From Hymenobacter oligotrophus (GTDB taxonomy: Bacteria; Bacteroidota; Bacteroidia; Cytophagales; Hymenobacteraceae): 64,000 nt of DNA. The position numbers were made by a program, and so were the translations under genes. Below, piece by piece: positions 1 to 64,000 of this stretch. Below the pieces are notes generated by a model. That model saw only the letters and a program-made list of their open reading frames with translations. It did not search any database and was not told the DNA's origin. The DNA is taken from contig NZ_CP032317.1 of assembly GCF_003574965.1 (NCBI RefSeq), forward strand, positions 1,612,001-1,676,000, in the 5' to 3' direction. Positions within the stretch are counted from its first letter, which is position 1. Each line of letters begins with the position of its first letter.

Positions 1-309
1 CTCGGCCAGGTACGTCGCCTGCGAGTTCGACCAGCCGCTGATGTGGTGGTGGGTGTGGTTGCCCAATCGGTGGCCGGCGGCCAGCACTTGCCGCGCCACT
101 GCGGGATGACGCTCCACGTTGTCGCCCACGCAAAAAAACACCGCTTTGGCCTCAAAAGCAGCCAGTTGCTCGAGTACCCAAGGCGTTTCTTCGGGTATGG
201 GGCCGTCGTCGAACGTGAGGTACACGGTGGGCTCGGCGGCAGTTGGCCCTTGCCAGATAGCGCCGGGCAGCCAGCGCTGCATGACTTCGGGCAAACGGTG
301 CAAACGCAT
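1..309 (-). CDS. Polysaccharide deacetylase (NodB domain), 3' end outside window
   Basis: The first 103 codons of a protein that continues past base 1. It begins at an ATG at 309. The NodB motif 1 is visible as TFDDGP at residues 32-37 (metal-binding second Asp), and motif 2 as HTHHH at residues 85-89 after GN. There is no signal peptide, so this part looks cytoplasmic or nearly all catalytic domain. Family members remove acetyl groups from N-acetylated sugars of chitin oligomers, peptidoglycan or exopolysaccharide. It lies downstream of, and on the same strand as, a GT4 glycosyltransferase and a Wzx-like flippase, so exopolysaccharide modification is a reasonable inference. The substrate cannot be told from this fragment. 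Confidence 0.85.
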   Translation of the reverse strand, partial: MRLHRLPEVMQRWLPGAIWQGPTAAEPTVYLTFDDGPIPEETPWVLEQLAAFEAKAVFFCVGDNVERHPAVARQVLAAGHRLGNHTHHHISGWSNSQATYLAE

Positions 310-524
310 GGGCAAGCAAAGGTGGTGGAGCCTGCAAAAGTAAGCAGCGGCGCTTGTCGGTGGGGCTCAGTGGCTGTGCTTGCGCCTAGGTGCCGGACTG
401 CGTTGGATCGGGCAGCACCTAGCGCAGCTAGGGCTTGACCTACTCATTTGGCACAGGCCATACAGTGCCCGCTCGCTAATTTCAGCACCGATAACCAACC
501 GACTGTCAGCCATTTGTAGTACCG

Positions 525-557
525 TAAGCTAGTTTACTTTTTTAGTAAACTAGCTTA
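525..557 (-). terminator. Perfect 14-bp stem-loop after the GT4 gene
   Basis: Bases 525-538 pair perfectly with 544-557 around a 5-base T loop. It lies 11 bases past the GT4 stop codon. There is no long U tract on the minus strand, so it may be a terminator or a 3' RNA-stabilising hairpin. Confidence 0.55.
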
Positions 558-567
558 TTACAACCAC

Positions 568-1704
568 TCACTGAGCATCTACCGTGGCCTCAACTGCTTG
601 CCAGAGCCGGCGGGCGCTTTCCTGCCAGTCAAAGCGTTTGGCGTTTTGCAAGCCTTGCTGCACCAGTTGTTGGCGGAGGGCGTCGTCCGAATCGAGTTGA
701 ATTAGTGCTTGGGCCAGCTCTTGCACCGAAAACGGATCGGCGAGCAGTGCGCCGCCGGGGCCGGCAACCTCAGGCATGGAGCTGCGGTTGGAGGTAAGTA
801 CCGGGCAACCGCTTTGCTGCGCCTCCACAATCGGGATGCCGAAGCCCTCGAAATACGGCACGTAGGCGCAGGCGCGGGCCGCAGCATACAGCTGCACCAG
901 CTCTTCGTCGGCCACGCGGCCCGTGAGGTGCACTGCCTGCTGGTGCTGCATCTGCTGGTAGGCATCGAGGATGGGGCCCGCTTTCCAGGCTTTGCGGCCA
1001 ACTACCAGCAGCTGCGTTTCGGAGTGGGTTTGCTGCTTGAACTGGTCGAAGGCGCGCAGCAGGTTCACGAGGTTTTTGCGCGGCTGCAGCGCCCCCACAA
1101 ACAAGATGTAGGGCCGCCCCCCGCTGAATTGCTGCCGCACGGCCGCTTGCTCGGCGGCCGGCAGCGGACGAAAGTGGGCATCGGCCGCATTGTACACCAC
1201 GTCGATTTTGGCGGCCTCGGTGCCGTAGGTGCGTACCAAATCCTGCTTGGTGGCTTCCGACACGGCCACAATGCGGCGCGAAGCGCGCACGTAGCGCGGC
1301 GTGAAGTAGTGGTAGTATTTGCGCACCAGCCAGCCTATATCCTGCGGGTAGTGCTCGAAGGCCAGATCGTGCACCACCGTGAGGCGCGGCACCGAGGTAT
1401 TAAGGGTGGTAAAGCCGTCGGGGCTGAGAAAAACTGCGGGGCGGTGCCGCCGCAGCCAGGCCGCCACCGCCCCCTCAAACCAGGCCACAAACAAAAACGG
1501 GTGGCGCGCCGGCGGGTACAGCACGTGCGGCACCACGTTGGACCCAAACACGTAGCGCGGGTCGAAAGCCCGATCGAAGAGGAAATGAAACGTGTGCTCG
1601 GGATGCTGGGCCACGAGGTAGCGCAGCGTTTCGTACGTAAACCGGCCAATGCCTTCGAGCGCGTTGCCGGGCAGCAGAAAACGGGTGTTTACGGCAATAT
1701 CCAA
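568..1704 (-). CDS. Glycosyltransferase family 4 (mannosyltransferase-like)
   Basis: A 378-residue GT-B fold retaining glycosyltransferase. The C-terminal nucleotide-sugar-binding half has the GALQPRKN motif (204-211) and the GT4 E-x7-E motif in EGFGIPIVEA (Glu286 and Glu294). The N-terminal acceptor half has the short VHDLAFEHYP stretch (111-120) common in mannosyltransferases of polysaccharide clusters. The length is normal for the family. It probably adds a sugar to a lipid-linked exopolysaccharide or O-antigen precursor on the cytoplasmic face of the inner membrane. The Wzx-like flippase gene lies about 90 bases upstream on the same strand. Donor and acceptor are unknown. Confidence 0.9.
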   Translation of the reverse strand: MDIAVNTRFLLPGNALEGIGRFTYETLRYLVAQHPEHTFHFLFDRAFDPRYVFGSNVVPHVLYPPARHPFLFVAWFEGAVAAWLRRHRPAVFLSPDGFTTLNTSVPRLTVVHDLAFEHYPQDIGWLVRKYYHYFTPRYVRASRRIVAVSEATKQDLVRTYGTEAAKIDVVYNAADAHFRPLPAAEQAAVRQQFSGGRPYILFVGALQPRKNLVNLLRAFDQFKQQTHSETQLLVVGRKAWKAGPILDAYQQMQHQQAVHLTGRVADEELVQLYAAARACAYVPYFEGFGIPIVEAQQSGCPVLTSNRSSMPEVAGPGGALLADPFSVQELAQALIQLDSDDALRQQLVQQGLQNAKRFDWQESARRLWQAVEATVDAQ

Positions 1705-1796
1705 GTTAAGGCGCGTTGGCTAAAGTGCTGAAATATAATTGACAGTGCCCGCCTGGGCTGACTGCTGCCCCCGTTGCGGGCTGAACTGGTTGCGCA

Positions 1797-3224
1797 TCAG
1801 CCCCTAGGTTTCAGGAGGCCGCGCAGCTCAGCCACCCGCACCACGCCGGCGGCAAACAGCAACGCCACGAACATTAGTCCGGCCACTACGCTTTCGGCCA
1901 GCCACGGCAGCGCCGCCCAGGTTTGCAGCGCGTACCACCCCGCGCACAGACCCGCAAACACGGCCAGCAAGCGGCCCAGCAAGCTCCAGGGCACGGCAAT
2001 GTTGGCCCGGTACTGCACCAGCCACAGGTAGCCCGCCGAAACCGCCACCGCGCAAATCAGCGTGTTCAGCGCCCCCGCCACGGCCCCGTACCTAGGCAGC
2101 AGCACAAAGTTGAGCCCGATGTTGAGGCCGATGCTGCCGGCCACGAGCCAGCTTACCGGTCGCTCAAAATTGGTGCTGGTGAGCAAGGTGCTGTATATGG
2201 CAAAAAAGGCGTGCACCAGCACGTTCAGAAAGAGCAGCTTGGCGCACCACGTCATGCGCTGTACCTCCTCGAAGCTGCTGTTCTGAAACTGAAAAAACAG
2301 CAGCTCGCCCCGAAACAGAACAAACGCGCACACGAACAGCAGCGGCACAGCGGCTACGCGCTGCCCAAACCACAGCAGCTGCTTTTGCTCGTCGCGGCTA
2401 CCTAGGGAATGGGCAAACTTGGCGAAGAACAACGGCAGCACCGTCCAGAGGTACATCATTACGGCATCAACCCAGCGGTAGGCACCGGCGTAGTACCCCG
2501 CCTCCTGCGCCGACGAGAGCCGCTCCACCATCAGCATGTCGATGCGTTCGTTCATGCCGTAGAGCAGCGTAATAAGGGCAAACGGCAGACTGCCCCGCAG
2601 CATTTCGGCGGCCTGCCGGCGCCGGGGGCGCCAGGCCAGCTTGCCAAACAGCCGCGTTACCAGCACGTAGAGCAGCACAAACGTAAAGGCCGCCGCCACG
2701 GTGCGGGCGCCCACGTAGTTCTCGAGGCTGATGCCGATGGGCAGCAACGCCAGCACCAGCCCAAACAGCAGCAGCTTTTCGAGCACCGACAGCCACGCGT
2801 CGGTGTTGAAGTGCTGGTGCGCCTGCACCGCCCCGCGCAGAAACTGCGCGTACTGCGTAAGCAACAGCCCCACCCCAATGGCGGCCAACAACAGCAGCGT
2901 GTGCCCGCGGTAGCCCATCAGCCAGCCGCCGCCCACCATCACCCCCAAAAACGCAACTCCTAGGGCCCCGCGCAAGGGCAGCACCGTTGGGAAGTACTCG
3001 GGCAAAAAGCCGGGCTCGGCGGCCACGCGCTTGGTGGTGTGCTGCGTCAGGCCCAAATCGGAAACCGAGGCCAGCACCAACGTAAAGTTTAGCAGGGCCG
3101 CAAACGTGCCGAACGCGGCGTGCCCGATGCGGTCTTGCACCACGTTTTCGAGCACTACCCAACCGGGCTTCACCAGCAGGTTCAGGAGCACGGCCAACCC
3201 GATATTTCCGAAAAAGCGTTTGAT
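1797..3224 (-). CDS. Wzx-like polysaccharide flippase (MATE/MOP superfamily)
   Basis: An integral membrane protein with about 12-14 predicted hydrophobic segments, resembling polysaccharide exporters that move undecaprenyl-linked repeat units across the inner membrane. The N-terminus of the family (basic residues, then a first helix rich in Leu and ending LVKPGW) starts around base 3224. No ATG, GTG or TTG lies there in frame: the codon at 3224 is ATC. In-frame TTG (3197) and GTG (3191) would cut into the first helix. The frame stays open upstream to an ATG at 3395, but that would overlap the divergent wzz-like gene and precede the likely promoter at 3258-3251. I place the start at 3224 with low certainty; about 475 residues. 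It pairs functionally with the chain-length and ligase genes on the other strand. Confidence 0.8.
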   Translation of the reverse strand: MKRFFGNIGLAVLLNLLVKPGWVVLENVVQDRIGHAAFGTFAALLNFTLVLASVSDLGLTQHTTKRVAAEPGFLPEYFPTVLPLRGALGVAFLGVMVGGGWLMGYRGHTLLLLAAIGVGLLLTQYAQFLRGAVQAHQHFNTDAWLSVLEKLLLFGLVLALLPIGISLENYVGARTVAAAFTFVLLYVLVTRLFGKLAWRPRRRQAAEMLRGSLPFALITLLYGMNERIDMLMVERLSSAQEAGYYAGAYRWVDAVMMYLWTVLPLFFAKFAHSLGSRDEQKQLLWFGQRVAAVPLLFVCAFVLFRGELLFFQFQNSSFEEVQRMTWCAKLLFLNVLVHAFFAIYSTLLTSTNFERPVSWLVAGSIGLNIGLNFVLLPRYGAVAGALNTLICAVAVSAGYLWLVQYRANIAVPWSLLGRLLAVFAGLCAGWYALQTWAALPWLAESVVAGLMFVALLFAAGVVRVAELRGLLKPRG

Positions 3225-3250
3225 GCGGCAGGTATGGCTTAGGTGGGCCG

Positions 3251-3258
3251 CAAAGCTA
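3251..3258 (-). promoter_or_regulatory. Bacteroidota -7 box TAGCTTTG for the flippase gene
   Basis: The minus strand reads TAGCTTTG, an exact TAnnTTTG match, about 26 bases before the expected N-terminus of the flippase. It is part of an inverted repeat with the box at 3290-3297. No clear -33 TTTG was identified. Confidence 0.55.
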
Positions 3259-3289
3259 CCAAAAAGACGCTCGTACCCGGTTTTTGTGG

Positions 3290-3297
3290 TAGCTTTG
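3290..3297 (+). promoter_or_regulatory. Bacteroidota -7 box TAGCTTTG for the wzz-like gene
   Basis: An exact TAnnTTTG match placing transcription start near 3303 and giving a leader of about 50 bases before the ATG at 3356. The 11-base GGTAGCTTTGC at 3288-3298 is the inverse of 3250-3260, so the two divergent promoters mirror each other. Confidence 0.55.
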
Positions 3298-3355
3298 CTT
3301 GTTAGAAAACGGCTTTTGCCCCGGCGCAGCCGCTTACTTCCTCTCAATAACCCGC

Positions 3356-4483
3356 ATGTCCGCACGCACTTATTCGTTACTCGGCCTCTGGCCAATCATT
3401 CATCGTTGGAAGCGCTTGGTACTTGCGGCTGTGGGCTTTGCGGCCCTGGTAAGCCTGGTGGTAGCGCTGCTGTTGCCCAATATTTATAAGTCGACGGCCA
3501 TCTTCTACCCCACCAACGCCGTTTACCCCACCAACACCGAAACCTCCGACCTCGACCGCTTTATCACGGAGCAGGGCAACAAGCGCGAAATCAGCAACCG
3601 CCCCGAGGACCTCGACCGCCTTATCACCATCGGCAACTCGCAGCCGGTAGCCGAGCAGATTATCCTGAAGTACAACCTGCACGAGCGCTACGACGTGGGC
3701 ACGCCGGGCAACGAGCTCGACGACCAGGATGCGCTGGAAGAGTTTACTGAAAACCTCGACATCGTGCACAACGAGCGCGACGCTATTGAGCTGACTTTCC
3801 TTGATGAGGACAAGAAGCTGGCCGCGCGCATTGCCAACGACCTGATGGGCATGATCGACTCGATCAACCAGCAGCTGACGCTTGAAAACCGCCGCCGCGT
3901 GCTCGATTTGTACCGCACGCGCTACACCTACCTCAACAAAGAGTACACCCGTACCAAGGGCGCTCTGCTCACGGCCCGCAAACGCTTCGGCATTTACGGC
4001 ATGGACCGCGAGTCGCGTTTTCTGGCGCAGGAAATTATCGAGACGCAGGCCGATATGTACCGCGCCGAAAGCGCCGGCGACGCCGGTCGCGCCGCGGCCC
4101 TGCGCCGCTCGCTGCGCGCCCTTACCCAAGCCGACGGCGGCAGTGTGATTAACCTAGAGAACTACGTGCAAGGTGCCGACTCCATCAGCACTTTGGAGGC
4201 CCGCTTCGAGGACTTGCAGCTGCGCTTGGTGCAGGCGCAAGCCGCTTTCGAAAACGCCGAACTGGCCCTAAAAGGCCGCGTGTCGTCGTTGTACGTGGTG
4301 CAAAAAGCCATTCCGGCGGCGCGTAAGTCGCAGCCGGTGCGCTGGCTGATTGTGGCCTCGTCGGTGCTGATTACGTTCGTGCTGTCGGTAATCGTTGTTA
4401 CCCTGATCGAGCTGTACCGCCGCAACCTAGGTGCCAACCGCCGCACCTACACCGAGGACCCCGTTCTCACCAACACGCTATGA
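3356..4483 (+). CDS. Wzz/GumC-type polysaccharide chain-length determinant protein
   Basis: About 375 residues. An N-terminal transmembrane helix lies at about residues 21-43, followed by a long periplasmic helical region with coiled-coil character (middle of the protein, about 160-310), and a second transmembrane helix at about 330-352 ahead of a short cytoplasmic tail. This two-helix hairpin topology is that of polysaccharide co-polymerases. No tyrosine-kinase domain is attached. A TTG start at 3299 is possible, but it would fall directly on the promoter, so the ATG at 3356 is preferred. It overlaps the next gene by 4 bases (ATGA), implying translational coupling with the ligase/polymerase. 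It controls the modal length of the exported polymer. Confidence 0.85.
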   Translation: MSARTYSLLGLWPIIHRWKRLVLAAVGFAALVSLVVALLLPNIYKSTAIFYPTNAVYPTNTETSDLDRFITEQGNKREISNRPEDLDRLITIGNSQPVAEQIILKYNLHERYDVGTPGNELDDQDALEEFTENLDIVHNERDAIELTFLDEDKKLAARIANDLMGMIDSINQQLTLENRRRVLDLYRTRYTYLNKEYTRTKGALLTARKRFGIYGMDRESRFLAQEIIETQADMYRAESAGDAGRAAALRRSLRALTQADGGSVINLENYVQGADSISTLEARFEDLQLRLVQAQAAFENAELALKGRVSSLYVVQKAIPAARKSQPVRWLIVASSVLITFVLSVIVVTLIELYRRNLGANRRTYTEDPVLTNTL

Positions 4484-5949
4484 TGCAGCTGCTGGCGCGG
4501 TTGCGCCCGCGCGATACCGCTGAACGCGTTTTTGTGGCCTTTGTGCTGCTGCTAGTGCTGGGCGGTGCCGTTGGGTTGGGCTTTAAGTCGCCCCTAGGTT
4601 TGGCGCCGGCGCTGCTGGCCGTGGGCGTGGGGGTGCTGCTCGTCGATTGGCGCTGGATTTACTACACGCTGCTGTGCACGCTGGCTTTCTCGCGCGAGAT
4701 TCCGCTGCCCGGCGGCCTCAGCCTCGACGTGCCCTCCGAGCCCATGATGTTGGTGCTGCTTGGGTGCCTGGGCGTGGCGGTGCTCACGGGGCGCAGCGGC
4801 CTCACGGCTCGGCAGCTTACGCATCCCATCGTCATCATCCTGGTGCTGATGCTGTTGTGGTCGGCGGTGTCGATGCTGTTTTCGGTTGATACCACCAAAT
4901 CGGTTAAGTACCTGCTGGCCAAAACCTGGTACATCGGGCCGTTTCTGCTGATTACGCTGATGCTGGTGCGCACGCCCACCGATGTGTGGCGCATTGCGGC
5001 TTGCCACACGGCCTCGGCGTGCCTTACGGTGCTGTACGCGGCCCCCAGGCACGCCACCAAGGGCTTCAGCTTCGCCGACATCAACTGGGCCCTGCAGCCC
5101 TTTTACATCAACCACGTTATTTACGCCACGGTACTGGCCATGATGCTGCCCTACGCGTGGTACGCGGCGCGCAGCACCCAGGGCGTTTGGCGCTGGCTGT
5201 GGCGTGTGGCGGTGGGCGTAATGGTGTTCGGGCTGCTTACCTCCTACACGCGCGCCTCCATCATGTCCATCCCGATTGCGGCGCTGTACTACCTGGTGCT
5301 GCGCTGGCGCTACACGCGCGTGGCACTGGTGGCGGCGCTGCTGAGCGTGTCGGCGGGGGTGCTGTATTTCGTGCAGCAAAACAACTTTATGCTGTACGCG
5401 CCCGACTACGAGAAAACCATTTTCAACGGCGACGACTTCGGCAAGCACATTGCCGCTACCTACAACCTGCAGGACCTCTCGGGCATGGAGCGCGTGTACC
5501 GCTGGGTGGCCGCCGCCCGCATGGTGAGCGAAAAGCCCCTGACCGGCAGCGGGCCGGCCACATTCTACCCGGAGTACAAGCGCTACACGCTCAAGAGCTT
5601 CCGCACGTTCGTGTCGGACAACCCCGAGCGCTCGACCACCCACAACTACTTCTTGCTGCAACTAGCCGAGCAGGGCGTGCCCGGCTGTTTGCTGTTCATT
5701 ACGCTGCTGTCGGCCACGCTGCTGTTGGTCGAGCACTTATACCACCGCGCCGCCGCCCGGCCCGAGGTGCGGCAGGTAATACTGGCGGCGTCGCTATCGT
5801 TGATCGTTATTATTTTCCACCTCACGCTCAACGAGTTGATTGAAGTGGATAAGATCGGTTCGTTTTTCTTTATCGGCTTGGCCGTGCTGATGAAGTGCCA
5901 GGAATGGCTGAACAACGGCACGGGTAGCAGCCCCGAGCACCTTGCCTAG
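4480..5949 (+). CDS. O-antigen ligase / polymerase family membrane protein (Wzy_C)
   Basis: A 489-residue polytopic membrane protein with roughly ten or more hydrophobic segments. The large periplasmic loop, about residues 290-395, contains the GSGPATFYP stretch (about 356-364) and STTHNYFLLQLAEQG (about 385-399, His388). These match the glycine-rich and His-containing features of the Wzy_C/WaaL fold. Members either polymerise repeat units (Wzy) or ligate the finished polymer to lipid A core (WaaL); sequence alone does not separate these. It starts at ATGATG, overlapping the wzz-like stop by 4 bases. A bidirectional terminator follows at 5968-6013. Confidence 0.85.
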   Translation: MMQLLARLRPRDTAERVFVAFVLLLVLGGAVGLGFKSPLGLAPALLAVGVGVLLVDWRWIYYTLLCTLAFSREIPLPGGLSLDVPSEPMMLVLLGCLGVAVLTGRSGLTARQLTHPIVIILVLMLLWSAVSMLFSVDTTKSVKYLLAKTWYIGPFLLITLMLVRTPTDVWRIAACHTASACLTVLYAAPRHATKGFSFADINWALQPFYINHVIYATVLAMMLPYAWYAARSTQGVWRWLWRVAVGVMVFGLLTSYTRASIMSIPIAALYYLVLRWRYTRVALVAALLSVSAGVLYFVQQNNFMLYAPDYEKTIFNGDDFGKHIAATYNLQDLSGMERVYRWVAAARMVSEKPLTGSGPATFYPEYKRYTLKSFRTFVSDNPERSTTHNYFLLQLAEQGVPGCLLFITLLSATLLLVEHLYHRAAARPEVRQVILAASLSLIVIIFHLTLNELIEVDKIGSFFFIGLAVLMKCQEWLNNGTGSSPEHLA

Positions 5950-5967
5950 GTTGCAACGTTTACACAT

Positions 5968-6013
5968 CAACGAAAAGGCCCGCCAGCAACCAAGCTGGCT
6001 GGCCTTTTCGTTG
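5968..6013. terminator. Bidirectional terminator between convergent genes
   Basis: Bases 5968-5987 pair with 5994-6013 with few mismatches, with A-rich and T-rich outer ends (AAAAGGCC/GGCCTTTT). It serves both the ligase/polymerase gene and the convergent phosphatase gene. Confidence 0.8.
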
Positions 6014-6036
6014 GCCTAGGTACCCCGCCGAGCAGG

Positions 6037-7305
6037 CTAGCGGAAGCGGCAGCTCAGGATGGTGATGTCGTCGGCGAAGTGGTTGCCGTTGGCGTTGAAG
6101 GCCTCGATGCGGCGCAGCAGCTCGTCGTGCAGTTTGGGCAGCGGCAAGTAGCGGTTGGTTTGCAGCGTTTCGAGCACGCCGGCTTCGCCAAACTCCTCGT
6201 GGTGCGCGTCGAATACCTCGGTAAGGCCATCGGTGTAGCAGAGCAGCATGCTGTGGGCCGCCACCTGCACACTGCCTACTTTCAGCATGGGCAGCTCGTC
6301 CATCACGCCCAGCATAATGGTGCCGTCTTTGAGCAGTTGCACGGGGCCGCAGCCTAGGTCGGGCAGCAGCATGGGGTCGTTGTGGCCGGCGTTTACGTAG
6401 CGCAGCTCGCGCGTGGTGCGGTCGTACTCGCCAAAGAAAGCCGTGATAAACCGGTCGCCGCCGGAGTTGCGGAAAATCAGGTTGTTCAGCTCGCTTACCA
6501 CGGTGGCCAAATCGGCTTGCTGGCGCAGCAGCGTACGCAGGCCGGCCTGAAAGTTCGACATCAGCAGCGAGGCCCCCACCCCCTTGCCCGACACGTCGGC
6601 CGCACAAAACAGGAAGCGGTTTTTGTCGATGGGCACCACGTCGTAGAAGTCGCCGCCCACGGCCGTGTGGGGCACGTACGTGGCGTGCACCGCTACGTGC
6701 TGATCGTTGGGCAGCTTGCTCGGAAAGAGCATGGCCTGTACCTCCTGCGCAATCTCAATTTCCTTGCGCACGGCCGCGGCCTGCACCTGCTGGCGCACCA
6801 ACCGCCGCGACGACACCGCCCCGAGCAAAATTTGGCTTAGCGAGTCGATAAACGTAACGGCCTCGCGGCGGGCCTCCAGCGAGCTGGTGTAGTTTTGGTG
6901 CAGCGGCCCGATGAACACGAGGCCCAGCAGTTGCTCGCTTTGCCGCACGGGCATAACGGTGGCAAAAAAGTCCCAGGGGCGGCCAAGCTCCAGGTCGGCT
7001 ACGTCGACGGGGTGCTCCGGCGGAAAGCGCTGCAGCTGCTCGGGCAGCGTAATGCCCCGAAAATCGGGCATGCCCGGCCCAAACGCCACGGCGCAGCGCC
7101 ACTGTTTATCCTCGGCCACGTACACGGCCAGCTGCCGCACGCCCAGTTGGCCCAGCAGCGTAAACTGAAAGATTTTATAGAGGTTTTCGTCGTTTGGCTC
7201 GCCGTTGATGGCCTGGGTTATTTCCAGCAGCGCAGCCAACTCCCGCTCCTTGAGCTTGAGCAGCAAGTGCTCTTCCTTGGTAAGCGGACGCAGGGTGTCG
7301 GGCAT
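6037..7305 (-). CDS. GAF-domain SpoIIE/RsbU-type PP2C phosphatase
   Basis: A 422-residue cytosolic signalling phosphatase. Residues about 20-165 look like a GAF sensor domain. A charged helical linker lies at about 165-195. The PPM/PP2C SpoIIE-type catalytic domain covers about 205-420. Metal-binding motifs are complete: VGGDFYD (216-222), DVSGKGVGA (237-245), NAGHN (305-309), YTDG (357-360) and DDIT (412-415). Such proteins dephosphorylate anti-sigma-factor antagonists in partner-switching systems, or serve undefined roles in Bacteroidota. No anti-anti-sigma partner is adjacent. The gene stands alone, convergent with the ligase/polymerase. Confidence 0.9.
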   Translation of the reverse strand: MPDTLRPLTKEEHLLLKLKERELAALLEITQAINGEPNDENLYKIFQFTLLGQLGVRQLAVYVAEDKQWRCAVAFGPGMPDFRGITLPEQLQRFPPEHPVDVADLELGRPWDFFATVMPVRQSEQLLGLVFIGPLHQNYTSSLEARREAVTFIDSLSQILLGAVSSRRLVRQQVQAAAVRKEIEIAQEVQAMLFPSKLPNDQHVAVHATYVPHTAVGGDFYDVVPIDKNRFLFCAADVSGKGVGASLLMSNFQAGLRTLLRQQADLATVVSELNNLIFRNSGGDRFITAFFGEYDRTTRELRYVNAGHNDPMLLPDLGCGPVQLLKDGTIMLGVMDELPMLKVGSVQVAAHSMLLCYTDGLTEVFDAHHEEFGEAGVLETLQTNRYLPLPKLHDELLRRIEAFNANGNHFADDITILSCRFR

Positions 7306-7424
7306 AAAGGCAATTTATATATCAGCGGGGGCGGGGGCTTGGGAGTTGGCGAAAAAACAAGTTGAGCAATCAGGCGCGCGAGGCACCGGCTCAACTCCTA
7401 GGTTCAACAACTCTTAACCCAACC

Positions 7425-8597
7425 CTACCGGAGGGGCGTTTTGGGGTCGTATGCGTCGCGGAGGCCGTTGCCCAGCAAGTTAAAGCTAAGCACCAGCAAG
7501 CTAATGGCAAGCCCCGGCAGCAGCGTAAGCCACAAGCCGGCGCGGGTACCCAACAGCTGAAAGCCTTCGTTTACCATGAGGCCCCACGAGGGTGCCGGCG
7601 GCTGCACGCCCAAGCCCAAAAAGCTCAGGCCGGCCTCCAGCAAAATGGCCGCCGCGAAGTTGGAAGTGGCAATAACAATCAGCGGACCGAGCAAATTGGG
7701 CAGCAGATGACGCACCAACAACCTTGCGGTTGGCAAGCCTAATACGCGGCCAGCCTCCACGAAGGTTTTTTCGCGCAGGCTCAGCAGCTGGCCACGCACC
7801 ACCCGCGCCACATCCACCCACATCGTAAGTCCCACGGCCACAAAGGATGTCCAGACGCCTTTGGAGCCAAATGCCAGCGAAATGGCAATAACCAGCATGA
7901 TGCCCGGGATGCTCCACACCACTGTCATCAGGCCAAGCAAGAGCGAATCGAGCCAGCCGCCGGTGTAGCCCGCCACAGCCCCCACGGTTACCCCAATCAG
8001 CAGCGAAATGAGCACCGCCACCAACCCGATACCCAGGGAAATGCGCGTGCCCAACAGCAGGCGGCTTAGCTCGTCGCGCCCGGCTTTGTCGGTGCCCAGC
8101 CAGTAAGTGCGCTCGATGATGTGCTTTTGCTCGACCTCCTGGCGCAATTGAGCCGCCGGCCCTAGGTGCCTAACTACCTGGCTGAGCAGGTAGCGGCGCG
8201 GGGCCTCGGCCAACGTGCCTTTGGCCTGATAGGGCTGCGCAACAAGCGTGTCGCCGGCCACTCGCCAGCCACTAATGGGCAGCTCCTCGTAGCGGGCGGG
8301 CGCACCGGCCAGCCAACGTTGCAGCAACGAGGGGTTATCGGCTACCGAGTCGGTAAGCGGCAACCGGAGGATAATGGCCCGAAAGCCCGGCGGTTGTTTT
8401 TGCAGCTGCACCAGGCCGTTGTTGGCGTTGGGGGTGGCATCGGGCAGCACGAGGTAGCCCAGCAGCGCCACCAGCGTGCACAGGCCAATAAACAACAGCC
8501 CCGCCATGGCGGGGCTGTTGCCCAGCAGGCGCTGCCGTACGTAATACCCGGGGGTGCGAACCGGCGCGGCCGGAGGTGTTGCTGCGGGAGCCGCCAT
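7425..8597 (-). CDS. ABC transporter permease, DppC/OppC type
   Basis: A 390-residue inner-membrane permease of the peptide/nickel family. The N-terminal helix is at about 31-52. A large periplasmic insertion follows (about 53-160), longer than in E. coli DppC. The family signature GTDKAGRDELSRLL is at 168-181, and the EAA loop contacting the ATPase is about 281-309 (EAGRVLGLP start). No DppB partner, ATPase or binding protein is adjacent, so its complex must be completed from elsewhere. The start codon shares one base with the stop of the upstream 85-residue gene (TAATG), so the two are translationally coupled. Substrate is unknown; oligopeptides are likely. Confidence 0.9.
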   Translation of the reverse strand: MAAPAATPPAAPVRTPGYYVRQRLLGNSPAMAGLLFIGLCTLVALLGYLVLPDATPNANNGLVQLQKQPPGFRAIILRLPLTDSVADNPSLLQRWLAGAPARYEELPISGWRVAGDTLVAQPYQAKGTLAEAPRRYLLSQVVRHLGPAAQLRQEVEQKHIIERTYWLGTDKAGRDELSRLLLGTRISLGIGLVAVLISLLIGVTVGAVAGYTGGWLDSLLLGLMTVVWSIPGIMLVIAISLAFGSKGVWTSFVAVGLTMWVDVARVVRGQLLSLREKTFVEAGRVLGLPTARLLVRHLLPNLLGPLIVIATSNFAAAILLEAGLSFLGLGVQPPAPSWGLMVNEGFQLLGTRAGLWLTLLPGLAISLLVLSFNLLGNGLRDAYDPKTPLR

Positions 8598-8854
8598 TAG
8601 CGGGTGTTGTGTTGAAGCAGGCCTTCCTTGGTGGCCAGGAAAAAACAGTCTTGCCGCACGGCCCCAAACAAGCTGGGCTCGTAGGCCAATTCGGTGTCGG
8701 GGTCGGGCCAGAAACAGCGGATGAGGCCTTGCTCCAGCATGCCGCGCAAATGCTGCTCCAACTCGTTGGGCGAGAAGCTGGTGCGCTGCTGCAAATCGTG
8801 GAAGGAGCTGACGAAGTAAAGTTCGTCGAGGATGTCGAATTCGGCGTCGGTCAC
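8597..8854 (-). CDS. Small winged-helix-like hypothetical protein
   Basis: An 85-residue acidic protein whose first 55 residues (helix, FSPNELEQHL, then GLIRCFW) resemble a compact winged-helix layout with a recognition-helix region and a short wing. No enzyme motif is seen. It ends with TAATG, sharing a base with the DppC-type permease start, so it is made together with the permease. A TACCTTTG promoter lies 22 bases upstream. I do not recognise a named family. A role linked to the permease, possibly as regulator, is only inferred from coupling. Confidence 0.75.
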   Translation of the reverse strand: MTDAEFDILDELYFVSSFHDLQQRTSFSPNELEQHLRGMLEQGLIRCFWPDPDTELAYEPSLFGAVRQDCFFLATKEGLLQHNTR

Positions 8855-8876
8855 GGAAGGCTCAGCTGATGGTGAA

Positions 8877-8884
8877 CAAAGGTA
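8877..8884 (-). promoter_or_regulatory. TAnnTTTG box (TACCTTTG) before the wHTH-like/permease pair
   Basis: An exact consensus -7 box on the minus strand, 22 bases upstream of the ATG at 8854. It implies a short leader for the two-gene operon. Confidence 0.5.
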
Positions 8885-9026
8885 TCATCAGCTAACCTGA
8901 ATGCGAAGGAAAAGTCACTGGGGTAAGAAAGTACGCCTCCCGAAGCCAGCGTTTGGACTGATTGCCAACAAGCGCACAGGCCATAGCTTTTTGGCGAACA
9001 CAATGAGCAAGCGGCTTGGCTTTGCA

Positions 9027-10253
9027 CTAGCTGGCCGCGCCGGGCACCCCGACCGACCTAGGCATTTCTGTTTTTTTTGCGGCCATTTGGCGCCCTTTCC
9101 AACGGTACCCGCCGCGCAAACCTAGGAGGCCCACGGCCAAGGCGTACGGGGGGTACACAAGCTGCAGCAGCGGCACCAGCATCAGCCATTTGCGGCGCTC
9201 GAAAAACCGCAGCACCGGGTTCAGAAAGGCCACATCGGCCCCCAGCTTCAGAGCCCAGGCTGCCAGCACCCACGGCCACACCGAGGCCTGCCAAAGCAGC
9301 AACCCAACCAGCGCCCATAAACCTACGTTGGCTGCCAGCACCAACACGGCCAACCCGCGCGAAGCCCCGCTTTGGTAGTGCCGCCACTTGCTGGCCCACC
9401 GCACCCGTTGCTGCAGCAAGGCACCTAAGGTAGGCTGCGCGGCGGTGTGCACCGTGGCCTCGGGGTGCTTGAGAAACTGGATGCCTTGTGGGTAGGCCTC
9501 GGCCATCTTATGCAGCAGAAATTCATCGTCGCCGCTGGGCACGTGGGCGTTGCCGCCAAAACCACCGACCTCGTAGAAGGCGGCGCGTTGGTAAGCCAAG
9601 TTAGCTCCGTTGCACATGGTAGGTGCTCCGGCGCCAATGCTGGCTGCGCCGGTGCCAACTAAAGCTGCTAATTCGAGGCCCTGCAGTCCTGCCAACAATC
9701 CCTTACCGGTAAGCAGCACCGAGCCACTCACAAACTGCACCTCCGGATTGCCAAACACCTGCGCATAGGCCGCTAGCCAACCCGCGGGCACGCGGCAGTC
9801 GGCATCGGTGCAGAGCACCCACCGCGCACGGGCCTGCGCAATAGCCGCCACGATAGCCGCTTTTTTGCCCGTGGGCTGGCCAGGTTGCTCGGCCAGGCGC
9901 AGCAAGCGCAGTACGTAAGGGCTGTTGGCCGCAACTGCCTGCACTACGGCGGCGGTATCGTCGGTCGAATGGTCATCAACCACAACTACCTCGAAGCGGC
10001 CACCTTGCTGCAGCCACGTTTGCTGGCCTAGGTCGGTGAGCAGCAGCGGCAGGTTGGCAGCCTCGTTGCGGGCAGCTATCAGCACCGATACCACCGGCGT
10101 CTCCCCTGTTGCCGGGGCATGTGGCCTAGGTGCTTGGGGCTGATTGGCAGCTATGGAGAGCTTCAGCCAGTGGTGGCGGTATTGCCAAAATGCGGCGGCG
10201 TACACAACTGCGGGCAGGCACGCGGCGGCCGCCAACCAATGGGGCAGCATCAT
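9027..10253 (-). CDS. Membrane glycosyltransferase family 2
   Basis: A 408-residue inverting GT-A enzyme with an N-terminal membrane helix (about 3-22) and C-terminal helices (from about 305). Catalytic landmarks are VDDHSTDDT (92-100), TDADCRVP (149-156, the DxD-type metal site), GDDE (241-244, catalytic base region) and QQRVRW (281-286, the QxxRW signature of processive/membrane GT2s). The ATG at 10253 overlaps the stop of the upstream membrane protein gene (ATGA), so they form an operon. It may transfer a sugar to a membrane lipid or build a polysaccharide. The flippase-like partner suggests a lipid-linked product. Confidence 0.88.
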   Translation of the reverse strand: MMLPHWLAAAACLPAVVYAAAFWQYRHHWLKLSIAANQPQAPRPHAPATGETPVVSVLIAARNEAANLPLLLTDLGQQTWLQQGGRFEVVVVDDHSTDDTAAVVQAVAANSPYVLRLLRLAEQPGQPTGKKAAIVAAIAQARARWVLCTDADCRVPAGWLAAYAQVFGNPEVQFVSGSVLLTGKGLLAGLQGLELAALVGTGAASIGAGAPTMCNGANLAYQRAAFYEVGGFGGNAHVPSGDDEFLLHKMAEAYPQGIQFLKHPEATVHTAAQPTLGALLQQRVRWASKWRHYQSGASRGLAVLVLAANVGLWALVGLLLWQASVWPWVLAAWALKLGADVAFLNPVLRFFERRKWLMLVPLLQLVYPPYALAVGLLGLRGGYRWKGRQMAAKKTEMPRSVGVPGAAS

Positions 10254-11215
10254 ACCACGCGCAGGTGCTTGCGCCGTTTGCGGTTGCGCCGCAGCACTTT
10301 TAGGCGCAGCACAAACAGCAGACCAGCCGCGCTGGGCAAGGCAATATTCAGCACCCACAGGCTTAGGCTGGCGCTCAGCACGGGCAGTACGGGCAAACCC
10401 AGCAGACCAAACAGATGTGTGGCCGACAGCTCGCGGGCGCCTACATCGGTAAGCGCGTTAAGCGAGGGTACCAACGACTTCAGCAGGAACGTGCCGGCAA
10501 TGGCGGCCAGCGCGGCACCTAGGGGCGCCTGGGCACCGTAGGCCCACAGCAGCAAGCCGAACTGCGCCGTGAACACGGCATAGCGCAGCCCCGAAACCAA
10601 CAGCACCTCGTTGAGCACCTTGGCCGGGTAGTGCGGCAGGTTGGCCACGTAGCGCCTAAACCTACCTAGGGGCCGCCACTGCAGCACCGCCTCCAGCAAA
10701 TAGCGGCTGCGGTAGAGCGGCAACAGCAGCAAGCCCGAGCCCAGCAGAGCCGTGAGCACCAAGCCGCCCACCACCAGGGGGTACGTATGGCCGATGTAGC
10801 GCGCTAAAAAGTACAGCCCGCCCGCTGCGCCTGCCAACAGGGTAATTACCAATTGGCAGTAGCGCCCCAGAAACACGGCACCTAGGGCTTCGGGCCGACG
10901 GTTTTTGAGCTCGAGTAAGCGGCCGGCGTAGTCGCCCACTCGGTTGGGTGTTACAAAACCCAGGGTAAGCCCCACCAGCACTGCCCGAAAGCTGCGCGCA
11001 TACGATACGGGCTCAAGGTGCTGCGCCAGGCGCCACCACTTCCAGGCTTCCAGGGCCCAGTTGAGGGGCACCAGCAGCAAGGCCATCACGGCAGGGCCGC
11101 GTTTGGCATCGGTAATCAGCCCGCGCCACGCGGCAGAGGTAGCCGCATCGGCCACCACCGACTGCCACAGCAGCCACAGCGTTAGGGCGGTTACGGCCAG
11201 CTTGCCAAGCACCAC
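10250..11215 (-). CDS. Lysylphosphatidylglycerol synthase TM-region (UPF0104) family protein
   Basis: An integral membrane protein of about 321 residues with 7-8 hydrophobic segments. It resembles the flippase-like membrane domain of MprF (LPG_synthase_TM/UPF0104) without the aminoacyltransferase domain. GFVTPNRVGDYAGR, near residue 75, is the typical polar signature of the family. No ATG start exists in a sensible place: GTG codons at 11215 and 11212 open the first helix, and the frame upstream would run into ruvC. It is coupled to the GT2 gene by a 4-base overlap. Such proteins are proposed to move lipids across the inner membrane; the substrate here is unknown. Confidence 0.8.
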   Translation of the reverse strand: MVLGKLAVTALTLWLLWQSVVADAATSAAWRGLITDAKRGPAVMALLLVPLNWALEAWKWWRLAQHLEPVSYARSFRAVLVGLTLGFVTPNRVGDYAGRLLELKNRRPEALGAVFLGRYCQLVITLLAGAAGGLYFLARYIGHTYPLVVGGLVLTALLGSGLLLLPLYRSRYLLEAVLQWRPLGRFRRYVANLPHYPAKVLNEVLLVSGLRYAVFTAQFGLLLWAYGAQAPLGAALAAIAGTFLLKSLVPSLNALTDVGARELSATHLFGLLGLPVLPVLSASLSLWVLNIALPSAAGLLFVLRLKVLRRNRKRRKHLRVV

Positions 11216-11264
11216 CCACGGCTTAAGGTTGCGGCGACGGGAACCGGCACTGGGTTTATGTGTG

Positions 11265-11272
11265 TAGCTTTG
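11265..11272 (+). promoter_or_regulatory. TAGCTTTG promoter box giving a leaderless ruvC mRNA
   Basis: An exact TAnnTTTG match ends 6 bases before the ruvC ATG at 11279. With the usual spacing, transcription would start at or next to the start codon. Confidence 0.6.
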
Positions 11273-11278
11273 TACTGA

Positions 11279-11923
11279 ATGGCTACTTACCCCTCCCCCG
11301 CTTTGCTCGACCTGCCCAAGATCATTATGGGCATCGACCCCGGCACCCAGATTATGGGCTACGCCGTGATTGAGGTCACCGGCCAGCGGGTGCAGGTGCT
11401 GCGCTACGACGTCATCAATCTCAAGGCGTTTGGGTCCAATCACGCAGTAAAACTAAAGAAGATCTTCGACCGGATGATTCAGCTCATTGAGGAGTACCTC
11501 CCCGACGAGCTGGCCATCGAGGCTCCCTTTTACGGCGCCAACGTGCAAAGTATGCTCAAGCTGGGCCGTGCCCAGGGCGTGGCCATTGCTGCCTGCCTCT
11601 CGCGCGACATTCCGTTTGTGGAGTACGCCCCCACCAAGGTAAAGCAATCGGTTACGGGCTCGGGCGCTGCCAGCAAGGAGCAAGTGGCCCACATGCTGCG
11701 CCAAACGCTTACGTTGCCGCCCATGGAGGAAGCGCCTAAACTCCTCGACGCGACGGATGCCCTGGCCGTGGCGCTCTGCCACCACTACCAAAAGGGCAAC
11801 AACGTAAAGGCCGGCGGCAAAAGCTGGGGCAAGTTCCTGGCCGAAAACCCCGATAAAATGGCCGCACCGGTGGCCGGCAAAAAAGCCGTGGCCGCCCGCA
11901 AAAAGCCGGTAGCTAAGGCCTAA
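11279..11923 (+). CDS. ruvC: Holliday junction resolvase RuvC
   Basis: A 214-residue endonuclease that cuts four-way junctions made by RuvAB during recombination repair. The RNase H-fold catalytic acids are present: Asp20 in GIDPGT, Glu81 in AIEAPFYG, and Asp157/Asp160 in LLDATDALAVALCHH. These correspond to E. coli Asp7, Glu66, Asp138 and Asp141. The protein has about a 13-residue N-terminal extension and a basic Ala/Lys-rich C-terminal tail (about 175-214) beyond the core. It is divergent from the UPF0104 gene. The promoter box lies directly before the ATG. A strong terminator follows at 11945-11985. Confidence 0.97.
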   Translation: MATYPSPALLDLPKIIMGIDPGTQIMGYAVIEVTGQRVQVLRYDVINLKAFGSNHAVKLKKIFDRMIQLIEEYLPDELAIEAPFYGANVQSMLKLGRAQGVAIAACLSRDIPFVEYAPTKVKQSVTGSGAASKEQVAHMLRQTLTLPPMEEAPKLLDATDALAVALCHHYQKGNNVKAGGKSWGKFLAENPDKMAAPVAGKKAVAARKKPVAKA

Positions 11924-11944
11924 GTTACCCATTGATTCAGATAC

Positions 11945-11985
11945 AAACAGCCCCGGCTCCTAGTTACCTAGGGCCGGGGCTGTTT
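11945..11985. terminator. Terminator between convergent ruvC and phzF-like genes
   Basis: A 13-bp perfect stem (11945-11957 with 11973-11985) with AAA/TTT ends. The loop carries a CCTAGG site. Confidence 0.8.
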
Positions 11986-12020
11986 AATTGAGCAGCCACC
12001 GAATAGCCGCCGCCGACATA

Positions 12021-12821
12021 CTAATTGAAATCAATCTCGCCGCGCAGGTAGGTAACGGCGAAACCGCTCATCAGCACCCGGTCGCCGCGCAGCTCGCACC
12101 ACAGGTCGCCGCTGCGGGGCGAGACTTGCCGGGCGTGAAAAGTGGTTTTGCCGAGGCGTTCGGCCCAGTACGGCACCAATTGCGTGTGGCCCGAGCCGGT
12201 GACGGGGTCCTCGGGTACGCCCACGCGCGGCCCAAACCAGCGCGACACGAAATCGACGCCGTTGGAGCCGGGAGCGGTGGCAATTACGCCGCGGTACTCC
12301 ACCTTGGCCAGGTGCGTCATGCTGGGGCGCAGGGCGCGCACCTCGGCTTCGGAGTCGAACACGGCAATGAGGTCGGGGCCAGCGTGGATGCTCAGGGGCG
12401 TGGCGCGCAGGCCATCAAGCAAACCATCGGGGTGGTGCTCCAGGTGCTGCGGCGGTTGGGCCGGGAAATCGAGCGTGAGCTGGCCGTTGGCTTGTTGGCG
12501 CACGCGCAACGGGCCGCTTTTGGAGTGAAAGGTAAGCTCCTCGGCCGTGGCGCCTAGGTGCCGGAACAGCACGTGGGCCGTGGCCAAGGTGGCATGGCCG
12601 CACAGCGCTACCTCCACGGCGGGCGTAAACCAGCGCAGCTCGTACTCGGCCTCGGTGCCCGGGCGCGGCACGAAAAAGGCCGTTTCGGCGAGGTTGTTTT
12701 CGGCGGCAATGGCCTGCATGGTTTCGGCAGGCAGCCACGCTTGCAGCGGGCACACGGCGGCGGGGTTGCCTGCAAATACTTTATCGGTGAAGGCGTCGAC
12801 CTGGTAGATGGGGAGCGTCAT
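12021..12821 (-). CDS. PhzF family isomerase/epimerase-like protein
   Basis: A 266-residue protein of the PhzF (DAP-epimerase fold) family. The start at 12821 (MTLPIYQVDAF) fits the family's first strand better than an ATG 63 bases upstream. Key features are the catalytic-type Glu46 in NNLAETAFF, the CGHAT loop at 74-78 and DPVTGSGH near residue 210. PhzF itself isomerises an intermediate of phenazine synthesis, but no other phenazine genes are here. Most bacterial homologues have unknown substrates, so a general isomerase or housekeeping role is more likely. It is convergent with ruvC. Confidence 0.9.
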   Translation of the reverse strand: MTLPIYQVDAFTDKVFAGNPAAVCPLQAWLPAETMQAIAAENNLAETAFFVPRPGTEAEYELRWFTPAVEVALCGHATLATAHVLFRHLGATAEELTFHSKSGPLRVRQQANGQLTLDFPAQPPQHLEHHPDGLLDGLRATPLSIHAGPDLIAVFDSEAEVRALRPSMTHLAKVEYRGVIATAPGSNGVDFVSRWFGPRVGVPEDPVTGSGHTQLVPYWAERLGKTTFHARQVSPRSGDLWCELRGDRVLMSGFAVTYLRGEIDFN

Positions 12822-12977
12822 GAGGCAGGGAAAGCAGATAAGCGGGGCTAATGTAGCACCCGCCTCAGCATAGTTGCAGCCCACGGCGGGCGTTTGTGGC
12901 TAAGCTACTCGGCGGCAATTGTTTCCGCTACTAATGACCCGGGCTCTGCCGCCCTTGCAGCGCTTACCAAGGCTTTA

Positions 12978-13880
12978 TCAGGAATGCGGCGCCTTGGAAG
13001 TTTCCTTGGGCATACGCCACCGCCTCCTAGGTGAGGTGGGCTTGATATAGGTAATGGCAATGCCAAACAGCACGATACACCCGCCCACGATGGTGGTGCC
13101 GGTAATGTGTTCGCCAAGAAATACCCAAGCCATCAGCCCCGTAACAAACGCTTGGCTCAGGAGGCTTAGCGACACGCGGGTGGGCTCGAGGTGCTGAATA
13201 GAGCGGTTGATGGTAAGCCAACCCGCCAGCTGACACACCAAACCCAAGCCCAGCAGCCCCAACCAAGTGTCGGCGGCAAAGTGCCACAGCGGCTCTTGGT
13301 AAATCAGGCAGAGCAACAGCAGAAACACGCTAGCGGCTAGCATGTTCCAGAACATAAACGTGAGCGTGTCGATGCGTCGCAGCACGTCTTTGGTCAGCAG
13401 AATATAGATGCCATAGAAGACGCTGGATAATACCGCTAGCAGAAAGCCTAGGTCGAACTGCAAGGCCAGGATGGCGGGCAGCCCGGCCAGCAACACCATG
13501 CCGCACAAAGCAACCGAGGTGCCAACCCAAAACGAAACGCCGGGCCGGGCCTTCAGAAACACCACACTGCCCAGGCCCACCCACACGGGTGCAAGGTTGG
13601 CCAGCAGCGTTGCTACGGTAGCCGACGACAGCCGGATGGAGATGTTCCAGACGGCAATATCCGAGGCGAATACCAAGCCGCCGAGCAAGGAAATAAGCAA
13701 ATCATGGCGGCTGATGGGCTTGAGCTTGCGGGCCAGCAGCACATACAGCCCCAACACCACCCACGCCACCACAATGCGGTAGAAAGCCGAAGTAAGCCCC
13801 GGCACCGGCATGCCCTTCACGAAAATGGGCGAAAGCGAGATGCAGACGATGCCGATAACGAGCAGCAGGCGCGGGTTCAT
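12978..13880 (-). CDS. EamA/DMT family transporter
   Basis: About 300 residues with ten hydrophobic segments arranged as two EamA repeats (about 1-135 and 145-285), followed by a basic cytoplasmic tail. It probably exports a metabolite or amino acid across the inner membrane; the substrate is not predictable. The ATG at 13880 is chosen because a TACCTTCG box (13894-13887) ends 6 bases upstream, as in other leaderless genes here. An ATG 33 bases upstream would precede that box. It diverges from the ECF sigma operon. Confidence 0.9.
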   Translation of the reverse strand: MNPRLLLVIGIVCISLSPIFVKGMPVPGLTSAFYRIVVAWVVLGLYVLLARKLKPISRHDLLISLLGGLVFASDIAVWNISIRLSSATVATLLANLAPVWVGLGSVVFLKARPGVSFWVGTSVALCGMVLLAGLPAILALQFDLGFLLAVLSSVFYGIYILLTKDVLRRIDTLTFMFWNMLAASVFLLLLCLIYQEPLWHFAADTWLGLLGLGLVCQLAGWLTINRSIQHLEPTRVSLSLLSQAFVTGLMAWVFLGEHITGTTIVGGCIVLFGIAITYIKPTSPRRRWRMPKETSKAPHS

Positions 13881-13886
13881 AGGCGG

Positions 13887-13894
13887 CGAAGGTA
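13887..13894 (-). promoter_or_regulatory. TACCTTCG box 6 bases before the EamA gene
   Basis: One mismatch from TAnnTTTG on the minus strand, ending 6 bases before the ATG at 13880. Same layout as ruvC and ctlX. Confidence 0.4.
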
Positions 13895-14117
13895 CTGCAC
13901 CCGACCGAGGCATAAGGTGGCGGCGACGCTACTTGCTACGGACGCCTGCAAAGCCCAACAATTCTTGCTGCGAAATCGACGCTTTATTGCTTCATCAGAA
14001 GATTTGAATAATTATTTCAGGAGCCATGCAACCGCGCAAACAGGTGCCCGGTCAAGCGTGCAGAAGGTTGTTTTATTCCGGAATATCAGCTTTGCTACTT
14101 CGCTCTATCAGTACCGT

Positions 14118-14657
14118 ATGCCGCCAATCGAAGAAATAATCGCCGGGTGCCGCCGCAACCACCCGGTGGCCCAACGGCAGTTGTACGACCACTTGGCTTA
14201 CCGGCTGATGGGCGTGTGCCTGCGCTACAGCCCCACGCGCGCCGAAGCCGAGGACGCCTTGCAAAACGCCTTCGTGAAAATCTTCAGCAACCTGCACCAA
14301 TACGCCGGGCAGGGCCCCTTCGAAGCGTGGGCGCGCCGCATTGCCGTTACCACCGCCATCAACGCCTACCACCAACGCAAGCAGCGCGGCCCCCACGTGG
14401 ATTGCGAAGAAGCCGCCGAGCAGGCCCACCCCGATGGCACCCCGCTCGAGCAGCTTTCGGCGCACGAGGTGCTTAGCCTGATGCAAACCCTGCCCCTGGG
14501 CTACCGCACCGTGCTAAATCTGTACGCGGTGGAAGGCTACTCGCACGCCGAAATCGCCGAGCTGCTGGGCATTTCCGAAGGCACCAGCAAATCGCAGTTA
14601 TCCCGCGCCCGCCACCTGCTCGAAGAACGGCTGGTGGCCTCCAACAAGATTGCCTAA
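14118..14657 (+). CDS. ECF-type RNA polymerase sigma factor
   Basis: A 179-residue extracytoplasmic-function sigma factor. Region 2 (about 20-85) includes YSPTRAEAEDALQNAFVKIF, typical of the -10-binding segment. Region 4 (about 118-172) includes LPLGYRTVLNLYAVEGYS and the helix-turn-helix AEIAELLGISEGTSKSQL. It starts at ATG 14118. The frame extends far upstream, but that part overlaps the divergent transporter and lacks sigma homology. It is followed 5 bases later by the anti-sigma/barrel gene and then a lipoprotein, forming one operon. The layout suggests envelope-signal control through the membrane protein. Confidence 0.93.
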   Translation: MPPIEEIIAGCRRNHPVAQRQLYDHLAYRLMGVCLRYSPTRAEAEDALQNAFVKIFSNLHQYAGQGPFEAWARRIAVTTAINAYHQRKQRGPHVDCEEAAEQAHPDGTPLEQLSAHEVLSLMQTLPLGYRTVLNLYAVEGYSHAEIAELLGISEGTSKSQLSRARHLLEERLVASNKIA

Positions 14658-14662
14658 TTGCC

Positions 14663-16318
14663 ATGACTGAGCACGATCCGCAAGAGTTTTTCCGGGAGCT
14701 GCACGATAAGCTCCACGATTTTGGCGCCGAACCGCCCGCCGATGCCTGGGCGGGCATTCAGAGCCGCCTGCCCCAAAAGAAGAAGGACCGCCGCCTGTTT
14801 TTTTACCTGAGCACGGCGGCGGCCTTGTTGCTGCTTGGCGTGACGCTCCTAGGTGGTTTCCACCGCTTCAATATGCCCTTCGGGCAAGGAGCACCTGGCG
14901 CGGCGCAGCCCGTTGCTGTGGGCGCGGCCAACACCGGTGGGCAAACGGCCAACACTGGAGTGCAGCCGAATGAGCAACCAGCTAATCCAGGCGCCGATAG
15001 CTACCGCAACGCCCGTGCTGCGGATGCGCAAACCGCAACTGCGCAAGCCACGCCGGAAGGCGCACCTGCCGAACCGCTTGGTGGCACCTATGCAAGCGCC
15101 TCCCCGGCACTGGCCCGCAAGCGCAACACCCTAGGTGCCCCCGATGCCCGCACTGGCCTGGCACCTGCAACCACCTCTCCCAATTACGCAACTGCTGGCA
15201 AGGGCGGCCGACGCACCCCGCGTGCAGCTCGGAGTAAGCACCTAGGCGGGTTGGCTGCGGCGCCAGCCGGCAGCACTGCTGCTCGCTCCCGCGCCGGCCG
15301 TTTTGGTAAAGGGCAAGCCGTAGCAAGCTTGGGCAGCCGGGCTGCTGCTACCCGCGCCGGCCGCAACACGTTTGCTGCTGCCTCAAATACGGCAGCTTCC
15401 CGCGAGCAGGGTTTGTCGCGGAAGAGCCTGCGCCGCGTTGCTCGTCCGAAAACAGGCCAGGCTTTGGCTAGCCTGTCGGGAGCTGAAACCACGGATGCGG
15501 CCGCGGCGCGCAAGGGTAGCAGCGGCCGCATCAAGGGTGCAAGTCAATTGCTCGAGCCCACAGCTCCTGCAGTGGCTTTGGTTGAGCCCGAAGAACCGGA
15601 AGTGCAACGCACGCGCCGCAACAGCCGCAAGCCGCAAAGCCGCCGGGCGCGCATCATCAAGGGCTTGAGCGTGGAGCTGCTGGCCGGTGCCGCCTACTCT
15701 TACCGCCACTTGTCGGGCAGCGGCACCGTGGCGCAACGGCAGCTTACCAGCCTGGAGCGCCCCGCCGTGGGCTACTCGGGCCAGCTGAACGTGGCCTACG
15801 CCCTCAACCGCCGCGCCAAAGTATCGGCCGGCTTGGGCTACACCGATTACGCCTCGCGCTACCGCTACCAAGTGCAGAAGAGCAACGGCGGCGTTCTGAA
15901 AGTTGATCAGCGCGATGTGTACCGCTTTATGTTGGTGCCGGTGCAGCTGCAGTACAAACTCGCCGGCAACCACCGCTATGCCCTAGGTTGGCTGGCCGGG
16001 GGCACGCTCGGGGTGTACGCCGGGGGCCGCACCACCGAAGGCAGCGCCTGCAACTGCACGCAAAACAACGACCCCGCCGCCGACGCCCGCTACCGCTCCT
16101 TTACGGTGGCTGCCAACGCCGGCGCCTTCCTCGATTACAACCTCACGCCCGACGTGCGCCTGCTGCTCCGCCCCACCCTGCAGTACCACCTCACCTCGCT
16201 TACCGCCCCCGATGCGGGGCTGTTGCAACGCCGGCCCGTGTCGGTGGGCCTGCAAACGGGTTTGTCCTTCAACTTAAAAGAGCCGAAGCGCCCCGCCCCG
16301 GCTATTGCTAAACACTAA
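14663..16318 (+). CDS. Anti-sigma-like protein fused to an outer-membrane beta-barrel domain
   Basis: 551 residues in three parts. (1) A short cytoplasmic head (1-42) with the pattern PPADAWAGIQSRL (24-36) seen at the N-terminus of Bacteroidota anti-sigma proteins. (2) One transmembrane helix at about 46-65. (3) A long Ala/Arg/Gln-rich linker, about 70-325, then a region from about 331 to 545 with alternating hydrophobic/aromatic strands resembling a PorT-like outer-membrane barrel. The architecture could span both membranes. It lies 5 bases after the ECF sigma gene, so sigma sequestration is inferred. The basic low-complexity linker is unusual. Domain function is inferred from pattern, not from a profile search. 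Confidence 0.8.
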   Translation: MTEHDPQEFFRELHDKLHDFGAEPPADAWAGIQSRLPQKKKDRRLFFYLSTAAALLLLGVTLLGGFHRFNMPFGQGAPGAAQPVAVGAANTGGQTANTGVQPNEQPANPGADSYRNARAADAQTATAQATPEGAPAEPLGGTYASASPALARKRNTLGAPDARTGLAPATTSPNYATAGKGGRRTPRAARSKHLGGLAAAPAGSTAARSRAGRFGKGQAVASLGSRAAATRAGRNTFAAASNTAASREQGLSRKSLRRVARPKTGQALASLSGAETTDAAAARKGSSGRIKGASQLLEPTAPAVALVEPEEPEVQRTRRNSRKPQSRRARIIKGLSVELLAGAAYSYRHLSGSGTVAQRQLTSLERPAVGYSGQLNVAYALNRRAKVSAGLGYTDYASRYRYQVQKSNGGVLKVDQRDVYRFMLVPVQLQYKLAGNHRYALGWLAGGTLGVYAGGRTTEGSACNCTQNNDPAADARYRSFTVAANAGAFLDYNLTPDVRLLLRPTLQYHLTSLTAPDAGLLQRRPVSVGLQTGLSFNLKEPKRPAPAIAKH

Positions 16319-16331
16319 TTCTTGCCGACTT

Positions 16332-17300
16332 ATGAAACGTATCCTTCTCCTCTCCGCGCTGGCCGCTAGCTTGCTTGGCTGCGCCAAAGAAGACATCGTT
16401 ATCTGCGAAACCGACGGTGGCGTGGTGCCGCCCGTCACGCCTCCCGTCAAGCTCACCAGCATTGCCGCTTTTACTGGCCGGTACGGGGCCGCTCCGCAGC
16501 TTTTCTCGCTGTCGGCGCGCACCGCGCAAACCGTGGTAACCGCCAAAGGCAACCGTTTCAGCTTCGCGGCAAACAATTTCATCCGAACCGATAACCAGCC
16601 GCTGTCGAACAGCCCCGTACGGGTGCACATCCGCGAGATTATGGGCAAGGCCGATATGGTGCTGTCGGCCATGCCCACGGTGGCTCAGCAAGGCGAGTTG
16701 CTCGAATCAGCCGGCGAATTTCAGATTCAGGCCACGCAGGATAGCGTGCCGTTGCGCATCAACGACACCACGCGGGTACGCTTCCAAACGGTACTGCCAC
16801 CCGTGCTCAACTCGCAGCAGGGCATGCAGCTCTTCGCGGGCAACGGCGTAGGGGGCGGGGCAGCGGGCTGCTTTAGCTGGATTGCACTGCCGAACGCGCC
16901 TTTTTTGGCTACGGGCAACGGCTTTGCCGGCTCGGTGCAGGGCTCAATCATGAACGCCGGCCTGGGTTGGATTAACTGCGACCGGTTTGTGGGCCTGCCC
17001 ATCTCGCCGCCCCTGCCCATCGCCATCAACGCCCCCAACGTCGGCAAAACCAAAACCGCCGTCTTTGTTGTGTTCGATGAGCTAAACGCCGTGCTGCAGC
17101 TTTGCATCGACGGCAACAACAACTTCACGGCCAACCAACTGCCCACGGGCGCCAAGGTAAAGGTGCTGGTCATCCACATCGACAACGAGCGCGTGTATTA
17201 CGCCAAGCAAAGCCTGGTGGTGGGCTCCACCACGGCCGTTACCCTCACGCCCACCGAAACCGATGTTACGGCCATGGTGGCCGACATCCGCACGCTGTAA
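16332..17300 (+). CDS. Lipoprotein of unknown function in the sigma operon
   Basis: A 322-residue predicted lipoprotein. The signal peptide ends in a lipobox SLLGC with Cys17, starting from the ATG at 16332. A Pro/Val-rich spacer follows (about 30-40), then beta-rich sequence with Asn/Gly-rich turns. No family recognised. It follows the barrel fusion gene by 13 bases and is probably transcribed with the sigma factor, so it may be an accessory sensor or a sigma target. A strong terminator follows. Confidence 0.85.
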   Translation: MKRILLLSALAASLLGCAKEDIVICETDGGVVPPVTPPVKLTSIAAFTGRYGAAPQLFSLSARTAQTVVTAKGNRFSFAANNFIRTDNQPLSNSPVRVHIREIMGKADMVLSAMPTVAQQGELLESAGEFQIQATQDSVPLRINDTTRVRFQTVLPPVLNSQQGMQLFAGNGVGGGAAGCFSWIALPNAPFLATGNGFAGSVQGSIMNAGLGWINCDRFVGLPISPPLPIAINAPNVGKTKTAVFVVFDELNAVLQLCIDGNNNFTANQLPTGAKVKVLVIHIDNERVYYAKQSLVVGSTTAVTLTPTETDVTAMVADIRTL

Positions 17301-17336
17301 CCAGCCTTAGCCTACCTTATTCCGGTGTTCGATACG

Positions 17337-17372
17337 GGCCGGCTCCTAGCACCTAGGGGCCGGCCATTTTTT
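17337..17372. terminator. Terminator between the sigma operon and hutI
   Basis: A 13-bp stem (17337-17349 with 17353-17365) with one G-T pair, followed by a run of Ts on the plus strand. The right arm contains CCTAGG. Confidence 0.8.
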
Positions 17373-17375
17373 GTG

Positions 17376-18644
17376 CTAGACTACTTCGCCGCCAATTACC
17401 ACCTGCGCCACCGGGTTTTCGCCCAGCCAGTACGGCAGCTCGCGGTAGTCGGGCACGTGCAGCAGCAGCACGTCGGCGCGTTTGCCGGGCTCCAGCGAGC
17501 CGCAATCCTGCTGCCGGTCGATGGCCCAGGCGGCGTTGAGGGTTACGGCGGCCAAGGCTTCGCGCGGGGTCAGGCCCATTTTCAGGCAGGCAACCTGCAA
17601 GGCCAGCCACAGGTTTTTGCTGGGGCACGAGCCGGGGTTGAAATCGGTGCTGATGGCCACGGGCAACCCGGCATCCACAAACTGCCGACCGGGCGCGTAC
17701 TGGGCTTGGCGCAAAAACATGGGTACCAATGGCAACAACACCGCCACGGTGCGCCCTTGGCCCGCGGCAGCCACGTGGGCGGCGCCCTCGGGCGTGAGGT
17801 AGTCGCAGTGGTCGACGCTGGTGGCGCCCAGCTCGGCGGCCATCAGGCAGCCGCCTAGGTCGTGCAGCTGCTCGGCATGGATCTTCAACTTAAAGCCTAG
17901 GTCGCGGGCGCGCTGCAGGTAGCGGCGCGCATCGGCCACGCCAAAGGCGCCTTCCTCGCAAAACACATCCACGAACTCGGCTGCGCCTTGCACTTCGGGC
18001 AGCACTTCGGCCGCCAAATACGCGAGGTAATCGGCGGGGCGGCCCTTGTACTCGGGGCCGGGCACGTGGGCACCTAGGAAGGTATTGACGATGCGCACGG
18101 GCTGCCGCTGCCCCGCTTGCCGGGCCACGCGCAGCAGGCGCAGCTCGGTGGGTTTGTCGAGCCCGTAGCCGGTTTTGGTTTCGAGGGTGGTTACGCCGTA
18201 GTGCCGGAAGCCTTTGAGGTGGTGCAGGGCTTGGGCGAGCAGCTCTTCATCCGAAGCCGCGCGGGTTTTGCGCACCGTGCTCAGGATGCCCCCACCCGAG
18301 GCCAGGATATCGAGGTACGACTCGCCCTGCAGCTTGCGCTGAAACTCATCGGCGCGGTTGCCGCCAAACACCAAGTGCGTGTGGCACTCCACCAAGCCGG
18401 GCATCACCACGCGCCCCGTGGCCTCGATGATGCGGGTGTCGGGGCCGATCAGCGCCTCGTCGAGCTCGTGCATTGGGCCCACGGCGGCAATGCTGCCGCC
18501 GTAGCAGGCTACGTACCCTAGGTCGATGATGCGCCACTCCGACATGGCAGCACCAGCCAAGGGCTTATCGGGGGGTGGGCCGACCAGCGTGAGCACCTGC
18601 GCGGCGTTGCGGATGAGCAGCGAGTAGGGTTGGGCGATGGGCAC
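17376..18644 (-). CDS. hutI: Imidazolonepropionase
   Basis: A 422-residue zinc amidohydrolase that opens 4-imidazolone-5-propionate to N-formimidoyl-L-glutamate, the third step of histidine degradation. Visible family features are the metal-binding ECHTHLVFGGNRADEF (His88 and His90), the ETKTGYGLD loop, KIHAEQLHD and STDFNPGSCPS. The length is normal. The upstream neighbour on the same strand is an unrelated 146-residue protein. hutU and hutG are elsewhere in the window on the same strand. It converges with the sigma operon across a shared terminator. Confidence 0.96.
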   Translation of the reverse strand: MPIAQPYSLLIRNAAQVLTLVGPPPDKPLAGAAMSEWRIIDLGYVACYGGSIAAVGPMHELDEALIGPDTRIIEATGRVVMPGLVECHTHLVFGGNRADEFQRKLQGESYLDILASGGGILSTVRKTRAASDEELLAQALHHLKGFRHYGVTTLETKTGYGLDKPTELRLLRVARQAGQRQPVRIVNTFLGAHVPGPEYKGRPADYLAYLAAEVLPEVQGAAEFVDVFCEEGAFGVADARRYLQRARDLGFKLKIHAEQLHDLGGCLMAAELGATSVDHCDYLTPEGAAHVAAAGQGRTVAVLLPLVPMFLRQAQYAPGRQFVDAGLPVAISTDFNPGSCPSKNLWLALQVACLKMGLTPREALAAVTLNAAWAIDRQQDCGSLEPGKRADVLLLHVPDYRELPYWLGENPVAQVVIGGEVV

Positions 18645-18657
18645 TGCGCAGCGAAAC

Positions 18658-19098
18658 CTAGGCTTGGGGTTGGGTGGCGCGGCGGGTGGCGCGCGTCATC
18701 TGCTTGATGTACTCGACGCGGCGGAAGCGCAGCGCCGACCAATCGTCGTCAATAGCAATTTGCCGCACCGGCTCGAAGCCGAGGGCGTGCAGCGGCGCCC
18801 AGCCGGTGTCGCGGTTGAAGTCGCAGCGGTACATTTTGCTGGTGCCCTTGGGGTAGGCAAACCACACGGCCGCGTCGCCGGCCGCTACGGCGGCTACCTG
18901 CGGAGCCAGCTGATCGATTTCGGCCTGCTGCGTAGCAAACACCAAAGCGGCATCCACGTTGTCGGCGGCAGCAGCATCCGCCACCACAGTGCATTGGGCG
19001 CGCATGTCGGCCAGCAGGGGCTGCAAATCGGCGGGCAGCTGGAGCACCAGCACCACGGTGCCGGGCTTTAGCAGCATTTTCTCGACGGCTGATTTCAT
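18658..19098 (-). CDS. Conserved hypothetical protein, 146 residues
   Basis: A small cytosolic protein with an alternating strand/helix layout. The C-terminal half carries AVWFAYPKGTSKMYRCDFNRD and ends DDWSALRFRRVEYIKQM, a pattern I associate with a conserved uncharacterised family in Bacteroidota and other bacteria. No catalytic motif. It lies 13 bases upstream of hutI on the same strand and may be cotranscribed. A TACCTTTA box at 19111-19104 ends 5 bases before the ATG, suggesting a leaderless mRNA. Confidence 0.82.
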   Translation of the reverse strand: MKSAVEKMLLKPGTVVLVLQLPADLQPLLADMRAQCTVVADAAAADNVDAALVFATQQAEIDQLAPQVAAVAAGDAAVWFAYPKGTSKMYRCDFNRDTGWAPLHALGFEPVRQIAIDDDWSALRFRRVEYIKQMTRATRRATQPQA

Positions 19099-19103
19099 GG
19101 CGC

Positions 19104-19111
19104 TAAAGGTA
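19104..19111 (-). promoter_or_regulatory. TACCTTTA box 5 bases before the 146-residue gene
   Basis: Seven of eight bases fit TAnnTTTG. Only five bases separate it from the ATG at 19098. Confidence 0.4.
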
Positions 19112-19149
19112 GCAGAAGTAACTTCTGATGCCCTAGGTGCCCGGTGGTG

Positions 19150-19593
19150 TTACGCCTGCCAGGGCCTCACCTCGAAGCCGCCATCGGCCCCAATGCGCAC
19201 GTAGTACAGCTCATCGAAACCCTCGGCGTAGGTGGGCAACTCGAGGCGGCCTCTCGTGCCTAAAATACCTTTGGCGGGCACCTGCTCCGGCGCGGGGCGC
19301 TGCTGGTTGCGGAGCAGGGCCTCGCGCGGCACCGATTGAAAGTAATAGCCCACCACCTGGTAGCCAGCCTGCCGGGCTGCGGCAATGTACACCTGCCGCT
19401 CGGCCGCCGTGGGGTTGGTGTTATCCACCACAAAACGGGCCTGGGTTTCGAGGCAAAACTGCAGCAGGCGCCGCTCGCGGTTGCGGGTGCGGAGCAAATC
19501 GAGGCTGATGCGCACGTGCGAGTTGAAGAACCGCTGCTTGTAGAACGTGGACTTGCCCGTGGCCTGAATACCACAGAAAACGATGGCCTGCAT
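19150..19593 (-). CDS. P-loop ATP-binding protein, polynucleotide-kinase-like
   Basis: A 147-residue P-loop protein. Walker A is GIQATGKST (8-16). VVDNTNPTAAER (about 55-66) matches the second motif of the polynucleotide kinase/AAA_33 family (DNTN). The short length corresponds to a stand-alone kinase domain. Likely a small-molecule or nucleic-acid 5' kinase; substrate unknown. It precedes the 146-residue protein on the same strand by about 50 bases. Confidence 0.82.
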   Translation of the reverse strand: MQAIVFCGIQATGKSTFYKQRFFNSHVRISLDLLRTRNRERRLLQFCLETQARFVVDNTNPTAAERQVYIAAARQAGYQVVGYYFQSVPREALLRNQQRPAPEQVPAKGILGTRGRLELPTYAEGFDELYYVRIGADGGFEVRPWQA

Positions 19594-19731
19594 AGCGTGA
19601 AGAAACAGAGGCGGTTACCTACCGCAAATTATTGGTAGTCCTGAAGACGAGGTTCGTATACTTTTTCCAACTCGTCTTTGGTTTTCACTACCTCATCTGA
19701 TTATTATAGACGAACTTAACCGCAAGAGCCC

Positions 19732-20016
19732 ATGAGACCTATTGCCAACTCACTGCCCCTGCTCACGATAGTCTCTGCGCTGCCCAACGAAGCCGTTGAA
19801 CGTTCTATTCGGCCCACCGATGAGGCCACTTTTGTGGTTAGCCCCCTGCGGATACAGGCAAGCACGCCAAGCCCCAAAAGCAGCGCTGCCTCCACGGGCT
19901 TTATGGTAGCATCGTCGGCCGAGCCCGAGCCCACACCGCCCGAAGCCACCAACCCCAAGCTGCACAAGTACGACGAGTTCGTGAAGTTTTACCTCGATTG
20001 CATGAACCGCGCCTAA
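19732..20016 (+). CDS. Small Pro/Ser/Thr-rich hypothetical protein
   Basis: 94 codons from ATG 19732. The middle is rich in Pro, Ser, Ala and Thr and looks disordered; the C-terminus (HKYDEFVKFYLDCMNRA) looks helical. No signal peptide and no recognised domain. It sits alone between minus-strand genes, with an AT-rich upstream stretch (19600-19731) that could hold a promoter and a hairpin at 20064-20108 downstream. These flanks favour a real gene, but there is no homology support. Confidence 0.5.
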   Translation: MRPIANSLPLLTIVSALPNEAVERSIRPTDEATFVVSPLRIQASTPSPKSSAASTGFMVASSAEPEPTPPEATNPKLHKYDEFVKFYLDCMNRA

Positions 20017-20063
20017 GCCACGCCAGCCCTTGCAACCGCGCTACTCCCTCCCGCGGTTGCGCG

Positions 20064-20108
20064 TACGCCCGGCTGCGGCTGCCCATCGGGCGGCTGCAGC
20101 CGGGCGTA
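20064..20108. terminator. Stem-loop between the small ORF and the SPL-like gene
   Basis: A 13-bp perfect stem (20064-20076 with 20096-20108) followed by TTTG on the plus strand. It lies between convergent genes. Confidence 0.6.
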
Positions 20109-20132
20109 TTTGCTGTTGCGTGCGCGGTGGCC

Positions 20133-21245
20133 CTAGGTCCAGTACTTCACGGGCGCCTGCGGGAAGCTCTGCTGCCACTCGCTGTAGAAGAACTCCTTGA
20201 GGCGGCGCATGTCGTCGGGCTGGTACACGTACTTGTGGCTGCCAAACTTATTGCGCTTCACGGTGCGCTTGGCCTCGTCGAGGTCGAGGGAGGTGTTGGG
20301 ATACCACTGCAGCAGCATGTCCTTGGAGCCGGGCGTAAAGCGGTGGCTGATGAACTCGGCCGTGAGGTCGCAGTCGAAATCGAGCGTAGCCTCCAGGCGG
20401 TCGAACAGCTGGCGGTACTCCTGCTCCCAGTTAGGAATGGGCATGATGGGCGCCAGCACCACGCCCACGGGGTAGCCGCCACCGCCCTGCTCCTTGGGCA
20501 AGGCCAACTGGCGCAAGGCCTGCAAGCGCGCTTCAACGGAAGCCGTGCCGCCCTCGAGCTTGCGGGCTACCGACTCGGCGTTGAGGCTGACGCGGGCCCG
20601 CGTGTGGCCGTTGTGGGGCAAGTCGAGCAACGAACCCACCTGGTCGTACTTCGATACGAAGCGCAGGCGGGCACCCTCGCGCTGCCCGTAGTAGCGTACG
20701 CACTCGGCCAGGCTGCCGGTGAGGTGCTCAATGCCCAGCACATCGGTGTAGCAGCTCACCTCGAAGCTGGTAAGCCGTCCGGACTGCTCGTAGCTGGCGG
20801 TGTTTTGCAGCAGGCTGGGCAGGTTGGCAAACACGCGCACCACCGGCGGACCCTGCAGCGAGCCTGCCAAGTAGCAGTACTGACAGTGCGCGGGGCAGCC
20901 TTCGGCCAGGTTCATCTGCCAATCGGCCGAAGGGGGCGTGGGCTGCAAGCGCAGCGCACTCGGCGGCGCCTTCACCACGGCCAGCGTGCTTTTGGCACGG
21001 CGGTAAGTGTCGCGTTCGTCGGTGCCGCGCAAGCCGGTAAGGCGGTTGCTCTTGAGCACCTCCACCTCCAGGTCGTGCTGCAGCACGCGCTGATATATCT
21101 GCTGGCCAAACTCTTCGTCGAGGGCGTCGGGCGTGAAGAGCACGCGCTTAGGCAGCCAAAGCTTGGCGCTGTGGGTGCGTACCAAAGGCTCGGGCTGAGC
21201 AATGGCCGGGGCGTTGAGAACGGGTAACGTGAGCTGGTCGATCAT
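20133..21245 (-). CDS. Spore photoproduct lyase family radical SAM protein
   Basis: A 370-residue radical SAM enzyme from the ATG at 21245. The cluster motif is CPAHCQYCY with Cys117, Cys121 and Cys124 (C-x3-C-x2-C, the SPL spacing). Cys164 in SFEVSCYTDVLGIEH occupies the place of the catalytic hydrogen-donor Cys141 of Bacillus SPL. SPL reverses the 5-thyminyl-5,6-dihydrothymine lesion formed in UV-irradiated dry or spore DNA. Bacteroidota do not form spores, so the natural substrate may be UV lesions in desiccated cells or something else. The gene is monocistronic. Confidence 0.9.
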   Translation of the reverse strand: MIDQLTLPVLNAPAIAQPEPLVRTHSAKLWLPKRVLFTPDALDEEFGQQIYQRVLQHDLEVEVLKSNRLTGLRGTDERDTYRRAKSTLAVVKAPPSALRLQPTPPSADWQMNLAEGCPAHCQYCYLAGSLQGPPVVRVFANLPSLLQNTASYEQSGRLTSFEVSCYTDVLGIEHLTGSLAECVRYYGQREGARLRFVSKYDQVGSLLDLPHNGHTRARVSLNAESVARKLEGGTASVEARLQALRQLALPKEQGGGGYPVGVVLAPIMPIPNWEQEYRQLFDRLEATLDFDCDLTAEFISHRFTPGSKDMLLQWYPNTSLDLDEAKRTVKRNKFGSHKYVYQPDDMRRLKEFFYSEWQQSFPQAPVKYWT

Positions 21246-21808
21246 CATTAGCCACAACACCGCGCAAGCATTATAAGCTCCATTCAACACATCAAATACT
21301 CAATATTTACTCACTGATATACAATAACTTATAGTAACATTTGCTCATACATAATGCTAACCTTTTTACCAGACTACCTGCCCGTTTTGCACGGTGCGTA
21401 AAACCCTGCCGAACCAGCGGCAAGGCCCAAGCCAAACCCGCCTTGGCCGTTGCCGGCTTAGCCCTAGGTGCCTCGCGGTGGCCCGGCCCGAGGCACCTAG
21501 GTGGCAGTAATTGTTAGCGCCATCGGCACGCCACCCCATTCAGTGGCCCCTACGCCTCTTCGGCTGCACCGCGAACAATACGGTTGGCCACAGTGGCCTT
21601 CGGCCTGGCGCATGGTTCTTTCGATGCTAATTACCTAGCAACCGTAATTCCGTCATCAGCTAAGCCAATTCTGAAATTTCAGCTCAAGAATTAACTCAGC
21701 CAACATTTATTTTGATTTTTACTTCAATACTTACACAGTAAGTATTTGAAAAACAACATTGTATTTAAGCAAGTACAACCATAACAACGCCTCGATAGTT
21801 AAGGCAAT
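21246..21808. other. 563-bp intergenic region, partly AT-rich
   Basis: No supported gene. It holds an AT-rich segment (about 21280-21370) likely containing the SPL-like gene's promoter, a CCTAGG-ended hairpin at 21463-21501, and a second AT-rich segment (about 21650-21800) before the 2'-5' RNA ligase-like gene. Confidence 0.6.
21463..21501. repeat. 13-bp inverted repeat with CCTAGGTGCC arms
   Basis: Bases 21463-21475 are the exact inverse of 21489-21501. Arms begin and end with CCTAGG. There is no U tract, so it is not a typical terminator. Confidence 0.7.
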
Positions 21809-22324
21809 ATGCCTGCTATTGACGCTCCACTTATCCTCACCCTTTCGCTCGACAAAAAGTCGTTCGACTACTTCAACGCCTTGCGGCAGAAGCACTTTCC
21901 GCCGGAGCGCAACTACCTCGACGCCCACTTTACGCTCTTCCACCACCTGCCCAGCGCCGAGTACGATGCCATTACCGCCACGCTGGCAGCTCGGGCCCAC
22001 GCCCAGCCTCCCCTACCAATGCGGGTAACGGGGTTGCAGTTTTTGGGGCGTGGGGTAGCGTTTGCGCTCGAGGCCCCCGAGGCCGAAGCTTTGCACCGCG
22101 AGCTGCAAGCTCTGTGGCGCGAGCAGCTTACCCCACAAGACCAGCAGCGGCGGCGGCCGCACGTTACCATTCAGAACAAGGTAACGCCCGCTGCGGCCCG
22201 CCAGCTGTACGAGCAGCTAAGCGCCTCGTTTCAGCCGTTCGAGGCTACCGGCACGGGCTTGCAGCTGTGGGCTTACCGCAACGGCCCTTGGGAGCTGCTG
22301 CGAAGTTTCGCGTTTGGCGCCTAG
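21809..22324 (+). CDS. 2'-5' RNA ligase family protein (2H phosphoesterase)
   Basis: A 171-residue 2H phosphoesterase superfamily protein. The two catalytic H-x-T motifs are HFT (40-42) and HVT (118-120), with the expected spacing. Members include 2'-5' RNA ligase ThpR and cyclic phosphodiesterases that act on tRNA-splicing-like or ADP-ribose 1'',2''-cyclic phosphate ends. Length is normal. It probably forms an operon with pncA 78 bases downstream, which would fit a link with NAD-derived cyclic phosphates, though this is inference. Confidence 0.88.
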   Translation: MPAIDAPLILTLSLDKKSFDYFNALRQKHFPPERNYLDAHFTLFHHLPSAEYDAITATLAARAHAQPPLPMRVTGLQFLGRGVAFALEAPEAEALHRELQALWREQLTPQDQQRRRPHVTIQNKVTPAAARQLYEQLSASFQPFEATGTGLQLWAYRNGPWELLRSFAFGA

Positions 22325-22402
22325 GTTTGCGGCGCGCTCCGTGCCGGGGCAACCCCGCGTTTAGCGGCGCGTTCGTACGGTCATCCACCCTTCCGCAAGC
22401 CC

Positions 22403-23029
22403 ATGAAAGCTCTGCTGCTCATCGACATTCAGAACGACTTTGTACCGGGCGGGGCGCTGGCCGTGCCCGGGGGCGACCAAATTATTCCGCTGGCCAACGC
22501 GCTGCAACCGCGCTTCGAGCTGGTGGTGGCCACCCAGGATTGGCACCCGCGCACGCACAAAAGTTTCGCGGCCAACCACCCGGGCAAGCACGAGTTCGAA
22601 ACCACCGAATTGCACGGGCTGGAGCAAGTGTTGTGGCCGGTACACTGCGTGCAGGGCACGTCCGGCGCCGAGCTGCACCCGGCACTCGACACGCAGCGCA
22701 TCGAGGCTATTTTCCGGAAAGGCACCGACCCTGAAATCGACAGCTACAGCGGCCTGTTTGACAACGGCCACCGGAAGGCTACGGGCCTGGCCGATTACCT
22801 GCGCGGCAAAGGCGTGCGGCAGGTGTACGTGGCCGGCTTGGCCGGCGACTACTGCGTGTACTTCACGGCCAAGGATGCCCTACGCGAGGGCTTCGAGACT
22901 TACCTGATTGAGGATGCCGCGCGGCCCATTTCGGCGGAGGGTTACGAGCAGGCCAAGGCTGATATTGAGCGCCTAGGCGGCCGGTTGGTAAGCAGCGCCG
23001 CGGTGCTAAGCCAGCAAGCCGCCACCTAG
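22403..23029 (+). CDS. pncA: Nicotinamidase
   Basis: A 208-residue isochorismatase-like hydrolase that deamidates nicotinamide to nicotinate in NAD salvage. The catalytic triad is Asp8 (LLIDIQNDF), Lys106 (FRKGTD) and Cys151 (GDYCVYFTA). The metal site is Asp46, His48 and His52 (TQDWHPRTHKSF). All correspond to known bacterial PncA residues. The stop codon overlaps by 4 bases the 3' end of the convergent cupin gene. It follows the 2H phosphoesterase gene on the same strand. Confidence 0.95.
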   Translation: MKALLLIDIQNDFVPGGALAVPGGDQIIPLANALQPRFELVVATQDWHPRTHKSFAANHPGKHEFETTELHGLEQVLWPVHCVQGTSGAELHPALDTQRIEAIFRKGTDPEIDSYSGLFDNGHRKATGLADYLRGKGVRQVYVAGLAGDYCVYFTAKDALREGFETYLIEDAARPISAEGYEQAKADIERLGGRLVSSAAVLSQQAAT

Positions 23030-23589
23030 GCTATTTTGGTTTTGCGCACGGGGCTGTACACCGCCCGCAGCCCCAATAGGAGTGCAATGGGCCGCAGCAA
23101 GCCAAACAATATGTTTTGCACCCAGCGCGGCGGCTCGGCAAGCCGAAACTCACCCTCGAACTCGCCGGCCAACAGCGACGATTGCAGCACGCCGGGCACG
23201 CCGCCGGGCGTTACCAACCCAGCCTGCGCCAGGGTGAATACCGTTTCCAGAAACTCCTCGGTGCGCAGGGCGGGCCGGGTAGTCCAGCGCACAGTGGCGC
23301 GGGCTTCGGAGCTGTTCCACATGCTGTGTACTTGGCCGGGCGCAATGCGTAGCTCCTCGCCGCAGCGTAAGGTGCGCAGGGTGCCATCGAGGCGTACCGT
23401 TACCTCGCCTTGCAGCACCTCGAAATGTTCTTCTTGCGTGGGGTGAAAGTGCGGCTGGGGCTCGAGGCTCCGTCCGCGGTAGCTTGATTCGACGACCAAC
23501 TCGGCGCCGCAGCTTTGGCGAGTAGTCGTCAGGAAATAAATGCTTTGTCCGGTAATCGGGTTTTCGATGAACTGACCTTGATAAGCCAT
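23026..23589 (-). CDS. Cupin-domain protein with C-terminal hydrophobic segment
   Basis: 187 residues. A single cupin barrel spans about 25-115, with metal-ligand-type residues in HFHPTQEEHFEVLQGE (His47, His49, Glu53 or Glu54) and His88 in the second motif. A hydrophobic stretch near 160-180 could be a membrane anchor. Cupins of this type bind metals and may act as dioxygenases, isomerases or sensors; the function here is unknown. The 3' end overlaps pncA by 4 bases in convergent orientation, so antisense effects are possible. Confidence 0.82.
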   Translation of the reverse strand: MAYQGQFIENPITGQSIYFLTTTRQSCGAELVVESSYRGRSLEPQPHFHPTQEEHFEVLQGEVTVRLDGTLRTLRCGEELRIAPGQVHSMWNSSEARATVRWTTRPALRTEEFLETVFTLAQAGLVTPGGVPGVLQSSLLAGEFEGEFRLAEPPRWVQNILFGLLRPIALLLGLRAVYSPVRKTKIA

Positions 23590-23901
23590 GGCGTTGCACA
23601 GGTAGATAGGCGGAAAACAAACGGGATAGGTGGTGGCTAGGTAAGCGCCCTAGGTGCGCAAGCAGGCAAGTCAATTCGCCAACCAGTAAGGGCAGTGGCC
23701 GCGAAAATTCATCTAAATTCTCCCTGCAAAAATACCGTGCGCAAGCAGCTGCGTCATCCACATAAACATGTGAAGCCGGGTGGTTTAGGCCTCGCATAGC
23801 CATGTAGCCGAGCTGCTGCGGCCACAACCTTTGCCGTAGGCGCGGGGTACAGCATGAAGCCTGCCGCTGGCCGGCAGCGGCCTACCTATGCTGTTCTGCT
23901 T

Positions 23902-24996
23902 ATGTCCGACCTAGGCCTCGACCTCCCCTACCAGCTCGATATTGCCTTACGCACGGCCGCCGTAATCCTGGGCGGTTTGGCGGCCGGGCTGCTGCTCAAG
24001 CTGGCCATCTTCGCGGTGTTGCGTACCTACAGCCACCGCCCCAACGACCCCGTGCTGCTGCAATCGGTGGTGCGGCGGCTGAAGCGCCCGAGCGGCTACT
24101 TTTTGCCCGTGCTGGTGCTGTCGTTTGTGCTGCCGCTGGCCCCGCTCGCGCCCAAGCCTTTCGAGGTAATGCGCCGAATCGTAGAAACCGGCCTGATTAC
24201 CTCGTTTGCGTGGTGCCTGGTGCGGCTGGTGCGGGTGGTGCAAGACATGGTGCAGCACCACTACCGCCTCGATGAGGGCGACAACCTGCGCGTGCGCAAA
24301 CTGTTTACGCAGTTGCAGTTTGTGCGCAAGTTTGTGGTGTCGCTGATCGTGTTTCTGGCCGTGGCATTGGTGCTGATGAGCTTTGCCACAGTACGCAAAA
24401 TTGGTACGGGGCTGGTCACCTCGGCGGGCATCGCCAGCGTAATTGTGGGCTTTGCGGCCCAGCGCTCCATCAGCAACTTGCTGGCCGGCTTTCAGATAGC
24501 CTTTACCCAACCCATCCGGCTCGACGACGTGTTGGTGGTGGAGGGCGAGTGGGGCCGCGTAGAGGAAATTACCTTCACCTACGTGGTGCTGCGCATCTGG
24601 GACGAGCGCCGTTTGGTGCTGCCGCTCAACTACTTTATCGAGAAACCTTTCCAGAATTGGACGCGCACTACCTCGCAGCTGCTCGGCACCGTGCACCTGC
24701 AAACCGACTACACTATTCCGGTAGACGAGGTGCGAACGGCCCTGCAGCGCATTGTGGAGCAAAGCCAGTACTGGGATAAGCGCCTGTGCGTGCTGCACGT
24801 AACCGACTCCAAAGACCGAACCCTGGAGCTGCGCGCCCTGGTTAGTGCGGCCAGCTCGGGCGACATTTGGGAGCTGCGCTGCGAGGTGCGCGAAAAGCTG
24901 CTCGGCTTTGTGCAGCAGCATTACCCGCAGTGCCTGCCCCGCATCCGTACCAGCACCCCGGAGCCTAACGCCCTAGGTGCTGCCGCCGAAGCATAG
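23902..24996 (+). CDS. MscS-family mechanosensitive ion channel
   Basis: 364 residues from ATG 23902 (an ATG 48 bases upstream is also possible). Four or five N-terminal helices precede the conserved pore-lining TM3 with glycine/alanine packing (GLVTSAGIASVIVGFAAQ, near 173-190). The MscS middle beta domain follows (PIRLDDVLVVEGEWGRVEEI) and then a C-terminal alpha/beta cage. It releases solutes from the cytoplasm on hypo-osmotic shock. An AACCTTTG box near 23826-23833, one mismatch from consensus, is a candidate promoter. Monocistronic. Confidence 0.92.
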   Translation: MSDLGLDLPYQLDIALRTAAVILGGLAAGLLLKLAIFAVLRTYSHRPNDPVLLQSVVRRLKRPSGYFLPVLVLSFVLPLAPLAPKPFEVMRRIVETGLITSFAWCLVRLVRVVQDMVQHHYRLDEGDNLRVRKLFTQLQFVRKFVVSLIVFLAVALVLMSFATVRKIGTGLVTSAGIASVIVGFAAQRSISNLLAGFQIAFTQPIRLDDVLVVEGEWGRVEEITFTYVVLRIWDERRLVLPLNYFIEKPFQNWTRTTSQLLGTVHLQTDYTIPVDEVRTALQRIVEQSQYWDKRLCVLHVTDSKDRTLELRALVSAASSGDIWELRCEVREKLLGFVQQHYPQCLPRIRTSTPEPNALGAAAEA

Positions 24997-25256
24997 CCCC
25001 AATCAACAGACCAGCTAACCACCAAGCGCTTCCACTCCGGCCAGAAATGCGCTTGTTCAACTCAACAAAAAAAGCTGCGTTTTCGGTGCTTAAGGCCAGA
25101 AGTCGCACTTAGGAGTTGCCAAAGCCGGCCTCCCGCTAGCCGTTTGCCATGCCCTAGGTGCGGTGCCACCGAGGAGCTTGCGGCACCAATCTTGTTCGTT
25201 TCGCATTGCGTATCTTGGGGGTGCCAACTGGCTCGGTTACCCTACTCCGCTGCCTT

Positions 25257-25844
25257 ATGAAATTTCGCTTTTTCGTTGCCCTAGGTGCCCTGCTGCTCTC
25301 GGCCGGTGCAGTGCTGGCACAAGATGCCCAAGAGGCGCCTGCGCTGGGTTTGCGCGCGCCGCTGGTGTCGTACAACGTGCAAGCCGGGGCCTCGTTTGCG
25401 GGCCGCTACGGCTCGGCTTCCTACCTCAGCCCGCAGGCCAATTTTCAGGTAAGCAACCGCCTCACGCTGTTTGCCGGCGGCACGTTTATGCGCCTGATGC
25501 CGGGTGCGGCGCACTACCCCGCCAGCACCGAGGGCGGCGCGCCGCGCGCCAGCCTGCGCAACGGCACCAACCGCTACCTGCTCTACGGCGGCGGCACCTA
25601 TGCCCTCAGCCCGCGCCTGGCCCTTACCGGCAGCGCCTGGAAAGACCTGACGCCCGGTTTGCCCAACATGGGCCCGGCCGTAAATCCTTACGCGGGCTTC
25701 GGCAACCTAGGGCAGGGCGTAAACCTGCGCGCCGATTACAAACTCACCGAGAACATCTCGGTTTCGGGTGGGGTGCGCGTGGTGCAGGGCGCCTCCTCGG
25801 CGCCGGGGCTCAACCCCATACTTTACTCGCCCGTGGGGTACTAA
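25257..25844 (+). CDS. Secreted/outer-membrane hypothetical protein
   Basis: 195 residues starting with a signal peptide (MKFRFFVALGALLLSAGAVLAQ is the leader; cleavage after AQA-like site near residue 22). The rest has alternating hydrophobic residues, aromatic ends and Gly/Asn turns, as in small outer-membrane beta-barrels. It ends in SPVGY with a terminal aromatic, consistent with BAM recognition. No named family. A strong terminator lies at 25875-25905. Another open frame in the same DNA is a shadow, without a signal peptide. Confidence 0.78.
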   Translation: MKFRFFVALGALLLSAGAVLAQDAQEAPALGLRAPLVSYNVQAGASFAGRYGSASYLSPQANFQVSNRLTLFAGGTFMRLMPGAAHYPASTEGGAPRASLRNGTNRYLLYGGGTYALSPRLALTGSAWKDLTPGLPNMGPAVNPYAGFGNLGQGVNLRADYKLTENISVSGGVRVVQGASSAPGLNPILYSPVGY

Positions 25845-25874
25845 CCTAGGCGGCCTGATACTCAGAAGGAAAGC

Positions 25875-25905
25875 AAAGCCCGGAATTTCTCCGGGCTTTT
25901 TCTTT
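25875..25905 (+). terminator. Rho-independent terminator
   Basis: A 9-bp stem (25875-25883 with 25891-25899) followed by a T-rich tract. Confidence 0.85.
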
Positions 25906-26141
25906 GTTTGATGCTCTACATTTGCGGCCCGAATAGGTGCCGTTGGGGGCTGTGGGCGCAAGCCACGGCCTGCGTGGCGGGCTAGTTGGCCAGTTGCTGC
26001 ATCAGCCAAACCCGCGCTTAGCTGCTGCGGCCGGCCCCTACGGTCGGCCTTTTGGCGTGTGGCCTCGCCCGAGTTTGTGGCCCCCAACCAAATACCTTTT
26101 TGCGCGTTGCACGTATTCTGCAAGGCTTTCCCCAACGCCTC

Positions 26142-27665
26142 ATGACTTCTATAGATAACTCTTCCGAACAATCCCTCGACGTAGTGCTCGTTGGGGCCGG
26201 CATCATGAGTGCCACCCTGGGCATGATGCTCAAGGAGCTGCAGCCCGAGCTGAGCATTGCCGTGGTGGAACGCCTCGACGTAGCCGCGGCCGAAAGCTCC
26301 GACGCCTGGAACAACGCCGGCACGGGCCACTCGGCCTTTTGCGAGCTGAACTACACCCCCGAAAAAGCCGACGGCTCGATTGACACGAGCAAGGCCATCA
26401 AGATTGCCGACCAGTTCGAGCAGTCGAAGCAGTTTTGGGCTTTCCTTGCCGAGAAGTACCAGGTAACCGGGCTCAGCCGCTTCATCAACCACATTCCGCA
26501 CCTCAGCTTTGTGTGGGGCGAGGAGAACGTGAACTTCCTGCGCAAGCGCCACGCGGCCCTCACGCAGTCGCCGCTGTTCAAGGGCATGGGCTACTCCGAA
26601 GACCGCGAGCAACTGCTGAAGTGGATGCCCTTGGTGATGGAAGGCCGCGACCCTAGCCAGAAGGTAGCCGCTACCTGCATGGACATGGGCACCGACGTCA
26701 ACTTCGGCTCGCTCACCCGCGGCATGTTTCACTTGCTGCAGGAGAAGCCCAACGTAGCCTTCCATTTCAACCAAGAGGTAACCAAGCTGCGCCGCAAGGA
26801 CGACGGCACTTGGCGCATCAAAGCCAAAGACCGCGCCACCGGCGACACCCTGAAGCTGCGGGCCCGCTTTGTGTTTATTGGGGCGGGCGGGGGCTCGTTG
26901 CCGCTGCTCATTAGCTCGGGCATTCCGGAGGCCGCTGGCTTTGGCGGCTTCCCCGTGAGCGGCCAGTGGCTGAAGTGCGTGAACCCCGAAGTAATTGAGC
27001 GCCACCAAGCCAAGGTGTACGGCAAGGCCGAGGTAGGCTCGCCGCCCATGTCGGTGCCGCACCTGGATACCCGCATGATCAACGGCAAGCGCGAGCTGCT
27101 GTTTGGGCCCTACGCCGGCTTCACCACCAAGTTCCTGAAGAAAGGCTCGTTCCTGGATTTGCCGCTGAGCATCAAGCTCAGCAACATGCGCCCCATGATC
27201 ATTGCCGGCCTCAAGAACATCCCGCTCACACGCTACCTCATCGATCAGGTGCGTCAGTCGCCGGAAGACCGCTTTGCTTCGCTGAAGCAATACCTGCCCG
27301 AAGCCCGCTTTGAGGACTGGGAGCTGGAAATTGCCGGCCAGCGCGTGCAGGTAATCAAGAAAGACAAGAAAGCGGGCGGCGTGCTCGAGTTCGGTACCGA
27401 GGTGGTAGCCGCTTCCGATGGCTCCATTGCTGCGCTGCTGGGTGCCTCGCCGGGTGCCTCCACAGCCGTGAGCATTATGGTGGGCTTGATTGAGCGCTGC
27501 TTTCCGCAGCAGGCCCGCACGCCTGAGTGGCAGGCCAAGTTCAAGGAAATGATTCCGTCGTACGGCGTATCGCTGCACGAGCACCCGCAAATGGTGGAGG
27601 AAATCCGGGAGTACACCGGCCGCGTGCTGAACCTGATGGCGGCCGAGCCCACCGAGGCAAAGTAA
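26142..27665 (+). CDS. mqo: Malate:quinone oxidoreductase
   Basis: A 507-residue FAD-dependent peripheral membrane enzyme that oxidises malate to oxaloacetate and passes electrons to quinone, replacing or aiding malate dehydrogenase. The N-terminal FAD Rossmann motif is VGAGIMSATLG (17-27). Family stretches NNAGTGHSAFCELNYTP and the C-terminal FGTEVVAASDGSIAALLGASPG are present. Start chosen at ATG 26142. A longer frame to 26052 lacks homology. It is flanked by terminators on both sides, so monocistronic. Confidence 0.97.
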   Translation: MTSIDNSSEQSLDVVLVGAGIMSATLGMMLKELQPELSIAVVERLDVAAAESSDAWNNAGTGHSAFCELNYTPEKADGSIDTSKAIKIADQFEQSKQFWAFLAEKYQVTGLSRFINHIPHLSFVWGEENVNFLRKRHAALTQSPLFKGMGYSEDREQLLKWMPLVMEGRDPSQKVAATCMDMGTDVNFGSLTRGMFHLLQEKPNVAFHFNQEVTKLRRKDDGTWRIKAKDRATGDTLKLRARFVFIGAGGGSLPLLISSGIPEAAGFGGFPVSGQWLKCVNPEVIERHQAKVYGKAEVGSPPMSVPHLDTRMINGKRELLFGPYAGFTTKFLKKGSFLDLPLSIKLSNMRPMIIAGLKNIPLTRYLIDQVRQSPEDRFASLKQYLPEARFEDWELEIAGQRVQVIKKDKKAGGVLEFGTEVVAASDGSIAALLGASPGASTAVSIMVGLIERCFPQQARTPEWQAKFKEMIPSYGVSLHEHPQMVEEIREYTGRVLNLMAAEPTEAK

Positions 27666-27691
27666 CCTAGGCAAAACCTTGAACCTAAACA

Positions 27692-27731
27692 GCAAAAGGG
27701 CCGCCCACGCGCACGTGGGCGGCCCTTTTGC
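27692..27731. terminator. Bidirectional terminator between mqo and the BLUF gene
   Basis: An 18-bp perfect stem (27692-27709 with 27714-27731), a 4-base loop and AAAA/TTTT near the ends. Confidence 0.9.
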
Positions 27732-27756
27732 GTAAGCAGCAAGGCGGCACCTAGGG

Positions 27757-28185
27757 CTAAATCAGGGGCTGCTCGTCTTCCACAAACGATTTGATGAGGC
27801 AAATCAGCGGCTCGTCGACCTCGGGGTGCACCACCGTGGGCAGCAGTTTCTGGTTGGCTTCGGCTTGGTCGATGAGGTGTCGGAAGTCGCCTTCGGCCAC
27901 GTTCTGAAAGCCCATGGTCCAGTCCGAAAACATACGGTTTTCGATGGGGCCATCGGCCAGGGTAATCACGTTAGTGTGGCGTACGTCGTGCTGAATGGCC
28001 TCGTACAGCTCCTGCACCACCGGCTCCTCGCCTTCCAGAATCTGCAGAATGTTGCCATTGCTATACAGCAGCAGCCCGGTAATGCCGATGCGCCGGTTTT
28101 TGCGCCGCGCGTGGTCGAGCATCACCCACAGGGCTTCGGCTGAAAAAGGCTCGACGGCGGTGCTTTGGTATACGATGTGGTGCAT
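27757..28185 (-). CDS. BLUF-domain blue-light photoreceptor
   Basis: A 142-residue stand-alone BLUF protein that binds FAD and senses blue light. All key residues are present with AppA spacing: Tyr6, Asn30, Gln48, Trp89 and Met91 (AppA Tyr21, Asn45, Gln63, Trp104, Met106). The C-terminal 45 residues form a short helical cap and no output domain is fused, so it acts through a partner protein. The ATG at 28185 begins the domain; the frame extends further upstream without homology. A TAAATTTG promoter lies about 110 bases upstream. No obvious partner is adjacent. Confidence 0.95.
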   Translation of the reverse strand: MHHIVYQSTAVEPFSAEALWVMLDHARRKNRRIGITGLLLYSNGNILQILEGEEPVVQELYEAIQHDVRHTNVITLADGPIENRMFSDWTMGFQNVAEGDFRHLIDQAEANQKLLPTVVHPEVDEPLICLIKSFVEDEQPLI

Positions 28186-28294
28186 GGTCGTAACCGGCTG
28201 CGAAGGAAATGGAAGCACGAGCCGCGGCTGCCACACCGCGGCGGCACCCTGCCGCCGGGCAGCTAGCCAATATGCCAATCCTGTCCGCCGAAAG

Positions 28295-28302
28295 CAAATT
28301 TA
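28295..28302 (-). promoter_or_regulatory. TAAATTTG promoter box for the BLUF gene
   Basis: An exact TAnnTTTG match on the minus strand within an AT-rich stretch. It implies a leader of about 105 bases. Confidence 0.45.
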
Positions 28303-28333
28303 TTCTGGCATTAATACCATCACATTAAGTACC

Positions 28334-29275
28334 CTAGGTTGCAGACTCCGAGTATTGCCGCCGGGGCAGGTATACCTCGCCCAGCATGCAGCGGGCACTG
28401 CCGCCCCCAATGGTTTCGATGGTGGGTATGGCCAGCGGCACCAGTTGGCAGTGGCGCTGCAGTTGCTCGCGCTGGGCCTGGGTTAGTGCCGCTTGCGCCT
28501 GCCCCGATAGCACCAGCAGCGCTTTGCCAGCCCCGGATTGCAAGGCCAGCATGTTGCCGGCAAACTGCGCCACCTGCCCTAGGCTGATTTCAACCAGCTC
28601 GTGGCCGGTGCTGCCCAACTCCGCCTTTACTTGGGCGCGCTCGGCGGCGTCGGTAATGCTTTCGAGGCACACCACGGCAAACTGCGGGCCCACACACATC
28701 ATTACGTTGGTATGGTAAATGGCTTGGCCCTGTGCATCGTGCGCCCGAAAAGCCACCGTGCGGTACCCCAGCATATCGGCCACTTGCCCGAACAGCGCGG
28801 CATCGGTGCGCGGCGACAGGCAGGCGTAGGCCACGCGGTTGGGGTGGTCGAACACGATGCTGCCTGTGCCCTCGAGGTACTGCCCTAGGTTTTCGTACGC
28901 CGATAGGTCGACTACTTCGCGCACTTCAAACTCGCTGCCCAGGGCCGCCAAAATATCGGGCCGGCGCTCGGTGCGGCGGTTGGGCGTGCACATGGGGTAC
29001 AGCACGGCACGGCCATCGGGGTGCAGCGTAAGCCAGTTGTTCGGAAATACGGCATCGGGCTTGGGCGGCTCGGCGGTATCCTCGAACACCAGCACCTCTA
29101 CCCCTTGTGCGCGCAGCGTAGCCACGGCTGCCTCAAACTCGGCGTGGGCTTGCTGCTGCACCAGCTCGGCGCCGAGGTGGCCGTGGGCTTGCTGAAACGA
29201 ATTGGAAACGGCGGTTTCGGCATTGAAGCCAAACCGGGCCGGACGAACAACAAATACGGTACGGGCTGCCTGCAT
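28334..29275 (-). CDS. ctlX: Citrulline utilisation hydrolase CtlX (arginine-deiminase-related)
   Basis: A 313-residue amidinotransferase-fold protein. Family motifs include KPDAVFPNNW (71-80), TGSIVFDHPNRVAYACLSPRTD, YHTNVMMCVG and the C-terminal GGGSARCMLGEVY with the likely nucleophile Cys. CtlX family proteins are linked to citrulline/arginine metabolism in Bacteroidota. A TACCTTTG box ends 5 bases before the ATG, so the mRNA is probably leaderless. That box sits in the 15-base gap after the upstream methyltransferase stop. Confidence 0.92.
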   Translation of the reverse strand: MQAARTVFVVRPARFGFNAETAVSNSFQQAHGHLGAELVQQQAHAEFEAAVATLRAQGVEVLVFEDTAEPPKPDAVFPNNWLTLHPDGRAVLYPMCTPNRRTERRPDILAALGSEFEVREVVDLSAYENLGQYLEGTGSIVFDHPNRVAYACLSPRTDAALFGQVADMLGYRTVAFRAHDAQGQAIYHTNVMMCVGPQFAVVCLESITDAAERAQVKAELGSTGHELVEISLGQVAQFAGNMLALQSGAGKALLVLSGQAQAALTQAQREQLQRHCQLVPLAIPTIETIGGGSARCMLGEVYLPRRQYSESAT

Positions 29276-29280
29276 AAGCC

Positions 29281-29288
29281 CAAAGGTA
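29281..29288 (-). promoter_or_regulatory. TACCTTTG box giving leaderless ctlX mRNA
   Basis: An exact consensus box on the minus strand, separated by five bases from the ctlX ATG at 29275. Confidence 0.55.
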
Positions 29289-29290
29289 GC

Positions 29291-30097
29291 CTACGGCTTG
29301 GTTGCCGCCACGGCGTACACCAACGGGGCTTTATCACCCAGGGGCCCAATGTGGTAGCGCCCCTCGCCGGCCGGCACCGTGTGGGCAAAGCAGTCGTAGG
29401 GCGAGTAATCGTACTCGGAGAAATGCGTGAGCTGCAGCCCCTTCCCCAACAGGCTGCCAATCACCTCGCTCAGGCTATGGTTCCAGGTAATGGATTGGTG
29501 TACCAAGGGCGCCTCGCGGTCGGCGTAGGTGCCGGTTTCGGTTTCCTCGATGGCGCCCGCGTTGAAGTAGCTGTACTGCACGTGGGTGAAGTCGTTATTG
29601 AACATCCAAACCACCGGGTGAAACTCCACGAGCAGGAATTGCCCGCCCGGTTTCAGGTAGCGCGCTACCACCTCAGCCCAGCGGCCTAGGTCGGGCAGCC
29701 AGCCGATTACGCCGTAGCTGGTAAACACCACATCAAACTGCTGCTCGGCGGGCAAGTGCTGGGGCAGCTCGTACACATCGGAGCGCACAAACTCCGCCGT
29801 GAGGCCCAGTTCGGTGTTCAGCCGGCGAGCCGCGGCAATGGCTTCGTCCGACAGATCGACGCCGGTTACCTGCGCCCCCAGCCGCGCCAGCGACAACGAA
29901 TCCTGCCCGAAGTGGCACTGCAGGTGCAGCACCCGCTTGCCGGCCACCTTGCCCAGCAGCTCCAGCTCGATGCTGTTCAGCGACGATTTACCGGCCCGGA
30001 AGCCTTCCACATTGTAAAACTCCGACGTTAGGTGGTGCTCGGTACGGGCGTTCCAGAGGGCACGGTTCAGTTCGAGGTAGGTATTGGTTGCGTCCAT
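29291..30097 (-). CDS. Class I SAM-dependent methyltransferase
   Basis: 268 residues from ATG 30097. The SAM-binding motif I appears as VLHLQCHFGQDSLSLARLGA (about 52-71) with the acidic end of strand 2 at GVDLS. A second motif is FDVVFTSYGVIGWLPDL. The fold is a standard seven-stranded Rossmann methyltransferase of the UbiE/ubiquinone-like type; the substrate is unknown. Upstream is a TATATTTG promoter. Downstream only 15 bases separate it from ctlX. Confidence 0.9.
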   Translation of the reverse strand: MDATNTYLELNRALWNARTEHHLTSEFYNVEGFRAGKSSLNSIELELLGKVAGKRVLHLQCHFGQDSLSLARLGAQVTGVDLSDEAIAAARRLNTELGLTAEFVRSDVYELPQHLPAEQQFDVVFTSYGVIGWLPDLGRWAEVVARYLKPGGQFLLVEFHPVVWMFNNDFTHVQYSYFNAGAIEETETGTYADREAPLVHQSITWNHSLSEVIGSLLGKGLQLTHFSEYDYSPYDCFAHTVPAGEGRYHIGPLGDKAPLVYAVAATKP

Positions 30098-30423
30098 AGC
30101 AAAACGGCGGCGAGTGGCGCAAGTGCATTGTTGCGGGTCCGCCAAATAGAATATGCAGGCAAATATATTTATCCACAGCTATCCACATGAAAATGTGGAC
30201 AATACAATTTCACTCCGACAGCCGATTGTTCCTGCTTAGCTGGCATTAGGCCTGGGCCTTGGTTACGAAGGCTCAAAAACATAACAAAGCCTTAACAACC
30301 AATAACATGCACAAGGCTGGCAGTAGCCGTACATTATAATACCGCTGCAACGCATGTGCCGCACGTTGCCAGCGCGCCACCAATGGCAAGCCGGCGCTGA
30401 AACAACCTTTTGATTTTCAGGCC
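30098..30423. other. Intergenic region with divergent promoters
   Basis: Contains the minus-strand TATATTTG box and an AT-rich stretch (about 30150-30350) with no gene that I can support. The plus side leads to the 34-residue membrane peptide. Confidence 0.5.
30160..30167 (-). promoter_or_regulatory. TATATTTG promoter box for the methyltransferase gene
   Basis: An exact TAnnTTTG match on the minus strand, about 62 bases before the ATG at 30097, in AT-rich DNA. Confidence 0.5.
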
Positions 30424-30528
30424 ATGTATTCCTCACGCAAGTACGAACGAGCCGTCAGGCGCAACGACCTAGTGCTCTACCTCGTCATGGCCGCTGCTGC
30501 GGCCTGCGCGCTCATCTATTCGTTGTAA
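30424..30528 (+). CDS. Small membrane peptide, 34 residues
   Basis: A short ORF from ATG 30424 to TAA 30528. The first 16 residues are strongly basic with several Arg and Lys, followed by one hydrophobic helix (about 16-33, rich in Leu/Ala). This is the profile of a single-pass inner-membrane miniprotein with the N-terminus in the cytosol. Codon use matches the genome. It lies downstream of a 240-base AT-rich region that could hold its promoter. No homology is known to me; expression is unproven. Confidence 0.5.
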   Translation: MYSSRKYERAVRRNDLVLYLVMAAAAACALIYSL

Positions 30529-30541
30529 CCCTGTTAAGCAC

Positions 30542-31195
30542 TTAGGGCCGCTGCGCGGCCCCGGCCTGGCCCACCACCGCAAACAGCGGATCGGAAAATC
30601 CGCGCGGGCGCGGGCTGCGGTCGAGCAGCTCGATGCCGTGCCAGTTGCCGGCCGCTTGCAGGTATTGCCCTACCAGTTGCAGGTGGCCTTGGTCGCTGAG
30701 CTGGTGCCAGGCGGCTATGGCTTTGGTGGGGAAGCAGCGGTTGGAGAAAGTAATGACCAACGGCGCGCCGGGCTGCAACACGCGGCCTAGCTCCTGCATT
30801 ACCGCCACGGGCTGCGTAAGATAATCAACGGACACGCAAATGGCGCCGCCGCCAAACTCGGCGTCGGCGAAGGGCAGCTGGGGTTGCTGATTGAGGTCTT
30901 GCACCACGTAGGCTTGCAGGCGCGGGTTGGCCCGCAGCTCGGCCTCGTTCATGCCCAGGCCCACCACGCGGCCGTACTGCACCTCGGGCGGCAGGTGGCT
31001 TACCCAGCTGCTCATCAAATCGAGCAAGGTGCTACCCGCGGCAAAATACTCGCGGTAGAGCTGCGTAACGGCCGCAATGGCGCCCTCATCAATGTGCGTA
31101 ACAAAGCGCGGCTGCCGGTAAAACTGGGCATCGGGCGTTTCGTCGACGCGCCGAAAGGCATTGGCCGAGAATAGCTGGTTGGGGTCGGAGCTCAT
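30542..31195 (-). CDS. SAM-dependent methyltransferase-like protein
   Basis: 217 residues from ATG 31195 (an ATG 33 bases upstream is possible). A Methyltransf_11-like core is visible: STLLDLMSSWVSHLP replaces the usual glycine-rich motif I, GLGMNEAEL marks strand 2, and a PFADAEFGGGAICVSVDYLTQP segment corresponds to motif II. Later LQPGAPLVITFSNRCFPTKA matches the post-III region of this subfamily. Because motif I lacks the standard GxGxG, SAM binding should be treated as likely rather than certain. It diverges from a beta-propeller gene. Confidence 0.82.
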   Translation of the reverse strand: MSSDPNQLFSANAFRRVDETPDAQFYRQPRFVTHIDEGAIAAVTQLYREYFAAGSTLLDLMSSWVSHLPPEVQYGRVVGLGMNEAELRANPRLQAYVVQDLNQQPQLPFADAEFGGGAICVSVDYLTQPVAVMQELGRVLQPGAPLVITFSNRCFPTKAIAAWHQLSDQGHLQLVGQYLQAAGNWHGIELLDRSPRPRGFSDPLFAVVGQAGAAQRP

Positions 31196-31289
31196 AGGCA
31201 AGGCGGCTGATGTAGCAACAACGGCCACCGGGTCCCAGGGTTTGGCGGGCGGGCATTGCCCGCAAGCTCAACCATTCTATTTTTAGTGC

Positions 31290-32366
31290 ATGAAAATGCC
31301 TGCCCTCGTTCGTGCCCTGCCGTTGCTCTGCCTTAGTGCTTTCTCGGCGGTTGCCGTGGCCCAAACCAAGCCCACACCTAAAGCTTCTGCCAAAGCCCCC
31401 ATTAAAGCTCCCGCGCCGGCCGCGGCGCCCTGGAAAGGCACTTTGGTGCACGGTTACACCGACGACATCAACGTGTATGATTTCGCATCGAAGGCCGACC
31501 GCACGGTGCTGGAGAAAGCGCAGCAGCCGTTTTGCGCAGCCGATGGCGACATCTACTACGTAAACGACGCTTTTCCGAAGGGGAAGTACCTGATCAAGAA
31601 GAGCAACCCCTCGGCCTCGCAGTTTCGCAACGTGCTCGATATGAGCGCCGACAACCCCGAGTACAAGCAGGCCTTGGCCGACTACAGCGTAATCAGGGGC
31701 ACGGGTATTTCGGCTATTCTGAGCAGCATGTACGACCCCAAAGTGTCGCCCGATGGCAAGTACCTTTCCGTAACGGTGCTGGGCTACGCGGGCCAGGCGT
31801 TTCCGAAAAACTGCGTGGCCGTGTTCGACAAGGCCACGGGCAAGCTCGTCACCAAATTCGACGACAAGTATTACGGCAACTGGCTGCCCGATGGCCGCTT
31901 GCTGATGAGCGGCGCCCACAAAACCGTCAGCACCGATGGCAGCATTTACACCTCGCCGCAACCGGGCATATTCCTCACCGATGCCAGCCTGAGCAACCCG
32001 CAGCGCATCGACCAAGGCCTCGACGACCCGGCGCCCTACCACGCCACCGCCAGCCCCGATGGCAAGCGCGTAGCGTTTGTGTTAAATAACCACGTGTGGG
32101 TAATGAACCTCGACGGCAGCAACCTGAAACAGCTCACGGCCGCCGACAACGACAACATCGAAACCTACCCTACTTGGTCGCCCGATGGCAAGCACGTGGC
32201 CTGCTGGGCTTACAAAACCTTCGAGCGCAGCTACTACACGGCCATTGCGGTGGTGCCCTCCTCGGCTGCCGCGCCGGTGGTGCTGTCCGATAAAGCCGCC
32301 GTATGGCCCCGCGACACCAAAGGCTACCGCATCAGCGGCGGCAGCAACCAGTTTTCGTGGCGCTAA
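31290..32366 (+). CDS. Secreted PD40/TolB-like beta-propeller protein
   Basis: 358 residues: a signal peptide (1-24, ending AVAQ), a Lys/Ala/Pro-rich linker (25-48), then a beta-propeller with at least three SPDGK-type PD40 repeats (SPDGKYLSV, SPDGKRVAFV, SPDGKHVACW) and further degenerate blades. It is probably periplasmic or surface-exposed and binds a protein or polysaccharide partner. No catalytic residues are recognised. A hairpin at 32403-32432 follows. Length suggests six or seven blades. Confidence 0.85.
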   Translation: MKMPALVRALPLLCLSAFSAVAVAQTKPTPKASAKAPIKAPAPAAAPWKGTLVHGYTDDINVYDFASKADRTVLEKAQQPFCAADGDIYYVNDAFPKGKYLIKKSNPSASQFRNVLDMSADNPEYKQALADYSVIRGTGISAILSSMYDPKVSPDGKYLSVTVLGYAGQAFPKNCVAVFDKATGKLVTKFDDKYYGNWLPDGRLLMSGAHKTVSTDGSIYTSPQPGIFLTDASLSNPQRIDQGLDDPAPYHATASPDGKRVAFVLNNHVWVMNLDGSNLKQLTAADNDNIETYPTWSPDGKHVACWAYKTFERSYYTAIAVVPSSAAAPVVLSDKAAVWPRDTKGYRISGGSNQFSWR

Positions 32367-32402
32367 TGCCCGAGCCCTAGGTGGCTGCCTTGCTTACTGC
32401 TG

Positions 32403-32432
32403 AAAGAGCCGGCCGCACAAGCTGGCTTTTTT
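32403..32432 (+). terminator. Terminator after the beta-propeller gene
   Basis: A GC stem with one G-T pair (about 32407-32413 with 32421-32427) followed by six Ts. Confidence 0.65.
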
Positions 32433-32444
32433 AATTAGGCGTGG

Positions 32445-33266
32445 TTAAGGCGTGGCTTGCAGGGCGTCTTTGCGCATCCAGCCGCGCGAGGTTACGCCTT
32501 CCCAATTCGTGAAGGTTACGTACACGGCGTCGCCCTGCTCCTCGCCCAGGCGCACCTTATCGCCGCGCACGCAGTGGGCCTTGCGGCGGTCGGTGAGGTC
32601 GGGCGAGTTGTAGAAATAAGAACGCTCAGCGGCCACCACGGCCCGCCCCGCGCCAGCGGCCGGTTGGCGGCGCGCCGAGCGGGGCGGGGCGCTGGGCGCT
32701 GGGTTCTCCAGCTCGTAGTTATAGGGCTCATCGGGCTGTGGAGTTGGTTGGGGGCTGGGCTGCGGACGTTGGGCTGTGCGGCCGCGCTGGGTAGCGGCAA
32801 CAGTAGGTTTGCGGGCCAGGCGGCCCAGGTCATCGGCCTTTAGCCAGCCGGTGGCCGTGGCGCCGTTGGGCTGCTTAAAGCTGGTTTTTACGTAGCGGTT
32901 CACCACGTCGTCGGCATACAGCACGTCGCCGCGCAGCAAGTAGCGGCCGTTGGGTTTCTCAGCGCGGGGTGCATCAAAAAAATAGGCTCGCTCGGCCGTA
33001 ACCCGAAACCAGCTGCCGGGCCCCACCAGAAGGTTATCGTCGGCGTAATCGTCGGGTGCGGTGGCGGGTTCGGCGGCTTCGCGTTGGGCGGTAGCGGGGT
33101 CGGTTTGCAGTTCCGTGTCGCGCGGTTTGTCGCCCGAGCAGGCAGTGGCTAGTAGCGCAAAGGCCAGCACTGCCCCCGCAGCGGCAAGCCGCCTCAGGCC
33201 ACCTAGGCACGGGCGCCAATGTTGCGGAGTAGTTGTTGGGGCTGTGGCTGAGGGGTGCTGCGTCAT
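32445..33266 (-). CDS. Lipoprotein with two SH3-like domains
   Basis: 273 residues. The hydrophobic segment near 26-43 ends in LATAC (Cys43), a lipobox preceded by a longer than usual N-region, so the true start may lie further in. Two similar bacterial SH3-like modules follow: one around 90-150 (RAYFFDAP...GRYLLRGD...TGWLKADDL) and one around 210-270 (RSYFYNSP...KAHCVRGD...SRGWMRKDAL), separated by a Pro/Gln-rich linker. Such modules bind peptidoglycan or proteins in the periplasm. Function unknown. Confidence 0.82.
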   Translation of the reverse strand: MTQHPSATAPTTTPQHWRPCLGGLRRLAAAGAVLAFALLATACSGDKPRDTELQTDPATAQREAAEPATAPDDYADDNLLVGPGSWFRVTAERAYFFDAPRAEKPNGRYLLRGDVLYADDVVNRYVKTSFKQPNGATATGWLKADDLGRLARKPTVAATQRGRTAQRPQPSPQPTPQPDEPYNYELENPAPSAPPRSARRQPAAGAGRAVVAAERSYFYNSPDLTDRRKAHCVRGDKVRLGEEQGDAVYVTFTNWEGVTSRGWMRKDALQATP

Positions 33267-33379
33267 GAGCGTTGGGGGCAGACGTACGGCTTGTTGCTGG
33301 TACGTACGCAGATTGTGGCCCTAGGTGGCAGCGCCGGCGGCACCTGCCCACACCTAAGCCCGCGCTCGGCAGTGCCGCC

Positions 33380-33817
33380 TCACGCTTTGGCTTGCGCGGC
33401 CGTAGTTGGCTGTTTGCCGAGGCGGCTACCCAGCGCAAGGCGCAAACTAAACAAGGCCAGCAGCAAGGTTACGGGCGTAAAGGCGGCCTTCTCGAAGCGG
33501 TTAGTTGAAAACAAATTGCCAACGGTGTTGAGCGCAAACACCCCCACCATTAGCCACAACGCCACGCGAATTACGGTGGCGTTTATGGCCAGCTTAAGCC
33601 AGCCCACCCGCACGGCCACCACTGCCCAAATCAGCAGGTTGATGGCAATAGAAACCGACTCGAGCACCAGCAGTTGCTGCGCGTCTTTTTGGCCGCCACC
33701 CCACACAATGTCGGATGGCACAACGCGGGCCAGCACCAACAGGTGAAACACCACCGATAGGCTAGTTATAAGCAAGATGCCGTAGGCGGCAACGCGTTCG
33801 GAGAGTAAAGTTTTCAA
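33380..33817 (-). CDS. Four-helix integral membrane protein
   Basis: 145 residues with four predicted transmembrane helices (about 11-31, 49-70, 79-98 and 113-130) and short polar ends. It resembles small uncharacterised bacterial membrane proteins of DoxX-like size but lacks motifs I can name. The gene stands alone; no operon partner. Function unknown. Confidence 0.78.
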   Translation of the reverse strand: MKTLLSERVAAYGILLITSLSVVFHLLVLARVVPSDIVWGGGQKDAQQLLVLESVSIAINLLIWAVVAVRVGWLKLAINATVIRVALWLMVGVFALNTVGNLFSTNRFEKAAFTPVTLLLALFSLRLALGSRLGKQPTTAAQAKA

Positions 33818-33998
33818 GGCTATTGGCGGGTCAGGTTCCGGATTCTCTTACTAAAGCGGAGCGCCACGAAGTAAGCAGTTGGGAGGCGTAAACCGTTGGG
33901 CTTAACTCGATTTGTGGTAAACCACCTAGGGCTCCGCACGTTAAGAGTAGCTGCTCCTCCCCGGCAATGCAGTCTTACTCACCCACAAAATCATTGCA

Positions 33999-34466
33999 AT
34001 GGCAAAGGAATCAGCCAGCAAAGCCGCAGCTGCGCACAAGCCCGCCGCCAAACGGACGCCGGACGACACCTACACCGACCCCAAGCTGCGCGAAAAGCTA
34101 AAGGCACAGATTATGGCCGGCGACAAAGGCGGCGAGGCCGGCCAGTGGAGCGCCCGCAAATCGCAGCTGCTCACCCGCGAGTACAAAAAGGCCGGCGGAG
34201 GCTACAACAACCGCAAACCCACCGAAGCGCAAGCGCACCTGCACGAGTGGACGGAGCAGCACTGGCAAACGGCCGACGGCAAACCGGCCCAACGCGCCCG
34301 CGGCACCGCCCGCTACTTGCCCAAGGAGGCTTGGGAGCAACTAACACCGGCCCAGCAAAAAGCCACCGACGCCAAGAAACGCGCCGGTTCGCGCGCCGGC
34401 AAACAACACGTGGAGAACACGGCTGCGGCCAAAGCAGCCAACCGCAACGCCAGCCAGCACGACTAA
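33999..34466 (+). CDS. DUF5872-domain protein
   Basis: 155 residues, very rich in Lys, Ala and Gln, without a signal peptide. The core (about 22-135) matches the DUF5872 pattern as I recall it: YTDPKLREKLKAQIM, GDKGGEAGQWSARKSQLL, TREYKKAGGGYNN, HLHEWTEQHWQTADG and RYLPKEAWEQLTPAQQ. Function unknown. The next gene (DUF3140) follows 48 bases later on the same strand. The basic, low-complexity ends suggest nucleic-acid contact, which is inference. Confidence 0.85.
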   Translation: MAKESASKAAAAHKPAAKRTPDDTYTDPKLREKLKAQIMAGDKGGEAGQWSARKSQLLTREYKKAGGGYNNRKPTEAQAHLHEWTEQHWQTADGKPAQRARGTARYLPKEAWEQLTPAQQKATDAKKRAGSRAGKQHVENTAAAKAANRNASQHD

Positions 34467-34514
34467 CCCACGGCCGCCGCAGGCACTTTTTCATCACCCA
34501 CAACCACACCCCGC

Positions 34515-34871
34515 ATGGCTACTCCCCACAACAACGACGACATTCGCAAGCAGTTCAAGGACGACGTGAACATGACCGCCCCGGAGCTCGAGAAATGGCT
34601 ACGCACCGACGAATCGAAATCGGTGGGCCAGGACAGCGGCGACGGCAACAGCATTGGCCGCCACTCCGGCGAGCGAATTGTGCAGATACTGCATAAAAAG
34701 CAAGCCGACCTCACGCCCGACGACGAAGAACACATGCACCGCGTGCACAGCTACGTGAGCCGCCACCTGGCCCAAGGTCCGCACGATGCGAAAGACGTGG
34801 AAAACTCGCGCTGGCGGTACTCGCTCATGAACTGGGGCCACGACCCATTGAAGGACAAACGCAGCAAGTAG
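34515..34871 (+). CDS. DUF3140-domain protein
   Basis: 118 residues. The pattern DDVNMTAPELEKWLRTDESKS (split across 16-36), HSGERIVQIL and WRYSLMNWGHDPLK at the C-terminus matches the DUF3140 family, annotated as putative DNA-binding proteins. It follows the DUF5872 gene, and the pair is probably one transcript. Both proteins are small, charged and cytosolic. A general stress or chromosome-related role is possible but not shown. Confidence 0.87.
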   Translation: MATPHNNDDIRKQFKDDVNMTAPELEKWLRTDESKSVGQDSGDGNSIGRHSGERIVQILHKKQADLTPDDEEHMHRVHSYVSRHLAQGPHDAKDVENSRWRYSLMNWGHDPLKDKRSK

Positions 34872-35049
34872 CCGCCAGCCCTGGCTGCTCCAAGGCCGCT
34901 CCTGCCCAGGGGTGGCCTTTCTTGTTGCTAGCTGCCAGCGCCTTAACAACCAGCGCGCACCTAGGGCCCGAAAGTTATTGCGGGCGTGAGCAACCTAGGG
35001 GCTGGCCTTTGGTTATACACCTCATTCCCTAACTACTCCAAGCAAGCAT

Positions 35050-35766
35050 ATGGAAAACCTAACCGGGAAAGTTGCCCTGGTAACCGGCGCTGGCAAAGGC
35101 ATTGGCCGCGCCGTAGCCGTGGCATTGGCCAAAGAAGGCGCCCACGTGGGCCTGCTGGCCCGCTCCGAAAACCAGTTGCAGGAAGTGGCCGCCGAAATTG
35201 CCGCCCTGGGCGGCAAGGCCGCCGTAGTAACCGCCGACGTAGCCGACCGCCTGGCCGTGGAGGCCGCCGTGGAGCAAGTGCGCCAGCAGCTCGGGCCCAT
35301 CGATATCCTCATCAACAACGCGGGCATTGGCACGTTTGCCAAGCTGCTCGACATGCCCGTGGAGGAATGGGAGCGAATTATTCAGGTGAACCTGCTGGGC
35401 ACCTACTACACAACCCGCGCCGTGCTGCCCGATATGCTTGCCCGCCAGGCCGGCGACATCATCAACGTGGCTTCCACGGCCGGCCAGCGGGGGGCCGCCA
35501 CCACCAGCGCCTACAGTGCCTCCAAGTTTGGGGTGCTGGGCTTTACGGAGTCGCTGATGCAGGAGGTGCGCAAACAGAACATTCGCGTATCGGCGCTTAC
35601 GCCCAGTACGGTGGCTACCGAGCTGGCCATCAGCAACAACCTTACCGACGGCAACCCCGAGCGCGTGATGCAGCCCGAAGACCTGGCCGAGTTCATCATC
35701 GCGCAGCTCAAGCTCAACCGCCGCATCTTCATCAAAGAAGCCGGCATGTGGTCGACGAATCCCTAG
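35050..35766 (+). CDS. Short-chain dehydrogenase, 3-ketoacyl-ACP-reductase-like
   Basis: A 238-residue classical SDR. The cofactor motif is TGAGKGIG (12-19), the structural motif is NNAG (89-92), and the catalytic set is Ser142, Tyr155 and Lys159 (YSASK). It likely uses NADPH. Annotations of this subfamily as FabG-like are common but the substrate is often different. Monocistronic, converging with the cold-shock gene across a terminator. Confidence 0.93.
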
Positions 35767-35811
35767 GTGCCCCGGGCCCGCAGCCCGTGCGGCAGCGGCC
35801 GGGCACAACAA

Positions 35812-35843
35812 AAAAAGGAGCCCCCGGGCGGGGGCTCCTTTTT
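35812..35843. terminator. Bidirectional terminator between SDR and cold-shock genes
   Basis: A 14-bp perfect stem (35812-35825 with 35830-35843), a 4-base loop, and A-run/T-run flanks. Confidence 0.92.
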
Positions 35844-35864
35844 CATGCAGTTAAGCGAGGGAGC

Positions 35865-36062
35865 TTACAGCTGAGCGCGACGCACCTTTACGGCGTTCAG
35901 GCCCTTACGGCCTTGCTCTACCTCAAACTGAACCGTGTCGTTGTCGCGAATTTCGTCGATAAGGCCGGTTACGTGGACGAAGATGTCCTGACCAGTGGCG
36001 GCGTCGTTGATGAAACCAAAGCCTTTGATTTCATTGAAGAATTTTACGGTTCCTGTTGACAT
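35865..36062 (-). CDS. Cold-shock protein (CspA family)
   Basis: A 65-residue single-stranded nucleic-acid-binding OB-fold. RNP1 is KGFGFI (13-18) and RNP2 is DIFVHV (26-31). It acts as an RNA chaperone. The region upstream of the ATG (36063-36180) is AT-rich and long, as expected for csp leaders with temperature-sensitive structure, although no specific fold was identified. It converges with the SDR gene. Confidence 0.97.
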   Translation of the reverse strand: MSTGTVKFFNEIKGFGFINDAATGQDIFVHVTGLIDEIRDNDTVQFEVEQGRKGLNAVKVRRAQL

Positions 36063-36539
36063 GATGCTTTAGGAAATGGATGAAAAGAAAGCAACTGGCA
36101 ACGGAACACTACTTGGATTCTGCAAGCGAATGATGGTAGGTGACACGAGGCAACTTGCCTTAAACATTGTAAACGTAAGCCTTTTATTTGGACTGGCTAG
36201 TAAAAACCATCAGAACCATTGGTGGCTGCGTTGTACGAGGAGCTAACCAGCAGCCACTTTCTTAAGTTCAAAACCGGCTTAATTAATGAAAATAACGGCT
36301 CCAACTCTCTGCAAACAGGGTTTCCGCTCTTGGCAACTTTTGGCTCGGGGCGCCGGCTTTATTTTCCTGAGCCGGCAATAAATATGCGTGTGCACCAGTC
36401 AGGCAGCTAGGCTTGGCGCGCGAGCGGGCAACCTTCGGCCGGGTTTGCGGTATTACCTCCGCATTGTGGCGCTGGCTACCGCTACTTGGTTGGTAGCGGA
36501 ACAGGCCCGGGCGCTATACTTACTTTTTGCTTTGCATTA
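36063..36539. other. 477-bp intergenic region upstream of csp and an NmrA-like gene
   Basis: Holds the probable long 5' leader and promoter of the cold-shock gene on the minus strand. On the plus strand a TACTTTTT box at 36521-36528 lies 11 bases before the NmrA-like ATG. A 63-codon open frame at 36219-36410 has no support. Confidence 0.5.
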
Positions 36540-37469
36540 ATGGCTACTTCGGCTTCTTCTGCTTTCAATTCTGCAACGCCGGTTGTTGTACTGGCCGGCG
36601 CTACCGGCGGCCTAGGTCGGCGCATTGCGTACCACCTGCGGCAGCGCGGCGCTGCAGTGCGGGCCTTGGTGCGCCAAGGCAGCGGCACCAAGCCCGAGGC
36701 CGAGGAGCTCCGCCAATTGGGCGCCGAGGTGCACGAAGTAAACTACGGCAGCGTGGCCGAAATGGCCCAAGTATGCGCCGGAGCCAGATGCGTGGTATCG
36801 GCGCTGTCGGGCCTGCGCGAAGTAATCGTGGAGGCGCAACGCCTCTTGCTGCTGGCCGCCGTGGAGGCCGGCGTGCCGCGCTTTATCCCCTCCGACTTTT
36901 GCATCGACTACACCAAGCTGCCCGGGGGCTCGAACCGCAACCTCGATTTGCGCCGCGAGTTCGGCCAGCGCCTCGACCAGGCCCCCATCCGGGCCACGTC
37001 CGTCCTGAACGGCATGTTCACCGATTTGCTTACCGGGCAGGCGCCGGTAATCCTGTTTGGCCCGCGGCGGGTGCTCTACTGGGGCAACCCCGATCAGCCC
37101 ATGGACTTTACCACCCTCGACGACACCGCCGCCTTCACGGCCGCTGCCGCCCTCGATGCCGACACGCCCAGGTACCTGCGCGTGGCCGGCGAGGTAGCCA
37201 CCACGCGCGATTTGCAAGCGGCGGCCACCGCCGCCACCGGCCAGCCGTTTAAGTTGCTGCGCCCCGGCGGCCTGGGTGCGTTTGGGGCTGTCATCAAGCT
37301 CACCCGCGCGCTGGCGCCCAGCCACGGCGAGGTGTTTCCGGCCTGGCAAGGCATGCAGTACATGCACAACATGCTCAGCGGCTTGCCCAAGCTCGAGCCG
37401 CTCGACAACCACCGCTACCCCGAAATCCGGTTTACATCGGTGCGCGAAGTACTGGCCACTCGTCAGTAG
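36540..37469 (+). CDS. NmrA-like NAD(P)-binding protein
   Basis: 309 residues from ATG 36540. An atypical SDR of the NmrA/isoflavone-reductase type with the cofactor motif GATGGLG (about 21-27) after strand VVVLA, and a variable C-terminal substrate domain. There is no YxxxK pair in the classical place. The family includes redox sensors and reductases of aromatic compounds; role unknown here. Monocistronic. Confidence 0.9.
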   Translation: MATSASSAFNSATPVVVLAGATGGLGRRIAYHLRQRGAAVRALVRQGSGTKPEAEELRQLGAEVHEVNYGSVAEMAQVCAGARCVVSALSGLREVIVEAQRLLLLAAVEAGVPRFIPSDFCIDYTKLPGGSNRNLDLRREFGQRLDQAPIRATSVLNGMFTDLLTGQAPVILFGPRRVLYWGNPDQPMDFTTLDDTAAFTAAAALDADTPRYLRVAGEVATTRDLQAAATAATGQPFKLLRPGGLGAFGAVIKLTRALAPSHGEVFPAWQGMQYMHNMLSGLPKLEPLDNHRYPEIRFTSVREVLATRQ

Positions 37470-37564
37470 CCGGCGGGCGGCTTTTTATAGTACTATCAGT
37501 GCAGCCTCAACGGGTGCCCCGCCGAAAATCTACCGTCTGCACCTAGGGCAGCCTGGTTGGGCGC

Positions 37565-38038
37565 CTACTTTGTGAGTTGCCAGCTGAAGCCCACGCCCTT
37601 GGCCTCGTCGGTGCGCATATCGGGGTACTTGGGCTTGGCCGGCTCGGGCTGGGCGTAGGGTAGCTGCGTACCATCGGGCGCCACCACCGTAAGGTTGGTA
37701 TAGGGCACGAACACGTAGATTTTGTCGCCGGGCATAGCGGCCCGCACCCAGGCCGACAGATCCACGTCGGGTTTGTAGGCCCGGATGGTTGGCAACACAG
37801 GGCGCCCCGCCCGCAAAAGCGTCAGCTCGGCGTACTTGCATCGGTAATTTGCCTTCTCGGAACAGGCCGGGTCGGAGCTCAGCTGCAACCGTACTGCCGA
37901 AGCCATTGCGGCGCCCGCAGCGGTTACGGTTTCGCCGTTGCGCAGCACCGACACCACAGGTTTAGGACAACCAGACTGAGCTTTCGCCCAACTAAAAGAG
38001 GCCAGTAATAGCAACGGAAGGAATACCTTTTTCAGCAT
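37565..38038 (-). CDS. Secreted hypothetical protein with a beta-rich domain
   Basis: 157 residues with a signal peptide (about 1-20, SWAKA-Q). Two or more Cys are present in the mature part (SGCPK, PACSEK, YRCKY). The order of strands, with a KPGDK-like AMPGDKIYVFV segment, weakly recalls the C-terminal Ig-like domains of GldM, but I cannot confirm this. Periplasmic or secreted; function unknown. Confidence 0.75.
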   Translation of the reverse strand: MLKKVFLPLLLLASFSWAKAQSGCPKPVVSVLRNGETVTAAGAAMASAVRLQLSSDPACSEKANYRCKYAELTLLRAGRPVLPTIRAYKPDVDLSAWVRAAMPGDKIYVFVPYTNLTVVAPDGTQLPYAQPEPAKPKYPDMRTDEAKGVGFSWQLTK

Positions 38039-38594
38039 AGGATAGCCGCGCGGCTGTGTTAATTAGTCAGTGTAAAGCGACGTGTTGCAGCTGTTTCATT
38101 CACGACGCTGCTTGCCAACGCAACATAGCGGTTTCCCTTGCCGAAGCTCATCCGTCAGCGCTTAACATATCCGGTACCCTCCGCTATTGCCGGTGCCCAA
38201 TGGCGCAGTGCAGTTACTGCAAACCGCTTAGCCCCCCCGCCGGTGTGCGAACTAAGAGCTTTCGCGACCTAAGCCAAGCGCAAGGACTTACCCGAGTGTT
38301 TCGGTTCGCGTAAGCCGATTGCCAAGGTTGGCGCCCTAGCCGCTAGGCACTTGCCGGCCGCGCCAAATGGCTCATGACTACTACGCTGGGCGCGGTGCAA
38401 TTGCATCGCTCCGCATTCAGAAAGCGAACATCAGGAACATTTTTTCGTATTTACTTTGCATCTCAAAGTTCTTTACATTCCTTTGCAACACCAACCGCTT
38501 GCCCAACACGCCGCCCGCTAACCCAGGCCCGGCGCACGCTCAAGCAACTAACCACCTGACGTTTCTCAGCTTTCAACAACCAACCCTTACTCCC
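38039..38594. other. 556-bp intergenic region
   Basis: GC is visibly lower than average in 38380-38560. It carries TTTG-rich sequence near 38440-38490 that may hold the promoter of the downstream membrane gene. An 85-codon open frame (38056-38313) looks spurious. Confidence 0.5.
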
Positions 38595-39134
38595 ATGACG
38601 CTGCGCCTCAAAAACATTGCTGTCGTTACCACCGCAACCGCTCTCCTCCTGCTTATCCCCTTCGTGGCGATGCGGTTTAACACCGGCGTAAATTGGACTT
38701 TGTCTGACTTTGTAATTGCCGGAGCGCTCATCTTCACCACGGGCCTTGTGGGCATGGCGGTGCTCAGCCAGCAGAACAACCTGCTCTACCGCCTGGCCGG
38801 CGGTTTGGCCGTGGCTGCGGGTTTCCTGTCGTTGTGGGCAAACTTAGCGGTCGGCATCATCGGGGGCGGGCCCAACGTGGCCAACCTCATGTTTGCCGGG
38901 GTGTTCCTTACGGTGTTCATCGGCTCGGCTTCGGCGCGCTTGCAGCCGCAGGGCATGGCCAAAACCATGTTCGCGGCGGCCGGGGTGCAGTTTCTGGTGC
39001 CCGTGCTCGCGCTGCTGATCGGGCAATCGGGCCCGGTTGACACGGAAGGCATGGCCGCCAACATGATTTTTGGGGCCATGTGGGCCGGCTCGGGCTGGCT
39101 GTTCCGCGAAGCCAGCGCCATGCGCACGGCCTAG
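38595..39134 (+). CDS. Small integral membrane protein, five helices
   Basis: 179 residues from ATG 38595 with five predicted transmembrane helices (about 7-25, 38-58, 66-88, 96-115 and 125-145) and a final hydrophobic segment. Rich in Gly and Ala. No motif recognised. The frame remains open to 38367 upstream, but that stretch has poor codon usage and is AT-rich. Terminator downstream at 39252-39295. Confidence 0.8.
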   Translation: MTLRLKNIAVVTTATALLLLIPFVAMRFNTGVNWTLSDFVIAGALIFTTGLVGMAVLSQQNNLLYRLAGGLAVAAGFLSLWANLAVGIIGGGPNVANLMFAGVFLTVFIGSASARLQPQGMAKTMFAAAGVQFLVPVLALLIGQSGPVDTEGMAANMIFGAMWAGSGWLFREASAMRTA

Positions 39135-39640
39135 GTCGTTCGGTGCCGCCCGCGGCCCGGCAGCCTTCGCCGCTGCTTCGAGCCGCGTAATTAGGGCGCG
39201 AACGGAGCCACCCCACCCTGCCATACGGCCTACCAACACGTAATTTGCTTTAACGAACCGCGCCGCCCAGGATTACCTAGGCGGCGCGGTTCGTTGAGGC
39301 AGGCACTTGCTTTAAGCTGGCCTAGTGAGTGAGGCTTAAGCGTTTTGGGGTTAACCAGTTGTATGCGGTGCCGAACGCCAGACCCACGAAAAAGTAAACT
39401 ACCAACAGTGCGCAAAAAGGTAACTATGCAAATCTAATGGTAGTGCTTGAATGCGACAGGCGTAGAACCGGTTCTCCCGGCCAGGTATTTTAGCGTTTTG
39501 GGTCTGCGTAAGTCGTCGAATTATACTTTGTGACTCAAACCCTTGAGCTGCACCACCAGCACGCTGTTGGTATAACGCGCGCCAATGATGACGTGAGCTA
39601 ATTTATTCCCTTACTTTGACTCGCTCCGTCCATCCTTATT
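39135..39640. other. 506-bp intergenic region
   Basis: Contains a strong hairpin (39252-39295) and an AT-richer part (39320-39640) leading to the lipoprotein gene, with a TTACTTTG near-consensus box near 39610. No gene supported. Confidence 0.5.
39252..39295. terminator. 16-bp perfect stem terminator
   Basis: Bases 39252-39267 pair exactly with 39280-39295. The loop contains CCTAGG. Confidence 0.75.
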
Positions 39641-40414
39641 GTGATAATGATTTCGCGAATCTCTTCTTTGCAAAGCCTAGTGGTGCTGGGATTATGCGGA
39701 GCCTTGTTCTTCCACCTGATGGGGTGTGGGGTATATGTGCCAACCTTAGGGCCAGTATCGATGGTGCAGCAGCGGGGACAGGCCGAAGTAGGCGCTATTT
39801 ACCGTCCGCTTACCATGGCAGAAGCCTATGCTGTTTACTCGCCGGTAAAGCACCTACTCGTGGCGGGTAGTGCATCGAAACTCTGGAGGCCTGTGAGTGG
39901 CGACACCGATGCTACATTCCGACAAGCTGATGTGGGCCTAGGTTATTATACCACTTTTGGTAGCCGGCAGCATTGGTATGTCAGCGGTCTGGGAGGTTAC
40001 GGCGCCGCTGTTTCAAACGTGCGGTACCAAGCCGAAGGAAGCTTATCGCCAATCAAGGACTATAGAGCACGTTACAACCCCGCGTACGGACAAATCCAGA
40101 TTGGCTTTCAGAATGATGTGTGCGCTCTTGGAACAGCACTGCGCCTAACCAACCTGCACTATACTACGCTTACCCTAAATGGACAACATCCCACTGAACC
40201 CGTCGGCGACTTGTATCTGGGAACGTACTTGTATGCACGATTAGGGAGGGGGCCCATACAATTTCAGATCCAGGCAGGTGCATCGCGCCCGCTTCCTAGC
40301 GCCGCCGAAGGAACGGAGTATGAGTTAAACACCTCTTCGCCGGCTTTTGGAATCGGGGTGGTATTCCGACCGCACTTGCTAGGTCATAAAGGAAACGCGC
40401 CTAGAATCCGTTGA
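39641..40414 (+). CDS. Predicted outer-membrane-type lipoprotein of lower GC
   Basis: 257 residues from GTG 39641 (or 255 from ATG 39647). The signal peptide ends in HLMGC, a lipobox with Cys29 counted from the GTG. The mature part is strand-rich with many Tyr/Gly turns. Codon use is less GC-rich than the neighbours (more TAT, GAA and CAA), hinting at relatively recent acquisition. No named domain. It converges with hutU across a strong terminator. Confidence 0.78.
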   Translation: MIMISRISSLQSLVVLGLCGALFFHLMGCGVYVPTLGPVSMVQQRGQAEVGAIYRPLTMAEAYAVYSPVKHLLVAGSASKLWRPVSGDTDATFRQADVGLGYYTTFGSRQHWYVSGLGGYGAAVSNVRYQAEGSLSPIKDYRARYNPAYGQIQIGFQNDVCALGTALRLTNLHYTTLTLNGQHPTEPVGDLYLGTYLYARLGRGPIQFQIQAGASRPLPSAAEGTEYELNTSSPAFGIGVVFRPHLLGHKGNAPRIR

Positions 40415-40449
40415 GTCATTTAGCTTCGTTCAGCATTTAAGTGGCTCGT

Positions 40450-40502
40450 CAAGCGAAAGAGTACCGCTCCTAACATAGAAAAGGACGGTACTCTTTCGCT
40501 TG
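40450..40502. terminator. Terminator between the lipoprotein and hutU
   Basis: A 17-bp perfect stem (40450-40466 with 40486-40502) with A/T-rich outer ends; bidirectional. Confidence 0.85.
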
Positions 40503-40581
40503 TAGCCAATGACGCTTGAACTCGGCGCTCTGCTTACAACTGCAAGGCTTGGGGGATTTCTTTCAAAAACTGGCGGCAAAA

Positions 40582-42354
40582 TCAGTTTCGGCCCGGAATC
40601 TTCGCCCCGCGCTCCTGGGCTACCTGCTGGGCCAGCTCGTAACCCGCATCGGCGTGGCGAAAGACGCCCATGCCGGGGTCGGTGGTGAGGACGCGGCGCA
40701 GGCGCTCGGCCTTTTCGGGAGTGCCGGTGGCTACGATTACCATGCCCGCGTGGGTGCTGTTGCCGATGCCCACGCCGCCGCCGTTGTGCAGCGAAACCCA
40801 GTCGGCGCCGGAGGCGCAGTTGGCTAGGGCGTTGAGCAGAGGCCAGTCGGCCACGGCGTCGGAGCCGTCCTTCATGCCTTCGGTTTCGCGGTTGGGCGAG
40901 GCCACGGAGCCGCAGTCGAGGTGGTCGCGGCCGATGACGATGGGCGCTTTTACTTCGCCGCGGGCTACGAGGTCGTTGATGACGAGGCCAAACTTTTCCC
41001 GCTCGCCGTAGCCTAGCCAGCACACGCGGGCGGGCAGCCCGATGAAGGGCACCTTGGCTTGAGCTTTCTCAATCCAACGGCGCAGCATCTGGTTTTCGGG
41101 GAAGGTTTCCAAAAGGGCGCGGTCGATGCGCAGGATGTCTTGCGGGTCGCCGGAGAGGGCCGCCCAGCGGAAGGGGCCCTTGCCCTCGCAGAACAACGGA
41201 CGGATGTAGCCGGGCACGAAGCCGGGGTACAGGAACTGGCCGTGCTGATCGCGCACTTGCAGGCCGCCTTTTTCGGCCTGGCCGCGCAGGTTGTTGCCGT
41301 AGTCGAGGGCCACGGCGCCGGCGGCTTGCATGTCGATTATGGCCTGGCAGTGCTTCACGATGGAAGCCAGGGCCCGGCGCTTGAACTCCTCGGGGTTGTC
41401 TTTGCGCAGCTGCAGTACCTCCGTGATGTCGCCCTCGGGAATGTAGTCCATCAGGTCGTGAGCCGAAGTCTGGTCGGTGACGATGTCGGCCTTGTAGCCG
41501 CGCTGCAGCAGTTCGGGCAGCACGGTGGCGGCGTTGCAGGTCAGGCCAATGCTCCAGCCTTGGCGCTGCTGCTTGTACTGCTGGCACAGCTCGAGGGCGT
41601 GCTCCAAGTCGCGGGCTTGCTCGTCCACGTAGCCTTCGCGCACCTTTTGCTTCACGCGGGCGTCGATGGGCTCGATTACCAGGCACACACCGTCGTTCAT
41701 GGTAACGGCCAGGGGCTGGGCGCCGCTCATGCCGCCCAGGCCGGCCGTAACGGTGATGGTACCGGCCAAGGTACCGCCAAAGTGCTTATCGGCCACGGCG
41801 GCGAAGGTTTCGTAGGTGCCCTGCAGAATACCCTGCGTGGCGATGTAAATCCAGGAGCCGGCCGTCATCTGCCCGTACATCATCAGGCCCATGCGGTCGA
41901 GCTCGTCGAAGTACTCTTGGGTGCTCCAGGCGGGCACCAAGTTGCTGTTGGCAATGAGTACCCGCGGGGCGTGCGGCCAGGTGCGGATTACACCCACGGC
42001 CTTGCCCGACTGCACCAACATGGTTTCGTCGGCTTCGAGGTTTTGGAGGGTGTTTACAATAGTCTGGTACTCCTTCCAGTTGCGCGCCGCGCGGCCGGCG
42101 CCGCCGTACACGATCAGCTCGTCGTACACCAGGCTCACGGCGGGGTCGAGGTTGTTCTCGAGCATGCGCAGGGCGGCTTCGGCTTCCCAGGTTTTGCAGC
42201 GCAGCGTGGTGCCGTGCTGGGCACGCACGGTTTGCTGGGGCTTGTACTGGTAATACATGGGCCGTTTGGCCGTGGGCTGCGGGGCGTTGGCGTCGTCGGA
42301 AGCGCTGGTGGCTTCGAGGTTGAGCTCGGGGGTTTCGAAGGCGGAGTTTGGCAT
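40582..42354 (-). CDS. hutU: Urocanate hydratase
   Basis: A 590-residue NAD-dependent hydratase converting urocanate to imidazolonepropionate, the second step of histidine degradation. The GGMSGAQP and TGLGG-like stretches of the NAD-binding core are present, as are long conserved segments such as [17 protein letters not shown] and [14 protein letters not shown]. An N-terminal extension of about 30 residues precedes the core. Start chosen at ATG 42354, because the frame upstream is GC-skewed and unsupported. No hut neighbours; hutI and hutG are separate in this window. Confidence 0.96.
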
Positions 42355-42710
42355 GATGGGTGGGAGAAACAGGGGCTTGGGTGGAGCAGCAAGATATGCT
42401 TTTGGCCGCATGCCCAAACACGCCTGGTTGCGTTGTGCCCAGGCCCTAGGAGTCCGGCGTGCACGCCCCGGCCGGCAGCCCAAAGGCGCACCCCGGCCCT
42501 CTCCTACTCCTAAAAGCAGCCTGCGCACTCGGCAAGCTCGACATTAGCAAAGTGCTATCGAACCCAGCTTACTGTTGAGATTGTGCAATGTTGTCAATAT
42601 TTTCTTATAAAATTTGGGTTACCTGATGCCCAAATCAGTATAAAGCCATTGCAAGCCTCCTGTGGGCGGTTTGCGGCAGTACAGTTCATACCATTACCAA
42701 CCAATCACCC
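42355..42710. other. Intergenic region between hutU and the lipoprotein pair
   Basis: Divergent promoter region. On the minus strand a TATCTTGC near-consensus box lies at 42404-42397, about 43 bases before hutU. The plus side, 42550-42700, is AT-rich and likely holds the promoter of the lipoprotein gene. Confidence 0.5.
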
Positions 42711-43151
42711 ATGAAAAAGGTACTTTTTGTAGCGTTTGCAGCAGCTTCGTTTTCGCTGGCCTCGTGCGGCGGCAACAACCAGGAAGGCGCAGCCGGCGGC
42801 ACCGAGTCGTCGACGAGCACTTCGACCACCACCACGGAAGAATCGAGCACGATGAGCACCGATACCAGCATGAGCGGTAGCGGTAGCGGCATGGGCACCG
42901 ATATGGGCACCGGCACCGACATGGGCACCACCGGCTCGACGGGCGGCGCCTCCACCGCTGGGGGCTCAACCACGGGCGCCGCTACCACAGGTGGCAGCAC
43001 TGCCGGCGGTACCACCACAGCCAGCACCACTGGCGGCTCTACAATGGGCTCTACCACGGGTACCACCGCGGGCGGCACCACCACCACGGGCACCGGCTCT
43101 ACGGCTGGTGGCACGGGCTCTACCGGCACCGGCGGCACCACCGGCCGCTAG
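42711..43151 (+). CDS. Thr/Gly/Ser-rich low-complexity lipoprotein
   Basis: 146 residues. The signal peptide MKKVLFVAFAAASFSLASC has its lipobox at Cys19. From about residue 30 the mature protein is almost entirely Thr, Gly, Ser and Ala in loosely repeated triplets such as TGG and TTG, with no hydrophobic core, so it is probably an extended surface or periplasmic chain. It is closely related to the following gene in its signal peptide and composition. A terminator follows at 43179-43207. Confidence 0.85.
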   Translation: MKKVLFVAFAAASFSLASCGGNNQEGAAGGTESSTSTSTTTTEESSTMSTDTSMSGSGSGMGTDMGTGTDMGTTGSTGGASTAGGSTTGAATTGGSTAGGTTTASTTGGSTMGSTTGTTAGGTTTTGTGSTAGGTGSTGTGGTTGR

Positions 43152-43455
43152 CAGCGCCTCGGGCCCTGTTGATTTTGCCAAAGCCCCTCGCAGCGCGAGG
43201 GGCTTTGTTGTGTAGTACCAACCCCTAGGTGCCGCCCGCATCCGCAAGCCAAGGCAGGCACACCGGAGCCCAGCCACTGTTTTGGTCCGGCCATGCTTGC
43301 GCCTGCCGCCCTTCATATAGTAGAAATTGCATCTTTGCGAAGTTCTAGTTTGGAAAATACTGGCTGCGTTTAGTTACTTGCGCCCGGCCTGTGCAAATGC
43401 ATATGCTACGCCGAAAAACACGCTTATCAATCTTCACCATTCACCTTTCCCTCTC
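43152..43455. other. Spacer between the two Thr/Gly lipoprotein genes
   Basis: Contains the terminator (43179-43207), a CCTAGGTGCC site near 43225 and a CATCTTTG near-consensus promoter box at about 43330-43337, upstream of the second lipoprotein. No other gene seen. Confidence 0.55.
43179..43207 (+). terminator. Terminator after the first Thr/Gly lipoprotein
   Basis: A 13-bp stem (43179-43191 with 43195-43207) with CAAAG/CTTTG ends. Confidence 0.7.
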
Positions 43456-43779
43456 ATGAAAAAAGTACTGTTCCTGGCTCTGGCCGCCGCTTCGTTCTCC
43501 TTCGCTTCGTGCGGCAACCAGCAGGAATCTGGCGCGGGCGCTGAGGGCGCTGCCACCGAAACCAGCGCTGCCGACTCGACGACCGTAACCGACATGGGCG
43601 GCGGCGAAGCCGGCGCCACTGCCGATTCGGCTGGCACCGCTGGTGGCACCACCACCGCTACGGGCACCGCTACCACCGGCACCACCGCTGCCGGCACCAC
43701 GGCCGCCGGCGCCGTAACCACGGGCGGCGGCACGGGCGCGGCTGGCACCACCACTACCGGCAGCACCACCGGCCAATAA
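43456..43779 (+). CDS. Second Thr/Gly/Ala-rich lipoprotein (paralogue)
   Basis: 107 residues from ATG 43456. The signal peptide is nearly the same as the upstream paralogue, with the lipobox Cys at 19 (ASC). The mature part is a Gly/Thr/Ala/Ser low-complexity chain with clusters such as TTATGTATTG. The frame upstream of the ATG lacks a signal peptide and is unsupported. Probably produced by tandem duplication. Terminator at 43802-43829. Confidence 0.85.
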   Translation: MKKVLFLALAAASFSFASCGNQQESGAGAEGAATETSAADSTTVTDMGGGEAGATADSAGTAGGTTTATGTATTGTTAAGTTAAGAVTTGGGTGAAGTTTTGSTTGQ

Positions 43780-43801
43780 GGCCTGCCTGCTTGGCTCACG
43801 C

Positions 43802-43829
43802 AAAGCCCTCCGCCCCGGCGGAGGGCTTT
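43802..43829 (+). terminator. Terminator after the second Thr/Gly lipoprotein
   Basis: About 12-bp stem (43802-43814 with 43817-43829) followed by T-rich sequence. Confidence 0.8.
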
Positions 43830-43981
43830 TTTGTTGCCCTAGGTGCCGGGCGCGGCACCTTGCTTCGGCACCAGGGCCCACTGCTGCTGGCCCTAGGTGC
43901 CGCACACTAAAATTCGGGCGGGTTGCTACTAAGCCGGGCGCGTTTGCGTACTGCCATTATCATCAACCAACAGATGCTGCG

Positions 43982-45001
43982 ATGGAAAAGGTAGCCGCTG
44001 GCGTACACCAGCTTCAAATTCAACGGTTTGTAAACGTGTATTTTGTCGAAGCTGGCTTGGCTGGCGAGTGGGTGCTGGTTGATACCGGACTGCCCGGCTC
44101 GGCCAAGGCCATTATTGCGGCGGCCCATAAGCTGTTTTACCCCGGCACCCACCCGCAGGCCATATTGCTCACCCACGGGCACATGGACCACGCCGGCTCG
44201 GCCCGCGAGCTGGCTGAGTACTGGAAAGTGCCGGTGCTGGCGCACCCGCTCGAGCTGCCTTTTTTGCAGGGTAGGGCTGTGTACCCGCCCGCCGACCCCA
44301 CCGTGGACAAAGGCGGCTCGTTGGCGTTTGTGTCGCGGTTTTTCCCGCCCCAATCGTTTCAGCTGACCGACGTGGTGCAGGCCTTGCCGATGCAGGACAA
44401 CAGCGTACCGTACCTGAACGAGTGGCGCTGGCTGCACGTGCCGGGCCACGCGCCGGGGCAGGTGGCCTTGTTCCGCGAGTCGGACCGCACGCTGCTAGGT
44501 GCCGATGCCTTTGCCACGGCCAACCACGAGTCGGTGCCGGCGCTGCTGATGCAGGTGCCGAAAATCAGCGCAGCCGGCGCTCCTTTCAACTACAACTGGC
44601 TGCAAGTGCACCAATCGGTGCAGCTGCTGGCCTCGCTGCAACCCCAGGCCGTGGGCTGCGGACACGGCCCCGTTATCAAAGGCCCCGAGGCCGCCGCGGG
44701 TTTGCTGGCGCTGGCCAACAACTTCCCGATGCCCCGGCACGGCCGCTACGTGGCGCAACCCGCCGTGCTCGACGCCGACGGTGTACAGTACCTGCCGCCC
44801 GCCCCGGCCGATAACCTTCCGCAGAAAGCCGCTTTGGTGGGCGCGGGTGCCGCTGTGGCCCTGGGTGCGTTGGCCTTGCTCGGCCGGCGGCGCAAAAGCA
44901 AGAACCGCAAACGGCGCGGCGGCAAACGCCCCATTGGGCTTACCACCTTGCCGCCCGAACTCGACTCGAGCTCGTACGGCTACAAAGAGTACCGCTTGTA
45001 G
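43982..45001 (+). CDS. Metallo-beta-lactamase-fold hydrolase with C-terminal membrane segment
   Basis: 339 residues. The MBL core (about 1-255) has HGHMDH at 65-70 and other metal-ligand positions (HVPGHAPGQ and GADAF), so a two-metal hydrolase is likely. From about 280 a hydrophobic stretch (AALVGAGAAVALGALALLG) is followed by a strongly basic tail, giving a predicted C-terminal anchor in the inner membrane with the enzyme in the cytosol or periplasm depending on orientation. The C-terminal anchor is unusual for the family. Substrate unknown. Confidence 0.85.
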   Translation: MEKVAAGVHQLQIQRFVNVYFVEAGLAGEWVLVDTGLPGSAKAIIAAAHKLFYPGTHPQAILLTHGHMDHAGSARELAEYWKVPVLAHPLELPFLQGRAVYPPADPTVDKGGSLAFVSRFFPPQSFQLTDVVQALPMQDNSVPYLNEWRWLHVPGHAPGQVALFRESDRTLLGADAFATANHESVPALLMQVPKISAAGAPFNYNWLQVHQSVQLLASLQPQAVGCGHGPVIKGPEAAAGLLALANNFPMPRHGRYVAQPAVLDADGVQYLPPAPADNLPQKAALVGAGAAVALGALALLGRRRKSKNRKRRGGKRPIGLTTLPPELDSSSYGYKEYRL

Positions 45002-45015
45002 CTGCCCTAGGTACC

Positions 45016-45065
45016 AAACAGCACAAGGCCCTGGCTGCCGTAGCAGCCAGGGCCTTGTGCTGTTT
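45016..45065. terminator. 23-bp perfect hairpin terminator
   Basis: Bases 45016-45038 pair exactly with 45043-45065 around a 4-base loop, with AAA/TTT ends. Unusually long for a terminator; it separates convergent genes. Confidence 0.85.
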
Positions 45066-45167
45066 ATGGGAGCGAAAAAAGAGCCTAAAGCAACAATCGG
45101 CGGGCTCCAACGAACGACGGGGCTCCACAACCTGCGCCGCCGATTGTTGCCTGATAAGGAGCCTTGG

Positions 45168-46001
45168 TTATTTGCCGGCGCGGCTCACCGTTACGCCGCC
45201 GTTGGTCGTCACGGCCTTTACGGGTGCGCCGCCTTTGCCTAGGGCCACCGAAACCTCGCGGCCAATGGTGCCCTGCACTTTGGTAGGGAAATCGGTGCTG
45301 ATGGGGCCGCGCTGGGTGCTGGTAAACAGCTGCGCCGAGTAGTCGGCCGGTACTTTCCAGGTGATGCCGCCGTTAGTGGTGGCCACGTCGAGGCCGGCGC
45401 CGTCCCACTTATTGCCCGTCAGGTTGATGCTCAAGCCGCCGTTTTGGGTGCGGCCTTTCAGGTCGCCGCCGCTGCCGGTAATGCTTACGCCGCCGTTGTG
45501 GGCCTCAAACGCTACGGGGCCCTGTACGTCTTGCAGGCTGATGCCGCCGTTGTGGGTGGTGAGGGCCAGCGCCTGCTTGCGGGGCACAAAAATTTCGTAG
45601 CTCACGGCGTAGCCGCCGTTGCTCATGGCGTACCCCGTGTTGTTGCCGCTGCCATCGGGGCCGGCGCCGCGCAGGGTGTTGTTCTCGGTGCTGATTTTTA
45701 CCTGCTGCGCGGTGGCTTTGGCGGTGGCTTCGTCGCGGCCCCAGGCTTGCACTTTGGCCCGCACCCGAATTTCGCTGCCGTCGTACCCCTTTACCGAAAT
45801 GCCGCCGTTGCGCAGGCCATCAACCGTCAGCTTATCGCCTTTGGTGGCAGGCAAGGTAAAATCGCGCGTTTCGCAGTAGCGCTTTTGCTCCGAGTTGCCC
45901 CACTTGCCCTCCTCGCAAGTAGAGGTGAAAGCCGGCGCCGTTTGGGCATTGGCAACCAAAGCAGCGGAGCTGAGCAGCAGGGCAGCAAATACATTTTTCA
46001 T
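45168..46001 (-). CDS. Secreted DUF4097-like beta-helix protein
   Basis: 277 residues with a signal peptide (about 1-19). The mature chain contains repeated NGGI or NGGV turns about 17-25 residues apart (for example RNGGISVKGYDG, NGGISLQDVQG, NGGVSITGSGG, NGGLSINLTG and NGGITWKVP), the pattern of DUF4097/DUF2807-type right-handed beta-helices on bacterial surfaces. Probably an adhesin-like or periplasmic protein. A GATATTTG near-consensus box lies upstream on the minus strand. Monocistronic. Confidence 0.85.
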   Translation of the reverse strand: MKNVFAALLLSSAALVANAQTAPAFTSTCEEGKWGNSEQKRYCETRDFTLPATKGDKLTVDGLRNGGISVKGYDGSEIRVRAKVQAWGRDEATAKATAQQVKISTENNTLRGAGPDGSGNNTGYAMSNGGYAVSYEIFVPRKQALALTTHNGGISLQDVQGPVAFEAHNGGVSITGSGGDLKGRTQNGGLSINLTGNKWDGAGLDVATTNGGITWKVPADYSAQLFTSTQRGPISTDFPTKVQGTIGREVSVALGKGGAPVKAVTTNGGVTVSRAGK

Positions 46002-46102
46002 AGCTTCGGAAAGGCAATTTTTTTGGAAGATTTAGCTCACTGACAAAAGCCAAATATCAAAGGCTGCATATACAACGAAATTTTTCGTACTTCTTACACC
46101 TC

Positions 46103-46870
46103 CTACCCTAGCAACGGCCGCAAAGCATCGGCATACGAGCGGCTTACGCGCACTACTTTTCCGCCTTCGAGCGTGGCGTAGTAGCCCCCGCTGCCGTCGC
46201 GCTCGAGCTCTAACACGGCGTTGAGCGCCACCAGCACCGAGCGATGAATGCGCAGAAACCGTTGCGGATCGAGGCGGGCTTTCAGGGCCGTGATGCCGAG
46301 GTTGCTGAGGTGCTGCCCGGTGGTGGTATGCAGGGTGGCGTAGTCGCCGGCCGCCTCCACCCACCGAATGGTTTCGATGGGCACGGCCACTAGCCGGGCT
46401 CCTTGGGGCACAAACAACCTAGGCGGAAAAGCAGCCGGGGCTGCGGGCGTTGGGGGTGTGGTACGGGCATCTTCGAGGCGCTGCAGCAAGCGCTGCAGGT
46501 TGGCGTCGGGCGCATCGGCGGTTGTGTGCTGCAGTACGCGCTCCACGGCCCGCCGAAACCGGGCGCGGTCGTAGGGCTTCAGCAGATAATCAATGGCGCC
46601 GGCTTCGAAGGCGCTGAGGGCATACTGATCGTAGGCCGTAGAAAAAACCACCCGCGGCACCTGCTCCAGCCGAGCCAACACCTCAAAGCCGTTGAGGCCC
46701 GGCATCTGGATGTCCAGAAACACCAGCTCGGGCTGTAGCCGGGCAATGCTTTCGGCGGCGGCAAGCCCATCGGCGCACTCGCCCACAATGCGTACCTGCG
46801 GAAAATCGGCCAGGTACTGGCGCACAATGGTGCGGGCGGGAGCTTCGTCGTCGATGATGAGCGCAGTCAT
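46103..46870 (-). CDS. LytTR-family response regulator
   Basis: 255 residues. The receiver domain (1-110) has Asp7, Asp8 and the phosphoacceptor Asp53 (FLDIQMPG), with Thr78 and Lys98 in the usual places. The LytTR DNA-binding domain occupies about 150-250 (LFVPQGARLVAVPIETIRWVEAAGDY start). It pairs with the upstream histidine kinase, 20 bases away on the same strand. Binds direct-repeat promoter sites; targets unknown. Confidence 0.95.
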   Translation of the reverse strand: MTALIIDDEAPARTIVRQYLADFPQVRIVGECADGLAAAESIARLQPELVFLDIQMPGLNGFEVLARLEQVPRVVFSTAYDQYALSAFEAGAIDYLLKPYDRARFRRAVERVLQHTTADAPDANLQRLLQRLEDARTTPPTPAAPAAFPPRLFVPQGARLVAVPIETIRWVEAAGDYATLHTTTGQHLSNLGITALKARLDPQRFLRIHRSVLVALNAVLELERDGSGGYYATLEGGKVVRVSRSYADALRPLLG

Positions 46871-46890
46871 GCAGGCAAATAATGGAAGGG

Positions 46891-48054
46891 CTAGATCGGT
46901 AGCACAAACGACACCACCAATCCGTGCGGTTGGTTGGCCTCGATGCGCAGGCCGCTGCTACCTAGGGCGCGCAGGCGCTGGTGGGTGGTGCGTAGCCCTA
47001 CGCCTTGTGCCGAGCTCAGCAGCGTAGCGGGCGAGCAAGTGGGCGGCAGGCCCACGCCCGTATCGGCTACGGTGATTTGCAGTTGATTGCTGCCTACGCG
47101 CCGCGCGCCTAGGTGAATGGTGCCGCCTTGCACGGCCGGGGCCAAGCCGTGGCGCACGGCATTCTCCACCAAAGGCTGCACCAGCATGGGCGGCAAGGGT
47201 ACTGCCAGCAGGCTGTCATCTGCCGTAAAACTTACCTGGAGCCGACTGCCAAAACGGGCTTGCTCGAGTTCGAGGTAACTCTGCAAAAACAGCAGCTCGT
47301 CGCCTAGGGGCAGCTGCTCGTGCCGCGAGGCATCGAGGGCGAAGCGGAAGGTATGCGCTAGCCGCACAATCAGCTCGCGGGTGCTTTCCAGCTCGGGCGG
47401 CACCGAGGCGCTGATGGAGTTGAGCGTGTTGAATAAAAAGTGGGGGTTGATTTGCGCCTTAAGGGCGGCCATTTGGCTGGCATGGGCCTGCGCCTGCAAT
47501 TGCTGATTGAGCTGATTGCGGTGCTGCAGTTGCTGGATGAAGCGGTGCACGTGCAGCACCCCAAACTGCACCCCGTAGAACAGCGCCGGAATGTACACAT
47601 CCCACACGCGCCCGTTGCCGCTCATGGTGCCTTCGCCAAGCCAATTGAGCAGCCCGTAGTAACTCACAAACCACGCCCCTACCCACAGCGGCCACACGGC
47701 CGCGTGCGCCAGCAACTTTAGCGGCCACGAAGCACGCTCGAGCGGTGTGCGGAAGAACAGCCACCATACCGGGAGCGTCCAGAGGGCTTTTAGGGGGTAG
47801 TCAAACAACAGCACCCGCCGCAGGTAATCGGCAAAAGCGCCGGGCTGCACCTCCTGCACGGTGTAGGCAATGGTGCCGGCGTAAAACACCGCAAACACCG
47901 CGTAAAAGCCCGCCATGGCCAATAAGCCGCGCCACGCAAGGCGGGCGGGCTGCTCGGGAGTTAGCGGCTGCGCCCCTAGGTGCGCGGGCGCGGCAGCGGG
48001 CGGCACCCAGGCCGTAGGTGTGGGGGCAGGCGGGTCAATCAGGTCCACTTCCAT
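46891..48054 (-). CDS. LytS/YehU-type sensor histidine kinase
   Basis: 387 residues from ATG 48054. Four hydrophobic segments (about 42-63, 80-100, 115-136, 153-170) form a sensor membrane region. A coiled-coil region (about 172-200) leads to the His_kinase domain with the phosphoacceptor motif NPHFLFN (203-209; His205) and N-box NAVRHG (Asn298). A C-terminal ATPase domain with DTGVGLP completes it. It forms an operon with the LytTR regulator and probably the TlpA-like gene 32 bases upstream. Confidence 0.93.
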   Translation of the reverse strand: MEVDLIDPPAPTPTAWVPPAAAPAHLGAQPLTPEQPARLAWRGLLAMAGFYAVFAVFYAGTIAYTVQEVQPGAFADYLRRVLLFDYPLKALWTLPVWWLFFRTPLERASWPLKLLAHAAVWPLWVGAWFVSYYGLLNWLGEGTMSGNGRVWDVYIPALFYGVQFGVLHVHRFIQQLQHRNQLNQQLQAQAHASQMAALKAQINPHFLFNTLNSISASVPPELESTRELIVRLAHTFRFALDASRHEQLPLGDELLFLQSYLELEQARFGSRLQVSFTADDSLLAVPLPPMLVQPLVENAVRHGLAPAVQGGTIHLGARRVGSNQLQITVADTGVGLPPTCSPATLLSSAQGVGLRTTHQRLRALGSSGLRIEANQPHGLVVSFVLPI

Positions 48055-48086
48055 GAGGGGGCGGCAGTTGGCGGTGCAGGCGTAAG

Positions 48087-49232
48087 TTACGGAAACAGCT
48101 TGGCCAGCTTTTGCTCTAGCTGCTTGCCGCGTAAGTCTTTGGCTACCACGCGCCCTTGCGGGTCGAGCAGCACCGTGAGCGGCACAGCGCGGGCGTCGTA
48201 CACCTCGGCGCTGGGGCTGCGAAATCCTTGCAGGTCGGATACCTGAATCCAGGGCAGCTGGTCGGCGGCTATGGCCTTCAGCCATCTCTCGCGCGAGTCG
48301 TCGAGCGACACGGCGTACACCTCAAACCCTTTGGGCTTGTACTGCTGATACAGCTTCACCATGGCGGGGTTTTCCTGCCGGCAGGGCTTGCACCACGAGG
48401 CCCAAAAATCGACGAGCACGTAGCGGCCGCGCAGCGAAGACAAGGCCACGGGTTTGCCATCGGGGCCGGGCAAGCTGAGCTCGGGCGCGGGCTTGCCAAC
48501 TGCCGTGGTTTGCCGGGCCCGCTGCCTACCCAGGAGCACCAGCGTGTAGCGCGAGTTGGGCAGCGCCGCGGCAAAGTGGTTGGTAAGCGAGTCGAGCAAT
48601 GCTTCCTCGCGCGTGTACCCGCTCAGGTCGACGGTGGCGTAGGCAGCCACAAAAGAGGTTGGGTGCTGCGTAATAAGCTCCTTGGTGCCTACGATTCGCT
48701 CGCTCCAGGCATCGTTCCAGGGGCCGGAGCGCTGCTCTCCCTGCCTAATCAGCTCCTGCGTGCGTTGGCGGTGGCGCAACAAAATATCCTGGAAGCGCTG
48801 CAGCACCTGAGCCTCGGGGGTGCCGCTTTGCTGGGCGCTGGCCGCGGGCTGGGTGGCATCGGCGGTAAGTACTATGCGCGCGGTGTTGTCGAGGGCTACG
48901 GGTACGGGGTCGGCTTCGGGGCCAACCAGCAGCGTGTACACGGCAGGTTCGGCCAGTTGCCCGCGCAAGGCAAAACGGCCGGCGGCATCGGTGTTGGCCG
49001 AGTCGAGGCGCCGCCATGCGGGAGCGTCGCCATCGGCCAGCACAAGGCGCGTGCCGGCAGCGGCGTTGCTTAGCTGGCCTTTTACCTCGAACCCAGTGGG
49101 TGCCGAAACGGCGGCACTTGGTGCGGTGACGCGCTGGCAAGCGCCGCCACCCAGGCCTGTTATCAGCAGCGCAACCGGGGCAACAAGCAAGCGCCGAAAG
49201 CAGGCGGGAAAGGATACGCGGGCGAAAAGCAT
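48087..49232 (-). CDS. TlpA-like thiol:disulfide oxidoreductase lipoprotein
   Basis: 381 residues. A hydrophobic N-terminus with a possible lipobox Cys32 (GGGAC) precedes a DUF4369-like domain (about 45-130), a helical region, and a C-terminal thioredoxin-like domain. The redox motif is WCKPC, with cysteines at about 281 and 284. It probably reduces disulfides on periplasmic proteins, for example in cytochrome maturation. It is likely cotranscribed with the histidine kinase and LytTR regulator. Confidence 0.9.
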   Translation of the reverse strand: MLFARVSFPACFRRLLVAPVALLITGLGGGACQRVTAPSAAVSAPTGFEVKGQLSNAAAGTRLVLADGDAPAWRRLDSANTDAAGRFALRGQLAEPAVYTLLVGPEADPVPVALDNTARIVLTADATQPAASAQQSGTPEAQVLQRFQDILLRHRQRTQELIRQGEQRSGPWNDAWSERIVGTKELITQHPTSFVAAYATVDLSGYTREEALLDSLTNHFAAALPNSRYTLVLLGRQRARQTTAVGKPAPELSLPGPDGKPVALSSLRGRYVLVDFWASWCKPCRQENPAMVKLYQQYKPKGFEVYAVSLDDSRERWLKAIAADQLPWIQVSDLQGFRSPSAEVYDARAVPLTVLLDPQGRVVAKDLRGKQLEQKLAKLFP

Positions 49233-49373
49233 AGCCGTGGCGGGTTAGGTTCGGGGCCAACCTACCTAGGGCTTGCGGGCTTGCCCAAAGCTTATCGGTG
49301 AGTTGCAGCTACAGCCGGCCAGTGGTGTGCAGCGGCGTTCGGGAGCGTGGGCACCTAGGCACGGGGCAAAGGC

Positions 49374-50282
49374 TTACGCTTTCGAGGCTACCCCGGTGAG
49401 AAAGGCCGTAACCACTGTTGCAGCGAGGCGTGCCGTTTGAAAATCGCGGTCGAAAACAGGGTTGAACTCGACGACTTCGAACAGACGAACCTCGGCGTGG
49501 CGACCGGCCTCAAAGGCGGCTTCAACGGCTTGGCGGGGCGTGAGGCCATCGGCACTGGGCGCGCTTACGGCCGGGGCAAACGCCTGCGCTACGGCATCGG
49601 TATCGAAGCTCACGAAGGCCGTGCCGGCGGCCGCGGCGCGGCGCACGGCGCGCTCCATGTACAGGGCCATGCCGTCCTTCTGCACGTGCGCCAGGGGCAC
49701 AATAGTCGCCCGTTGCTGGTGCAGAAAATCGATATCCTCGAAGGTGTTTAGGTTGGAGTGCAGCCCGATTTCGGTAAAGCACTGGCCGGTTACAATGCCT
49801 TCGCGCAGCAGCTTGCCGAAGGGGGTGCCGCTGCCTAGGTCGGGGCGGTCTTTCACGTCGGCATGGGCATCTATGTTTACTCCACCCACGGCTTGGCTAC
49901 CAACCGCATCGTGCAAGCCGCGCACGGTGCTGTAGGTGCCGTCGTGCGAGCCGCCCAGCACTACCACACGCGGGTACTGCCGCAGCAGCGCGGCCACTTG
50001 CTCGCGGATGCGCTGGTGGTGCGCGGCGTGGTCGTAGGGATGCGGGCCTGCTACGTCGCCGGCGTCGGCAATGCGCAGGCCATCGAGGCGCACGTTGTGC
50101 TCGAGGTTGTAGGTTTTGTGGTAGCGCCGTAGTTCGCGCCGAATAGCCGCCGGGGCGCCTACCGCCCCGGCCCTTCCGCCCTCAAGCACGGTGCCGTGGT
50201 CGAGGGGCAAACCCACCAAGCACACATCGGCTTCGGGCATTTCGGCGGCGGGGCGTATCAGCTCGCGCAAAAAGGTGGGCAT
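49374..50282 (-). CDS. hutG: Formimidoylglutamase (arginase/ureohydrolase family)
   Basis: A 302-residue ureohydrolase-fold enzyme. Metal-site residues are His113 in GGSHDG, Asp138, His140 and Asp142 in NIDAHADVKD, and the Asp pair in SFDTDAV. It hydrolyses N-formimidoyl-L-glutamate to glutamate and formamide, the last hut step. It could instead be an agmatinase-type enzyme, but the order of motifs and the presence of hutI and hutU elsewhere favour hutG. Start at 50282 faces a palindromic repeat (50288-50414). Confidence 0.9.
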   Translation of the reverse strand: MPTFLRELIRPAAEMPEADVCLVGLPLDHGTVLEGGRAGAVGAPAAIRRELRRYHKTYNLEHNVRLDGLRIADAGDVAGPHPYDHAAHHQRIREQVAALLRQYPRVVVLGGSHDGTYSTVRGLHDAVGSQAVGGVNIDAHADVKDRPDLGSGTPFGKLLREGIVTGQCFTEIGLHSNLNTFEDIDFLHQQRATIVPLAHVQKDGMALYMERAVRRAAAAGTAFVSFDTDAVAQAFAPAVSAPSADGLTPRQAVEAAFEAGRHAEVRLFEVVEFNPVFDRDFQTARLAATVVTAFLTGVASKA

Positions 50283-50287
50283 GGGTT

Positions 50288-50414
50288 GTTAGCTGTTAGT
50301 TGTCAGCCCTCAGCTATTAGCTGTTGGTTGGCAGTTGTCAGGAATCATGACGCGCGGGGCCGACATGTGGCGCGTTGCATCCCGAAAGCTAACAACTGAC
50401 AACTAACAGCTAAC
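50288..50414. repeat. Inverted repeat built from a GTTAGCTGTTAGTTG-type motif
   Basis: Bases 50288-50306 (19 bp) are the exact inverse of 50396-50414, with further imperfect copies of the same heptad-like motif on both sides. The element fills the divergent region between hutG and the secreted hypothetical gene. Function unknown: it could be a mobile short repeat or a binding array. Confidence 0.7.
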
Positions 50415-50429
50415 AGCTGACCCAATGCT

Positions 50430-50437
50430 TACCTTCG
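50430..50437 (+). promoter_or_regulatory. TACCTTCG box four bases before the secreted hypothetical gene
   Basis: One mismatch from TAnnTTTG; it ends 4 bases before the ATG at 50442, again suggesting a leaderless mRNA. Confidence 0.45.
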
Positions 50438-50441
50438 TTGC

Positions 50442-50933
50442 ATGGCATTTAATTTCTTCCGAACCGCTGCTGCCCTGCTTTGCTGCCTCGCGGGCACGCC
50501 GCTGGTTGCCGCGGCGCAGCAGCCCGGCGCCAAACCCGCCACTCCGCCTACTTCGGTGGGCATGGGGCAGTTGCCCAGCTCGTTTTTTGGCACTTACACC
50601 TACCGCTCCTACACGGTGCACTCGGCGGGCGAGGAGCCGGTGCAGGCCAACGGCGTAGGCGGCACCCTCAAGCTTTTCCCCACGGGCTTGTTCGAAAAGC
50701 GCCTGCAGCTGACCGGCCCCAACGGCCCGGTTACCTTCAGCCAGCGCGGGCGGTTTACCGTGAGCGGCCCCAACATCAGCTTTGCCTACCTCGACAGCCA
50801 GCAAACGCCCAAAGCCGACAACGGCACGTTTCGGTACGACGCCAAAAAGCAAACCCTAGAGCTGACGATCAACGGTTTTCCGGCGGGCAGCAAGGCCGTG
50901 TACGTGCTGCAGGCCGCCGGCCCCCTGCGCTAG
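50442..50933 (+). CDS. Secreted hypothetical protein, 163 residues
   Basis: A signal peptide (about 1-25, VAAAQ) is followed by a beta-rich domain of about 130 residues with GTYTYRSYTVHS, FSQRGRFTVSG and FRYDAKKQTLELTING strands. It resembles small bacterial lipocalin-like or beta-sandwich domains but has no residue pattern I can name. Probably periplasmic. The promoter-like box sits directly before the ATG. Confidence 0.78.
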   Translation: MAFNFFRTAAALLCCLAGTPLVAAAQQPGAKPATPPTSVGMGQLPSSFFGTYTYRSYTVHSAGEEPVQANGVGGTLKLFPTGLFEKRLQLTGPNGPVTFSQRGRFTVSGPNISFAYLDSQQTPKADNGTFRYDAKKQTLELTINGFPAGSKAVYVLQAAGPLR

Positions 50934-51089
50934 TTGCGCGCTGCTGCCCGCACCCACGCTGCCAAGCACCTAGGGCTGGTGTTGCCCTGGGCTTGGCTTT
51001 CGGCTAACTTGCAGCCCCTTTCGCGCTGGGCACCTAGGCGCCCAGCGCCGAAGCATTAACTCTTAAGCACTTAGCACAACACTCATACT

Positions 51090-51824
51090 ATGGGACGCGC
51101 GTTTGAATTCCGCAAAGGCCGCAAAATGAAGCGCTGGGACCGGATGTCGAAAGACTTTACCCGCATCGGGCGCGAAATCGTGATTGCCGTGAAGGAAGGC
51201 GGCGCCAACCCCGATACTAACTCCCGCCTGCGCACGGCCATGCAGAACGCCAAAGGCGTGAACATGCCCAAAGACCGCGTGGAAGCCGCCATCAAGCGCG
51301 CCAGCTCGAAGGAAGAAGGCAACTACCAGGAAGTGGTGTACGAGGGCTATGCCCCGCACGGCGTGGCCATTGTGGTTGAAACCGCCACCGACAACCCCAC
51401 CCGCACCGTGGCCAACGTGCGCATGTACTTCAACCGCGGCAACGGCGCCCTGGGCACCGCCGGTTCTTCCGATTTCACCTTCACCCGCAAGGGCGTGTTT
51501 AAGCTGGCGGCCGAAGGCCTCGACCGCGACGAACTGGAACTCGAGCTGATCGACTTCGGCGCCGACGACATCTACGAAGACTCGGAGGAAGACGAGCAGG
51601 GCAACGTAAAGCACTTCATCGTGGTCGAAACCGCGTTCAGCGACTTCGGCCAGATGCAGAAAGCCCTGGAGCAAAAGGGCCTGAACGTAATCAGCGCCCA
51701 GTTGCAGCGCATCCCCAACACCACCGTGCGCCTCGAGGGCGAGCAGCTGGAAGAGGTGATGAACCTGATCGAGAAGTTTGAGGACGACGACGACGTACAG
51801 GCTGTGTACCATACGCTGGGCTAA
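51090..51824 (+). CDS. yebC: YebC/PmpR family transcriptional regulator or translation factor
   Basis: A 244-residue protein of the TACO1/YebC family. It starts MGRAFEFRKGRKMKRWDRMSKDFTR (split here), then conserved NAKGVNMPKDRVEAAIKRAS, EVVYEGYAPHGVAIVVE and the three-domain layout with acidic C-terminal half. Family members act either as DNA-binding regulators or as factors for translating proline-rich stretches; this cannot be settled from sequence. Monocistronic, terminator at 51848-51884. Confidence 0.95.
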   Translation: MGRAFEFRKGRKMKRWDRMSKDFTRIGREIVIAVKEGGANPDTNSRLRTAMQNAKGVNMPKDRVEAAIKRASSKEEGNYQEVVYEGYAPHGVAIVVETATDNPTRTVANVRMYFNRGNGALGTAGSSDFTFTRKGVFKLAAEGLDRDELELELIDFGADDIYEDSEEDEQGNVKHFIVVETAFSDFGQMQKALEQKGLNVISAQLQRIPNTTVRLEGEQLEEVMNLIEKFEDDDDVQAVYHTLG

Positions 51825-51847
51825 GCCTAGGCGTAGGTTACTAGCTT

Positions 51848-51884
51848 ACAAAGCGGGCTGCCCTAGCGGGGTGGCCCGCTTTGT
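51848..51884 (+). terminator. Terminator after yebC
   Basis: An 11-bp stem (51848-51858 with 51874-51884). Confidence 0.7.
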
Positions 51885-51936
51885 CTTTACATTGGCCCCG
51901 TTGTCCACCGCATATAGGCTTACCTGCTATTCCCTA

Positions 51937-53001
51937 ATGAAAGTATTTCTTACGGCTTTGCTCTGGCTTTGCACACTGGCAGCGGCCGCCCAGCAGGCCG
52001 AGCTAACGGCCCTGCTCAAAAAGCACAACGTACCCGGCCTGCAAGTCGTGTTCAGCAGAAAAGGCGAGACTACGCAGTACAGCCTAGGTGTGCGGCAGGC
52101 CGGAAAGGCCGAGGCCCTCACGGCCAACACCCTTATGCAGGCTGCTTCGCTGAGCAAAGTGGTACTGGCCTACACCACCCTGCGCCTCCACGACCGCGGC
52201 GTAATTAACCTCGATAAGCCTCTGCTCGGCTACTACCGCTACCCACGCCTAAGCACCCAACCTAGGGCGGCCGCCGTTACGGCGCGCATGGTGCTCACGC
52301 ACACCACCGGTTTGCCCAACTGGGCCGAAAACCCGCTAAGCCCCACGTGGGCTACCTCGCCGCTAAAGCTGAAATACGCCCCCGACAGCTGCTGGAACTA
52401 CTCCGGCGAGGGCTTCGTGTGGCTGCAAAAAACCCTGGAGCATATCACGGGCAAATCGCTGCAAACCTTGGCGCAGGAGGAGGTGTTTGGCCCGTTGCGC
52501 ATGAAGAACAGCAGCTTTGTGTGGCGCGAGGCGTTTGCGCGCGATGCCAGCTTTGGCCACGACAAAAGCGGCAAGCCCACGGAGGTTCGCAAGTTTGCGG
52601 AACCCAATGCTGGTTTTAGCCTGCTCAGCACCGCCCACGACTACAGCCGGTTTGTGCAAGCCCTGCTGCAGGGCCAAGGCCTGAAGCCCACCACGGCGCA
52701 GCTGCTCACCGCCGCGGCTAACCCAGCCAACCGTTGCGGCCTGGGCCCCACCCCTACCGACCCCCACATTGCTTGGGCTTATGGCCTAGGTTTGGCCAAC
52801 ACCAGTGCGGGCCCGGCCCTTTGGCATTGGGGCGACAACGGCGACTTCAAAGCATTCTTTATGGCGTTTCCGGCGCAGAAAACAAGCTTGGTCTTCTTTA
52901 CCAACAGCGCCAATGGCCTGGTGCTTACCGATGAGCTGTTGCGCTTGTTTGCCGGCCCCGGCGAGTACCGCGCCATGCAGTGGCTGGCTGAGGAAAAGTA
53001 G
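51937..53001 (+). CDS. Serine hydrolase, class C beta-lactamase/DD-peptidase type
   Basis: 354 residues with a signal peptide (about 1-18). The active-site set of the family is present: SLSK (71-74, Ser-x-x-Lys), YSG (155-157) in place of the usual YSN, and a later HWG motif in ALWHWGDNGDF. This suggests a periplasmic esterase or DD-peptidase-like enzyme rather than a proven beta-lactamase. Start chosen at ATG 51937; the frame is open further upstream through yebC's terminator. Monocistronic. Confidence 0.88.
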   Translation: MKVFLTALLWLCTLAAAAQQAELTALLKKHNVPGLQVVFSRKGETTQYSLGVRQAGKAEALTANTLMQAASLSKVVLAYTTLRLHDRGVINLDKPLLGYYRYPRLSTQPRAAAVTARMVLTHTTGLPNWAENPLSPTWATSPLKLKYAPDSCWNYSGEGFVWLQKTLEHITGKSLQTLAQEEVFGPLRMKNSSFVWREAFARDASFGHDKSGKPTEVRKFAEPNAGFSLLSTAHDYSRFVQALLQGQGLKPTTAQLLTAAANPANRCGLGPTPTDPHIAWAYGLGLANTSAGPALWHWGDNGDFKAFFMAFPAQKTSLVFFTNSANGLVLTDELLRLFAGPGEYRAMQWLAEEK

Positions 53002-53112
53002 CCGCCGCCACCGGGCAGCGGGTAAGCGTTGGGGCGCTGTTGATTTATCAGTACGTTTAGCTCAACAGTTCTGCCCTACTCCGCCCATACCCGCACCCCC
53101 ACATTCTATTCT

Positions 53113-54177
53113 ATGAAATCCATTGCTACTGCTTTGGCAGCTGGCTTGCTGCTGACGGCCGCCGCTTGCACTCAACAAAAAACCGTAGAAGCTGGCGCCG
53201 ACAACAACGCGGTTCCGGCCAGCTACTTTGCCAGCGACACCACCCGCATCAAAGACGGCGGCGTGCAGATGGTGGCCATTAACACCCCCAAGGGCAGGTT
53301 CAACGTCTGGACGAAGCGCTTCGGCAACAACCCGCGCATTAAGCTGCTGCTGCTCAACGGCGGCCCCGGCGCCACGCACGAGTACTTCGAGTGCATGGAG
53401 AGCTTCTTGCCGCAAGAGGGCATAGAGTTCATTTACTACGACCAGCTCGGCTGCGGCAACTCCGACAACCCCAAGGACACGGCCATGTGGAGCTTGCCGC
53501 GCTACGTGGAGGAAGTGGAGCAGGTGCGCCAGGCGCTCAACCTGAACAAGGATAACTTTTACTTGCTGGGCCACTCGTGGGGTGGTATTCTGGCCGCTGA
53601 GTACGCCCTCAAGTACCAGCAGCACATGAAAGGCCTCGTCATTTCGAACATGATGATGGACGTGCCCGCTTACGGCCGCTACGCCGACGAAGTGCTGGCC
53701 CCGCAACTGAAGCCCGAGGTGCTGAAGGAAATCCGCGCCATCGAAGCCAAAAAGGACTTCCAGAACCCGCGCTACATGGAGCTGCTGCTGCCCAACTTCT
53801 ACACCGCGCACATCCTGCGCTTGCCGCTCGATAAGTGGCCCGAGCCGGTAAACCGCTCGTTCGCCAAGATGAACCAATCGTTGTACGTAACGATGCAGGG
53901 CCCCAGCGAATTTGGCGTGGCGGGCAAACTCGTGAACTGGAACCGCGTGCCCGATTTGCCCAAGCTCGCGGTGCCCGTGCTGAGCATTGGCGGCAAGCAC
54001 GACACCATGGACCCCGAGCACATGCGCATGATAGCCCAGAAGGTGCAAAACGGCACGGCACTCATTTGCCCCAACGGCTCGCACATGAGCTTCTACGACG
54101 ACCAGCAGACGTACATGGCAGGGCTGGTCAAGTTCCTGAAGGGTGTAGACCAGGGCCAGAAGAAAGTGCAGCTGTAG
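53113..54177 (+). CDS. Lipoprotein proline iminopeptidase-like alpha/beta hydrolase
   Basis: 354 residues. A lipobox at Cys19 (TAAAC) anchors it. The alpha/beta hydrolase core has LLLNGGPGATHEY (the GGPG oxyanion strand typical of the S33 family) and the nucleophile elbow GHSWGG with Ser155; Asp in GGKHDTMD and His in GSHMSFYDD complete the triad. It may remove N-terminal proline from peptides or act as an esterase. A TACGTTTA near-consensus box at about 53050 is a candidate promoter. Confidence 0.92.
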   Translation: MKSIATALAAGLLLTAAACTQQKTVEAGADNNAVPASYFASDTTRIKDGGVQMVAINTPKGRFNVWTKRFGNNPRIKLLLLNGGPGATHEYFECMESFLPQEGIEFIYYDQLGCGNSDNPKDTAMWSLPRYVEEVEQVRQALNLNKDNFYLLGHSWGGILAAEYALKYQQHMKGLVISNMMMDVPAYGRYADEVLAPQLKPEVLKEIRAIEAKKDFQNPRYMELLLPNFYTAHILRLPLDKWPEPVNRSFAKMNQSLYVTMQGPSEFGVAGKLVNWNRVPDLPKLAVPVLSIGGKHDTMDPEHMRMIAQKVQNGTALICPNGSHMSFYDDQQTYMAGLVKFLKGVDQGQKKVQL

Positions 54178-54279
54178 CACCCGCAGTAGCGCCAGGGCGT
54201 TGCGGCCCTCCGAGATGGTGAGCTGACGCCTTGCGCGCCCTACCTTTCGGTGAACTTCATTCGATACTCCCTGAATTTT

Positions 54280-54633
54280 ATGGCCGCAGTGCGTTCTTTT
54301 ACCATTTTATGGCTGATGTTGCTGGGACTACTCGGCGGTTGCAAAAAAGCTGAGGTAGCGCCCCAAACCGGCAACTTGATGATCAGTTTCAACAACAGCT
54401 CGCAGTTTAGCGGCACCACTTGCTACCTGTTCACGGAGCAGGTGTGGGCTGCGCCGTCATCTGCCAGTGCTTTGCGCGAAGCTAAAGTACCGGCCTTGGG
54501 CAGCACCAATGGCATTAATCCCGTTAAAATCAGCTTCAACGACCTGAACGCGGGCAACTATGTGTTTGTAGTGGGCAGCAACCGCTGGACGGTGCAGGTT
54601 ACAGCGGGCAAAACCAACGAGGTGTACAAATAG
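54280..54633 (+). CDS. Small lipoprotein of unknown function
   Basis: 117 residues from ATG 54280; a GTG at 54250 would add ten residues but lies just after a TACCTTTC near-consensus promoter box (54241-54248). The signal peptide ends LLGGC, Cys21. The mature part is beta-rich. No known family. Confidence 0.75.
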
Positions 54634-54669
54634 GCATTCGCCGGCCCCGCCTCAGCGTCGCGTATCTTT

Positions 54670-54704
54670 ACGGCCTGCCAGCATACTTGGCAGGCCGTTT
54701 TTTC
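54670..54704 (+). terminator. Terminator before rluF
   Basis: An 11-bp stem (54670-54680 with 54688-54698) plus six Ts. It lies between a small lipoprotein gene and rluF. Confidence 0.8.
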
Positions 54705-54721
54705 TTATTGCATCTGCTGCT

Positions 54722-55726
54722 ATGCCTACCCGTCTCAACAAATACATCAGCGAAAGCGGCATTTGCTCGCGCCGCGAAGCCGACCGCTTTATTGAGCAGG
54801 GTGTGGTGTTCATCAACGGCAAGCGTGCCCACGTGGGCGACCAAGTAGAGCCCAACGACAAAGTGGTGGTGAACGGCAACCACATTGAGCCCCGCGCCGC
54901 GGAAGACGCCATTTACATTGCCTTCAACAAGCCGCCGGGCATTACCAGCACCACCGAGCGCAGCGTCAAGGACAACATCATCCGCTACATCAAGCACTCG
55001 GAGCGGATATTCCCCATCGGCCGCCTCGATAAGGACTCGCAGGGCCTGATTTTGCTGACCTCCAACGGCGACATCGTCAACAAAATTCTGCGGGCCGGCA
55101 ACGAGCACGAGAAGGAGTACATCGTGATGGTGGACAAGCCCATTACGGAGCAGTTTTTAGAGGGCATGCGCAACGGTGTGCCCATGTTGGGCACCGTTAC
55201 CAAGCAGTGTGAGGTGCGGAAGGAAACCGACTATATCTTCCGCATCGTTCTGGTGCAAGGCCTCAACCGCCAAATTCGCCGCATGTGCGAGTTCTTCGGC
55301 TACGAAGTGGTGCAGCTGGAGCGCTGGCGCGTGATGAACGTGACCCTGAAAGGCCTGGGCGTGGGCGACTGGCGCGAGCTGACCGACAAGGAGTTGGCCG
55401 GCATTTTCGCTGCCATCGAGCACTCCAGCGGTACCGCGCCTAGGCGCTACACGCGGGCCAAAACGCCGCAGCAGATTGCCAGCGAAGAGTGGTTGAGCGA
55501 AGCCCCGCGCAAGCCCGCGGCCCCCGTCACGCCCGGCAGGCCAGCGCGCAAGCCCGGTGCACTGCCCACCTACGGCAAAGACGCCCAGGCCAAGGGCCGC
55601 CACCGGCCCGGCAGCACCAAGCCCAAAGCCACCGGCGAAGGCGCCCGCAAAAACACGAAACCGGCGGCCGGCAGCAAATCGGCGGGGCGCAGCAGCAAGC
55701 CGCGGGGCCGCCACACGGGGCGCTAG
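54722..55726 (+). CDS. rluF: 23S rRNA pseudouridine synthase RluF-like
   Basis: 334 residues. An N-terminal S4 RNA-binding domain (about 1-55) precedes the RsuA-family catalytic domain (about 60-240) with the active-site motif [10 protein letters not shown] containing the catalytic Asp, then [10 protein letters not shown] and [11 protein letters not shown] as in RluF, which makes pseudouridine 2604 in 23S rRNA. The C-terminal 90 residues (about 245-334) are a basic, Lys/Arg/Pro-rich tail, longer than in E. coli. Monocistronic. Confidence 0.93.
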
Positions 55727-55897
55727 GCAGGTCGGTTGAAATAAAAAAGAGCGGTGGTTCCGAACAAAAAATTAAACCACGGCAAGGAACCAGCCAAGCG
55801 ACTTTGCCGCTTCGCTAGCCCGAAGTCATAGGTTATGGCTAGGTCGAGCATGTTGCGCTGGGAGCCAGAAATCGAGACATCTCGCCGGATACTATTG

Positions 55898-55929
55898 TCA
55901 TCCTGAGGCGTCAGCCGAAGGACCTTATC
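55898..55929 (+). repeat. REP-like repeat, copy 1 (TCATCCTGAGGCG...GAAGGACC type)
   Basis: Same sequence type as 57521-57552, the inverse at 57578-57610, and the shortened copy at 63972-64000. Confidence 0.75.
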
Positions 55930-56308
55930 GAAACTTCACCCCCCGGCCCCCTCTCCAAAAGAGAGGGAGTGTACCCTATCCCAGTCAGCACGCGAGATGT
56001 CTCGACGGGGCTCGACATGACGGGCTGCTTTGGGTTATTCTGTATCTGCGCGCAAGATGTCTCGAGGGGCTGGACATGACAGCGCCGTGTGCTGCTGGCT
56101 AGGCAAGGCCTCCGATGAGTTTTGGGCGCTGCTACTACGTTTACGGCTTACGCTTAAATCGTTAGTATGCACGGCTTAGCTGCGTCGCGCGGCTGGTCAA
56201 TAGCTTTTACCTGAAAGCACCTAGGCGCTTAGCTTGAAAGTGCTCTGGCCTGAATAGGCCAGCCGATACAGCAAAACTGCTCTCAAAACCAGCTAGGCGT
56301 GTAACTTG

Positions 56309-56347
56309 CGGCCCGCCGCAGCTCCTTTAGCTGCGGCGGGCCGTTTG
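56309..56347 (+). terminator. GC hairpin 55 bases upstream of bioB
   Basis: A 15-bp perfect stem (56309-56323 with 56329-56343) followed by TTTGG. It could end an upstream transcript or act in the bioB leader. Confidence 0.55.
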
Positions 56348-56401
56348 GTTTGCCGCTTACGGCCCCTCAGATTTGACCACAACCCCTTCCCACCGACTCT
56401 T

Positions 56402-57409
56402 ATGCTCCGTACCGACTGGACGCTCGACGAAGTAAAAGCCATTTATTACCAACCCGTGCTCGAGCTGGTGGCCCAAGCCAGCGAAGTGCACCGCCAGCAC
56501 CAAACCACCGGCGAGGTGCAAGTGTGCACCCTGCTGAGCGTGAAAACCGGCGGCTGCCCCGAAGACTGCGCTTACTGCCCGCAGGCTGCCCGCTACCACA
56601 CCGGCGTGCAAGCCCACAAGCTGCTGCCCGATGCCGAAGTACTAGCCGCTGCCCAGCGGGCCAAGGAGTCGGGTTCGACGCGCTTTTGCATGGGCGCTGC
56701 CTGGCGCGAAGTGCGCGACAACCGCGACTTCGACCGCGTGCTGAACATGGTGTCGCAGGTAAACGACCTAGGCCTGGAGGTATGCGCCACCCTAGGTATG
56801 GTAAACGACTACCAAGCTGAAAAACTCAAGGAAGCCGGCCTGTACGCCTACAACCACAACCTCGATACGAGCGAAGAAAACTACTCCAACATCATCACCA
56901 CCCGCACCTACGACGACCGCCTGAACACGCTCGAAAACGTGCGCAAGGCTGGCCTATCGGTGTGCTCGGGCGGCATCATCGGCCTCGGCGAAACCGACGA
57001 GGACCGCGTGAAGATGCTGCACACGCTGGCCACCCTGCCGGCCCACCCCGAGTCGGTGCCGGTGAATGCACTGGTGCCGGTGCAAGGCACCCCGCTGGCC
57101 GAGCAACCCCGCGTGAGCGTGTGGGAAATGCTGCGCATGATTGGCACGGCCCGCATTCTGATGCCCAACACGATGGTGCGCCTTTCGGCTGGCCGCCAGG
57201 AGATGCCCGTAACCGAGCAGGCTTTGTGCTTCTTGGCCGGTGCCAACTCCATCTTCTCGGGCGAGAAGCTGCTGACTACCCCCAACCCCGATTTCGACGC
57301 CGACAAGGAGATGTTCGCGCTGCTCGGCCTAAAGCCGCGCCAGTCGTTCAAGAACCACGTGCCCGAAGGCGCTACCGTGCTGGCCAAAACTGCCGCTGTA
57401 GAAGCTTAA
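56402..57409 (+). CDS. bioB: Biotin synthase
   Basis: A 335-residue radical SAM enzyme that inserts sulfur into dethiobiotin. The SAM-cluster motif is [10 protein letters not shown] with Cys52, Cys56 and Cys59; the auxiliary cluster cysteines and Arg of the [12 protein letters not shown] region (about 137-148) are conserved. Start at ATG 56402 preceded by an open but unsupported frame. Downstream, a long palindromic element separates it from bioF. Confidence 0.97.
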
Positions 57410-57711
57410 TTAATAAAGCCAAGAGCTAAGGCTAGTTCCCCTCCTCAGATGAATTCCGCGCCTCGAGCGGCGTGGGCTAGGGGTGGTTGAAAGGCTAGTG
57501 CTACGAGCTAAACCCATCCATCATCCTGAGGCGCTAGCCGAAGGACCTTATCACGAGATATAGTAAATACTACTTGACGTGACAAGGTCCTTCGGCTAAC
57601 GCCTCAGGATAACAGTTTAAACAACGAAAGGTCAACCACCCCTAGCCCCTCCTCATCTGAGGAGGGGAACTAGCCTTAGCTTCTAGCTCTAGCATTTCTT
57701 CCTGCGTTTTC
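57410..57711. other. 302-bp bioB-bioF spacer filled by a palindromic element
   Basis: Almost the whole spacer is one nested inverted repeat (57424-57681). No gene seen. Confidence 0.8.
57424..57681. repeat. 258-bp nested palindromic element between bioB and bioF
   Basis: Three nested arm pairs: 57424-57452 with 57653-57681 (29 bp, perfect); 57474-57490 with 57632-57648 (17 bp, perfect); 57523-57555 with 57578-57610 (33 bp, about 2 mismatches). The innermost arms are the dispersed TCATCCTGAGG repeat. The RNA would fold into one long hairpin. It looks like a MITE or REP-type element; no transposase gene and no obvious target-site duplication. Confidence 0.85.
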
Positions 57712-58863
57712 ATGGCCTCTCCTCTCCTTTCGCGGCTTGCGCAGCAGCTGCAGCAGCGCGAGGCCGAAGGCACCCGCCGCCAACTAACCTTGCCCGCGCA
57801 AGGCCTAGTCGATTTTGCCTCCAACGACTACCTAGGGCTAGCCCGCTCGCCGCAGCTTACCGCGGCCTTGCAACAAGCTGCGGCCCAGGCTACCAGCATT
57901 GGCAGCACAGGTGCCCGCTTGCTCACGGGCAACTCGGCCGATGCCGAAGCACTGGAAGCAAAAATCGCCGCTTTTCACGGCACCGAGGCGGCCTTGCTGT
58001 TTAACTCGGGGTACACGGCCAACCTAGGCTTTTTCTCGGCCGTGCCGCGGCGCGGCGACGTAATTCTGTACGACGAAGCGTCGCACGCATCGGTTAAAGA
58101 AGGTATCCGCAGCTCCTTTGCTACGGCCTACAGCTTCCGGCACAACAACGTAGCCGGTTTGCGCCGCCGCCTACATCAGCAACCCGGCACGGGCGTGGTA
58201 TTCGTAGCCGTGGAGGCCGTGTACTCGATGGGCGGCGATGCTGCCCCACTGACCGAGTTAGCTGCCGCATGTGCCGAATACGGCGCACAGTTGGTAGTTG
58301 ACGAAGCACACAGCATGGGCGTGCACGGCGCCAACGGCGAAGGCTTGGTTACGGAGTTGGGGTTGGATGATCAAGTGCTGGCGCGGGTAGTTACGTTCGG
58401 CAAGGCCCTTGGTAGCCAAGGCGCTGCCGTAATCGGTTCGGCTGTACTGCGCGACTACCTACTGAACTTCAGCCGGCCTTTTATTTACACTACCTCGCTG
58501 CCTCCGCTTACGCTTGCCGGCCTTGCGGCTGCCTACGAGCAGCTACCGCACCTAGGCGCCGAGCGTCAGCAGTTGTTTGCTCTTTCCGCTTACCTGCGCC
58601 AACGCGTGGCCGCTGTGCCGGGTGTGCAAGTGCCGCCCGAAAGCCAAGTTATTCACCCCATCAGGCTGCCCAATGCCACGCCTGCGCAGGTACGCGCTGT
58701 TGCGCTTGCCGTGCAGCAGGCTGGCTTCGATGTGCGGGCCATTGTACCGCCCACGGTGCCAGCCGGCCAACAATGCCTGCGCGCCATTGTTCATGCCTAC
58801 AATACCACTGCCGAAATAGATGCCTTCGCCGACGCCCTCCGCGCCGCTCTCGCCGCTGCCTAG
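57712..58863 (+). CDS. bioF: 8-amino-7-oxononanoate synthase
   Basis: A 383-residue PLP enzyme that joins pimeloyl-ACP or pimeloyl-CoA with alanine to give 8-amino-7-oxononanoate (KAPA). PLP-binding Lys231 lies in TFGKALG. Conserved stretches SNDYLGLA, VDEAHSMG and GAALL-like cofactor regions are present. The 3' end overlaps bioD by 44 bases in another frame, implying coupled translation. It is preceded by a long palindrome. Confidence 0.96.
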   Translation: MASPLLSRLAQQLQQREAEGTRRQLTLPAQGLVDFASNDYLGLARSPQLTAALQQAAAQATSIGSTGARLLTGNSADAEALEAKIAAFHGTEAALLFNSGYTANLGFFSAVPRRGDVILYDEASHASVKEGIRSSFATAYSFRHNNVAGLRRRLHQQPGTGVVFVAVEAVYSMGGDAAPLTELAAACAEYGAQLVVDEAHSMGVHGANGEGLVTELGLDDQVLARVVTFGKALGSQGAAVIGSAVLRDYLLNFSRPFIYTTSLPPLTLAGLAAAYEQLPHLGAERQQLFALSAYLRQRVAAVPGVQVPPESQVIHPIRLPNATPAQVRAVALAVQQAGFDVRAIVPPTVPAGQQCLRAIVHAYNTTAEIDAFADALRAALAAA

Positions 58864-59488
58864 CTCCATTGCTCCCCAACGCTTGTTTGTTACCGGAATT
58901 GGTACCGATGTAGGCAAAACGGTTGCCGCCGCCGTGCTGGTGCAAGCCCTCGGTGCCGATTACTGGAAGCCCGTACAAGCCGGTGGCCTCGACTTTACCG
59001 ACTCGGATACCGTGCGCAGCCTCGTGAGCAATCCGGTTTCGCACTTCCACCCCGAGCGGCACCGCCTGCAAATGCCTGCCTCGCCGCACCGCGCTGCCGC
59101 CGCCGAAGGCCTTACTATTCGCCTCGAAGAGTTTGCCTTGCCCGCTACCACCAACCACTTGGTAGTTGAGGGTGCTGGCGGCCTGCTGGTGCCTTTGGCA
59201 CCCGGCCTGCTAGTTGCCGATTTGGTGAAGCACCTAGGGCTTGAGGTGGTGGTGGTAAGCCGCCACTACCTAGGCAGCATCAACCACACGCTGCTTACGC
59301 TAGAGGTACTGCGCCAACGGGGCATCCCGCTGCGCGGCCTCGTGTTCAACGGCGACAGTCAGCTCGATGCCCCCTCCGAAGAGGCTATTCTGCACCACAC
59401 GCCCGCGCCGGTACTCTTCCGCTTGCAGCAAGAGGCGCAGCTCGATGCCGCCACTGTGGCGCGCTACGCCGAGCAGGTGCAACTGTAG
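58820..59488 (+). CDS. bioD: Dethiobiotin synthetase
   Basis: A 222-residue ATP-dependent carboxylase that closes the ureido ring of diaminopelargonate. The P-loop is GTDVGKT (28-34); the carbamate and substrate Lys/Ser positions (VQAGGLDFTDSDTVRS) and VEGAGGLLVPLA are conserved. The first 20 residues are Pro/Ser-rich and may be an extension. The start overlaps bioF by 44 bases. The stop codon lies inside the left arm of a 151-bp palindrome. Confidence 0.95.
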   Translation: MPSPTPSAPLSPLPSSIAPQRLFVTGIGTDVGKTVAAAVLVQALGADYWKPVQAGGLDFTDSDTVRSLVSNPVSHFHPERHRLQMPASPHRAAAAEGLTIRLEEFALPATTNHLVVEGAGGLLVPLAPGLLVADLVKHLGLEVVVVSRHYLGSINHTLLTLEVLRQRGIPLRGLVFNGDSQLDAPSEEAILHHTPAPVLFRLQQEAQLDAATVARYAEQVQL

Positions 59489-59635
59489 CGCGGACTTTGG
59501 CTACGCCAACCTTCGGTTACAGTCCGCGTCCACAGATAGTAAACTCAGTCGTTGCGTGTAGCGCCCTAGGTCGGAAGTTACTATCCGGGGACGCGGACTA
59601 CAACCGAAGGTCGGCGTAGCCAAAGTCCGCGCTAC
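59485..59635. repeat. 151-bp palindromic element between bioD and bioA
   Basis: Bases 59485-59531 pair with 59589-59635 (44 of 47 positions), with inner arms 59535-59542 and 59578-59585. The left arm includes the bioD stop codon. Sequence is unrelated to the bioB-bioF element. Confidence 0.85.
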
Positions 59636-59659
59636 ACGCAGTCCCACCGGTTTGTGCGC

Positions 59660-59667
59660 CATCTTTG
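59660..59667 (+). promoter_or_regulatory. CATCTTTG box before bioA
   Basis: One mismatch from TAnnTTTG; 21 bases before the bioA ATG. Suggests bioA can be transcribed separately from bioBFD. Confidence 0.4.
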
Positions 59668-59688
59668 CGGTTCCATTACCTACTTTTC

Positions 59689-61017
59689 ATGTCCCTAGCC
59701 CAACGCGACGCCGCTGTTCTCTGGCATCCGTACACCCAAATGCAAACCGCGCCCCTGCCCATTCCGGTGGTGCGCGGCGAAGGTGCTTGGCTGATTGCCG
59801 AAGACGGCACGCGCTACCTCGATGCCGTGGCCTCGTGGTGGGTAAACCTGCACGGCCACGCCCACCCGCATATTACCCAGCGCGTAAGCGCGCAATTGGC
59901 TACCCTCGAGCACGTCATTTTTGCGGGCTTCACGCACCCCGCTGCCGTGGAGCTGGCCGAAGGCCTGCTGCAGATATTGCCCAGCACGCAGAACCGCATT
60001 TTCTACTCCGACAACGGTGCTACGTCGGTGGAAGTGGCCATCAAAATGGCCTTGCAATACTTCCACAACCACGGCCAACCCCAGCGCCGCACCATCATAG
60101 CGTTCCGCGACTCCTACCACGGCGACACTTTCGGAGCCATGAGCGTGAGTGCGCGTTCGGCCTTTACGGCACCGTTTGCGCCGCTGCTGTTCAATGTGGA
60201 GTTTATCGACGTGCCCGTGCCCGGCCGCGAAGCCGAGGTAATGGCTCAAATGGCTTCCCTAGCTCAGCGCGACGACATAGCTGCGTTCATCTTCGAGCCC
60301 TTGGTGCTCGGCACGGCCGGCATGGTAATGTACGAGCCCGAAAGCCTCGACGCGCTGCTGAGCATTTGCCGCCGCCACGACATTTTCATCATTGCCGATG
60401 AGGTAATGACCGGCTTTGGCCGCACCGGCCGGCTGTTTGCCTCCGACTATTTGCGCGAGCAACCCGACATCATGTGCCTCTCGAAGGGCCTGACGGGCGG
60501 CACCATGGCCTTGGGTGTAACCAGCTGCTCGGCCGCTATTTACGAAGCCTTTCTGAGCAGCGACCGGACGAAAACCTTCTTCCACGGCCACTCCTACACG
60601 GCCAATCCCGTGGCTTGCGCCGCCGGCCTGGCCAGCCTGGATTTATTGCTGGCTCCCGAGTCGTTTGCTGACCGCCAGCGGATTGCTGCCGCCCACGCGC
60701 AATTTGCCCAGGAGCTGCACGGCTTGCCCGGTATTCGGGAAGTGCGGCAGCGCGGCACCATCCTGGCGGTGGAGTTTGCCCCCGACGAAACCACCTCGTA
60801 CTTCAGCCGCCTGCGCGACGAGTTTTACGCCCTAGCCATTGCGCGCGGCGTGTTGCTGCGCCCGCTTGGCAACATCGTGTACGTGCTGCCGCCCTACTGC
60901 ATCAGCAACGCCGAACTGCGCCTTGTGTACGACACCATGCTGGCCATGCGCGAGCTGGTGGTGCGCGCCGCCACCGCAACCGCGCCGGCCTCCCTTCCTG
61001 AGTTTCCGCATGACTGA
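59689..61017 (+). CDS. bioA: Adenosylmethionine-8-amino-7-oxononanoate aminotransferase
   Basis: A 442-residue class III aminotransferase that converts KAPA to 7,8-diaminopelargonate using SAM as amino donor. PLP-binding Lys266 is in LSKGLTGGT. The substrate-specific pattern WHPYTQM (about 12-18) and the SWWVNLHGH motif typical of BioA are present. The ATG at 59689 follows a possible CATCTTTG promoter. The stop overlaps the next gene by 8 bases. Confidence 0.96.
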   Translation: MSLAQRDAAVLWHPYTQMQTAPLPIPVVRGEGAWLIAEDGTRYLDAVASWWVNLHGHAHPHITQRVSAQLATLEHVIFAGFTHPAAVELAEGLLQILPSTQNRIFYSDNGATSVEVAIKMALQYFHNHGQPQRRTIIAFRDSYHGDTFGAMSVSARSAFTAPFAPLLFNVEFIDVPVPGREAEVMAQMASLAQRDDIAAFIFEPLVLGTAGMVMYEPESLDALLSICRRHDIFIIADEVMTGFGRTGRLFASDYLREQPDIMCLSKGLTGGTMALGVTSCSAAIYEAFLSSDRTKTFFHGHSYTANPVACAAGLASLDLLLAPESFADRQRIAAAHAQFAQELHGLPGIREVRQRGTILAVEFAPDETTSYFSRLRDEFYALAIARGVLLRPLGNIVYVLPPYCISNAELRLVYDTMLAMRELVVRAATATAPASLPEFPHD

Positions 61018-62239
61018 TTTCGCCCGGGCTGCCATCGTCATTCGGGGCCGCGGCAGCGTTTCGACCCTAGGTACCGCGGCGGGTGCTCCTCCCCCAGCAG
61101 CTTCGCCGTTTGCCACGCGCGCCCTAGGTGCCCAGCAAGTGCCCGTCGGCGGCCTGCCAGCGGCCGAAGAGCACCAGCTGCAAACCCTCCGCCGCCAGCA
61201 CCCCGCCTACCGCCAACTCGACCGTACCGTGTTGCTTGGGCTACTAGCCGCTCGCGCCGCCCGCGCGCAAGCGGGTTGGCTTTCGGCTGATGAAGCGTCC
61301 GGCGAGGCACCGGCTCCTCAACTCACGGTAAGCATTGGCTCGTCGCGCGGTGCTACGGCGCGGTTCGAGGATTTCCACAGCAGCTACTTAGCCGAAGGCA
61401 ACGTACCCGCAGCTGCTTCGCCTCTTACCACCTTGGGCAACGTAGCCAGCTGGGTAGCTTTTGACGCCGGCAGCCAAGGCGCAACCCTCAGCCACTCCAG
61501 CACTTGCAGCAGCGCGTTTCAGGCTTTGGGCAACGCCGTGGCGTGGTTGCGGGCGGGCATGGCGCAGCGGTTTTTGGCCGGCGGCACCGAGGCCCCGCTT
61601 ACCGACTTCACGCTGGCCCAAATGCAGGCCCTAGGTATCTACTCGCACTTTGCGGCCGAGCAGTGGCCTTGCCGCCCGGGCGCCGGCGGCCCCAACACGT
61701 TTGTGCTGGGCGAAGGCGCCGCCGTGTTCGCGCTCGAACGCCTCACCCCCGAAGCCCTGCAGGCCGAACGCGCCCAGCACCCCACCGCGCCTTTTCTTTT
61801 GCTCGAAGGCGTTGGTTTTGGTTTCGAAGCCATACCCAGCAAAACCGGCCTTTCGCCCGATGGGCAGCACTTCCAGCGCGCCATGCGCGAGGCCCTGCAG
61901 CAAGCCCGCCGTCAACCTTCGGAGGTAGATGCCCTGGTGCTGCACAGCCCCGGCACCGCCGCCGGCGACGCGGCCGAGCGCCGGGCAGTGCAAGCCGTAT
62001 TTGGCCAGCAATTGCCCGCTTGCACCTCCAACAAATGGCTCGTGGGCCATACCCTAGGTGCCTCGGCAGCGCTCAGCCTGAACTATGCCTGCGAGTTGCT
62101 GCTGGGTGCTACTCCGGCGGCGTTGCCCTTTGCATCCTGGCTCAACGAGCACCCCGTACGGCAGCCCTTGCGCCGCATTATGGTAAATGCAGCGGGCTTT
62201 GGCGGCAACGCAGCCAGCGCCATCGTAGCCCTGGCCTGA
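61010..62239 (+). CDS. Beta-ketoacyl synthase-like protein in the biotin operon
   Basis: A 409-residue thiolase-fold condensing enzyme. The catalytic triad is complete: Cys166 in SSTCSSAFQAL, His312 in LHSPGTAAGD and His347 in NKWLVGHTLGAS, spaced as in FabF/FabB (Cys163, His303, His340 in E. coli FabF). The oxyanion and acyl-binding neighbourhoods differ from FabF, so the substrate is uncertain. It overlaps bioA by 8 bases and is surely cotranscribed. A role in making or extending the pimeloyl chain is inferred; bioC, bioH and bioZ are absent from the window. Confidence 0.9.
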   Translation: MTDFARAAIVIRGRGSVSTLGTAAGAPPPAASPFATRALGAQQVPVGGLPAAEEHQLQTLRRQHPAYRQLDRTVLLGLLAARAARAQAGWLSADEASGEAPAPQLTVSIGSSRGATARFEDFHSSYLAEGNVPAAASPLTTLGNVASWVAFDAGSQGATLSHSSTCSSAFQALGNAVAWLRAGMAQRFLAGGTEAPLTDFTLAQMQALGIYSHFAAEQWPCRPGAGGPNTFVLGEGAAVFALERLTPEALQAERAQHPTAPFLLLEGVGFGFEAIPSKTGLSPDGQHFQRAMREALQQARRQPSEVDALVLHSPGTAAGDAAERRAVQAVFGQQLPACTSNKWLVGHTLGASAALSLNYACELLLGATPAALPFASWLNEHPVRQPLRRIMVNAAGFGGNAASAIVALA

Positions 62240-62602
62240 AACACCGCTGCGTCCTAGGTGCCTGCCAGCTTTTTTCGCCCGGGCACCTAGGGCGTGGCGG
62301 CGCAGGCGTAAGCCGCAGCCGCCGCAATCCTTGCAGATGTTGCTGACGCCTGGCTCGCCCTCTCCATCGGGACATGCGCATCGAGCATTTCTTCGGAGGC
62401 CGTGCTCCGGAGGGGCCCCGTGAGGCCCCAATCGTTGCTGACGACCGCGCCGGCTTGGCTCCTCCTCTCCACCGGAGAGGGGGCCGGGGGGGTGAGGCCA
62501 TCGGGGGCCGGGGCATGAGGCCCCCGACTTTAACCGCACCCAGCGCGAAACTTTCCGACGGGCGCCGTAAGTTAGGCTCGCCAATTTCCCCAACGCCCCG
62601 CC
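62240..62602. other. 363-bp region before the M28 peptidase gene
   Basis: Holds the CCTAGG-arm hairpin, GC-rich imperfect inverted repeats, and the reversed repeat of CCCCCCGGCCCCCTCTCC type (about 62475-62492). A TAAGTTAG box near 62570 may be the peptidase promoter. No gene supported. Confidence 0.6.
62253..62291. terminator. Hairpin with CCTAGGTGCC/GGCACCTAGG arms after the ketoacyl synthase gene
   Basis: 10-bp arms 62253-62262 and 62282-62291 are exact inverses; a T run lies in the loop. It may be a terminator or a site-specific signal. Confidence 0.5.
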
Positions 62603-63961
62603 ATGAAATTTCCGCTGCTCGCATCTGCTGCATTCCTGTTCCCGTTAGCCCTTTTCGCGCAAGCGCCCACCGCTCCGCCCACCGACGCCGAAATCCAGAA
62701 GATGATAGCCGAAATTTCGGCCGACCGCCTCAAAGACGACGTGTATAAAATGGTGTCGTTTGGCACGCGCCACACCCTCTCCGATACCAAAAGCAAAAAG
62801 CGCGGTATCGGCGCCGCCCGGCGTTGGGTGGAAGAGGAGTTTCGGAAGTACAGCAAAGCCAGCGGCGGCCGCCTGAAGGTGGAGCAAGACACCTTTACGG
62901 TAAAGCCCGACGGCCGCCGCGTGGATGTGAAAACCGTAATGGCCAACGTAATGGCCACCTTGCCCGGCACCGACCCCAACGACAACCGCGTGTTCATCGT
63001 GAGCGGCCACCTCGACTCGCGCGTGACCGACGTGATGAACCGCACCGCCGATGCGCCCGGCGCCAACGACGACGCCTCGGGCGTAGCCGTGGTAATGGAA
63101 ATGGCCCGCGTAATGGCCAGCCGCAAATTCCCGTGCACGCTCATTTTCGTGGCCGTGCAAGGCGAAGAGCAAAGCCTGATTGGCTCGGGCTACCTGGCCC
63201 GCAAAGCCAAGGCCAACAACTGGAACATCGTGGGCATGCTCAACAACGACATCGTGGGCAACTCGCACGGCCACGACCCCGACCTGCACCAGCCCAACCT
63301 CGTGCGCGTGTTTAGCGAAGGCGTACCCGCCAACGAAACGCCCGAGCAGGCCCAGCTGCGCCGCCAGCTTTCTGCCGAAAACGACTCACCCTCGCGCCAG
63401 TTGGCCCGCTACGCCAAGCAAACCGGCGAGCAGTACGTAGCCGGCCACACCGTAGCCCTGGAGTACCGCCCCGACCGCTTCCTGCGCGGCGGCGACCACA
63501 CGCCCTTCAACCAGCAAGGCTACGCCGCGGTGCGCTTCTCCGAGATGAACGAGGACTTTACGCACCAGCACCAGGACCTGCGCACCGAAAACGGCCGCCA
63601 GTACGGCGACCTGCCCGAGTTTGTGGACTACGAATACCTGCGCAAGAACACTGGCGTAAACCTCGCCACCATGGCTAGCCTGGCCCTTGCCCCTGCCGCG
63701 CCGCAAAACGTAGGCGTGCTCACGGCCAACTTAACCAACCGTACCGAGCTGAAGTGGGACGCTCCCACTACCGGCCGCAAGCCCGCTGGTTACGTGGTGC
63801 TGATGCGCGAAACCTCGTCGCCGGTATGGCAGCAGCGGTTCCCCGTGCAAGGCACCACCGCCGACCTGCCTCACAGCAAGGATAACTTCATCTTCGGTGT
63901 GGCCTCAGTGGATGAGAGTGGCCATGAGAGCCTGCCGGTAATCCCGAAGCCGGTGCGGTAA
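62603..63961 (+). CDS. Secreted M28-family zinc peptidase
   Basis: 452 residues. A signal peptide (1-20, LFAQ) is followed by an M28 aminopeptidase-type domain with metal-ligand and catalytic residues His136 (GHLDS), Asp156 (GANDDASG), Glu188 or Glu189 (GEEQSL) and Asp216 (NNDIVGN). A C-terminal beta-sandwich (about 375-450), FN3-like, follows. It probably removes N-terminal residues from peptides outside the cytoplasm. Start ATG 62603 after an AT-rich repeat region. Confidence 0.93.
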   Translation: MKFPLLASAAFLFPLALFAQAPTAPPTDAEIQKMIAEISADRLKDDVYKMVSFGTRHTLSDTKSKKRGIGAARRWVEEEFRKYSKASGGRLKVEQDTFTVKPDGRRVDVKTVMANVMATLPGTDPNDNRVFIVSGHLDSRVTDVMNRTADAPGANDDASGVAVVMEMARVMASRKFPCTLIFVAVQGEEQSLIGSGYLARKAKANNWNIVGMLNNDIVGNSHGHDPDLHQPNLVRVFSEGVPANETPEQAQLRRQLSAENDSPSRQLARYAKQTGEQYVAGHTVALEYRPDRFLRGGDHTPFNQQGYAAVRFSEMNEDFTHQHQDLRTENGRQYGDLPEFVDYEYLRKNTGVNLATMASLALAPAAPQNVGVLTANLTNRTELKWDAPTTGRKPAGYVVLMRETSSPVWQQRFPVQGTTADLPHSKDNFIFGVASVDESGHESLPVIPKPVR

Positions 63962-63971
63962 CCCACGCCCG

Positions 63972-64000
63972 TCATCCTGAGCAAAGCGAAGGACCTTACC
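63972..64000 (+). repeat. REP-like repeat, copy at the right edge
   Basis: A further TCATCCTGAG...GAAGGACCTTA copy, shortened in its middle and truncated by the window edge. Confidence 0.7.

Follow-up and report, generated by a model that had tools for sequence, protein, structure and literature searches.

A FabF-Like Ketosynthase Encoded in the Biotin Operon of Hymenobacter oligotrophus and Its Likely Role in Pimeloyl Thioester Supply

Known Routes to the Pimeloyl Moiety

The closest described counterpart of the biotin-operon ketosynthase considered here (KS) is BioZ of Agrobacterium, a KAS III 3-oxopimeloyl-ACP synthase which, like KS, belongs to a biotin operon and is thought to replace BioC-BioH (PMC7645780, PMC8024396). 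Agrobacterium BioZ uses glutaryl-CoA made via a CaiB-type transferase (PMC7645780), and it has been proposed that the free carboxylate of this substrate is neutralised by Ser84, Arg147, and Ser287 at the tunnel end (PMC8024396). The two enzymes are not of the same kind: BioZ is FabH-like with a Cys-His-Asn triad, whereas KS is FabF-like, has Cys-His-His, and comes from a different phylum. The BioC-BioG/BioH systems pass a dicarboxylate through the cycle of fatty acid synthesis, as is proposed for KS; unlike the route proposed for KS, they need methyl capping, and BioC is not found in KS carriers. BioE, a diiron oxygenase of Elizabethkingia and Chryseobacterium (PMC12915131), resembles KS in being a single extra gene of biotin clusters, and it supplies the pimeloyl moiety in those of other Bacteroidota. 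It is nevertheless unrelated to KS and acts by cleaving long acyl chains.

With FabF and FabB (KAS II and KAS I), KS shares the fold, the catalytic Cys-His-His and Lys, and the GFGG gate. It differs from them by an Arg in place of Ile108, by HxPGT in place of HGTxT, by its biotin linkage, and by scores below the cut-offs. In genomes of gut bacteria, a 2019 survey (PMC6593275) listed 74 species with bioF/A/D/B and no known pimeloyl source, for which unknown enzymes were proposed.

The Operon and Its Last Gene

The window, that is, the whole stretch of 64,000 nucleotides that was analysed, derives from the genome of H. oligotrophus, whose near relatives are Solirubrum puertoriconensis and Hymenobacter. 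The genes bioB-bioF-bioD-bioA-KS follow one another on the plus strand (Table 1). The ATG starts of bioB and bioA were inferred inside open reading frames at 56306-57409 and 59665-61017, respectively. For bioF, TIGR00858 is the best family, yet the score lies under its cut-off of 426. The ATG of KS (61010-61012) stands just ahead of the TGA stop of bioA (61015-61017); the same overlap occurs in near relatives, and short gaps are found instead in other relatives. The original prediction, made without database searches, had claimed the reading frame 61010-62239 and its 8-base overlap with bioA, and both are confirmed. It had further claimed a complete Cys166/His312/His347 triad, which is also confirmed, Lys342 and Phe397 completing the site. 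The protein matches the N (73 bits) and C (62 bits) domains of Pfam ketoacyl-synt. A separate FabF is retained by the genome and is its sole other KAS I/II gene.

Two observations concern the DNA of the locus itself. An inverted repeat of 59 bases, with arms 92% complementary and 35 bases between them, lies between bioD and bioA (59484-59636); its core has no second copy in the 64-kb window, and it may be terminator-like or a small mobile element. The hexamer CCTAGG is present in 101 copies in the window and accounts for most CTAG sites. In bioB, bioF, bioD, and KS its reading frame is always the same and gives Leu-Gly (CTA GGN).

Table 1. Coordinates of the operon genes, of selected KS codons, and of an additional locus in the relative G035.
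Feature	Position	Strand	Remarks
bioB (biotin synthase)	56399..57409	+	TIGR00433 393.6 bits, cut-off 225
bioF (KAPA synthase, pimeloyl thioester consumer)	57712..58863	+	TIGR00858 342.9 bits
bioD (dethiobiotin synthase)	58820..59488	+	TIGR00347 127 bits, cut-off 83; exact start uncertain
bioA (DAPA aminotransferase)	59689..61017	+	TIGR00508 537.7 bits, cut-off 405
KS ATG / bioA TGA overlap	61010..61017	+	8 bases; suggests translational coupling
KS (biotin-operon ketosynthase, FabF fold)	61010..62239	+	409 aa; last operon gene
Arg113 codon CGC	61346..61348	+	aligns with FabF Ile108, acyl pocket
Cys166 codon TGC	61505..61507	+	nucleophile; motif SHSSTCSS
His312 codon	61943..61945	+	family motif HxPGT (FabF: HGTST)
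Lys342 codon	62033..62035	+	equivalent to FabF Lys335
His347 codon	62048..62050	+	equivalent to FabF His340
Extra bioB/BioE locus of G035 (L119)	G035:C1:1592000-1610000; G035:C1:1600012-1600635		

Active Site, Fold, and Arg113

The residues C166, H312, and H347 of KS align on C163, H303, and H340 of E. coli FabF, and K342 and F397 align on K335 and F400, giving a complete KAS I/II site. All five are invariant in an alignment of 24 relatives, and Cys166, His312, Lys342, and His347 show no variation in any aligned set. Throughout the KS family the usual HGT motif is replaced by HxPGT.

The class test for KAS I/II enzymes (thiolase fold, Cys-His-His, Lys, and GFGG loop) is met by KS. That for the FabF equivalog TIGR03150 is not (129.2 bits versus a cut-off of 493.75), and KS remains below all curated cut-offs. 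As regards BioZ, KS satisfies the linkage test, being bio-linked and apparently replacing BioC/BioH, but not the test of fold and triad (KAS III, Cys-His-Asn); since these are the defining traits of BioZ, KS is not filed under that name. The best structural matches of the AlphaFold model are FabF structures (Z 49, 2.5-2.7 A over about 387 residues), and sequence identity to most solved FabFs is 24-25%. In the tree, the KS family is separated from FabF, FabB, and other ketosynthases as one clade with support 100/99 and a long stem; its two most divergent members have long branches, and their exact position is unsure. In two relatives (L043 7838-9316, L044 7968-9272), KS contains an inserted low-complexity segment, about 30 to 90 residues long, in a variable loop near KS residue 95.

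Position 113 is occupied by Arg in 129 of 130 distinct KS family sequences and by Leu in the other one, whereas the equivalent position is Ile, Val, Ala, or Gly in FabF, FabB, and the other ketosynthases compared. Two independent alignments, by MAFFT and HMMER, agree in placing Arg113 on FabF Ile108, which belongs to the acyl pocket (PMC7138838, PMC3996569). A basic residue at this place, taken together with the precedent of BioZ, therefore suggests a primer with a free carboxylate, namely, a dicarboxylyl group; Arg113, placed in the pocket only by its alignment with FabF, may have the part of the charged or polar residues at the BioZ tunnel end. This suggestion is an inference from the alignment, without a distance to Cys166, and it concerns a region where the model is less certain, the mean pLDDT being 89 overall and only 69 for residues 111-120. 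The modest model confidence near Arg113 and the Leu of one family member both count against this part of the reading.

Distribution in Hymenobacteraceae

A close KS ortholog is present in 31 of the 36 Hymenobacteraceae genomes, the other five having FabF-level matches only. bioB occurs in every carrier (31/31) and in no non-carrier (0/5) of this family, and the order bioB-bioF-bioD-bioA-KS is kept in 30 of the 31 carriers. One genome (G030) retains KS at a distance from its bioBFDA operon, which is complete. The five genomes without KS belong to two genera, one of which also includes carriers, and more than one loss is therefore inferred. The genome G035 has the full bioBFDA-KS operon plus a second bioB adjoining BioE (Table 1), which is possibly a recent gain of the BioE route.

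A CaiB-family gene (PF02515) was considered as an obligatory partner of KS. It is found in the H. oligotrophus genome, is missing in six of the 31 Hymenobacteraceae carriers, and is present in all five non-carriers; on this pattern CaiB does not look like a fixed partner, and an obligatory role for it is not supported. The pattern leans, if only slightly, to a malonyl route or to another source of glutaryl groups.

Distribution across Bacteroidota and Beyond

When 395 Bacteroidota genomes were searched with a profile, KS was recovered in 31 genomes at 408-608 bits and in two more at 282 and 203 bits, the latter matches being also bio-linked. FabF-like proteins score at most 156 bits, which leaves a clear gap. 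The matches at or below this value were rejected as KS: they behave as FabF or other ketosynthases, and those inspected do not lie beside bio genes. In the same genomes, bioA is present in 33/33 KS carriers versus 147/362 non-carriers (Fisher 9e-13, kinship uncorrected). Fisher values overstate independence here, as the genomes are related, and the exclusivity partly follows family boundaries. In the family f25, which we take to be Flavobacteriaceae, all 26 bioA-positive genomes have KS.

The linkage of KS to bio genes is far beyond chance, because 77 of 80 named loci have bio genes within 7 kb of KS. In relatives from Flavobacterium, Maribacter, Sinomicrobium, and others, KS adjoins bioA and/or bioB. 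No gene common to the carrier operons was found beyond bioB, F, D, A, and KS; those that interrupt the bio genes of individual genomes (a methyltransferase, a sigma factor, a TraB family member, DUF2007, and a signal peptidase) are not conserved. Two metagenome bins, labelled delta proteobacterium and Planctomycetota (L261 and L267), contain the same bioF-D-A-KS cluster, for which gene transfer or mis-binning is possible.

Absence of the Known Pimeloyl Routes Searched

It had been claimed in the original prediction that the window lacks the known pimelate genes, which is weak evidence alone; the search was accordingly widened to the whole genome and the phylum. The genome search for bioC and bioZ that it had proposed gave no BioC-grade gene and no BioZ-like enzyme among two FabH-type KAS III proteins. 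It had missed Arg113, the phylum-wide distribution, and BioE as a fourth known route.

In the H. oligotrophus genome, no protein exceeds the BioC cut-off of TIGR02072 (185). The best, a partial match of 64 bits, was judged a generic methyltransferase by comparison with the full-length BioC of other Bacteroidota, which scores 126-239 bits. No BioE match was obtained in this genome at E 0.01, and no PF03744 match that would indicate BioW. The two FabH-type KAS III proteins were rejected as BioZ, one scoring 289 bits as FabH versus 195-196 as BioZ and the other 271 versus 169-170; this rejection does not extend to a third KAS III match (L302). The absence of known routes in the genome thus covers BioC, BioE, BioW, and BioZ-like enzymes among FabH-type KAS III proteins, BioI being outside the search.

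Among the 395 Bacteroidota genomes, full-length BioC occurs in 122 and BioE in 13. Neither set overlaps the 33 KS carriers, and KS, BioE, and BioC share no genome; among the close relatives, G035 is the exception, with both KS and BioE. Two features served to recognise BioE: a place beside bioF or bioA, and a match, with a constant offset of two, to the diiron residues that have been reported for EmBioE (PMC12915131). In this phylum set, 27 bioA-positive genomes (e.g., G053, G177, G302, and G443) are without KS, BioC, and BioE. Other pimeloyl routes thus exist, and one of them could be present in H. oligotrophus too.

Proposed Function and Mechanism

Comparison of sequences establishes the intact active site, the operon membership, the co-occurrence with bio genes, the absence of BioC, BioE, and BioW, and the near-invariance of Arg113. 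On this basis, KS is likely to be a dedicated biotin ketosynthase of the KAS I/II (FabF-like) type that supplies a pimeloyl thioester to BioF. Its involvement in the pimeloyl step has strong comparative support, while no experiment has been performed, and the reaction, the primer, the role of Arg113, and the hand-over to BioF are inferred. The original inference that this KS may make or extend a pimeloyl precursor is supported in the same comparative sense only, as the reaction has not been shown.

The proposed sequence would begin with the loading of Cys166 with a dicarboxylyl primer keeping its free omega-carboxylate, which Arg113, in place of FabF Ile108, would neutralise in the acyl pocket. 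His312 and His347, with Lys342, would then drive malonyl-ACP decarboxylation and Claisen condensation. The source of the primer, glutaryl or malonyl, is unproven. A glutaryl primer would give 3-oxopimeloyl-ACP in one round, and a malonyl primer would require two (C3 to C5 to C7). The ordinary FabG, FabZ, and FabI would reduce 3-oxopimeloyl-ACP to pimeloyl-ACP, and BioF, BioA, BioD, and BioB of the same operon would complete biotin. Neither the BioC methyl cap nor the BioH esterase would be required.

A bolder reading, to which we give rather less credence than to its negation, is that pimeloyl-ACP is made from malonyl units alone, Arg113 holding the uncapped malonyl carboxylate. Two normal rounds of the fatty acid cycle would then suffice, without methyl cap, esterase, or lysine-derived glutaryl-CoA. 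If true, this would be the simplest biotin-precursor route known, with one extra gene.

Alternative Explanations

It could be argued that KS is merely the elongase of a BioC pathway in which an unrecognised methyltransferase caps malonyl-ACP and, after two elongations, an unrecognised esterase removes the cap. Generic methyltransferases do occur in the H. oligotrophus genome, the esterases in the BioH role are very diverse (PMC11089781), and in the relative G028 a methyltransferase gene separates bioF from bioD. Against this, the best genome match is partial and well short of true Bacteroidota BioC (64 versus 126-239 bits), neither a methyltransferase nor an esterase is conserved in the KS operon, and a near-invariant pocket Arg would, by inference, be less suited to a neutral methyl ester than to a free carboxylate. 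This explanation is considered unlikely. Even less credible, and indeed very unlikely, is that KS serves general fatty acid synthesis as a spare elongase of the FabF/FabB type and lies in the biotin operon by chance. The FabF fold (Z 49), the intact triad, and the fact that the genome has a single further KAS I/II gene speak for it. However, loss of the biotin genes is always accompanied by loss of KS, which is retained when unlinked from them; its fabF score of 129 bits lies under the cut-off of 494, the family has Arg at pocket position 108 (129/130), and the HGT motif is changed family-wide.

The pimeloyl group might also come from another unknown enzyme or from BioI-like cleavage, KS having only an auxiliary part, such as the elongation or recycling of an intermediate. 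The 27 bioA-positive genomes lacking KS, BioC, and BioE, and the omission of BioI from the search, leave room for such a source; yet the carrier operons have no common gene besides KS and bioB, F, D, and A, and we regard this possibility as improbable. The reading of KS as a dedicated biotin ketosynthase has its own exception in G035, whose KS operon coexists with the second bioB and BioE.

Significance

No description of the KS family was found in the open-licence literature searched, and novelty is thus not proven. Many Bacteroidota, including H. oligotrophus, carry KS where the known precursor genes searched (BioI not among them) are missing, and on these comparative grounds KS probably makes the precursor by an undescribed route. 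The family is a concrete candidate for part of the pimeloyl gap in this phylum. If the proposal is true, biotin synthesis would have recruited a ketosynthase a second time, independently, and a rule suggests itself: with a basic residue in the acyl pocket, the enzymes of fatty acid synthesis can carry a free dicarboxylate. The "FabF-like" annotation used in several bacterial families would also be corrected, and biotin production would gain a new part.
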